This document shows, one piece after another, positions 1 to 35,710 of a stretch of 35,710 nucleotides of DNA. A program made the translations under genes and the position numbers. This DNA comes from Fervidicoccus sp. (GTDB lineage Archaea; Thermoproteota; Thermoprotei_A; Sulfolobales; Fervidicoccaceae), in NCBI GenBank assembly GCA_002899805.1, contig POCB01000075.1, forward strand, positions 1-35,710, read 5' to 3'. Every line of letters starts with the position of its first letter. Positions within the stretch are counted from its first letter, which is position 1. The notes beneath the pieces are model-generated. The model saw only the letters and a program-made list of their open reading frames with translations, was not told the origin of the DNA and ran no database searches.

Positions 1-1153
1 GGGGGGTTAGCATGAAGTAAAGAACCACCCTTGGAACATTTGTGAACAGCCCTCCCCAGAAGATTATCCCATATTTACCATAAGCATAGAAAAGGCTTGT
101 AGTGAAACTCGAGTAAGCTACAAGTGGAGAAGATAGTAGGAGGATCATAAGAGGCATCCATCCTGAAGATAGATTTTCACCGAAAAGATCGAGAAAGAGC
201 TTAGGATAAAACATAACGTAGACGCTTATTGGCATCATCAAAGCGAGGCTGAGACGGAAGACTTTTGCTCCCACCCTCTTCCTTCCATCGCTGAGACCGC
301 TCAGAACCGGAAGCAGGAGTCCGTTCATTGTGTTCGATATCATGAGAACCACATTGGCGAGTTGCGATGCAATGTAGTAGGCTCCGGTTTCCAAACTACC
401 AATGGAACCATACAATATGAGAACGCCTAACCATTGACCGATTGTGGATATGAGGCCGGGAGCCCAGCTGGGGATTCCAGCTCTCAATAGTTCCTTCAAC
501 TTCTCTGAATTGAAACTGGGCTTGAAACCAATTATCCTCGCTGACTGGAACATATTCATTGAACCCTGGAGAAGGGAGTTCATCATGTATCCCACAGCAA
601 CGCCTTTCCATCCAAAGCCAAGTTCGAATAGTGCGATCCCAACGATAAATTTCGCGATAACTGAAGTGACTACTGAGACGAAGAATCTCTTTGTTTGGAG
701 AGCACTTTGAAGAAAAGAGCTGAAGCTTCCTAAAAAACCAATCAGATTGAATATGGCCGAAAATAACAACATGCTTTTCGAGTAACCAAACGATCCAGGG
801 AAAAAGTAGCCTACCGCCAAGATGAACATGCTACCTATTCCATTGACGAAGAGGGAGAAAATAGAAGCAGTCCATAGGTACTCTGATGCACACTTCTTTG
901 GATCTTCTTCTCGACCAAGGCAGAAACCTGTAAACTTGCTGAGCCCTGTATTCACTCCCAGGTTTATTATTCCACCCACGAGCGAAGAGAGCCCTACAAT
1001 TACGGAGAGAATCCCTACTACTTCTCCTCCTCCCAGCCTAGAAATTATCATCCAGAAGAAGAATCCCTGGAGATTGCTCAATATGGAGGAAAAATATAGC
1101 CAAAAAGCTCCAGAAACAACCCTCCCCACTTGACCCTGCTCCTTCAAAAACAT
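1..1153 (-). CDS. Polysaccharide flippase-like membrane protein (3'-partial)
   Basis: The frame is open on the minus strand from the ATG at 1153 to the window edge, about 384 codons, with the C-terminus missing. The product is rich in hydrophobic helices separated by short basic loops, for example LSNLQGFFFWMIISRLGGG near residue 26, LFVNGIGSMFILAVGYFFP and VSVVTSVIAKFIVGIALF. A central 'RAGIPSWAPGLISTIGQWLG' segment resembles the start of the second half of Wzx/MATE-type lipid-linked oligosaccharide flippases. By family these move lipid-linked glycans across the membrane. A GAGG Shine-Dalgarno lies just upstream, and the start is 11 nt after the stop of the PAP2 gene, so the two are probably co-transcribed for envelope glycan or N-glycan lipid-carrier work. 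The exact flippase subfamily and substrate are not determined. A GTG one codon upstream is an alternative start. Confidence 0.75.
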   Translation of the reverse strand, partial: MFLKEQGQVGRVVSGAFWLYFSSILSNLQGFFFWMIISRLGGGEVVGILSVIVGLSSLVGGIINLGVNTGLSKFTGFCLGREEDPKKCASEYLWTASIFSLFVNGIGSMFILAVGYFFPGSFGYSKSMLLFSAIFNLIGFLGSFSSFLQSALQTKRFFVSVVTSVIAKFIVGIALFELGFGWKGVAVGYMMNSLLQGSMNMFQSARIIGFKPSFNSEKLKELLRAGIPSWAPGLISTIGQWLGVLILYGSIGSLETGAYYIASQLANVVLMISNTMNGLLLPVLSGLSDGRKRVGAKVFRLSLALMMPISVYVMFYPKLFLDLFGENLSSGWMPLMILLLSSPLVAYSSFTTSLFYAYGKYGIIFWGGLFTNVPRVVLYFMLTP

Positions 1154-1164
1154 CACTGCCTCTG

Positions 1165-1815
1165 TCAGTCATTCATCATTATTATCCTTCTATCGCCCAT
1201 TAAAATCGCTTTATACAGCTTAAGAAGATATGGAGTAAGAAGTTCAATGAGTTCAGCGGTGAGAAAACCTATAGCTGTTCCGACAAGAACGTCGCTGAAC
1301 CAATGAACCGCGAGAACTATCCGTGAAAGAGCGATTAGGAACACATAGAGCCAAGATAGTACAGCTAAAAAGTTGCTTTTCTTGGAAAGATAATAGGCAG
1401 CCGTTGAAGCTCTAGAAGTGTGCCCCGAAGGGAATGAATATATATCTGAGAATAGAGCGAAAAGGGATGCCTCTTGAAGCTGTGATGATGCTCCAGGTCT
1501 TGGAACTGCTGTTGCAAACTTTACCAATAGAGTCAGTAAGGAAACGACAACAAAAGCTGAAACGAAGTTGAGGAAGCCAAGGGTGAATCCTCTGAATTTG
1601 AGAAATTGGTAAATGGCAATAGCGGCAGTAACAGCTGAAAAAACATATATGCTGGCAGTTTCAGTGAAAGCTCGGATGAAAAAATTGTTCGAACCGGGGA
1701 AATGTGAGTAAATGCTACTATCGATCGATTGGAATAATCCCAGCATACGAGCAGCTATCAACACAATCGTAATTGTAAATGCTACTGAAAACCTCACTGT
1801 TCTGGAGATTGCCAA
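1165..1815 (-). CDS. PAP2-family membrane phosphatase
   Basis: This 216-aa integral membrane protein has all three PAP2/type-2 phosphatidic acid phosphatase motifs: K-x6-RP (KFATAVPRP, about residues 93-101), PSGH (FPSGHTSRA, about 128-136) and S-R-x5-H-x3-D (SRIVLAVHWFSD, about 163-174). By family it dephosphorylates a lipid phosphate or pyrophosphate, such as phosphatidate or polyprenyl/dolichyl pyrophosphate, in the membrane. It is followed after 11 nt by the flippase gene, which suggests recycling of a glycan carrier lipid; this is inference. The start is TTG at 1815, preceded by GGTGA 9 nt upstream. It shares a 65-nt AT-rich divergent promoter region with the gene at 1881. Confidence 0.88.
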   Translation of the reverse strand: MAISRTVRFSVAFTITIVLIAARMLGLFQSIDSSIYSHFPGSNNFFIRAFTETASIYVFSAVTAAIAIYQFLKFRGFTLGFLNFVSAFVVVSLLTLLVKFATAVPRPGASSQLQEASLFALFSDIYSFPSGHTSRASTAAYYLSKKSNFLAVLSWLYVFLIALSRIVLAVHWFSDVLVGTAIGFLTAELIELLTPYLLKLYKAILMGDRRIIMMND

Positions 1816-1880
1816 CTTTTATTTCACCTCTATTCCTTTTTATTTAAAATCCTGGAGACCCTATTAATAGTTGAGCTAAA
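1816..1880. promoter_or_regulatory. Divergent promoter region, PAP2 / PLP-fold gene
   Basis: A 65-nt spacer separates the divergent starts at 1815 (minus) and 1881 (plus). The AT-rich run CCTTTTTATTTAAAATCC at about 1834-1851 can serve as a TATA element in both directions. It lies roughly 25-30 nt from either start, which would make both transcripts almost leaderless. Confidence 0.4.
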
Positions 1881-2798
1881 ATGTTCACATTGGGACTTGA
1901 TGCTTCGAGACAATTAATAGAAGTCTTAAAAGATGAGGATCCGAAAGAAGAATGTATAGAGTCAGTATTTAGCCCGCAGATTAGAGAGCTTCCAATGGGG
2001 ACTGTGGGGACTGTAGTCACCGAGAGTCCCTTGGCTCATGCTATTGTTTCGACAGGTGCTAAATGTATAGTGACTCTCTCCCCAACAATATTTGATTCTG
2101 AGTTAGCTTCGATTTCAGTTTTCTTAGAAAAACGATTTGCCTTTTTCAGAGCATATTCATTCGAGGGAAAAAGAATAGTCTTCAAACTGCCTGAAAGTAA
2201 AATGGGAGACTGTAGTGCTTTTTTGAGTGATCCGAATTTCCCAACAGGGAAGGCACTTGGCGAAAATAACCTCAAATCTCTCATAGATATTTTCAATTTT
2301 CTAATTATAGATGCTACCTCTTCTTTTATGAGCAAGGATGCTATTGGAAGCCCAGTTAGTAGAGAGCATGCAGAGATTTTACTCAAAGATTACGGAGAGA
2401 GAACAGCACTGATTCTCAGACTTCACGATATGTTCAAAACAGGAAGGTATCCGGCATATATGATCCTCTCTGGCTCTTCCAGATTCTTGGAAACTTTTCT
2501 CACATTGGCCGGTTGGAAGAGGAATGGAATAAGCTGTGGTTATAGAAAAGTCCTTGAAGCTATATATCGAGAGGGAAAGTTGAAGACACATGCTGAAAAG
2601 CTCATGAATGAAAGTCAAAAAGTGAGATCATTATTGGCAAAGAATGGGTGGGAGGTTTTCGATTCAGACGTACCTTATTTTCTCGCCAGAGGGGGAAAAG
2701 ATATACCTCCAAATGCCGAGATTTTTGAGGTGAAGACTTTTCTGGGTTTTCCACGGGATGTTAAGCTGTTTTTCCCTTCAGACGATCCCGTGCTTTGA
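1881..2798 (+). CDS. Divergent PLP-dependent aminotransferase-like protein
   Basis: This 305-aa protein resembles fold-type I PLP enzymes (HisC/CobD-like). DPNFPTGK (about residues 117-124) matches the NPNNPTG loop, and FLIIDATSSF (about 140-149) matches the strand carrying the Asp that contacts the pyridine nitrogen. The expected S-x-S-K lysine motif is not clear; the best candidate is the lysine of HDMFKTGRY (about residues 182-190). The protein is shorter than typical HisC (about 350 aa) and the N-terminal third is poorly conserved. It may be a specialised aminotransferase or decarboxylase, or a non-catalytic relative. The next gene starts 3 nt after its stop, so the two are probably one transcript. 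Confidence 0.5.
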   Translation: MFTLGLDASRQLIEVLKDEDPKEECIESVFSPQIRELPMGTVGTVVTESPLAHAIVSTGAKCIVTLSPTIFDSELASISVFLEKRFAFFRAYSFEGKRIVFKLPESKMGDCSAFLSDPNFPTGKALGENNLKSLIDIFNFLIIDATSSFMSKDAIGSPVSREHAEILLKDYGERTALILRLHDMFKTGRYPAYMILSGSSRFLETFLTLAGWKRNGISCGYRKVLEAIYREGKLKTHAEKLMNESQKVRSLLAKNGWEVFDSDVPYFLARGGKDIPPNAEIFEVKTFLGFPRDVKLFFPSDDPVL

Positions 2799-2801
2799 AA
2801 T

Positions 2802-3089
2802 ATGTTAATTCTATCTCTGATTTTCTCGGTGTGTATTGAGGACTACATTGATCGAGAGTCCCTTCAAATATGTGAGAATTACGTAAGATTGAATGTGAAT
2901 TTACTGAAAGAGGGGAAAGCGGATTTCAGAGAGTTTTGGACAAGGTCTGGAGATAGAATCATCAGGGTATTGGTGGCGGGGATAAAGGGGAAAAACGGTG
3001 AGTACATTGGAACGCTCGAAATAGTCGAAGACCTCACGGATATTTTGAAAGATCCTGAGGGTATATTGAAAAAGATTGTAGTGCTCTAA
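2802..3089 (+). CDS. Small PAS-like protein related to the DUF438 C-terminus
   Basis: This 95-aa protein contains a segment (about residues 33-82) with FREFWTRSGDRIIRVLVAG, then NGEYIGTLEIVEDLTDI. It resembles the PAS-like domain at the C-terminus of DUF438 proteins, where GEYLGTLEVxxDIT is typical. The N-terminal DUF438 and hemerythrin-like parts are absent, so this is a stand-alone or truncated domain. Ligand and partner are unknown. Its start lies 3 nt after the stop of the PLP-like gene and there is no obvious Shine-Dalgarno, so translation probably depends on coupling. The following 200 nt (3090-3289) hold no gene that I can see. Confidence 0.5.
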   Translation: MLILSLIFSVCIEDYIDRESLQICENYVRLNVNLLKEGKADFREFWTRSGDRIIRVLVAGIKGKNGEYIGTLEIVEDLTDILKDPEGILKKIVVL

Positions 3090-3289
3090 AATGCTTAGCC
3101 CTTCATTGGCAATATTTTTCTAACATATCAATATGGTTAGAGAAATTCAATCCTGTTAATATTGATGAGAAGACTATACATAATAGCTAGCTCAAGAACT
3201 TTTGTCGAAGGGCTATTTTTACATTCCGCTTAGAACGCTCATTATGATATATCTTTGAAATTTTCCATTTTAAGAAGCGATGCCAAAAA

Positions 3290-3862
3290 TTAAATGGATG
3301 TAGATGTGATTTTTTTGACTACCTTTCCCACGTTTCGTTTCTTTTTCACCACCTTTTTGAGTCTGCCCTTTGCTCCTTTCTTCTTTTCGTGTGGGTGCTT
3401 GGATTTTTCCGAATCTTCGTTTATAGTTGTGCTCGGCTTTTCCAACACAGTTTGAGATTGCGAGACATTTGAGCTAGTGTTTCCCTCTAACTCAAAATTT
3501 AGAGCTCTTTCTTCGCCATTTACAGGAACGCTGATCTCAGGCGACACAGCATTGATATCATTTGTTATTGAAAGATGTTTGTCCTCATCGCCTTCGACAA
3601 CTTGTCCAGTGCTCAGAGGATTGGATTCTTCTGCAGGTTTTTCCGTATAAATAGGTATTTCCTGAGAAGCAGATTCATCTTCTTCATTGGAGGAGCTCGA
3701 TTTTATCCAGTTAAAAGTAGCTAGAGCGATCAAGACTGAAATCAGAAAGCCACTGGCTATTTCCGCAGTGATGTTGAATTCAAGAGCAAGAAGGAGAGAA
3801 GCTATGCTAAGCAGTAATAACAGTACGGCGATCGCCTCACCGCTCTTCCAAATCTTATCCAT
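3290..3862 (-). CDS. Hypothetical membrane protein with acidic linker and basic tail
   Basis: I do not recognise this 190-aa protein. Two hydrophobic segments lie near the N-terminus (about residues 12-27 and 31-50), separated by only a few residues. A long polar, acidic and Ser/Thr/Asn-rich linker follows (about 55-150), then a strongly basic tail with repeated KKK and VVKK runs. The layout suggests a membrane anchor with a disordered stalk and a nucleic-acid- or lipid-binding basic end; this is inference. It is divergent from the isomerase gene at 3956. Confidence 0.6.
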   Translation of the reverse strand: MDKIWKSGEAIAVLLLLLSIASLLLALEFNITAEIASGFLISVLIALATFNWIKSSSSNEEDESASQEIPIYTEKPAEESNPLSTGQVVEGDEDKHLSITNDINAVSPEISVPVNGEERALNFELEGNTSSNVSQSQTVLEKPSTTINEDSEKSKHPHEKKKGAKGRLKKVVKKKRNVGKVVKKITSTSI

Positions 3863-3955
3863 ATCAAATCAACTCTTCCTTTCCTTCATCGATATATTTT
3901 AATATCTTCGCATTAAAGTATAGGGTCGCAGAAGGTATAAAAGCAGGCGGACGCT

Positions 3956-4969
3956 ATGTCTGGAAGGGCTTTTTTCGAGGAAGCTTTGAACAACTGGAAA
4001 AATCTAGCTTTAAAGGGAATTGATGCCGGAGAAAGGGAAAAATGCGATGTTCCAAGCGATGTGAAGAGAGTGATCGTGGCTGGCATGGGAGGCTCCGGCA
4101 TAGTGGGAGATTTCCTCTCTGATTTGAGCTCATATTATTCTTTTCCTTTTGAAATCGTAGCTATTAAGGAGGATTTCTTACCATTCAAAGTAGATAGAGA
4201 AGATCTGGTTTTGCTTGTAAGCTATTCTGGAAATACAATTGAAACTCTATCTGTCTATAGGCAGGTGGAACCACTGAAGAACTGGGTAGCCATAACGAGT
4301 GGAGGAGAACTCTTCTCTAAAGCAATTTCATCAGGAGGCTGTGTTATTCGCCTTACCGAGGGGTTATTTCCGAGGCTAGATCTTCCTGAGATCCTTTTTA
4401 GTATAGCATCTTTCCTAGGATCTCGCTTCGGTTTACACGTGTTTTCGAGGCAAGCTCTTAGAAGTTCCCTTTCTATTTTCGATACAGATTACTCTTCCGA
4501 GGCCAAAAACTTAGCAGAACATGTGAATGGAACTGTACCACTTTTCATCGTTTCTAGACCTTATATTTCGGTAGCTGTAAGAATGAAGAATGACTTAGCA
4601 GAGAACTCCAAGGTTTTCTCAAACATTGAGGTGATCCCCGAAGCTCTTCATAATACTATAGAAGCTCTTCCTTCTATCAGAGATCCGTTTCGCATTTTCA
4701 TAGTAAAGGGGAAATATACGGAAAATAACATATTCGTGTCTTCATTCATCGATCTCTTGAATAAAAATATGGATGAAATTTGGTTGAAAGGAGAAAGTAT
4801 ACTTCAGGAGCTATTGTACGGATACAAGCTCTCCACGTTGGTTAGCTTGGAAGTTTCCTCAATGGAAGAAGTAGACCCCTACAAGACAGAGATGATCGAT
4901 AGGTACAAGAAGATTCTTAAGAACAAATTAGAAGCATCTGAGCATCAAACATATCCAGCTGAAAGCTGA
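3956..4969 (+). CDS. Bifunctional phosphoglucose/phosphomannose isomerase
   Basis: This 337-aa SIS-domain protein belongs to the crenarchaeal PGI/PMI family, which interconverts glucose-6-P, mannose-6-P and fructose-6-P in central carbon metabolism. Visible signatures are the glycine-rich VIVAGMGGSGIVGDF (about residues 40-54), the SIS phosphate-binding motif LVSYSGNTIETL (about 87-98), and VIPEALHNTIEAL, which carries the Glu and His expected for ring opening and isomerisation. The length is typical. The ATG at 3956 is the natural start. The gene is monocistronic here, and its 3' end converges on cbf5. Confidence 0.92.
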   Translation: MSGRAFFEEALNNWKNLALKGIDAGEREKCDVPSDVKRVIVAGMGGSGIVGDFLSDLSSYYSFPFEIVAIKEDFLPFKVDREDLVLLVSYSGNTIETLSVYRQVEPLKNWVAITSGGELFSKAISSGGCVIRLTEGLFPRLDLPEILFSIASFLGSRFGLHVFSRQALRSSLSIFDTDYSSEAKNLAEHVNGTVPLFIVSRPYISVAVRMKNDLAENSKVFSNIEVIPEALHNTIEALPSIRDPFRIFIVKGKYTENNIFVSSFIDLLNKNMDEIWLKGESILQELLYGYKLSTLVSLEVSSMEEVDPYKTEMIDRYKKILKNKLEASEHQTYPAES

Positions 4970-5007
4970 AGCTTCGATATAAGAGTCATTGTTATTTCGT
5001 AGAAGTA

Positions 5008-6080
5008 TCACCAGGTTTTTGGATATAGCGTCCTTTCTATTACAACCGCTTTCATTTTAGCTACTGGCTTTTTTTCCAGTTCGGCTTTTTGAAAGTCGCT
5101 ACGCATTATTAATGCCATACCAACTAACTCACCTCTCGTAGTCAAGATGGCCGCAGTTTTCCCCTGATTCAGATCTTTAGTATATGCTAGGATCCCGCCA
5201 GCTCCTAACAAAGCACCATGTGCTAAGGCAGCAACAGCTGTGTCTTTAACAATTATTATTGGGAGATTACAGGATAGAACTTCCATTGGATATATTAGCC
5301 TTGATAGCTCTTCGCTTTTCCCTTCGTTCTTCCATAAGTGTACCGCTTCGCTGATATGATGCATAGTAAAGGCCATGTTCTCGGTAAAAGGACCGGATCT
5401 GGTTCTCCTCAGCTCCCTCATGTGAGCGCCTATCCCGATTACTAACCCCATATCGTGGCAAAGCTTTCTCATATAGGTACCAGCATCACAGAGTACTCTC
5501 ATGAGAACGTATCTCCCCTTGATTTCGAGAATCTCGAGATCATGTATTCTTCTCTTTCTGACCCTCCTCTTCACATTCGACCTAACGGGAGGTCTTTGAT
5601 AGATTTCTCCCTTGAATTCTTCTGCAGCTCTTCTGATCAGTTCTTCTTCAACTTCTCCGTGAAGCTCCATCACACAGACATATTCTTTTATGCTATGGAC
5701 GACTTCCGGCATTATTTTCGTGGCTTTTCCCAAAGCTACAGGAAGAACGCCAGTCACGGGTGGGTTTCTCCGGGATAATACCCCTCTAGAGTCCCACCGT
5801 GACCAGCCTTCTTTATTCCGAGCATCTTCTTAAGATATGCTACAACCTCGTGGCTCGTTGGACCTGGAGGTTTATCTACAACTATAATTCCACCGTTAAG
5901 TTTCTCTTCTATATTCGATTCCTGTTTGGGCTCCAATGGTCTCAAAGCCAGAAACTTTCCATCTTTTATTTCCCACTCTCTCTTTTCTCCGCAAAGCGTT
6001 GTGAGCTTTTGTTCAACTATTTTTATTGCTTCTTCGGTTAAAGCTTCCATATTGTTTGACCTCTTCAGTAATGCTTTCAA
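5008..6080 (-). CDS. cbf5: Cbf5 rRNA pseudouridine synthase (TruB + PUA), intron-containing
   Basis: Archaeal Cbf5 is the catalytic subunit of H/ACA RNPs (with Nop10, Gar1 and L7Ae) and converts target uridines to pseudouridine in rRNA. The gene is in two exons, 6080-5786 and 5765-5008, which join to 350 codons. Exon 1 encodes the N-terminal extension and the TruB start ([13 protein letters not shown], then AGHGGTL). Exon 2 continues [29 protein letters not shown] and a C-terminal PUA domain ([26 protein letters not shown]). Unspliced translation stops after 108 aa ([15 protein letters not shown]) without the catalytic Asp. Removing 20 nt gives GGTLDPPVTG, with Asp encoded across the junction. 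The start is TTG at 6080; a TATA-like CATATAAAAAC at 6104-6114 predicts a nearly leaderless transcript. An ATG 10 codons in (6050) is an alternative start. It is the last gene of the ribosomal cluster. Confidence 0.93.
5766..5785 (-). other. 20-nt BHB intron in cbf5
   Basis: A bulge-helix-bulge can be drawn by hand. The outer helix is GGTGGG (5798-5793) with CCCACC (5764-5759), with A5792 unpaired. The central 4-bp helix is CTCT (5791-5788) with GGAG (5771-5768), including one G-U pair. The 5' bulge is AGA (5787-5785) and the 3' bulge is AAA (5767-5765). The intron stem is GGG (5784-5782) with CCC (5774-5772), closing a 7-nt loop. Cutting after the second base of each bulge, as the archaeal tRNA-splicing endonuclease does, removes 5785-5766 and creates GAC (Asp) at the junction. 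Cbf5 is the classic protein gene with such an intron in crenarchaea. Only the unpaired A at 5792 departs from the ideal motif. Confidence 0.85.
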
Positions 6081-6223
6081 GATTTCACTTCTTATGAATT
6101 TTTGTTTTTATATGAATGTTATATTCAGCTGATTTCACTTCAAATGTTTTTTTGTCAAAAAAATACACACGATGAGAAAAGAATAAACTGTCTTATCTGT
6201 GTTTGTTCATGTCTTCAAAATAT

Positions 6224-6517
6224 CTATGGAGTTAGCGATGGTGATATTTTTATTCTCTCCTTCATAAAAGATGTTAGTCCTGCGGATTCTAAGGCCTTCT
6301 CGACATCTTCATCGCTTGCTCCTTTCTCTATGTTAACTCTCACATCCAAGGGTTCTATGTGGTTTATGTTAGTTCTCCTTCTCCTGACTCCCGTGAGCTT
6401 CTTCGGACCGGTGACAACCACAAAATTCTGATCTATGATGTCTACTATAACGCACTTTCTCCCGGCTTCTCTGCCATATATCTTTACGCATACTCTACCA
6501 ATTTCTATAGCTGGCAT
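6224..6517 (-). CDS. rpl14e: Ribosomal protein eL14
   Basis: This 97-aa large-subunit protein begins [19 protein letters not shown], which is the usual eL14 start, followed by the KOW-like [26 protein letters not shown]. The frame stays open upstream to 6631, but the ATG at 6517 is preceded by a strong GGAGGTTGA Shine-Dalgarno and matches the family's N-terminus. It lies between cmk and cbf5, as is usual in archaea. It has its own 209-nt upstream spacer with TATA-like elements TTTTTAAAAC (6563-6572) and GAATATAAAAG (6546-6556), so it may be transcribed independently of cmk. Confidence 0.92.
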
Positions 6518-6726
6518 TTTTGTCAACCTCCTCAGGCTTCCTTTTTCTTTTATATTCAGGGGTTTTAAAAATTGTTTTGGATCAAGTTCAAGTAGCATCT
6601 TCACTGACCTCTCTTTGCCATTAAAAGGCATGAATCCTGAGGAAATGCCATCCTCTTCTCTTTTTTTGAATTACATTTTTCATATGATAGATGCGCTCAG
6701 TAAAAAAGTATCCAAAGTTATATATA
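6518..6726 (-). promoter_or_regulatory. Spacer and promoter upstream of eL14
   Basis: A 209-nt gap lies between the cmk stop and the eL14 ATG. It holds AT-rich TATA-like elements (TTTTTAAAAC at 6563-6572 and GAATATAAAAG at 6546-6556) and a small inverted repeat, GGCAT near 6650 with ATGCC near 6631. No conserved protein is evident in it. Confidence 0.35.
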
Positions 6727-7314
6727 TTATTTTCCTGTTGTTTTTATCTTGTAAAGTTCTATGACTCTTTCTATTATTGAATTAACCTCTTCAATAGTTA
6801 GTGCTTCAGTATTGATCACCAAATCGTATATAGACAGATCGGTTATATCAATCCCATAGAGCCTTCTGAACCTCAAAGCATGGCTATACTCCCTTTGAGC
6901 GGTTTCGAAAAATACTTCTTTCTCATCTCTCCCTTCTCTATTTGCAATCCTTCTAACCCTCGTTTTCAAACTCGCGTAAAAATAAATCTTCAGATCGGCA
7001 ACTTCATGAACAATCCAAGGAACCAAATGCCCCTCTATGACGACTTTCCCCTTCAGTGCTTCTTCTAAGCTCTTTTTATCAACATAATAATCGATCCACT
7101 TCTCTTTTTCTGCAAGCTTGTTGAGCTCAACTAAGCTTATACCAAGCTCAGACGACATTTCTCTGAATATCATACCGGCGCTCTTGTAATCCAAACCGAG
7201 GAGTTCAGCTATCCTTTTGGCATAAGTAGTTTTCCCACTTCCCGGAGGACCGCCTATAGCAATAACTTCTCTTCTTCTGTTCAAGCAGATATTACCCCTT
7301 GGAATCGATATCAA
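6727..7314 (-). CDS. cmk: Cytidylate kinase (archaeal Cmk)
   Basis: This P-loop NMP kinase phosphorylates CMP/dCMP with ATP. The Walker A is GGPPGSGKTT, followed by the archaeal Cmk signature GLDYKSAGMIFREMSSELG and VVIEGHLVPWI, and then a lid with RIANREGRDEKEVFFETAQRE. From the TTG at 7314 the protein is 195 aa. A second TTG at 7284 (about 185 aa) has GGGGT about 9 nt upstream and places the start just before the P-loop, as in homologues, so it may be the real start. The position between eL34 and eL14 is standard for archaea. Confidence 0.88.
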   Translation of the reverse strand: MISIPRGNICLNRRREVIAIGGPPGSGKTTYAKRIAELLGLDYKSAGMIFREMSSELGISLVELNKLAEKEKWIDYYVDKKSLEEALKGKVVIEGHLVPWIVHEVADLKIYFYASLKTRVRRIANREGRDEKEVFFETAQREYSHALRFRRLYGIDITDLSIYDLVINTEALTIEEVNSIIERVIELYKIKTTGK

Positions 7315-7380
7315 TTGAATATATTGAAAATTATAAGGAATAAAAAAGGGCTACGGTCAAAAAGAAATCATGATTACAAA

Positions 7381-7680
7381 CTAAAGGGTAATATTATAAG
7401 AATGGGGAAAGGGTAGCTTTCTTACTTCAGCTTTTATCAACACGGCAAGGCATCTATGACAAATGACTCCACCGTAGTACCTATTCGGCCTCTTCGATGA
7501 TAGTGAATGTTTTCTCATTTTTACAATTTCTCCAAAGGCTGTTCCCCTCAACGGCTTTCCACATAATGAGCAAATTGGAAGATCCTTTTTTCTTGAGCTA
7601 ACGTGCAAGACAAGCCTTCCACCAGGTGTCCTGACCTTAACTCTCTTGTGAGTCGTGCTCCTTAGTGATGGTCTCACCAT
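7381..7680 (-). CDS. rpl34e: Ribosomal protein eL34
   Basis: This 99-aa zinc-ribbon large-subunit protein has MVRPSLRSTTHKRVKVRTPGG at the N-terminus, a CSLCGKPL knuckle (about residues 37-44) and a second pair, CHRC (about 74-77). RPNRYYGGVICHRC is characteristic of the family. It lies 28 nt downstream of adk. In many archaea a DUF106/EMC3-like membrane protein gene sits between adk and eL34, but it is absent here. Confidence 0.93.
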   Translation of the reverse strand: MVRPSLRSTTHKRVKVRTPGGRLVLHVSSRKKDLPICSLCGKPLRGTAFGEIVKMRKHSLSSKRPNRYYGGVICHRCLAVLIKAEVRKLPFPHSYNITL

Positions 7681-7708
7681 GGTGAGCCCACCACCAATTT
7701 TTCGGTAT

Positions 7709-8317
7709 TCAAATTACATCTATTACCCTTAATATTGTCTCCGCTGCCTCTCTTGCTTTTCCCCTTTCATTCAGCACTTGGAGCACACTAGCTCCGGAAA
7801 CTACTGCGCTCGATATAGCTGCGACCCTAGCATAAAGCATCAGCTCTCTGATTTCCTCTATTCCCCTTTCCTGTATGTCTTTTCTATCTCTTGTCCTATC
7901 TTCGCTTTGCCTCCTGTAGATCTCTTCCGCAGAGGCTTCTAGTACAGCTATAACATCGGGATTCAGCTCTTCGACCACATGGCTCGGAAGTCCTGGCCAA
8001 TATCCGGTTGAAGTTTTCACGATTGCATGAGTATCTACGATCAAGATCCCACCATTGGCTAGTTGCTTTCTTGCTTCGTTAGCAATCTCTCTTGCTGCTA
8101 TCCCTTGAAGCTTCACCTGTAATCTATGAGATAGCTTTCTTATCTGATCCCTAGAGGTAACTAGCCCCTCTGAGATAGCACTCTTCAACATGAAGTCACC
8201 AAAGTTGGCAATGAAGTAGCTAATCCCTCTCTCTTTTAGGAGATTTGATAGTTCTCCTATCACTGTAGTCTTTCCGACCCCTGGAACTCCTGTTATAATT
8301 ACTGTTTTCATCTCCAT
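7709..8317 (-). CDS. adkA: Archaeal adenylate kinase AdkA
   Basis: This 202-aa archaeal-type adenylate kinase interconverts ATP + AMP and 2 ADP. It starts MEMKTVIITGVPGVGKTT, with the Walker A at about residues 9-17. ISYFIANFGDFMLKSA, LIVDTHAIVKTSTGYWPGLP and QSEDRTRDRKDIQE are the AdkA family motifs. The frame is open further up to 8368, but GGTGA lies 7 nt before the ATG at 8317 and homologues begin here. It follows secY by 40 nt, the usual archaeal spc arrangement. Confidence 0.93.
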   Translation of the reverse strand: MEMKTVIITGVPGVGKTTVIGELSNLLKERGISYFIANFGDFMLKSAISEGLVTSRDQIRKLSHRLQVKLQGIAAREIANEARKQLANGGILIVDTHAIVKTSTGYWPGLPSHVVEELNPDVIAVLEASAEEIYRRQSEDRTRDRKDIQERGIEEIRELMLYARVAAISSAVVSGASVLQVLNERGKAREAAETILRVIDVI

Positions 8318-8357
8318 ACGGAATTCACCAAGGTAATTGTTTGAAAAACAAAAAGTT

Positions 8358-9743
8358 CTACTCTCCAATTATCCTGCTAAGCAGCGGATATGCTTCTAAT
8401 GCTCTCTCTCTCGCTATCATTGCGTAATACTGGTTTATAATTCCTACTGCGAGCAGAATACCTGTTCCGGACCCATAAGCTCCAAATATATCAGCAAGTA
8501 TTGCTATAGCAGCAACTATTATACTGCTGAGAACTGTGAGAGGATATATGTACTTAGCTAACATTCTCTCGAAAATTTTTGGATTCCTTCTAACTCCTGG
8601 TATATCGAGCTCACCTTTAATGAGTCTGTCAGCTTGCTCTGCGGGACCCAAACCAGCTATTTCCACCCACATATATCCGAAGAGAATAGACATGACCAAC
8701 CAAGATAAAGAAAAGCTCATGAGTTTCGCTACATCAGCAGTTGCTGTTGTAAAACCTCTTGGTGGACTCAAGTAGTAAGTCAATGTAGTGAGGATATGAT
8801 AACCGATGTTCTGAGTGCCAGAAATCGAGGCTAAGGCATTTGAAAACAGCTGAAGGTCTGAAACTATTATACCTATAAGAAGTATGGGTATATTTGTTAC
8901 ATAGAGGAACTGAAGAGGTATTTTGCTCCTTATCCCTCCATATTTCTGCGCCGTGACTGGGACCTCTACCCTCATTCCCTGCAAGTAGACTAGCACTACC
9001 ACAGAGACTATGGTAGCAATTAATCCAACCAGATCAGGAAAACCATTCCTTGCTATAATACTCGTGAGGTTTCCTTGAGAACTTGCCTGAATTATGTAAG
9101 GAACAAAACCGATTTGCTGACTGTATTGCGGGGTATACCCAAAAAGGTCCCAGAACATCGTCTTCGCCACACCAGCAAGAATGAAGAGACTTATTGCACT
9201 ACCTATCCCCCAGCCCTTTTGGAGCATCTCATCGAATACCATTACAAGATATGTGGCGAAAGTCAATTGGAGAAGTACGCCTATTCTTATAGCCCATGAA
9301 GCTTGAGAACCAGTTATGGGATTCCCTACATATGGCCAATATCTGCTTGCTAGAACGTATGCTAGAGCTTCGAAAACTCCGAAAAGCAATGAGAGGGTCT
9401 TTTGGGCTTGCGTGAAGAGTTTTCTATCATCTGGATCGCTTAGGTCCAAATCTAGGAGTTTTGCTCCAACCAAAATCTGAAGTATCAGACCTCCAGTAAC
9501 GATTGGTCCTATTCCTAGCTCCATGAGGGTTCCGACGTTTGCAGCGAATAGAATTTGAAATAGAGAAATTTGTGATTGTTGAGAGACTGTGACGCCATAC
9601 AGAGAAGTATCAGCCATAATGAGGTAAAGGATGAGGACGATCGCTGTCAGTACAAGCCTCCTGTAGAGGCTCTGTTTCCTAGCAGGCTTGTGAACTGTTG
9701 GAAGATAACTAGCGATTGAGGCTAATGCCTGTAGAACCCCCAT
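8358..9743 (-). CDS. secY: Preprotein translocase subunit SecY
   Basis: SecY is the main pore subunit of the Sec61/SecYEG channel. The 461-aa length fits archaeal SecY. The N-terminal amphipathic stretch (ASYLPTVHKPARKQSLYRRL) precedes ten hydrophobic helices. The plug region is GTLMELGIGPIVTGGLILQ. The ribosome-binding cytosolic loops are QGMRVEVPVTAQKYGGIRSKIPLQFLY (about residues 255-281, split here by position only) and AEQADRLIKGELDIPGVRRN. It lies 15 nt after uL15 and before adk, the canonical archaeal order. Confidence 0.96.
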   Translation of the reverse strand: MGVLQALASIASYLPTVHKPARKQSLYRRLVLTAIVLILYLIMADTSLYGVTVSQQSQISLFQILFAANVGTLMELGIGPIVTGGLILQILVGAKLLDLDLSDPDDRKLFTQAQKTLSLLFGVFEALAYVLASRYWPYVGNPITGSQASWAIRIGVLLQLTFATYLVMVFDEMLQKGWGIGSAISLFILAGVAKTMFWDLFGYTPQYSQQIGFVPYIIQASSQGNLTSIIARNGFPDLVGLIATIVSVVVLVYLQGMRVEVPVTAQKYGGIRSKIPLQFLYVTNIPILLIGIIVSDLQLFSNALASISGTQNIGYHILTTLTYYLSPPRGFTTATADVAKLMSFSLSWLVMSILFGYMWVEIAGLGPAEQADRLIKGELDIPGVRRNPKIFERMLAKYIYPLTVLSSIIVAAIAILADIFGAYGSGTGILLAVGIINQYYAMIARERALEAYPLLSRIIGE

Positions 9744-9758
9744 TCACTACACGCTCTC

Positions 9759-10226
9759 TCATTCATTGTTTTTCTCTTCTATTAGCTGAACCTCTCCTCC
9801 CGCTTCCTGTATCTTTCTGATGGCCTTTTCGCTGGCCTTGCTGACTATGACTTTGAGCGGGATCTCGATTTTTCCTGTTCCGAGCAACTTCTCTATACCA
9901 GCCTTCGACAGATCGACCACGAAGATTTCGCCTTCTCTTGAAACACCCTCTATCTTGTTTTCGAGAACCATTTCTTCAAGTTGAGAGAGGTTTATGCTTG
10001 ACTCTTCCAGCTTCTTCTGATAGGGGCTCGTGAACCCATGCTTTCCTATCCAACCCGGTGCATATTTTCTCATCCAACTCTCTTTATGCTTCAGCATTCC
10101 AGCCGCTCCCCTTCCTCCCTTCGATCCTTTCTTCCTATGCTGCCCTATCCTTCCCCATCCCATCGTCCTCGTTCTTCCCCTGAGCTTTCTGCTCTTTTTC
10201 CTGAACCTGACTACCACTGAAGCCAC
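9759..10226 (-). CDS. rpl15: Ribosomal protein uL15
   Basis: This 155-aa large-subunit protein has the uL15 glycine- and arginine-rich N-terminus (KKSRKLRGRTRTMGWGRIGQ, then GSKGGRGAAG) and a C-terminal globular domain. The start is GTG at 10226, 3 nt after the uL30 stop, so translational coupling is likely. It precedes secY. Confidence 0.95.
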   Translation of the reverse strand: MASVVVRFRKKSRKLRGRTRTMGWGRIGQHRKKGSKGGRGAAGMLKHKESWMRKYAPGWIGKHGFTSPYQKKLEESSINLSQLEEMVLENKIEGVSREGEIFVVDLSKAGIEKLLGTGKIEIPLKVIVSKASEKAIRKIQEAGGEVQLIEEKNNE

Positions 10227-10229
10227 CCC

Positions 10230-10739
10230 TTAGATCATTTTTCTGATGAGTTCATTTATTGCATCTCCTCTGTAACCGAGCTCCCCCCCAACTTCGAAAT
10301 ATTTCCTCGTGCTTCTCTTGAACCCACCCTTGGGAGGATGCAGTCTGAATATGGGTTTTATCTTTTCTTGTTCATGCAATTTTATTTCTCCATTGAATAT
10401 CTTCTGAGCAAGCACATGGACAGAATCGATATTGAACAGCTCCTTGAGAGCAGCATCGTTCAATCTCCTATTTCCAGAAATCCTGCCACGTTTTCTCAAG
10501 ACCTCTTCTAAAGTCTCCTCGTTTATTTCACCCCAAGTAACCAAATGCCTCACTTTATTCAACATACCGTCTAATCCAGGTAAGTCTTTTGGATAGATGG
10601 ACATGTTGTACTTTTTCTTCAATCTCAATAGTTGAAGCGTTTTCTCCTCTTCCTCCTTGATATTCACTCTCCCCTTAAGCCTGATAATGGCAATGAGATT
10701 TCCACTTCCCTGTCTGACAGCAACTTTCTCGGCTTCCAT
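10230..10739 (-). CDS. rpl30: Ribosomal protein uL30
   Basis: This 169-aa archaeal uL30 has the ferredoxin-like N-terminal half (LIAIIRLKGRVNIKEEEEKT, LLRLKKKYNMSIYP, KVRHLVTWGEI) and the archaeal/eukaryotic C-terminal extension ending FRLHPPKGGFKRSTRK and GELGYRGDAINELIRKMI. It lies between uS5 (13-nt gap) and uL15 (3-nt gap). Confidence 0.95.
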   Translation of the reverse strand: MEAEKVAVRQGSGNLIAIIRLKGRVNIKEEEEKTLQLLRLKKKYNMSIYPKDLPGLDGMLNKVRHLVTWGEINEETLEEVLRKRGRISGNRRLNDAALKELFNIDSVHVLAQKIFNGEIKLHEQEKIKPIFRLHPPKGGFKRSTRKYFEVGGELGYRGDAINELIRKMI

Positions 10740-10752
10740 TTTTCTTCCCCTC

Positions 10753-11397
10753 TTACTTCTTCCAATCCTCCACTGTTACGAATTTATAAGTATTCTTGAG
10801 AGCATTATAGGTGGCTTTAGCGAAGTTATATGTAGTTCTAGTCTCTCCGAAAGTCTTTGACCAAACGTCTTTTATGCCAGCCAGCCTCAGGACTGTTTTT
10901 GCTATATCGCCTGCAACAAGCCCCGTTCCCTTCGGTGCTGGATAGAGCACTACTTCTACGCTCCCACTCTTACCAACTGTTTTGAACGGGACGCTATGAG
11001 AAGTTCCACAGAGGCACTCCCAGCTTCCGCATCCCCTCCTAACAGGAACTATGTTGAGTTTCGCATTGATTATCGCTTTTTCAATTGAAAACCTCAATTG
11101 CTTAGCCTTTCCAGTCCCAATCCCCACAAAGCCTTCCCCATTTCCTATGACTACAACCGTTTTGAACCTAGAAAGCTCGCCCGCATCAGTTTGCTTCTGG
11201 ACTATTCCGACATCTATTACTTCATGCGTTAAGTTCGGGAGGAGAAAATCCACAATTTCCGGCTCGAGAATTGGGAGATTTTGCTCAAATAGCTCTCTCA
11301 TGCTTGTTATTTTTCCTTCCTTTACCATTTTTCCTACTTTTGTCTTAGGAATCCATTCTTCTAATGAGACCCTTTCTCCTTCTAATGCCACTTTCAC
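10753..11397 (-). CDS. rps5: Ribosomal protein uS5
   Basis: This 214-aa small-subunit protein has the double-stranded RNA-binding-like core [39 protein letters not shown] with the cysteine pattern of archaeal uS5, and [19 protein letters not shown]. Its start overlaps the uL18 stop by 4 nt. The protein acts in decoding-site accuracy and translocation-related helicase activity of the 30S. Confidence 0.95.
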
Positions 11398-11993
11398 TCT
11401 CCTCCTTTACTCTCCTTTATCTTTTGCAATACTTCCTCGAAATGCTCAGGATATCTCTCCGGTTCTAACCCCTTCTTTAACAGGAGGGAAAACTGTTTTT
11501 GGTAGATTTCAGGAGAAGTTTCCTTCAATGTTTTTGCATAAGCTGAAACATGCTCTCCCTTTATCCTGTCTTCTCCTGGAAAGACTTCCTCGGAGGCTGG
11601 AACATTAAGTCCAGCGTCTTTAGCCCCCTTTATCACAGCGAAAACTCTGCTCCCCTTTGTAGGTCTCCTGAGACCGATATCAGGAACTGCTTCCTGAATT
11701 CCCTTTTCCAGAGCTCTTTTTCCAAGCAGATATCCGGTGAGGTAAGCTGCCATCGTCGAAGAACCGGAGCCCAACCATCCGTATTTATCTATAAGCTCAA
11801 TGCTGTGGGCAGAAACCTTAACGATATCGCCCTTTATGTTGAAATCCACGATTTTAGCTTCAATATATTTGTTGCTCCTTCTTACTACGAGCCTGGGTTT
11901 CTTCGAAAGGACTTGAACATATCTCTTCCTGTAGTTCGTTTTTCCCTCTCTTCTCCTTTTTCTAGCTATCTTGTACTTGGCTCCTCCTACCAT
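11394..11993 (-). CDS. rpl18: Ribosomal protein uL18
   Basis: This 199-aa archaeal uL18 binds 5S rRNA. Features are [20 protein letters not shown] at the N-terminus, [51 protein letters not shown], and the archaeal C-terminal extension. It starts 5 nt after the eL19 stop and overlaps uS5. Confidence 0.95.
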
Positions 11994-11998
11994 ATGAA

Positions 11999-12460
11999 TT
12001 ACCTCCTCGAAGCTGCCATTTCCTTTTCTATATGTGACCTCAAAGCAGAAAGAGAAGCGAATGCTCCTCCTTTTGCGAGCATGTAATACTTCCTATATGT
12101 CTTGGCATCTATCATTTTCTTATCTCTGAGGTACTTCAGATATTTCCTCATCTTTCTGATTCTGCTTACCCATTCTTTCTTTGGATCGCTTCTGGCAGTC
12201 TTTGTTCCTTTTCTCGAGCCATATCCTCTCCTTTGGCTTTTCGACTTCCCTTTGAGCCTTCTCCACCTTCCTCTACTGTTAGCCTTAGCTGGAATTGCAG
12301 TGATCAGTCCACGCTTTATGAGCTTTCTCACATCGTCGGCTGTTATAGCAGATTCCACTTCCTCCATCTCATCTTCCTTACTAGCGAGAATCCTGACTCT
12401 AGATATTCCAACGCCCAAAAGTTCTGCCGCTATTCTCTTTTGAAGTGTGAGATCACTCAC
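11999..12460 (-). CDS. rpl19e: Ribosomal protein eL19
   Basis: This 153-aa eL19 has [20 protein letters not shown] at the N-terminus, RGLITAIPAKANSRGR, the basic GKSKSQRRGYGSRKGTKTAR and a C-terminal coiled helix. The start is GTG at 12460: homologues begin at this point, and a strong GGAGGTGG Shine-Dalgarno lies 5-7 nt upstream inside eL32. The start overlaps the eL32 stop in GTGAGTGA. The frame extends to 12481 without any conserved sequence. Confidence 0.93.
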   Translation of the reverse strand: MSDLTLQKRIAAELLGVGISRVRILASKEDEMEEVESAITADDVRKLIKRGLITAIPAKANSRGRWRRLKGKSKSQRRGYGSRKGTKTARSDPKKEWVSRIRKMRKYLKYLRDKKMIDAKTYRKYYMLAKGGAFASLSALRSHIEKEMAASRR

Positions 12461-12845
12461 TCTCAGCCACCTCCAACTCATTCGCGATCCTGAAGCCTTT
12501 TTCTTTCAGAATCCTAACCAACTGAATCTTCTTTTTCTTGCCAAGCCTTTGAGACAGGTAAACTATATGCTTCTTGGGATCCAGTCCTCCTATTTGGGAG
12601 GCGTTTTCGATCACAACGGGAAATAGTCCAGATGGATGAAGCCCTCTTATTGCTTCAGGATTCTTATACCCTATTCTGACTATTGGGGGGAATCCCTTCA
12701 ACCTCAATCTCATGGGATTGTCGATTCCTTTGGGCTTTCTCCATCTATCTTTATTCTCGAATTTAGCAAATTCATGGTAAAGTCTACGATGAAACTCGGG
12801 CACTTCTTTCTTCAGCTTCAGTCTAAGTCTCTTCAATTCATTCAT
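12453..12845 (-). CDS. rpl32e: Ribosomal protein eL32
   Basis: This 130-aa large-subunit protein has [54 protein letters not shown], and a C-terminal [20 protein letters not shown]. The length and motifs are typical of archaeal eL32. It overlaps both neighbours by a few bases, so coupled translation is likely. Confidence 0.94.
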
Positions 12846-13390
12846 TGCGAACCACCTTTTTCATAAATGTAAATCCCATCCATGAATACTCTCCTGTCGA
12901 ACTCGCTGATCTTCGTAGCTCTTTCTATATTGGCGGCAGTCTGTCCTACAGCTTCTATATCGACCCCTTCAACTATCACATCTTCCTTTGTCGCCTTAAC
13001 GGTTACACCGGGGAGTATCTTCGCTACTCTCGGAGCTTTCTCTCCGAGAAAGTTCTTTATAAATACTTTATCTCCCTTGACTTCGACAGAAATCGGGAAG
13101 TGTGAGAATATGATCTTGAGCTTATACGTATAACCCTTGCTGACTCCCTCTATCATGTTCTCGATATGAGACGCTATTGTTCCCACGAGAGCTTTTTTCC
13201 TCCTGTTAGCAAAATGCGTTTCAACTACGATTTTATTCTCTTCTTGGGATATATTTACTCCTATAGCGTGGGAAAAATCTCTTTCAACCTTTCCTTTTGG
13301 TCCCTTTACCACCACTTTTTTCCCATCGACAGATACTGAGATACCTTGGGGGATTTCAATAACCCTTGTGACCTTAACAGCTTTAGTCAT
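12842..13390 (-). CDS. rpl6: Ribosomal protein uL6
   Basis: This uL6 has two repeated alpha/beta domains. Visible motifs are [20 protein letters not shown], the archaeal [20 protein letters not shown] with a following [12 protein letters not shown], and the second-domain [20 protein letters not shown]. It binds the sarcin-ricin region of 23S rRNA. I chose the ATG at 13390, which has GGGGTGG about 9 nt upstream. A GTG at 13402 would add four residues. Confidence 0.95.
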
Positions 13391-13407
13391 TTCTTGTTCC
13401 ACCCCGG

Positions 13408-13809
13408 TCAGTAAACATATCCTAATATTACTCCGCCAGTTCCCTTTTCCAATGCTTCCTTAGAAGACAAGATCCCCATTGGAGTAGAGATTATGAGTAT
13501 CCCGATTTCTCTTGAAGGCAACTTCTTCTTTATCCAGTGGGGAAGGTCTGTTAGCTCTGTTTTCTTGATACTGTATCTTGGTTTTATAGCAGCTGCTTTA
13601 TTGATTCTACCTAGCAACTGTACTTTGACTTTTCCTTGTCTACCATCATCTATATACTCGATTTCTCCTAAATATCCCTCTCTTTGGAGTAACCTTAGCA
13701 CTTCTATTATCATTCGTGAGGCAGGTGCTATTATAGCCTCTTTTTTAGCTCTTTTTTCCGAGTTAGTTATCGTGTTTAAGGCATTCGCCAGAGGGTCCAC
13801 TACTACCAT
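13408..13809 (-). CDS. rps8: Ribosomal protein uS8
   Basis: This 133-aa small-subunit protein has [60 protein letters not shown] and the end [11 protein letters not shown], all characteristic of archaeal uS8. It binds helix 21 of 16S rRNA and in some archaea its own mRNA. It follows uS14 by 15 nt. Confidence 0.95.
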
Positions 13810-13824
13810 TGGTAATCCACCTTT

Positions 13825-13989
13825 TCAACTATATTTTTTGAAGCCCATCTCATATGCGACTTCTCGGAAGCATTGCCTGCATAGGTAAATATTATAGCGC
13901 CTAATAACCCCTCTTCTTGAGCCGCATCTTTGACATTTTATGACAGCTTTCCCATATTTTCTTTCTCTCGGAGTAACATATTTGGTCAA
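13825..13989 (-). CDS. rps14: Ribosomal protein uS14 (zinc form)
   Basis: A short gene of 54 codons lies between uL5 and uS8. It begins [20 protein letters not shown] and contains two cysteine pairs, CQRC and CRQC, that form the zinc site, then ends [14 protein letters not shown]. The start is TTG at 13989, with a GAGGTG Shine-Dalgarno 7 nt upstream. An ATG 5 nt further up reads ATG-AAT-TGA and is out of frame, so it cannot be the start. Confidence 0.93.
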
Positions 13990-14000
13990 TTCATTACACC

Positions 14001-14570
14001 TCAAACTATTTTCACATTATATTGGGAAACCAAAAGGGCTACAGCTTCTTCCCTATTAACCCTGTGCCTTCTGGGAACTCTCTTAGCTTTTTTCGCTTTT
14101 CTCCTCATTACTCTGTAACCTGGTCTTTCAATAGTAATGCAAACATCCATGCCGAAGACTCCGATTTCTGGGTCATACTTCACTCCGGGAATGCTAATAT
14201 GCTCTTTTATACCAAATGAAACGTTTCCAAAGTCATCAAAGCTAGAATATTTTATCTTATTTCCTACAGCTTCCAATGCTTTCCTAAGGAAGTTCTCCGC
14301 TTTTTCTCCTCTCAGTGTTACTGCAACTGCTATATTTTCCCCTCTCCTTATGCCGAAATCTCTAATTGTTTTCTTAGCCTTTCTATAGCTCGGCTCCTGA
14401 CCGGTTATCTCCGCGATAACCTGAGCTATTTTTGCGAGTCTTTCTCCTCCTTGCCCAAGACTCACGTTGACGGTAACTTTTGCTATCCTAGGTCTCAACA
14501 TCGGATTTGTCTCCCATCTCTTCAAGATTTCAGAGATTCGATCGCTGAGAGCTTCTTCTTTTACAATCAC
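14001..14570 (-). CDS. rpl5: Ribosomal protein uL5
   Basis: This 189-aa 5S rRNA-binding protein has [60 protein letters not shown] and [20 protein letters not shown], typical of archaeal uL5. It lies between eS4 (10-nt gap) and uS14 (11-nt gap). Confidence 0.95.
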
Positions 14571-14580
14571 TTCACACCAC

Positions 14581-15324
14581 CTACTCTATCCTAATAGCAG
14601 GATTCTCTTTTCCTATTACGTATATTTTGTCCAAGCTTGTCTGAACGAGAGAACCGTCGCCCCTCTTCATTGTTACAAGGCTCATTTTTTTCCTTTCTCC
14701 TTTCTTGATCTCTACAATCTTTCCACTAGCACCTATGTTTTTTCCACCAACGATTATCGCGTACATACCTTCCGCTAGGGGGAAATAATCGATGATCTTC
14801 TTATCGGGGATGGATAGGAGAACAGTCGATAAGGTCGTTACTTCCTCGTTGAAGGGGAGTTCACCTTCCTTAGGAAGCAATATGTTGCTCCCATCGAACA
14901 AGTTCAGCTGGATTAATCCTCCTTTCACGGTTGTTTTGTTTTCGATCCTTAGCGGCTTAAGTTTAGAATCTTCCTCGTTTATTTCAATGGGCTTCATGAA
15001 AGCTCTCTCATCTGGAATCAATCGATAGAATTTTTTAGCTGGAACGATTTCGATCACGTCCATGAAACCTAATGGGAACCTATAGTCCTTCCTCACCCTT
15101 CCATCTATCTTCACAAGACCTTTAGATAGCGCTTTTCTCACTTCTCTTCCAGTTGTAGCGAGCTTAAGTACATCTCTTAACAAGATGCCAAGAGGCATAG
15201 ACCTCCTGATCGGATGTGGGCCCGGTATCGGCTTTATGGTCCAATGACGCTCCTTTACGCTTATAGGCCAGAAAGTTGGTGCCTCGTAGCTCCTAAGATG
15301 TTTACTGCCTCCCATTCTTGTCAT
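14581..15324 (-). CDS. rps4e: Ribosomal protein eS4
   Basis: This 247-aa eS4 begins MTRMGGSKHLRSYEAPTFWP. It has an S4 RNA-binding domain around EVRKALSKGLVKIDGRVRKD, then LGFMDVIEI, and a C-terminal KOW-type part (AIIVGGKNIGASGKIVEIKK). The ATG overlaps the uL24 stop as ATGA, indicating coupled translation. Confidence 0.95.
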   Translation of the reverse strand: MTRMGGSKHLRSYEAPTFWPISVKERHWTIKPIPGPHPIRRSMPLGILLRDVLKLATTGREVRKALSKGLVKIDGRVRKDYRFPLGFMDVIEIVPAKKFYRLIPDERAFMKPIEINEEDSKLKPLRIENKTTVKGGLIQLNLFDGSNILLPKEGELPFNEEVTTLSTVLLSIPDKKIIDYFPLAEGMYAIIVGGKNIGASGKIVEIKKGERKKMSLVTMKRGDGSLVQTSLDKIYVIGKENPAIRIE

Positions 15325-15731
15325 TGTTTATCACCTTCCTTCTTCTCTTCCTCCTCAACTGCTTTTCCTGTCTTCCTCTCAATTATCGCTTTTCTCTCTT
15401 TATCCTTGAGGTCTAGCTTGGTTATAACTACCTTGCTCGCATGAATTGGAATAAAAGCAGGAGTTCCGCTAGCCTTTTCCCTAGTAAGTCCTTCTATAAA
15501 TATCCACCCTCTCTTTCTATTAACTTTAACAACTTTACCCTCTTTGCCTACATTATCTCCTCTTACAACCTTTACTGTATCACCCTCTTTTACTGACATG
15601 TTCCTCACTCCATGTTTTTCCCTCAATTCTCTCGAAAGAGGTGCCACAACAAGTTTTTTCCTAAGATGAAGAGGCATTTGGAATAAGAATTTTCTCTGTT
15701 TCTTGGGATGAATACTTTTAGTCATGGACAT
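15321..15731 (-). CDS. rpl24: Ribosomal protein uL24
   Basis: This 136-aa uL24 has the archaeal N-terminus (IHPKKQRKFLFQMPLHLRKK), then LSRELREKHGVRNMSVKEGD, the KOW motif VVRGDNVGKEGKVVKVNRKRG, and an acidic-basic tail. It initiates 50S assembly on 23S rRNA domain I. It lies 12 nt after uL14. Confidence 0.95.
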   Translation of the reverse strand: MSMTKSIHPKKQRKFLFQMPLHLRKKLVVAPLSRELREKHGVRNMSVKEGDTVKVVRGDNVGKEGKVVKVNRKRGWIFIEGLTREKASGTPAFIPIHASKVVITKLDLKDKERKAIIERKTGKAVEEEEKKEGDKQ

Positions 15732-15743
15732 CTTTCAAGCACC

Positions 15744-16160
15744 TCACAGAATTATTGAAGCCATATTTGCTATTCTCGGCCATCTTTCTACCGCTTCTCT
15801 TGCTACTGGTCCTCTTATCTCGCTCCCTTTCAATGTACCTTCAGGAGTTATTATCACAACAGCATTATCTTCGAAGCTGACCCAGGTCCCATCGCTTCTC
15901 CTAAAGGGTCTCTTCTGCCTAATGATGACAGCTGGTAATATCTGTTTTCTCATTTCCGGTATACCCTTCTTTACTGAGACTATCACCTTATCCCCAACAC
16001 CAGCTTGAGGAACTCTCCTGAGCCTTCCTCTATAGCCAGGGACACCTATGATCATTGCTACTCTTGCTCCACTATTGTCAGAAACATTGACGTAAGAGCC
16101 AACCTGCAAACCTGCTGAGACCTTTTTCCCAGAAAGTGCTACTGCTCCTCTTTTTACCAT
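15744..16160 (-). CDS. rpl14: Ribosomal protein uL14
   Basis: This 138-aa uL14 has [79 protein letters not shown] and [20 protein letters not shown]. The full length is typical of archaea. It lies between uS17 and uL24 in the canonical order. Confidence 0.96.
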
Positions 16161-16171
16161 CTTCTTTCACC

Positions 16172-16513
16172 TTACCCTGTTTTACCTAACACTACAAATG
16201 AGACAGTCTTGCTTATCGGTCTCGTCTCTCCCACAATCACCACATCTCCCACTTTTATGTCCAAACATGGAGGCAAATGAGCATGTATTTTGCTCCTCCT
16301 TCTTTCATATCTCCTGTACTTCCTGTCATAGCTTAGATAATCATGCTCTACTACTACAGTTCCGTCCATTTTGTCCGATATTATCTTTCCCTGGAATATC
16401 ATCCCTCTGACTCTTATATTTCCATGGAAAGGACAGTTTGGATCCTCGCATTTCCTCGAAGGTAAGGAAATCCCCACTATGCCAGGATTTCTGACTTCCT
16501 TTTTCTTCGGCAT
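16172..16513 (-). CDS. rps17: Ribosomal protein uS17
   Basis: This archaeal uS17 has NPGIVGISLPSRKCEDPNCP, FHGNIRVRGMIFQGKIISDK, VVVEHDYLSYDRKYRRYERR, KIHAHLPPCLDIKVGDVVIV and ETRPISKTVSFVVL. A GAGGTG Shine-Dalgarno lies 6 nt before the ATG at 16513. The preceding in-frame ATG (16516) and GTG (16522) are less well placed. The GTG would overlap the Rnp1 stop. Confidence 0.94.
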   Translation of the reverse strand: MPKKKEVRNPGIVGISLPSRKCEDPNCPFHGNIRVRGMIFQGKIISDKMDGTVVVEHDYLSYDRKYRRYERRRSKIHAHLPPCLDIKVGDVVIVGETRPISKTVSFVVLGKTG

Positions 16514-16518
16514 CATGT

Positions 16519-16791
16519 TCACCTCTTTCTTCTGATGATCTCCTTTGACCGTTCTTCCGGTCTCCCGAGTATTTCCATTCCAGAAATCACCTTCCTTTCT
16601 CCGTTTCGTGTCACTATATCAAGCATTACGTTCCACTTAAGCAGCTTCAATTCTCTTTTCCCATCCGCTAATCTCACAATATTTTTCCCTTCTCCCACTA
16701 TTGTTCCACGTTTTCCTATTAATGAAGGATCTGCGGAATAAGTTACGAGAGCTTCAGCCCCCAAAATCTCCGAATAGCTGATCCTCTTCAC
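16519..16791 (-). CDS. rnp1: RNase P protein component 1 (Rnp1/Rpp29)
   Basis: This 90-aa protein is the archaeal homologue of Rpp29/Pop4, a subunit of RNase P that matures tRNA 5' ends. Sm-like-fold motifs visible are DPSLIGKRGTIVGEGKNIVR, ELKLLKWNVML and GMEILGRPEERSKE. It sits between uL29 and uS17, as in most archaea, and its GTG start overlaps the uL29 stop (GTGA). An aIF1/Sui1-like gene often found in this interval is absent. Confidence 0.9.
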   Translation of the reverse strand: MKRISYSEILGAEALVTYSADPSLIGKRGTIVGEGKNIVRLADGKRELKLLKWNVMLDIVTRNGERKVISGMEILGRPEERSKEIIRRKR

Positions 16792-16997
16792 TTCTTTTCA
16801 CCTTTCCTCTTCTCTTCAGTCTGTATAGTCATGATCCTGGCAATGGTCTTCCTCAGAGGTCTTATTTTTCCTGGATTGTCTATTGTTCCTACATGGGCCT
16901 GCATAACCATTTTCATAAGCTCAAGTCTCAACTCGTTTAACCTATTCTCCCTCTCTTCTTGGGTCATTTTTCTTATTTCATCAGGCTTGAGGCTCAT
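16788..16997 (-). CDS. rpl29: Ribosomal protein uL29
   Basis: This 69-aa helical protein has MSLKPDEIRKMTQEERENRL, LRLELMKMVMQAHVGTIDN and KIRPLRKTIARIMTIQTEEK, typical of archaeal uL29 near the exit tunnel. It overlaps uS3 by 17 nt upstream and Rnp1 by 4 nt downstream, indicating tight translational coupling. Confidence 0.94.
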   Translation of the reverse strand: MSLKPDEIRKMTQEERENRLNELRLELMKMVMQAHVGTIDNPGKIRPLRKTIARIMTIQTEEKRKGEKK

Positions 16998-17718
16998 CGG
17001 TCTTCACCTCTTCATTTCCTCCTATTTTCTCTTCTTCAGGAAACGAAGGTTCCTCCTCTGTCAAGGCTGCTTTCTCTTCCTTCTCCTTTTTGGCAAAATC
17101 TTCCAGTTTTATTCCTGCTTCCTCAGGAGACCTAATCATCAGCGTATCTTTGGTTCTCTGGGGTTTGACTATTATGACTTTAACTCCATATATCCCGGGT
17201 TTGAGTAGAGCATGAGCAACTGCCTTATCTACAATGTAGGTCGCCTGTTCACCTGTCTTGTAAACCTTTCCGGCCCTAAACTTCTCATATCTTGCCCTCT
17301 CGCTGGTTATCTTCCCGCTTATGATGATCTCTGCCCCGATAGCTCCAGCTGCCATTATCCTCTTGAGAGCAGCAAAGGCTAGCTTTCTGAAATGAAATCC
17401 TCTTTCAAGCGAGACAGCGAGCCTAAAAGCAACGGTTCTAGCATCCAAATCGGGGTTATCTACAGGCATGACCGTTATCTGGGGGTTCTCCAACCCAAAG
17501 TAATTCTCAAATATCGTCGATAGATTCTTGATCGTCTGACCGCGCCTTCCTATAATCAAGGCAGGTCTCTCTACTTTTATTACTACTCTTGTACCGAGAG
17601 GCGTCCTATAAATATCAACACCTGAATAACCAGCTCTGTAAAACTGTTTTGCAAGGTACTCATCGACTTTTACCAAAGACATCGACTTTTCAATAAAGTA
17701 CCTCTTAACGTTAACCAT
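16981..17718 (-). CDS. rps3: Ribosomal protein uS3
   Basis: This 245-aa small-subunit protein has a KH domain (ALIIGRRGQTIKNLSTIFEN, residues about 54-73) and a uS3 C-terminal domain (ALKRIMAAGAIGAEIIISGK, RAGKVYKTGEQATYIVDKAV). A low-complexity acidic tail of about 35 residues is rich in Glu and Lys. It acts at the mRNA entry channel. It starts 9 nt after uL22. Confidence 0.95.
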   Translation of the reverse strand: MVNVKRYFIEKSMSLVKVDEYLAKQFYRAGYSGVDIYRTPLGTRVVIKVERPALIIGRRGQTIKNLSTIFENYFGLENPQITVMPVDNPDLDARTVAFRLAVSLERGFHFRKLAFAALKRIMAAGAIGAEIIISGKITSERARYEKFRAGKVYKTGEQATYIVDKAVAHALLKPGIYGVKVIIVKPQRTKDTLMIRSPEEAGIKLEDFAKKEKEEKAALTEEEPSFPEEEKIGGNEEVKTDEPQA

Positions 17719-17727
17719 TCAGACCAC

Positions 17728-18201
17728 CTACCCTTCTTCTCTCACAATTATTTCTATATTCGAATGTCTCCTGTACTTAGGAGTAGATCTTCCGAATGCC
17801 CTCGGCATGTAACGCTTAAGCACATATCCTTTTTTGACAGAAATATGAATTATTCTCAGCTTCTCTGGATCTAATTCCTTATTCTCAGCATTTGCTTCTG
17901 CACTCCGTACTAGCTTCAACAATATCTTAGCAGCCTTAACTGGATACTTACCCATTGGTATTCCCCATTTATCTCCTAAGCCAGATCTATGTGGAATCTT
18001 CTTCGAGTGAACCCAGCTCGGTACCGCCTCTTCCTTTCTTATCACTCTTTCTAGGAATTTTTTTGCGTCCTCGGTTTTCATGCCTTTAATTGCCCTCGCT
18101 AAGTTGATCACTTTCTTCGGACTTATTTGAGCATCTCTTATAGCAGCTTTGGCGATGTTTTTCTCGCTTTCGAGTTTCACACTGTACCTCCAAGAACCCA
18201 T
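17728..18201 (-). CDS. rpl22: Ribosomal protein uL22
   Basis: This 157-aa archaeal uL22 has AAIRDAQISPKKVINLARAI, GMKTEDAKKFLERVIRKEEA, the archaeal insert IPHRSGLGDKWGIPMGKYPV, KAAKILLKLVRSAEANAENK, and the tunnel-loop-containing RYMPRAFGRSTPKYRRHSNI. It lines the exit tunnel. It follows uS19 by 12 nt. Confidence 0.95.
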   Translation of the reverse strand: MGSWRYSVKLESEKNIAKAAIRDAQISPKKVINLARAIKGMKTEDAKKFLERVIRKEEAVPSWVHSKKIPHRSGLGDKWGIPMGKYPVKAAKILLKLVRSAEANAENKELDPEKLRIIHISVKKGYVLKRYMPRAFGRSTPKYRRHSNIEIIVREEG

Positions 18202-18213
18202 ATTGAATCAGCC

Positions 18214-18630
18214 TCACTTCAGAGCCGTAAACATGGAGCTCCTTGTTGCTTTCAGTCCAGGTTCTCCGTGTTTTACAGATTTTGTTGTAGGAGAGAACTC
18301 TCCTAGTCTTTTTCCCAGCATTTCAGGTGTTATCTTCACTGGAATGAATTCTTTACCATTGTAAACAGCAATGGTTAAACCGAGCATCTCTGGTAATATT
18401 ATCATGTTTCTCAAATGTGTCCTTATAACCTTCTTAGATATCTTTCTAGATCTTCTTATTTTTTGAAGAAACTTAATCTGCTCAGGAGTGAAACCCCTCA
18501 ATATGCTCCTTCTTTCTCGGGCCGGAAATAGCTTTACCAAATCATCCATAGGTATGTCTAGTAGTTTATCTATACTGTAACCTCTATATCTTATTCCTTT
18601 CCACTCGCTATCGATCTCTATGTCACTCAT
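18214..18630 (-). CDS. rps19: Ribosomal protein uS19
   Basis: This 138-aa archaeal uS19 has [80 protein letters not shown] and the end [20 protein letters not shown]. It would normally follow uL2 directly. Here about 2.9 kb (three genes) separate them, and uS19 has its own leader with promoter-like elements and a hairpin. Confidence 0.95.
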
Positions 18631-18665
18631 AGCCAGCTTCCCTTCAAATTTTTTATTTAAGCATC

Positions 18666-18729
18666 AGGTCCTTAGGGACCTAAACCAATTTAAACTTGCG
18701 TTAAAAGGTTTTTGATTCCCGGTTTATAA
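18666..18729 (-). promoter_or_regulatory. uS19 promoter and palindromic leader element
   Basis: Reading toward uS19 there are two TATA-like elements: CTTATAAAC at about 18721-18729 and GTTTAAATT at about 18689-18697. Then comes a perfect 6-bp inverted repeat with a 4-nt loop, AGGTCC-CTAA-GGACCT (18681-18666). With a TATA-to-start spacing near 26 nt, the repeat is at the transcript 5' end or inside the leader. It could be an RNA hairpin or an operator at the start site. The uS19 ATG lies 36 nt further on. Confidence 0.55.
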
Positions 18730-18744
18730 GTCTCACCTTATCTG

Positions 18745-20115
18745 CTAGAAATCTCTCAAAAAGATTTTAGACTCCGAATAATCCATCGGATAGATCTTCA
18801 CTCCGGGATCGAGAAGTTGTTTAAGTTGGGAAATGTGTTTTTCGATTGTAAACAAAGTTATCTTGACATTTTTCTTCTCAAGTCTATTTATAGCAGTTAT
18901 ATACGATTCATCAGCAATGGTTTGCTCCATATCGCTTATTACGATAAGGTGGTCTCCCGGTCTCAATGTATTTTCTAGTTTCTTAAGGGCTCTGGTTATA
19001 TTTGTATAGCCAGAAACACCTGATTTAATTATCTCCTCAATCAAGTATCTCTTTGAGTGCCATCTCTTGAGAGAAATCGGTTTGATATCTTCATCAAACA
19101 AGTAGATTTTTCTTATGCTATAGAAGAGAGAAGCTACAAGCATTACAGCTTCGGCGTAGTGCTTCCTCATGCTATCGCTCTTGTCTACAAGAACGACTAC
19201 CCCTCTGCTTTTTTTCTGATCCACGTATATTGGTACAGGATAATTGCTCCTCATGGAAAGAAAAAGCATTTTCCTCAAATCCAATCTCGAGGTTTTTTCT
19301 CTCGTCCTCTTTTTTCCTTCTCTAGTCCGCGAGACCGCTACAGAAATGAATTTTGAGGATAAATGCTCTGCCAGAGACTTTTTGCCAGAAAGGATCAAAA
19401 ATCTTATTACGTCTATGGCGAATTTCTCCCCTATCTCGTTTGAAAGTATTGCGAGGGCATGTGGGTCCTCTGGATTCACAACGAGTTTCTCAACAGCCTT
19501 TTCCACCAAGTTGTACCTTTTTCCGATCGAGAGTCCTTCCTTATTATCATATATCCCTTTCCTTTTCTGAGAGTTTTTGGCTAGCTGGTCTTCAAGCATT
19601 TCTATGTAGCCATGGTTACCGGTTCTATAATAATTCCAGAGAGTTTCGACTAATCTGTATATATTCAGTTTTTCTACGTTTTCTGTTGTGTCCAACTTCA
19701 TCCTTTTCAATTTTTTCATGCTCAGTTTTTCTACTTCCTTCCACGATAGCTCTGTTTTTTCCTTTTTTCCTGCAACATTTATGCTTTTGTTTGAACGAAT
19801 TTTTCTCCTATAATCGTCGACAATCCTGGGGCTCTCACTTCCCAAACTTCTTTTTTCTTCTGCTGAGAGAAAAGCTTTCTCGAGCTTGATAAAGTCGTTC
19901 TTCTTTTTAACGAAGACGCCCTCAAGGACTTTGAACAATGGAAAATAACTATACTGGCTAAGGGTTTTTGCTGTCCTATATAGCCTTATTGCTCTCTCAA
20001 TCTGGTCAGTGCCTATCTTAGTTCCCATGTCCCGCATAGCATTAGCAATCTTGGTTATTCTGATAATTTCATCCTGAACTTCTGAAAGCTCATCTGAGTT
20101 TCTTTTGCTCTCCAT
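18745..20115 (-). CDS. VWA-domain protein (MoxR partner)
   Basis: This 456-aa protein has an alpha-helical, basic N-terminal region (1-300) and a C-terminal von Willebrand A domain with a complete MIDAS: DKSDS (311-315), T371 in SGYTNI and D395 in VISDMEQT. VWA proteins of this kind partner MoxR-type AAA+ ATPases, which are thought to act as chaperones in metal-cofactor or complex assembly. It lies 11 nt after the moxR-like gene, so the two are an operon. The client is unknown. It is not a usual member of the ribosomal cluster. Its base and codon use do not look obviously different from its neighbours by eye. Confidence 0.85.
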   Translation of the reverse strand: MESKRNSDELSEVQDEIIRITKIANAMRDMGTKIGTDQIERAIRLYRTAKTLSQYSYFPLFKVLEGVFVKKKNDFIKLEKAFLSAEEKRSLGSESPRIVDDYRRKIRSNKSINVAGKKEKTELSWKEVEKLSMKKLKRMKLDTTENVEKLNIYRLVETLWNYYRTGNHGYIEMLEDQLAKNSQKRKGIYDNKEGLSIGKRYNLVEKAVEKLVVNPEDPHALAILSNEIGEKFAIDVIRFLILSGKKSLAEHLSSKFISVAVSRTREGKKRTREKTSRLDLRKMLFLSMRSNYPVPIYVDQKKSRGVVVLVDKSDSMRKHYAEAVMLVASLFYSIRKIYLFDEDIKPISLKRWHSKRYLIEEIIKSGVSGYTNITRALKKLENTLRPGDHLIVISDMEQTIADESYITAINRLEKKNVKITLFTIEKHISQLKQLLDPGVKIYPMDYSESKIFLRDF

Positions 20116-20126
20116 TTCTATGACCC

Positions 20127-21092
20127 TTAGCCTGGAAGATGAGACTCGATTATTTCCAATACCAAACTCTCTTCTTCGGGACGTTTTATCAGAACTGCCT
20201 TGGCCACATCAATTAGATCTTCCCTCGTGACTTTACTATGGCTTCTCAATTTAGCTATCCTAGCTCCTATTGCCATCCATCTCACCATGTCAGCAACCCC
20301 AGGCTTATAGAGGAGATCGCTCTTCCTCATTTCCTCAACTGCTTTCAATGCCGCATTCATCGTAAATTCATCATAGAGCTCGAACGTTTCTCCCAGTCTG
20401 AGCTTAAGTATTTCGAGCTCTTTGTTGAAGCTCGGATAGCTGAACGTTACTCTCACTACCCTTCTCAGGAATGCATCGCTCAACTCATTCTGAGCTAAGT
20501 CGTCTGGATTACTGGTAAAAATGATCTGGAACCCTTCACCAAGCGACCTGTAAACTCTCTTGAGCTCTGGAATTATAATCCTTCTTTTATCTATTATGTC
20601 CAATAGCAAATTCTGAAACTCTTCACTGCTTCTTCTTATTTCATCGATTAAGACGCCGCTATCTAGTATAAGTGCTGCGAGAAGAGGTCTCGGTATAAAT
20701 GATTGCTCGTTGAAGCCCTCCCGATATGCCCTCAAAGGATGAAAATCTCCTATTACTCTATATTCATCGTAGTTCTCACTGCACGGGAGAACGAAGGCTT
20801 TTCTTCCAGCCCAGAGGCTGAGAAGAGCTTCACCTATTTCGGTTTTTCCTGTACCAGGAGGTCCCTCAAATAGAACAGGTATACCTTCTATGAACGAAGA
20901 ATATACCAGTGTGATCATGTCTTCATCCACAATTAACTTGTATCTTTCTCTCAGTATTCGCTTTGCCTCTCTTGGATTCCTGACAGCTTGGATTCTTTCG
21001 TAAGCCCTATCGTAAATTTCATAGACCTTTTCGACGATCTGGTCTTTCTCCACCATGTTGTCCTTTATCTGGTTCGCAGACATTTTTTTCAC
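20127..21092 (-). CDS. MoxR-type AAA+ ATPase
   Basis: This 321-aa AAA+ ATPase has Walker A GPPGTGKT (77-84), Walker B GVLIDEI (146-152), a sensor-1-like IIFTSNPDD, and the arginine-finger region LSDAFLRRVVRVTFSYP. SFIPRPLLAALILDSG and EFQNLLLDIIDKRRI match MoxR/RavA relatives. By family it uses ATP to remodel or activate a target together with a VWA protein, encoded 11 nt downstream. A TATA-like GAATTAAATTTT near 21128-21139 could drive the pair. The location between uL2 and uS19 is unusual. Confidence 0.87.
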   Translation of the reverse strand: MKKMSANQIKDNMVEKDQIVEKVYEIYDRAYERIQAVRNPREAKRILRERYKLIVDEDMITLVYSSFIEGIPVLFEGPPGTGKTEIGEALLSLWAGRKAFVLPCSENYDEYRVIGDFHPLRAYREGFNEQSFIPRPLLAALILDSGVLIDEIRRSSEEFQNLLLDIIDKRRIIIPELKRVYRSLGEGFQIIFTSNPDDLAQNELSDAFLRRVVRVTFSYPSFNKELEILKLRLGETFELYDEFTMNAALKAVEEMRKSDLLYKPGVADMVRWMAIGARIAKLRSHSKVTREDLIDVAKAVLIKRPEEESLVLEIIESHLPG

Positions 21093-21156
21093 TTTATAAT
21101 CCTTTGCTCTGAGAAGACAGGAAAGGAAAATTTAATTCTTTAATAAAGAGTTCACT

Positions 21157-21411
21157 TCAAACGTTTATATAGTCTACTTTTATTCCCTTATCTTTCCCTA
21201 AAATAGATGCTAATGCTTCATATATTTTCGCTTCCAACCCAGGCTTCAAAGACTCACTCTTGAATTCAAGATATCTGAATTCTCCTATGAATGACTTATG
21301 TTCGATTGGTTCGATACCAACAATTTCCCTTAATATCTCCTTCACTTTCTCATGTTCGCTCTCATAAAAAGATGTGTAGAAAACTCTATACGCTTTAACC
21401 GTTTTTACCAC
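21157..21411 (-). CDS. Small hypothetical protein (84 aa)
   Basis: I do not recognise this 84-aa protein. It starts GTG at 21411 and reads MVKTVKAYRVFYTSFYESEH, then EILREIVGIEPIEHKSFIGE, with a predicted beta-alpha-beta-beta-alpha-beta character and a length suggestive of a small ferredoxin-like or RNA-binding fold; that is inference from the pattern only. It lies between uL2 and the MoxR-VWA pair on the same strand. A promoter-like TTTTTAATTATA (21455-21466) is about 45 nt upstream, after the uL2 stop. Confidence 0.6.
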   Translation of the reverse strand: MVKTVKAYRVFYTSFYESEHEKVKEILREIVGIEPIEHKSFIGEFRYLEFKSESLKPGLEAKIYEALASILGKDKGIKVDYINV

Positions 21412-21454
21412 CTGCGGTCTCAGTTTGCACCCTTCATCATGAAGTTAATTCAGG

Positions 21455-21466
21455 TATAATTAAAAA
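21455..21466 (-). promoter_or_regulatory. TATA-like element upstream of the 84-aa gene
   Basis: The motif TTTTTAATTATA on the minus strand lies about 45-55 nt before the GTG at 21411, in the 76-nt gap after uL2. It could be a promoter for the inserted 84-aa gene, and its T-run could also end the uL3-uL2 transcript. No experimental basis. Confidence 0.35.
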
Positions 21467-21487
21467 CGATCATTCCGCGAGGAACTC

Positions 21488-22225
21488 TCACATTGTTCTC
21501 TGGACTTTTCCTTTTCTCCTTCCAGTCCTCCTTGCAGCTATATGCCCAACCTTCCTTCCGGGAGGAGCTCTTCTCGATACAGTGGTGGGTTTGCTCTCTG
21601 ACTGGTGGCTTCCTCCACCGAAGGGATGAGAGACTGCGTTCATTGCTACTCCTCTAACCTTCGGCCAAGGTCTTGATTTCGCCTTCCATTTATAATAAGA
21701 GTTGCCAGCTTTCATCAATGGTTTTTCTATTCTTCCTCCACCGGCTGCTACTCCTATCGTTGCTCTCGCTCTGGCATCGACCTCTTTCACCTTTCCACTC
21801 GGAAGAACAACGGTAACTGTGGTCAGGGATTTGCCCGTTATCTGCGCATATCCTCCTCCCGTTCTTACAAGCTTTCCTCCATCTCCCGGACGAAGTTCGA
21901 TATTAAATATCTGCGTTCCCTCTGGGATTGCTGAGAGAGGTAGTATATTCCCATTGGAGATTTTTGCGCCAGGTCCCATTTCCACAATCTGTCCGACATA
22001 GCTCCCCTCAGATGCTGGTGAGTAGAAGATAACACCATTTTCCAGCTTAATCTCAGCGAGAGGTGTCCATCTTCCAGGATCATGAATAATGTTAGTTATT
22101 ATCCCTTTGAATGTTTTATCTGAAGGAAGCTCTGGATACTTTGCTGGAGCAACTCTCAAATGAGTAGGAGCTCTGAACGTAGGAGAACCTCTCCCCTCTC
22201 TCTGCGATAGAATCTTCTTTCCCAT
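21488..22225 (-). CDS. rpl2: Ribosomal protein uL2
   Basis: This 245-aa uL2 of the peptidyl-transferase centre begins GKKILSQREGRGSPTFRAPT. It has an OB fold and an SH3 domain, with DPGRWTPLAEIKLENGVIFY, NGNILPLSAIPEGTQIFNIE, and the conserved C-terminal loop WPKVRGVAMNAVSHPFGGGS containing the functional His. The basic tail RAPPGRKVGHIAARRTGRRK follows. It lies 11 nt after uL23. Confidence 0.96.
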   Translation of the reverse strand: MGKKILSQREGRGSPTFRAPTHLRVAPAKYPELPSDKTFKGIITNIIHDPGRWTPLAEIKLENGVIFYSPASEGSYVGQIVEMGPGAKISNGNILPLSAIPEGTQIFNIELRPGDGGKLVRTGGGYAQITGKSLTTVTVVLPSGKVKEVDARARATIGVAAGGGRIEKPLMKAGNSYYKWKAKSRPWPKVRGVAMNAVSHPFGGGSHQSESKPTTVSRRAPPGRKVGHIAARRTGRRKGKVQRTM

Positions 22226-22236
22226 TCATTATCACC

Positions 22237-22500
22237 TCAGAGCAGACCAACCCTCGTGGCTATTTCTTCCGCGCTGAATTCGGGTGCAATTTTAATTAAA
22301 GCTCTCTTCTCTCCTTTCGGAGTTATTAAAGTCCTGACCTTCTCAACTCTTACCCCAAATCTCCTCTCGAACTCTTCTTTTATTTGATGCTTGGTAGCCG
22401 TCCTTTTAACTGTGAAGACGATTGTATTGAATTTTTCAATGTAATACAGAGCTTTTTCTGTGTGAATAGGGTATAAGAGGTTTTGTTCAGAATTACTCAC
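22237..22500 (-). CDS. rpl23: Ribosomal protein uL23
   Basis: This 87-aa archaeal uL23 at the exit-tunnel rim has LLYPIHTEKALYYIEKFNTI, FTVKRTATKHQIKEEFERRF, and VRVEKVRTLITPKGEKRALI. Its start overlaps the uL4 stop by 8 nt. Confidence 0.95.
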   Translation of the reverse strand: MSNSEQNLLYPIHTEKALYYIEKFNTIVFTVKRTATKHQIKEEFERRFGVRVEKVRTLITPKGEKRALIKIAPEFSAEEIATRVGLL

Positions 22501-23311
22501 TCCTTACCACCACCAGTTCTTTAAACCTATTGTTGAGCTCTTCTAGAGCTCCTCTGCTTATCACAGTGAGCCTTCCAGGAACTCCCCCGGGAGCAAGATG
22601 CAGGACAGAAACTTCTTTAGCAGTAACGACGTCTACTCCTGGCAAGTTCCTAACTGCCATCGACATAGGACTTTTTGTTGATGATAGTATGAAGAGGATG
22701 CTCTTCGGTTCAACATATCTCCTTCCCCTCATCTTTCCTTTTCCTGCCCTTATTCTTGTTCTTTCATAGGCCCTCTCCACATCTTTCCACAATCCCAGCT
22801 TTTTGAGGAGCTCTCTTGCTAGAACTGCCCTAGTAATCTCTTTTTCTACTTCATCTTCTATTAACACCGGAAGATTCGCAGAATCAAATAAATGTCCCCT
22901 CGCTGCTACAAGCTTTGTGTATGAAGTAGCTGCCAGCGCTGATGCTGTAGCAAGCTTCTTTTCTTTTCTGTTTATTTCTTCATGTAACTTTTCTTCCACC
23001 CTGGGGGGATGAGCTATTCTGCCTCCCACCGTCATGTTAGCAAGGGCTCCTATAGATGTTCCAGGAATTCTTGGGACTCTCGCGAGACCTCTACCAACGC
23101 CGAGGCTTTCAGCGGGAGTTCTTTTTCCTGCCATGGGATCTCTTCCCTTTGGCTGAAGTGAAGCAGTGAACTCAGAAAGGAAAGCCCTTCTTATGAGATC
23201 TTTTCTTACTGGAATGTGAAATACAGGAGGCAATGCTATCTTGTCTTTTGATTCTCCGCTCGCAGAGAATACTTCAACTTCTCTCGGAATGTATTTGATG
23301 AGGACGACCAT
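22493..23311 (-). CDS. rpl4: Ribosomal protein uL4
   Basis: This 272-aa archaeal uL4 has an N-terminal beta-strand, the tunnel loop with GRDPMAGKRTPAESLGVGRG, ARVPRIPGTSIGALANMTVG, and the Rossmann-like globular domain ending RNLPGVDVVTAKEVSVLHLA and GRLTVISRGALEELN. It lies 10 nt after uL3. In bacteria uL4 represses its own operon. Whether the archaeal protein does so is unknown, which makes the uL3 leader hairpin relevant. Confidence 0.95.
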   Translation of the reverse strand: MVVLIKYIPREVEVFSASGESKDKIALPPVFHIPVRKDLIRRAFLSEFTASLQPKGRDPMAGKRTPAESLGVGRGLARVPRIPGTSIGALANMTVGGRIAHPPRVEEKLHEEINRKEKKLATASALAATSYTKLVAARGHLFDSANLPVLIEDEVEKEITRAVLARELLKKLGLWKDVERAYERTRIRAGKGKMRGRRYVEPKSILFILSSTKSPMSMAVRNLPGVDVVTAKEVSVLHLAPGGVPGRLTVISRGALEELNNRFKELVVVRSE

Positions 23312-23321
23312 TTTGTATCAC

Positions 23322-24368
23322 CTAAAGCTCTCCAATACCGTGCAGGTAAGCGATCTTTGGAACTCCTTCTGGTATGAATGGAGGAGGTCTAACTGGATAT
23401 CTCAATATAAGAGGCCTCTTCCTTGCGCCAGGCACACTTCCGGCGAGTATTAGGTAATCACTCTTCACGAGACCATATTTATGCCATCCGCTGACTGGGT
23501 TTATTTTCTTGAGCAGGTCTTCTCCATACTTAGAGACTTCTCCTATCGATATGATTCTTTTGTTGTAATCGACTCTCTGGTGGAAGCCCATTTGTCCAGC
23601 CTGCGGTGCCGTTGAAACTGAGCCAAATCCAGGTCCCCTAGCCCCAATTTTCCTTGCCGCTTTTCTATGTTTGTGCCATCTAGGTAGAACTTTAATTCCG
23701 AATCGTTTTACCGGGCCTTGGAACCCTTTTCCTTTAGTGACACCTATCACGTCTATAAAGCTGCCCGGATTAAAAACTTCTCCTACACTGATACGTTTTC
23801 CTAGCATTGAAACTGCGTACTCAAACTGCTTTTTGAACTCATTACCTGATAAAGCTACTTCTATCAGCTCAGGCTTCTTTTTCGGTATTCCCCCTGCAAG
23901 CACAGGCTGAGATAGCAAAAGTGCTCTCAATTCTGTAATGCTAGCTAATGAGCTCTCAATCTTTTCCAGAGCGTGGGAATTTTCCTTTGCTCCATTGAAG
24001 TTCTTTATCAACCTATCAATGTAGGTTGAAGATAATGCGGATTGATCCGCCCAAACCTCTGCCATCGGTTGCATTCCACTATTTATATCATAACTGTATG
24101 CTCTTATACCGGCGAATATCATTGGGGGTGTTTCCAGCACGGTAACTGGCATAAATATTAGTTTTCCATATGTCATAGAGGTTTTCCTATCGTCAACTAT
24201 CATAGCATGGGTCATTCCAACCTTATAGCCTAGAAAACCGAGGGGGTGTATCCTACCGTCAACTACCTCTGGCCAGCTTCTAACTCTGCCAATGAGACTG
24301 CTAGCCCTCTTTCTTGGTCTTACTCCAAGACTCCCTCTTCTTGGAGCACTTTTCTTCCTATGCCCCAT
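23322..24368 (-). CDS. rpl3: Ribosomal protein uL3
   Basis: This 348-aa archaeal uL3 begins MGHRKKSAPRRGSLGVRPRK. It has HPLGFLGYKVGMTHAMIVDD, VFNPGSFIDVIGVTKGKGFQ with GPVKRFGI, RARG-type loop sequence HRKAARKIGARGPGFGSVST, and GQMGFHQRVDYNKRI. It is the first gene of the ribosomal cluster, with GGTGA about 4-6 nt before the ATG and a dedicated promoter and leader upstream. Confidence 0.96.
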   Translation of the reverse strand: MGHRKKSAPRRGSLGVRPRKRASSLIGRVRSWPEVVDGRIHPLGFLGYKVGMTHAMIVDDRKTSMTYGKLIFMPVTVLETPPMIFAGIRAYSYDINSGMQPMAEVWADQSALSSTYIDRLIKNFNGAKENSHALEKIESSLASITELRALLLSQPVLAGGIPKKKPELIEVALSGNEFKKQFEYAVSMLGKRISVGEVFNPGSFIDVIGVTKGKGFQGPVKRFGIKVLPRWHKHRKAARKIGARGPGFGSVSTAPQAGQMGFHQRVDYNKRIISIGEVSKYGEDLLKKINPVSGWHKYGLVKSDYLILAGSVPGARKRPLILRYPVRPPPFIPEGVPKIAYLHGIGEL

Positions 24369-24383
24369 TGTTCACCAACTGCC

Positions 24384-24426
24384 GAGAGTAGCCCGGTTCC
24401 TGACATCATCTTATCCCGGGACTCTC
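24384..24426 (-). promoter_or_regulatory. uL3 leader hairpin
   Basis: In the mRNA sense, GAGAGT (24426-24421) pairs with ACTCTC (24389-24384), and CCCGG pairs with CCGGG (24420-24416 with 24396-24392). The only interruption is a 2-nt CT bulge (24391-24390), and a 19-nt loop closes the structure. It begins almost exactly at the start site predicted from the TATA element at 24451-24459, about 15 nt before the ATG. It could be a regulatory or protective 5' structure for the ribosomal operon, or a protein-binding site for autoregulation. Confidence 0.6.
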
Positions 24427-24450
24427 TTCTAGCAGTTTCTCCATAGCAGT

Positions 24451-24460
24451 TTATAAAAAC
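24451..24460 (-). promoter_or_regulatory. uL3 operon promoter (TATA box)
   Basis: The minus strand reads GTTTTTATAA at this position, a good archaeal TATA box with a purine-rich CGAAG just upstream as a possible BRE. A start site about 26 nt downstream falls near 24428, giving a leader of about 60 nt that starts with the hairpin. Confidence 0.6.
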
Positions 24461-24491
24461 TTCGACAAGGTGAGTTAGTAAAAACTTATTC

Positions 24492-24902
24492 TTATTGTGT
24501 GATGAAAGCTACCGCCTCAATTTCTATTTCGAAGCCTCTCGGAGGCTTGGCTTCAACAACAGAGCGAGCTGGCTTATAATCCTTAAAAAACTCACCGTAC
24601 ACCTTATTGAAAGAGTCAAATTTAGTGATATCGCTCAGAAAAACCGTGACCTTAACTACGTTTTTCAGATCTCCACCGATTTCTTCCAATACGCTTCTGA
24701 GATTCAACATAACTCTTCTCACTTGTTCCTCGAAGTTTCCACTAATTCCTTTCCCCGTGGCTGGATCTATAGGGACCATGCCGGAAATGAATAGGAGTTT
24801 GCAATCAGTATCTTGAGAACACTTTATTCCTTCAATCAATATTCCTTGGGAATAGGGTCCCACTGGTGCCGGTGCCTTTTCTGTGAAAACGACTTTCATC
24901 AT
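24492..24902 (-). CDS. RidA-family 2-iminobutanoate/2-iminopropanoate deaminase
   Basis: This 136-aa RidA/YjgF/YER057c/UK114 protein hydrolyses reactive enamine and imine intermediates from PLP enzymes. Features are PAPVGPYSQGI (residues about 11-21), LLFISGMVPIDPATGKG, RVMLNLRSVLEEIGGDLKNV, the active-site arginine in KPARSVVEAKPPRGFEIEIE, and EAVAFI at the end. The start is the tandem ATG at 24902 or 24899. A TATA element (TTATATATAAA, 24916-24926) about 20-25 nt upstream predicts a leaderless transcript. Confidence 0.93.
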   Translation of the reverse strand: MMKVVFTEKAPAPVGPYSQGILIEGIKCSQDTDCKLLFISGMVPIDPATGKGISGNFEEQVRRVMLNLRSVLEEIGGDLKNVVKVTVFLSDITKFDSFNKVYGEFFKDYKPARSVVEAKPPRGFEIEIEAVAFITQ

Positions 24903-24915
24903 CGATATTCACCGG

Positions 24916-24926
24916 TTTATATATAA
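24916..24926 (-). promoter_or_regulatory. RidA promoter (TATA box)
   Basis: TTATATATAAA on the minus strand, centred about 20 nt before the ATG, implies a transcription start at or beside the start codon (leaderless mRNA). Confidence 0.5.
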
Positions 24927-24970
24927 TTTGAGAACGCTATAAATGTTCTGTGTCTCCATCTTCGTATAGC

Positions 24971-25849
24971 TCAGGAGTGAACATTAATGAAGTGAATTAC
25001 TGATAGCACAATTGGTATAGCTTCTTCAGTTCTAATTGTTTTCGTTCCTTGATCCTTCACAAAATTGTAGATTCCATCAAAAAAATCATCTGTGTTGATA
25101 GAAAGGTCTTTAGCTATCTCATATATCCCTCTATATGGTTCCCCAAATACGATCGTAACTTTTCGGTCAGTTTTCTTCATTGATTCCTCGATCTTTTTCC
25201 AATTCTCCCACACAGGTTCTCCTTTCCTTGAAGTTCCTATTACTGTTCTTTCTCCCTTAATTCTCCTCAAGTAACTTTCGAGCCTTCCAGCATCTTCTAT
25301 TTCATAACCTATCCAATCCTTTGGTCTATTAGTTAACTCTAATTTAAGGGGACTCACAGAAGACACTTTTAAGAATACTGTTTTTCCTTCGATTGCTTCA
25401 AATGAGTCAAGGTTTACTGAGATGGGAGCCTTTAGCCCAACTTCTACAAGAGCTTTTCCATGTTTTACTCTCAGAACAAGGCCCTCTCTGATTTCGCCTA
25501 TCTGAGGTTTTGATTTTAATGTATGCGTTGGTGTTTGAAGAGGATAAGCTATACCTGAATAACGGAGTTCTTTCCTTTTCCCAAAAATTTTTTTCCTTAG
25601 GTATGGTGGAGTTCTGAAAAAAGTAAGATAGAGAGTTAACCGCTCTTTCTGCTCTTTGCATTCGAGCATCTTTCTACTGTTATAGAGAAGTATTTTGGAT
25701 ACTTTGAAAATTGAAGAATACCTTGCTATCATGTTGGACTTCAAAGTTTCTCTGAGAAGATCAGGCTCGTTTTCGAGCGTACAGTAAGGTAACAAAATTT
25801 CCAGATCTATATAAGCTTCACCACCCTTACCCAGAAATAAAAGTTTCAA
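24971..25849 (-). CDS. SPOUT-superfamily putative RNA methyltransferase (DUF171/C9orf114-like)
   Basis: This 292-aa protein resembles the SPOUT-type RNA methyltransferases often encoded next to uL3 in archaea. The N-terminal alpha/beta half has TLKSNMIARYSSIFKVSKIL, with an inserted OB-like domain around EIREGLVLRVKHGKALVEVG. The C-terminal trefoil-knot half has DWIGYEIEDAGRLESYLRRI, GTSRKGEP, KVTIVFGEPYRGIYEIAKDL and EAIPIVLSVIHF. In such enzymes the knot binds AdoMet and the target is rRNA or tRNA. The exact modification is not decided from sequence. The start is TTG at 25849, which overlaps the stop of the 43-codon gene as TTGA, so translation is probably coupled. Confidence 0.8.
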   Translation of the reverse strand: MKLLFLGKGGEAYIDLEILLPYCTLENEPDLLRETLKSNMIARYSSIFKVSKILLYNSRKMLECKEQKERLTLYLTFFRTPPYLRKKIFGKRKELRYSGIAYPLQTPTHTLKSKPQIGEIREGLVLRVKHGKALVEVGLKAPISVNLDSFEAIEGKTVFLKVSSVSPLKLELTNRPKDWIGYEIEDAGRLESYLRRIKGERTVIGTSRKGEPVWENWKKIEESMKKTDRKVTIVFGEPYRGIYEIAKDLSINTDDFFDGIYNFVKDQGTKTIRTEEAIPIVLSVIHFINVHS

Positions 25850-25977
25850 GAGGTTTTCGCACTGCCCTTCTTTCCACTCTTCTTTCCTTTTTCTTCTCCA
25901 GCGCTTTCTGATTTCTGTACTCTTTCAGTAGCGCTCGAAACCCCCATGAAAAGCGTTGTCCTTTGCTTTCCTCCCAT
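25846..25977 (-). CDS. Small basic protein (43 aa), possibly eS25 N-terminus-like
   Basis: A 43-codon gene reads MGGKQRTTLFMGVSSATERV, then a Lys/Glu/Ser-rich stretch ending GSAKTS. A GGTGA Shine-Dalgarno lies about 8 nt before the ATG and a TATA element (GTATAAAAC, 26015-26023) about 40 nt upstream. Its TGA overlaps the TTG start of the methyltransferase. The MGGK start and lysine-rich body recall the N-terminus of archaeal eS25, but the winged-helix part of that protein is absent, so it may be a relic or an unrelated peptide. Confidence 0.45.
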   Translation of the reverse strand: MGGKQRTTLFMGVSSATERVQKSESAGEEKGKKSGKKGSAKTS

Positions 25978-26014
25978 GGCTATTTCACCCGCTACGTTTT
26001 TTAATCCACAGGTA

Positions 26015-26024
26015 GTTTTATACT
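26015..26024. promoter_or_regulatory. TATA-like element upstream of the 43-aa gene
   Basis: The minus strand reads AGTATAAAAC here, giving a predicted start about 18 nt before the ATG at 25977. On the plus strand TTTTATAC could also be read as a TATA element toward the possible sRNA at 26063-26107. Confidence 0.45.
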
Positions 26025-26062
26025 TTTGGGGGGCAATGAGCTATTTGCCGAGTGCTTGAATA

Positions 26063-26107
26063 ATGATGAGTTTTAATCAGTGCGATGCCCCCTACGATAA
26101 AATCTGA
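26063..26107 (+). ncRNA. Possible C/D box sRNA
   Basis: ATGATGA (26063-26069) fits the box C consensus RUGAUGA. CTGA (26104-26107) fits box D, 34 nt later, a spacing typical of archaeal C/D guide RNAs. A TATA-like element lies about 40 nt upstream and no gene covers the interval. The internal C'/D' boxes are weak and no terminal stem is obvious, so this is only a candidate. Confidence 0.25.
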
Positions 26108-26134
26108 GGCTACTAAAGCGATAAATCCCGAGAT

Positions 26135-26142
26135 CTTTATAT
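26135..26142 (+). promoter_or_regulatory. TATA-like element for the acyltransferase gene
   Basis: CTTTATAT on the plus strand lies about 50-58 nt before the ATG at 26193, predicting a leader of about 25-30 nt. Confidence 0.4.
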
Positions 26143-26192
26143 CCTCGATAATTATTTCTATTTTAAATGTCAACTTTAAACGGTGCATTTGA

Positions 26193-26909
26193 ATGCTCAA
26201 AGGAGAGAAAAACATATCTCATAAAGCTTCAATTGGTGAAAAAGTATTTTTGGGGGAAAGGTCAGCAGTTCTTGGTAACAGCAGAATCGGTTCTGGAACT
26301 TTTATTGATGCTGATGTTATTATTGGATACCCAACTAGAAAGAGGATAAAGGACTTGCAGATGGGAGTTGCAAATGAGATAGAAAGCGAAGGTAGTTTAA
26401 TTGGTGAAATGTGCTTAATAAGGAGCTTTTCTGTTATCTATGAAAGGGTTAAAATCGGAAATAAGGTAGAAACTGGTCACAGAGTGCTTATCAGAGAAGA
26501 TACTGAGATCGGCGATGAAAGTATAGTAGGAACAGATACTGTTATTGATGGAAGGGTAAAAATTGGAGAGAGGGCTAGAATAGAGACTGGTGTATATATC
26601 CCACCTTTGACTATTATTGGGAAAAATGTTTTCCTCGGACCCAGAGTAGTGTTCACAAATGACAAATATCCTGTGAGTTCCAGATGGGTGGGAGTTGTCG
26701 TAGAAGACAACGTAGCTATAGGAGCAAACGCCACCATTATTGCTGGGGTTAAAATAGGAGAGGGTTCTATTGTGGCCTCTGGAGCAGTTGTCACGAGGGA
26801 CATTCCTCCTGGAGTAGTAGTTGCTGGAGTTCCAGCTAAAATTATATCCAGCAGAGAAGAATTCGAAAGAAAGAAAAAAGAATATGAAAAGATGGGAATG
26901 CAGGGATAA
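26193..26909 (+). CDS. Hexapeptide-repeat (LbH) acyltransferase
   Basis: This 238-aa left-handed beta-helix protein is built of repeated [LIV]-G-x4 hexapeptides along most of its length, for example IGDESIVGTDTVIDGRVKIG, and DNVAIGANATIIAGVKIGEG. The typical end GVVVAGVPAKII is followed by a charged C-terminal helix. By family it transfers an acetyl group, often to sugar nucleotides in glycan synthesis, as a trimer. FTNDKYPVSSRW resembles the substrate loop of WbpD/PglD-like relatives. The ATG at 26193 is fixed by an in-frame stop directly upstream. No partner gene on this strand is close. Confidence 0.85.
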   Translation: MLKGEKNISHKASIGEKVFLGERSAVLGNSRIGSGTFIDADVIIGYPTRKRIKDLQMGVANEIESEGSLIGEMCLIRSFSVIYERVKIGNKVETGHRVLIREDTEIGDESIVGTDTVIDGRVKIGERARIETGVYIPPLTIIGKNVFLGPRVVFTNDKYPVSSRWVGVVVEDNVAIGANATIIAGVKIGEGSIVASGAVVTRDIPPGVVVAGVPAKIISSREEFERKKKEYEKMGMQG

Positions 26910-26916
26910 AAGCGAT

Positions 26917-29715
26917 CTAGTCCCAATATTTTCTGTTTTTAATGAAATTTCTCTCTTCGTCGTAGAGAGCTTTCAGAAATTCGTTCCATCCAAGCTTAAG
27001 CTTGGAAAGAGCTCTTGAAGCTGCTTTAGGGCCAACCCCATAAGGAGTTAGAGCAATAACCGCTATTTTCCCGTGTGAAATTACTAGGTTAGCTCTCCTC
27101 ACAGCATCTTCAAAATACTCTCTGTCTTTTCCTTGGAGTCTTTTTCCGGAAAGTCCAGCTCTCACAGCGTTCAAGAAAACAGCATTGCCTGGTGGTATAG
27201 GCGCTATTGCTTTAGAACCACACTTCTCACAGATTATACTATCTGGAAGATCCTTCACTTTTCTTCTTGTCTCATGACCGCAACTCAAACACTTCAAAAT
27301 CACTTCTTTTTCCATTATCCTTTTTTCTAACACTCTTATTCCAATTTCTTGAGGGATTGCCTCAAAAGAATAGGATATGGGCATTTCCCCCCTCGTGCTA
27401 TGGATTGTTATAGGACTGAGACCTTTCTTTGGTTGTTTGTGGATCTTTATCCTCCCATTTCTCAATCCAGTTAAAAGAGACAAAACTGAACTAAGTTCTG
27501 TTTTCTCAAAAATGATCTCCCTGAGCGCCTCTTCTCCTATCACCGTGTCTCGATAATATCTGAGAATTTTTTTAGAATCCTTTAGACTATAATTTTCGCC
27601 AAGTGCTCCCATCTTTCTTGCTACCTGGATCATCCTATAATTGAAGGCGTTGGAGTTTTTGAGAGAATCTCTGAGCATTTCCTCCAACTCGAAATCGCTG
27701 AATGAAGCCAGAGCGTAGAGTGAGCTCTCTATATCTTTTATATCTAATCCAGCAGAAGTATCGATGAACAACTTATAGGCATCGCTTTGGATCTGCACCC
27801 TTTTTCCCAGGTGAGATGCTATATATTTGCTCAGAAGCGATGAGAGGGCAAAATTACCTTTGGTCCCCAGAGCTACGTGTATTACCAGTATCGATTCTCC
27901 TTCTTCAAGTATTACATGCTCATGGTGTGGTACTAGGAAATCATTCATGTGATCTCTGCACACTTTCTTGACATTGTCATAAACTGTATCAGTTATGGCT
28001 GGATAGTCTGCACGAACCTTCTCGATACTTTCCCCAAAACAAATTCTCCTCAAAAGCGCTATCGCTTCCCTTGCAACCCATCTAGAAACTGGAATCAAAT
28101 CTCCAAGCCAGGAAGGTGGGAGTCCTCTGTGCTCCTCCACCTCTTCAACCACTAGCTTATCATCTTCTATGCTCACTACTCTCCATTCCCTTCCGCTCAA
28201 TATGAAGGTGCTTTCCTCCTCAAGCTTCGAGAAGACGAACTCAGCATCGAGAGTTCCTACTCTCTCGCCTGCTACTGTATAAACATCAATTTTTCTGGTA
28301 TCAGGAATCATAGTGGTGGAAAAATAATAACCTCTCGATCTGCGCCCAGGTAATACTTCTTTTTTCTCGGTTATCCTCAGCAATCCTATAGCAGATGCAA
28401 ACTCTAGGACCTTCTCCACCGTCTCCTTCGAAGTGTTTCTGAATGGGTAAGATTTCTGGATGATTTCCAGGATTCCTTCTGCTGTCCTAGCTTCACCCCC
28501 TAGAATTATACCAACAACCTGATGAAGCAAAACATCTAAGGGCTCTGATGGCAGAGATAGATCTTCGAATTTACCGGATACCGTTCTACGGGCTATAACC
28601 AGCGATTCAAGCATATCGAATAAATCATTGGGAGAAAAAATCACTCCCCTCGATTCTCTTCCAAGAGTATGTCCGCTTCTTCCAACTCTCTGAGCCAAAC
28701 GAAGAACTTGTCTGGGCGAGCCATATTGAACAACTAAATCGACCGAGCCTATGTCGATTCCAAGCTCTAGGCTTGAAGTAGCAATTACCCCTTTCAGTGA
28801 ACCATTCTTCAGTCCTCTCTCAACGTTAGTTCTCATTTCGGTTGAGAGACTACCGTGGTGAACTTCCAAGTCATTGTAACCAAGCTCTCTGAATTTATAT
28901 GTTAAGAATTCTGCTGTATCTCGAGTATTGGTGAATATTATCGCGTTTCTGCTGCTTTCAATGATCTTTCTCAGAGTTAGAATGATATACTTTATTCTGT
29001 CTTCATTTTGCCCTTCGTTATCTTCAATCGGGATAGAGTGTACTTCAATATTAATGCTTTTTTTACTATCATCCTTAATCCAAACGCAATCTGGACAGGA
29101 GAAAAGCTTTTTCACGAGCTCTACCTTCGGTATTGTAGCTGAGATTGCTATAAATTGAAAACTCCCACTCTTCCTCCTTAACCTTTCTAGAGAAAGAGAT
29201 AAAGAAGAACCTCTCTCGCTGTCGATAAGCTCATGAACTTCATCTACAACAACCCAGCGAATTCCTTTCAGAAGGTCTCTAGAAGCAGGGTGCGTAATGA
29301 GCATAGAGAAGCTCTCAGGTGTAGTTATGAACCAGTGGTAATTCCCTTCATTGAAGTCTCTGCGTTCCCTCCTAGAGGAGTCTCCGTGTCTCACTATGCT
29401 TCGAAGTCCCACTTCTGTGGAGATCTCTCGCATTCTAATAAATATATCTCTATTGAGAGCTCTTGTGGGCGTGATATATACCATATATGGCACTCCAGTC
29501 CAACCAGTCTCACCCAACATTTTTGAAAAAATCGGAAAGAGAGCAGCCTCAGTCTTTCCGCTTCCCGTTGGTGCGGATATGATGGTATTTCTTCCTTCCA
29601 ATATCGCTCGAATCGCTTTCCTCTGAACTGGGGTCGGAGATAGATATCCGTATTTCTGAATAACATTCAACAAAGTTGGATGAAGCAACTGGAATGCTTC
29701 CGATCCTTTCAGCAA
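26917..29715 (-). CDS. Lhr-type SF2 DNA/RNA helicase with zinc motif
   Basis: This 932-aa helicase has Q-motif-like SPTPVQRKAI, Walker A APTGSGKT (about 48-55), DEVH (VVVDEVHELIDSERGSSLSL), SATIP (motif III), and RecA2 motifs including TNTRDTAEFL, TSSLELGIDIGSVDLVVQYG and QRVGRSGHTLG. RGSSLSLSLERL and the following winged-helix/Lhr-core part place it with Lhr-like rather than Hel308 enzymes. Near the C-terminus C809, C812, C829 and C832 form a probable zinc ribbon. Lhr enzymes unwind nucleic acids in repair or recombination. The start is TTG at 29715 with GAGGT about 8 nt upstream. It ends 7 nt from the convergent acyltransferase gene. Confidence 0.9.
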   Translation of the reverse strand: MLKGSEAFQLLHPTLLNVIQKYGYLSPTPVQRKAIRAILEGRNTIISAPTGSGKTEAALFPIFSKMLGETGWTGVPYMVYITPTRALNRDIFIRMREISTEVGLRSIVRHGDSSRRERRDFNEGNYHWFITTPESFSMLITHPASRDLLKGIRWVVVDEVHELIDSERGSSLSLSLERLRRKSGSFQFIAISATIPKVELVKKLFSCPDCVWIKDDSKKSINIEVHSIPIEDNEGQNEDRIKYIILTLRKIIESSRNAIIFTNTRDTAEFLTYKFRELGYNDLEVHHGSLSTEMRTNVERGLKNGSLKGVIATSSLELGIDIGSVDLVVQYGSPRQVLRLAQRVGRSGHTLGRESRGVIFSPNDLFDMLESLVIARRTVSGKFEDLSLPSEPLDVLLHQVVGIILGGEARTAEGILEIIQKSYPFRNTSKETVEKVLEFASAIGLLRITEKKEVLPGRRSRGYYFSTTMIPDTRKIDVYTVAGERVGTLDAEFVFSKLEEESTFILSGREWRVVSIEDDKLVVEEVEEHRGLPPSWLGDLIPVSRWVAREAIALLRRICFGESIEKVRADYPAITDTVYDNVKKVCRDHMNDFLVPHHEHVILEEGESILVIHVALGTKGNFALSSLLSKYIASHLGKRVQIQSDAYKLFIDTSAGLDIKDIESSLYALASFSDFELEEMLRDSLKNSNAFNYRMIQVARKMGALGENYSLKDSKKILRYYRDTVIGEEALREIIFEKTELSSVLSLLTGLRNGRIKIHKQPKKGLSPITIHSTRGEMPISYSFEAIPQEIGIRVLEKRIMEKEVILKCLSCGHETRRKVKDLPDSIICEKCGSKAIAPIPPGNAVFLNAVRAGLSGKRLQGKDREYFEDAVRRANLVISHGKIAVIALTPYGVGPKAASRALSKLKLGWNEFLKALYDEERNFIKNRKYWD

Positions 29716-29825
29716 GTTCGTTACCTCATAATTTCAGATTTGGTGGAAAACTCTCGCTTAACTTGAAGTTTCAAATATTGTAGCATTAACATAGCTGTTT
29801 TTCCGTTTTTAAGTTTATATCATTT

Positions 29826-29837
29826 GGTTATATATAC
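29826..29837 (+). promoter_or_regulatory. TATA-like element for the epimerase gene
   Basis: GGTTATATATAC lies about 20-30 nt before the GTG at 29856, suggesting a leaderless or very short leader. A second element, GTTTATATC, lies at about 29813-29821. A GGTGA Shine-Dalgarno at 29845 is also present. Confidence 0.45.
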
Positions 29838-29855
29838 TGATATGGGTGAAGGACT

Positions 29856-30757
29856 GTGAAGGTGCTTGTAGCAGGAGGAGCTGGTTTTTTAGGGAGAGAA
29901 GTTGCGGAGTATCTTCTTCGAAAAGGGTATGATGTATTTGTCTTAGACCCTCTTGCCGATAGTCACAGCATGGAAGGGATAAAAACAATAAGGGGAAAAT
30001 CGGTAATATCGATCTATTGAAAGAAATTGGAACAGTAGACTACATAGTTCACGCTGCCTGGAACTTCTCCGAAGACTTGGTAGAAAACATTGAAGAGAAT
30101 CTCATTGGCACCGAGGCGCTTTGCAGGTGGGGAATTGCCTCCGGAGTTAAGAGGCTAGTTTTCTATAGTAGCTCGGTAATATACGGAGTACCTACTTTTC
30201 ATCCAATCTCCGAAGACCATCCTCTTTTGATTGAAAAATCGAGGGCCCCTGTTCATGCTCTCATGAAGCTCTACGTGGAGAAGCTATTGATGTATTATCG
30301 CCATCAAAAGCAACTTCCTGTAACTATCTTCCGAATTTGGTGGGCTTTCAGCAATGAAAGAGCACCTGGTAAGACGTACAGAGAAATCCTCTCAAAAATA
30401 AAGAAAGAAGATAAAGTCCTTTTACCTTCAGATTCCGGAGGAAGCATTGTATATACCGATGACCTATCCATAGCTACTGAGAAATCTTTTGAGTTGGATA
30501 AAAATTTAGGAGAAGTTTTTAACATTTCCAGTTTCTACCTTAGCTGGAAAGATGTTCTGAAGAAGATCGCTGAAAGGTACGGCTCTAGGGCAGAAATCAT
30601 TGAAGTTGAAACTGAATGGAAAGGTCCTGCATTCCTTGAAGGAAAATGGCTTCTAGATGATACAAAGCTAAGAAAGGTGCTTGGAATAACTGTAGACATG
30701 AAAGATAGGGAAGAAAAATTTATCGATGTATCCCTCAAGATGATGGAGAAATTGTAG
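29856..30757 (+). CDS. NAD-dependent epimerase/dehydratase-like protein, frameshifted
   Basis: This short-chain (extended SDR) protein has the Rossmann start VKVLVAGGAGFLGREVAEYL from a GTG at 29856, then a frameshift at the GGGGAAAA run 29992-29999. The frame resumes as KIGNIDLLKEIGTVDYIVHA if one base is added, and the joined product is 300 aa. The second part has the catalytic S-Y-K pattern (VFYSSSVIYG; the Tyr-x3-Lys near MKLYVEKLLMYY) and VYTDDLSIATEKSFE, typical of UDP-sugar 4-epimerase/dehydratase relatives. The substrate is unknown. Either the sequence has an error or the gene is damaged or recoded. Confidence 0.75.
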
Positions 30758-30777
30758 TGAGTTTTTGACAATCTTAT

Positions 30778-30793
30778 AAAAAAGTTAAAAAAA
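30778..30793 (-). terminator. Oligo-T terminator after the MFS gene
   Basis: On the minus strand, directly after the transporter stop, two T-runs occur: TTTTTTT (30793-30787) and TTTTTT (30783-30778). Archaeal termination typically needs only such T-tracts. They lie in a 41-nt gap between convergent genes. Confidence 0.5.
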
Positions 30794-30798
30794 GAAGA

Positions 30799-32099
30799 TT
30801 ATTTGCTTTGGGATTGGGGAGTTGCCGGAGTTGAAGGAGTTTGTGCGGAGGCTGTAGGCACTTTCTTCTTGGGTTTCTTGAGGACCCACGGGCTAACCAA
30901 AACGGCAGCTATTAGCGCTCCAATTCCAAGCCCCATTATTGAGTAAGTGTAGCTTCCGAAAGTCACCAGAAGCCATGCGGTTATATAGCCAGATATCAAA
31001 CCTCCCCATGATTTCGCAGTATAAGTTATTCCATAGTTAGTTGTTGAGTATCTCGGTCCATAGAAATCTCCAATTACTGCGGGATTGAATGCGAAGACGT
31101 ATCCTGCAAACAGCATCGATAGAACGACGAAGGCTGCGAAGCCAGTTGGGTTTTTCGCCGTGACACCCAGAGCTAGCATGAATATCCCTGCTAGCAGATA
31201 GAAGATCATTCCTGTCATCTGTCTGTTCTTAATGAGGTCTGAGATCCAGCCTCCCAATATCCTGCTGAAACCGTTGGCCAAAGGATAGGCCACAAGGACG
31301 ATGTTGAGAACAGCTTGAGGTATTTTATTCTCCTTTGCCATTGGCTTTACCTGTGCCCCGAATAATAGAGCGATTGCTGCAACGATGGTGAATGAAATGT
31401 ATATGACCCACCACTGGGGGTCTTAAGCATTTCATACCATTTCCAGTTCGTTGTATCCTCTTTCTTCTCTTCTTTCTTCTCTTCCTTCTTTTCTTCAGGT
31501 TTCTGCTGTTTTGCTACAAATTCAGGGTACTTGTAGAAGAATGTGAATGGTAATATGAAGATCAACATCAATATTCCAACGTAGAGGAAAGTCGTTTTTA
31601 CTCCATAAGTTGTTATCCATGCCTGGAATGGCAGGTTGAATAATGCCGTTCCAGCACCGAAGCCGAAGGTGACGAGACCGGTTGCCAGCCCTCTCCTGTC
31701 TGGGAACCACTTAACAGCGGTTGCTGCTGAAATTCCGTAAAGCATACCTACTCCTATTGAGCCTAGTGTATAGTATAAATAGAGCTGAAGGGGGGAAGTT
31801 ATTGTGGAGCTTAGCAAGAATCCCGCCGAGGCCAATAAACCACCGATTATTGCTATTGTCCTTGGACCGAATTTATCAGCAAAATATCCAGAGAATGGCT
31901 GAATAAATGTGGCACCATAAGTATAGAGAGTAAAAGCTACTTGAATGGTTGTCATCTCCCACTTCAGGTCCGATTTTATTCCCGAAGCGAATAGCGACCA
32001 GGAGTACTGATAGATGCTGATGAACATCATCACGATTAATGCTCCTACTAGGATTACCCATCTTTGCTTTGTTTTAGTTACATCCAAACAGACCACCAT
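30799..32099 (-). CDS. oxlT: OxlT-family oxalate/formate-type antiporter (MFS), frameshifted
   Basis: Two minus-strand frames (32099 to about 31420, then onward to 30799) join into a 433-aa MFS protein if one C is added to the CCCCC run at 31420-31416. The junction then reads MLKTPQWWVIYISFTI, a normal TM7 start. The N-terminal half has YQYSWSLF, TIQVAFTL, YFADKFGPR and KWFPDRRGLATGLVTFGFGA, characteristic of the OxlT (OFA) family. The C-terminal half has ANGFSRILGGWISD and YGITYTAKSW, whose Arg and Lys align with the two oxalate-binding charges of OxlT (Arg272 in TM8 and Lys355 in TM11). The central loop is rich in Lys and Glu. It is the last gene downstream of the oxidoreductase genes. By family it exchanges oxalate for another anion such as formate. 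It ends at two T-runs. Confidence 0.82.
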
Positions 32100-32104
32100 T
32101 TTTT

Positions 32105-32120
32105 AATTTAATTATAAATG
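32105..32120 (-). promoter_or_regulatory. AT-rich promoter-like element for the MFS gene
   Basis: The 79-nt gap between the beta subunit and the MFS gene is almost all A/T, and holds ATTTATAATTAAAT on the minus strand as a possible TATA element close to the start. The transporter could therefore be transcribed both from this site and from the operon promoter upstream. Confidence 0.35.
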
Positions 32121-32178
32121 GATGATTTAGAGGGTCATATAAAAAATTTTTTATTATAAATTTTATGTGAAAAAAAAA

Positions 32179-33138
32179 TTAATATGGGACAATTAGCCTG
32201 CCCACCTTAGCTGATTCTTCCCAGAATGCCCATTCCTCCTCGATCATCTTATCTAGCTTCTCGATGTCTTCGTCCTTCAGATGACTGAATCTTCCCTGCA
32301 GGCTCACATATTCTCTAACATGCTTCCTTGGCTTCGGTCTGTAGTTCAGCTTGAAGTGCCCTTCACTCTGCTCCCATAGTACCCACATTCCGGTTTCAAT
32401 GGCGAGCTTCGATAGGTTCACGGTATCTGCCGGAGAGGTGAACCATCCCTTGGGGCATGGCAACAGAACATGTATCAGTGAGGGTCCTCCAGAGTTGAGG
32501 GCTTTATGAACCTTGTTCATCAAGTCAAGCGGAGGCCATAGTGTTGCTGTCGCAACGTATTTTACCTTTGGATGAGCCGCTGCTACTAATGCCATGTTTT
32601 TCTTATATCTCGTATTACCCAACGGCTTAACTTTTCCTGCCGGCGTGAATGTTGTTGTTGCTCCCCATGGAGTAGTGCTTGATGCTTGCACACCAGTGTT
32701 CATGTATGCTTCGTTGTCGTATATTACGTATAGGACTCTCTGGTAGTCGTAGGATAGACCCATGGAGAGGCCGGAAAGGCCTATATCTGCCATTGCTCCG
32801 TCTCCGCCCATGACGATAACGTTAACATCCTCAACCTTCCTCTTCCCCTTTAACATGAGGGTTCTCAAAGCCGACGCCACACCTATGGCTGCTCCTCCTC
32901 CTCCTCCCAACTGAGTATGATGCCATGGAACTGCATATGGAGATGTCAGGAATTGGTGAGCGTTCGCCACATACATGCATCCAGTTGGACCTATGAATAT
33001 AGTGTTTGGTCCAGCTGCTTTGGATATCAGCCTATATCCTATTGCTGGTCCACATCCGGCACATGTCCTCCTTCCGGAGGTGTAGTAGTCTATGGGTGGT
33101 ATTTCCTTTACGCTTCTGAATGCTATCTGAGTGCTCAT
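32179..33138 (-). CDS. 2-oxoacid:ferredoxin oxidoreductase beta subunit, oxalate-type
   Basis: This 319-aa TPP-binding subunit has cysteines for a [4Fe-4S] cluster in RRTCAGCGPAIG, PTGCMYVAN and LLPCPKGW. TPP/Mg binding is by VMGGDGAMADIGLSGLSM and YDNEAYMNTGVQAS. In the family this subunit holds the thiamine cofactor that attacks the substrate. It starts as the alpha subunit ends (4-nt overlap) and is followed by the transporter gene, forming the operon gamma/delta-alpha-beta-transporter. Oxalate use is inferred from the alpha and gamma/delta subunits and the transporter. Confidence 0.9.
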   Translation of the reverse strand: MSTQIAFRSVKEIPPIDYYTSGRRTCAGCGPAIGYRLISKAAGPNTIFIGPTGCMYVANAHQFLTSPYAVPWHHTQLGGGGGAAIGVASALRTLMLKGKRKVEDVNVIVMGGDGAMADIGLSGLSMGLSYDYQRVLYVIYDNEAYMNTGVQASSTTPWGATTTFTPAGKVKPLGNTRYKKNMALVAAAHPKVKYVATATLWPPLDLMNKVHKALNSGGPSLIHVLLPCPKGWFTSPADTVNLSKLAIETGMWVLWEQSEGHFKLNYRPKPRKHVREYVSLQGRFSHLKDEDIEKLDKMIEEEWAFWEESAKVGRLIVPY

Positions 33139-34370
33139 ATATCCTCACCTCTTAGAGTTAGCCAGTAGGCCTTCTTCTGAGGTTTCTTGTGAACTGAATC
33201 AGTCACCATTTCTGCTACCCTTGTGAAGTGTTCAACGGTTGGCTCCCTTCCTCCCAAAAAGAGGAAGTCCAATAGTTCGGGCTTCGAATTAGCCTCGTAT
33301 AGAGTCGTAGCTACCTCGTGGTACAATGAGCCTGTGCCATAAGGTGATCCGAAGGAGTACCCGAATTCTATCACACCTGCCGCCTTTACTCCATCCAAGA
33401 CCTTCAGCAGGTCTTCAGCTGGGAAGGGTCTAACATACCTCAGCCTCACTGTTCCAACCTTCAATCCCCTCTTCCTGAATCTCTCCGCAACGAGCTCTAT
33501 ATCCTTCATATACGCTCCCATCCCAACGAGAGCGAAGTCGGCATCTTCCATGCCTGTTGTCTCTATGAATGGAGGATATTCTCTACCAGTATATTTAGCG
33601 AAGTCCTTCCAAGCCTCAACTATGACTTCTTTCGCTCTCTTCATAGCTACATCAATTGCTTTCCTCTGCTCAGGCCCTATCAATGATGGCGCTATGTGCT
33701 GAGCCTTGGTTATGGGGCCTTCGGCTGGATCTATTTTATATGGGGGTCTATATGGAGGTAGGAAGTTCGTAGCCTGTTCTTTCGTTGTCGGTATTATGGG
33801 GGTTGCCACGTGGGTTATCGCAGCTCCGTCCAGAGCAATGAAGTGCGGTAAGAGAACTCTTCTATCCTCGGCAACTCTATATGCAACGACTGTCATATCA
33901 TGGGCTTCCTGGACGGTTTTTGCCCAAGATATTAGCCAGCCAAAGTCTCTGAACATCAGGGCATCTGACCACTCCATTCCGAAGTTCCCTGGATCATCCA
34001 AAGCTCTTGTTCCAATGGCGCTTACAACTGGAACCTGACTGAGAGCAGTTACTATGACGGCCTCTGCTGCGAAAGCGAGTCCGACACCGCTGCTTCCAAC
34101 GAATGTTCTCGCACCTACAGCTGAGGCATGCTTCACAATTTCGAACTGGCTGTGCTCGGAGTCAGCCACGATTATGTCGGCGGTGAACTCGCCATTGGCT
34201 AGCATCGTGGCTATTGCATTCATTATACCCGTGTATGGTCTTATGGGATAAGCTGCTATGACATCTACATCCGCTATTTTGACAGCTTCGGCTATTGCTC
34301 TCGCGCCGTTCCATACTTTCGCCTTGGGTTTTTCAATTGTAACTGGGGGCATGGGTTTTATTGCGGACAT
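33135..34370 (-). CDS. 2-oxoacid:ferredoxin oxidoreductase alpha subunit, oxalate oxidoreductase-like
   Basis: This 411-aa alpha subunit starts at the ATG at 34370, which has GAGGTG 6 nt upstream; an in-frame ATG at 34391 is less likely. It contains ADVDVIAAYPIRPYTGIM, closely matching the oxalate oxidoreductase alpha chain of Moorella thermoacetica as I recall it. The Arg in YPIRP replaces the Thr of pyruvate enzymes (YPITP) and contacts oxalate there (Arg31). SEHSQFEIV, GARTFVGSSGVGLAFAAEA and RVLLPHFIALDG also follow that pattern. A C-terminal transketolase-like domain follows (VGTVRLRYVRPFP). The Moorella enzyme oxidises oxalate to two CO2 with reduction of ferredoxin. It overlaps the beta gene and abuts the gamma/delta gene. 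Confidence 0.85.
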   Translation of the reverse strand: MSAIKPMPPVTIEKPKAKVWNGARAIAEAVKIADVDVIAAYPIRPYTGIMNAIATMLANGEFTADIIVADSEHSQFEIVKHASAVGARTFVGSSGVGLAFAAEAVIVTALSQVPVVSAIGTRALDDPGNFGMEWSDALMFRDFGWLISWAKTVQEAHDMTVVAYRVAEDRRVLLPHFIALDGAAITHVATPIIPTTKEQATNFLPPYRPPYKIDPAEGPITKAQHIAPSLIGPEQRKAIDVAMKRAKEVIVEAWKDFAKYTGREYPPFIETTGMEDADFALVGMGAYMKDIELVAERFRKRGLKVGTVRLRYVRPFPAEDLLKVLDGVKAAGVIEFGYSFGSPYGTGSLYHEVATTLYEANSKPELLDFLFLGGREPTVEHFTRVAEMVTDSVHKKPQKKAYWLTLRGEDI

Positions 34371-34380
34371 TCTTATCACC

Positions 34381-35529
34381 TCAGAATCCATACTCTCTCT
34401 GCTCGAACCTCCTGAGGAACTCTTCGTCTCTCAGGCCCTCAAGATATTCGAGCTCTGAGACCATTTTGATTGCATTTACGGGACATACGGTTTCACAGAT
34501 TCCGCATCCTTTGCAGTATTCATAGTCGACTTTGATTGGGGCAAAGTCTATAGCACCATCGGGGCAATAGTAGTGGCACAGCTTACAGTCTGTACACTTG
34601 TTCATGTCGATTATAGGTCTCTGCCATCTCCAAGGCGTAGTGAATCCTAAGTTTCGTTTCCCAGGCTGGGGACCAAATTCTATTAGCCCAGGTGCTAGCA
34701 CCTCCCATCTCGGCATAGCAGCGTATCTCGAAGGATAGGTCTGCGCTTCAGCAGCAGCTTTTTGGTATGCGTAAAATACTTCAGGAGTCCAGAATTCGCC
34801 GGGGAATTCTGGTAGTTCAACCTCCTTCTTTATTTTCTTGAACATTTCTGTTTCTTCAGCTAGTACGTGAACTTCCTTGACTGAAGCAGCTTCATAGCCT
34901 TTCCTTATTGAGTCCTTCTTCTTCTCTTTGCCGAGTACATCGGCTGCTGCCAACAATGAATCCAGATCTACTCTATCCCAAGCTCTTGCTAGAGCACCAA
35001 GCAACGGCCAGGCTATAGCTGAGTCGATTTTCGCTGCGCTTAATGTGACAACTTTTCCGAACCAGTCCTGTGCTAAGCTGTATTTCTTCACCAACCTAAC
35101 AACATCGTCGGGTGTTATTGAAGTGTTGACTAAAAGAACAGCGTCTTTCTTGGCACCATCAAATAGCAGAGCTCTTTGTGATGTCTTCTGTATCAAAAGG
35201 CTCGAACTGAATACAGCAATTACATTAAAGAGCTCACCGACTGGTTCAACTTCCTCATGCATTAGTACCGGTATTTTTGGCTTACCAAAGACCGTATAGA
35301 ACATCATGGGGATGTAGTTCCTTTCTGGACTATCATCGTATCTCATGTAGTAATACGATTCAATTCCTTTAATAGCTCCAGCTTGCGCTAATGTTTGATG
35401 GAACGTTGTCATGTCTGCTGTGTGGTCAACTCCTAGACCATGACCCACAACCCAATCTAGTTCTTCGTACTCTGGGTATCTCTCAACTTTTGGTGTTACC
35501 TTCACCAATTTTACTGGCAAATATTCCAC
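34381..35529 (-). CDS. 2-oxoacid:ferredoxin oxidoreductase fused gamma-delta subunit, oxalate-type
   Basis: This 382-aa subunit has a gamma domain at the N-terminus and a ferredoxin domain at the C-terminus. The ferredoxin domain has two [4Fe-4S] motifs, CTDCKLCHYYCP and CKGCGICETVCP. The gamma domain starts WVVGHGLGVDHTADM rather than the GRGGQG found in pyruvate-type gamma subunits. A fused gamma-delta chain is known for oxalate oxidoreductase of Moorella, which fits. A helical, charged linker lies at about residues 200-290. The start is GTG at 35529; a TTG three codons in (35520) has a better Shine-Dalgarno spacing. It is the first gene of the operon. Confidence 0.85.
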   Translation of the reverse strand: MEYLPVKLVKVTPKVERYPEYEELDWVVGHGLGVDHTADMTTFHQTLAQAGAIKGIESYYYMRYDDSPERNYIPMMFYTVFGKPKIPVLMHEEVEPVGELFNVIAVFSSSLLIQKTSQRALLFDGAKKDAVLLVNTSITPDDVVRLVKKYSLAQDWFGKVVTLSAAKIDSAIAWPLLGALARAWDRVDLDSLLAAADVLGKEKKKDSIRKGYEAASVKEVHVLAEETEMFKKIKKEVELPEFPGEFWTPEVFYAYQKAAAEAQTYPSRYAAMPRWEVLAPGLIEFGPQPGKRNLGFTTPWRWQRPIIDMNKCTDCKLCHYYCPDGAIDFAPIKVDYEYCKGCGICETVCPVNAIKMVSELEYLEGLRDEEFLRRFEQREYGF

Positions 35530-35710
35530 CTCTGGTATAATAATAACGATGATTTATTATTTAATACTATCATCAATCAATTATTTTATTATTATTATGA
35601 TAAAAATTTATAATTAATTATAATTTTATTTTTTTAAAAGAAAATAATTTATAAAAAATCTTATAGTAGTTGAGTTAAACTTTATATTTTCTTTCATCTA
35701 AGTAAACATA
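35530..35710 (-). promoter_or_regulatory. AT-rich upstream region and promoter of the oxalate operon
   Basis: The 181 nt upstream of the gamma/delta gene hold no gene that I can see and are mostly A/T, with long runs such as TTAATTATAATTTTAT. A TATA-like AATAATAAAT at about 35553-35562 lies about 25 nt from the GTG start, suggesting leaderless transcription. No clear operator repeat is visible by eye. Confidence 0.4.

Follow-up and report, generated by a model that had tools for sequence, protein, structure and literature searches.

MoxR-type AAA+ ATPases encoded next to proteins with a VWA domain are widespread, and few of these pairs have known clients. The way in which they work is shown by NorQD structures, which have also been compared with midasin (PMC13036017, PMC9976466); these structures reveal a finger of the VWA protein in the AAA+ pore and a twisting action, the authors themselves drawing the parallel with midasin (PMC13036017). 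The window analysed here, a stretch of 35,710 nucleotides from Fervidicoccus sp. taken at its full length, carries a pair of this kind among ribosomal protein genes. As in NorQ/NorD and CbbQ/CbbO, separate genes encode the small AAA_5 ATPase and its VWA partner, whose MIDAS is complete; unlike in those systems, no nitric oxide reductase or Rubisco genes lie alongside, and the context is ribosomal. The VWA protein falls above the cut-off of VWA_CoxE, the family of CoxE from CoxD/CoxE, but only its VWA region matches and no CO dehydrogenase genes are found nearby. Midasin (Rea1/Mdn1) shares the AAA_5 ATPase, the MIDAS and the ribosome context, and it gives the highest summed PDB sequence score; however, midasin unites six AAA domains in a single giant protein, the window pair shows no affinity for any particular one of these domains, and in profile comparison the MIDAS domains of the two do not match. 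The archaeal MoxR/GvpN-VWA pairs of a predicted surface or secretion system are likewise AAA+ and VWA gene pairs, but in that system the VWA partner is a secreted protein with links to surface proteins, and such neighbours are lacking here (PMC5898192). Ro60/TROVE resembles the VWA protein of the window in having a helical part followed by a VWA domain, and it occupies top rows of the fold search and gives a weak profile match, but it superposes poorly (rmsd of about 20 Å over the whole chain) and no TROVE match was found in Pfam. A text search of the literature recovered MoxR-VWA pairs in several settings and no linkage to ribosomal protein genes, with subscription papers and some preprints outside its scope.

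The locus and its two proteins

The minus strand of the window encodes, in this order, uL3, uL4, uL23, uL2, an 84-residue protein (orf84), the MoxR-type ATPase, the VWA protein and uS19 (Table 1), as established from the open reading frame table and the sequence, and uS19 is followed on the same strand by uL22, uS3, uL29, a ribonuclease-P-like gene, uS17, uL14 and uL24. The names of the ribosomal genes were read off the translations and agree in the loci of all relatives. The sequence-only reading, in which three same-strand genes separate uL2 from uS19 and the AAA+ and VWA genes lie 11 nt apart, holds on both counts; the other gaps are 76 nt between uL2 and orf84, 64 nt between orf84 and MoxR, and 114 nt between VWA and uS19.

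Table 1. Coordinates of genes and candidate elements; positions refer to the window unless another locus is named.
Feature	Position	Strand	Remarks
uL2	21488-22225	minus	upstream flank of module
C/D-box-RNA-like element	21412-21478	minus	5' of orf84; GGAATGATCG...CTGA...ATGATGA-agggtgcaaa-CTGA-GACCGC
orf84 (84 aa)	21157-21411	minus	GTG start
MoxR-type AAA+ ATPase (321 aa)	20127-21092	minus	GTG start; Pfam AAA_5
VWA_CoxE-type adaptor (456 aa)	18745-20115	minus	Pfam VWA_CoxE; helical N-terminal part
TATA-like element CTTATAAACC	18721-18730	minus	about 15 nt past VWA stop; candidate uS19 promoter
Hairpin GGTCC-CTAA-GGACC	18667-18680	minus	uS19 leader
uS19	18214-18630	minus	downstream flank of module
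Cas4-like nuclease gene, L065	8499-9197		also in L066, L067
Cas4-like nuclease gene, L144	5503-6180		
orf84 of G006, L142	7316-7561		

The ATPase matches Pfam AAA_5 above the cut-off (3.8e-18), and its Walker A motif, Walker B residue D150 and sensor-1 residue N195 are invariant in an alignment with 21 relatives; the match and the intact motifs together place it in this family. Its best single-domain relatives in PDB are CbbQ and NorQ, at about 30 bits. The NCBIfam equivalogs GvpN (46.1 bits against a cut-off of 266.8) and MadB (81 against 475 bits) were not reached.

The adjoining co-directional gene encodes a protein matching VWA_CoxE at 7e-10 and 39.1 bits, against a cut-off of 26.4. Its MIDAS is complete (DxSxS-T-D), comprising D311, S313 and S315 of the DKSDS motif together with T371 and D395, all of them invariant in the alignment of 19 relatives. 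Both the complete MIDAS and the identification of a MoxR-VWA pair, as proposed from the sequence, are thus borne out by the domain matches and the invariant motifs. The AlphaFold2 model of the VWA protein has a mean pLDDT of 75, mostly above 90 in the VWA part, and generic VWA domains, NorD of NorQD and Ro60 are among its listed fold matches. In family f1, to which the window belongs, the protein is about 200 residues shorter than in other families (403-456 compared with up to about 700 residues). It changes much faster than MoxR; within the genus, VWA proteins are 53-55% identical, against 86-90% for uL2 and uS19.

Distribution, gene order and descent

Protein searches over 214 genomes of the order identified orthologues of MoxR in 95, mostly 54-78% identical, and the VWA protein in essentially the same genomes. 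The pair occurs in families f1, f3, f4, f8, f10 and f11; we tentatively take f1 to be Fervidicoccaceae, f3 Acidilobaceae/Aeropyrum, f4 Desulfurococcaceae, f8 Pyrodictiaceae and f9 Sulfolobaceae. It was not found in families f2, f5, f6, f7 and f9, in genus g36 of f4, in genus g13 of f3, or in genome G006 of f1; three further weak MoxR matches in f9 have far lower scores and look like paralogues. An even sample of the phylum (398 genomes) yielded two more genomes with an orthologue, G518 and G522, from other lineages of the same class, after which matches fall to about 127 bits or less. A scan of named genomes returned two orthologous loci and one distant bacterial match.

More than half of the genomes of the order, complete ones included, lack the pair. 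In genus g36 of f4 and in f9 (L145-L147), uL2 and uS19 adjoin directly, about 40-135 nt apart. These empty sites occur in genomes without MoxR and VWA orthologues; ribosomes can thus be made without the pair, and nothing speaks more strongly against a core role in their assembly.

To compare its position where the pair is present, the coordinates of MoxR, VWA, uL2 and uS19 were combined, and only genomes whose contigs allow judgement were counted; long loci show the resulting gene orders directly. In f1, f3, f4 and f11, uS19 lies directly 3' of VWA, co-directional with it and no more than about 370 nt away, in 61 of the 63 resolvable genomes (5/5, 25/27, 29/29 and 2/2, respectively). The gene for uL2 is directly upstream of MoxR in all 27 resolvable genomes of f4 and, if orf84 is disregarded, in four of the five module-bearing genomes of f1, which keep it beside the MoxR-VWA-uS19 block; in f3 it has been relocated elsewhere while that block stays together. 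Family f8 is more varied, with uL2-uS19 convergent to VWA in nine genomes, uS19 convergent to it in a tenth, and uL2-uS19 upstream of MoxR in three further genomes; uS19 is also convergent to VWA in f10. The two genes of the pair are tightly coupled: 24 of the 25 loci have a possible VWA start codon between -26 and +19 nt from the stop codon of MoxR, with several 4-nt overlaps. Recurrence in many genomes puts the arrangement far beyond chance. The functional link to ribosomal genes suggested by the sequence-only reading gains support from a tightly coupled pair that is found beside uS19, or in its vicinity, across six families.

In the MoxR tree, f1, f3, f4 and f11 each form one supported clade, f8 is not split by supported branches, and all groups together take eight changes, the least possible, which fits vertical inheritance of an old gene pair. 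The other part of that reading, an insertion breaking the standard gene order, is not supported as a recent event: MoxR-VWA-uS19 occurs in every module-bearing genome of f1, nearly all of f4 share the arrangement, and the tree fits vertical descent. The synteny comparison across relatives, which the sequence-only reading had itself named as the check, shows an old arrangement typical of the lineage and not peculiar to this genome. The pair is therefore an old, vertically inherited one with a conserved ribosomal neighbourhood.

Traces of an older gene order are visible upstream of the pair. In f3, f8, f11 and the sister-lineage genome G522, a distance of 3 to 7 kb separates MoxR from orf84 on its upstream side, and the isoleucyl-tRNA synthetase gene ileS fills it; G522 has orf84, ileS, MoxR, VWA and uS19 in the same order, and ileS is missing from the site in some genomes of f3 and f11 (L144, L152). 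The older order was likely orf84-ileS-(cas4-like)-MoxR-VWA-uS19, and in the family of the window ileS is no longer at the site and orf84 adjoins uL2. The bracketed gene encodes a Cas4-like PD-(D/E)XK nuclease and lies between ileS (or orf84) and MoxR in f3; no other CRISPR genes were found among the open reading frames read in that stretch.

orf84 and the uS19 leader

The product of orf84 has no Pfam, NCBIfam or PDB match. Its AlphaFold2 model has a ferredoxin-like beta-alpha-beta-beta-alpha-beta fold (pLDDT 92.6), for which the fold search returned no specific relative in PDB, and two candidate identities, an RNA-binding protein of the DUF54 type and a ubiquitin-like ligand of the MIDAS, were rejected on these grounds. 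Homologues near MoxR or ileS are encoded in f1, f3, f8 and f11 and in one sister-lineage genome. G006 has neither MoxR nor VWA, yet its uL2 and orf84 genes still adjoin. The tie between orf84 and the pair is therefore not a strict one, and orf84 may serve uL2 or the ribosome instead.

The window shares the C/D-box-RNA-like element 5' of orf84 with L050 and L051 and, in weaker form, with L052 and L053. Rfam gave only sub-threshold C/D-box matches for it, the window having no match at the gathering thresholds, and no convincing 23S target was found in two relatives. A search for rRNA in the genome from which the window comes found none, which may be due to the incomplete assembly (79% complete).

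Between VWA and uS19, the TATA-like CTTATAAACC is conserved in four members of the family (the window, L050, L051 and L052), which makes a separate promoter plausible and suggests that uS19 may begin its own transcript. The hairpin in the uS19 leader keeps its stem and varies in its loop in the congeneric window, L050 and L051, with no covariation, and is absent in L052; it could take part in leader regulation of the uS19 operon.

Function of the pair

Very probably, the MoxR-VWA pair works as a remodelling machine driven by ATP. A MoxR-type AAA+ ATPase, presumably assembled into a ring, and a CoxE-like VWA/MIDAS adaptor would be made together, probably from one mRNA. By analogy with NorQ/NorD, whose mechanism we transfer to this pair by inference, the ATPase would contact the adaptor and twist or pull it, and the metal site of the adaptor's MIDAS would grip the client through an acidic residue. 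The pair has belonged to a cluster of translation genes, probably arranged as orf84-ileS-cas4-like-MoxR-VWA-uS19, since the ancestor of the order at the latest and has been passed on in that place. The best single guess for the client is a part of the translation apparatus, for instance a ribosomal assembly intermediate, to which we give a probability of about 0.4. Many complete genomes of the order lack the pair, which weakens the case for a role in ribosome assembly, one of the possibilities raised by the sequence-only reading; ribosomes in general therefore do not need it. The candidate uS19 promoter, which would split the transcripts, and the fast evolution of the VWA protein relative to uL2 and uS19 also count against a ribosomal client, and it may be that VWA stays linked to uS19 through nothing more than strong expression or slow decay of gene order.

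An enzyme client is nearly as probable. Like CoxD/CoxE, NorQ/NorD and CbbQ/CbbO, the pair might assemble or activate a metalloenzyme or some other complex, the ribosomal site offering steady strong expression and being kept by descent. The VWA protein is of the CoxE type, a patchy distribution suits an accessory client, and the cas4-like neighbour indicates that genes unrelated to translation share this neighbourhood; moreover, the characterised prokaryotic two-gene MoxR-VWA pairs of which we are aware act on enzymes or membrane complexes (PMC9976466, PMC3893208). However, none of the loci examined has an enzyme operon with an obvious metal cofactor immediately next to the pair. A small edge goes to a translation client, since the genes that remain its neighbours throughout several rearrangements are those of translation, and the linkage to uS19 has outlived these rearrangements.

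The translation reading has a more specific form, which we consider unlikely: in Desulfurococcales-type archaea a two-gene AAA+/MIDAS machine, encoded within the ribosomal protein cluster, would remodel ribosomal particles in the manner of midasin, having arisen independently from MoxR-CoxE stock, and orf84 might regulate it or be its third subunit.

It is improbable that the pair belongs to a stress-response or conflict (defence) system of the MoxR-VWA ternary type. MoxR-VWA modules are known in such systems (PMC7159879), and bpMoxR gives a weak Pfam match below its cut-off. PADLOC models, however, produced nothing beyond noise (MoxR had two weak matches at around 1e-3, and neither VWA nor orf84 had any), no third, toxin-like partner is present, and the fixed chromosomal place, vertical descent and translation neighbours point away from defence.

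Orthology with midasin (Rea1/Mdn1), or direct prokaryotic ancestry of it, is more improbable still. Midasins are the top PDB sequence matches of MoxR (1e-21 to 4e-26), and the AAA+ plus MIDAS layout and the ribosomal gene context are the same; but that score sums several AAA domains, the best single one reaching 29.6 bits against 31.3 for CbbQ, the profile search with the VWA alignment did not find the midasin MIDAS domain, and the 50 fold matches listed for the VWA model include no midasin. Because MoxR is no closer to midasin than to CbbQ and the VWA profile misses midasin, kinship was rejected and the resemblance is one of analogy. Least credible of all is a recent insertion or mobile element, bringing its own promoters and splitting the uL2-uS19 operon of this genome, an explanation that the empty uL2-uS19 sites and the TATA-like elements flanking the module might favour and that was rejected because relatives across several families share the arrangement and the gene tree is congruent with the families.

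For a client in the translation apparatus, the conservation of the pair beside uS19 in a large part of an archaeal order offers a concrete and testable candidate, the ribosome. If this is correct, it would be the first prokaryotic MoxR-VWA pair known to us to act on ribosomes, in parallel with midasin; if it is wrong, the locus still shows that conserved ribosomal protein neighbourhoods can hold unrelated genes for a very long time.
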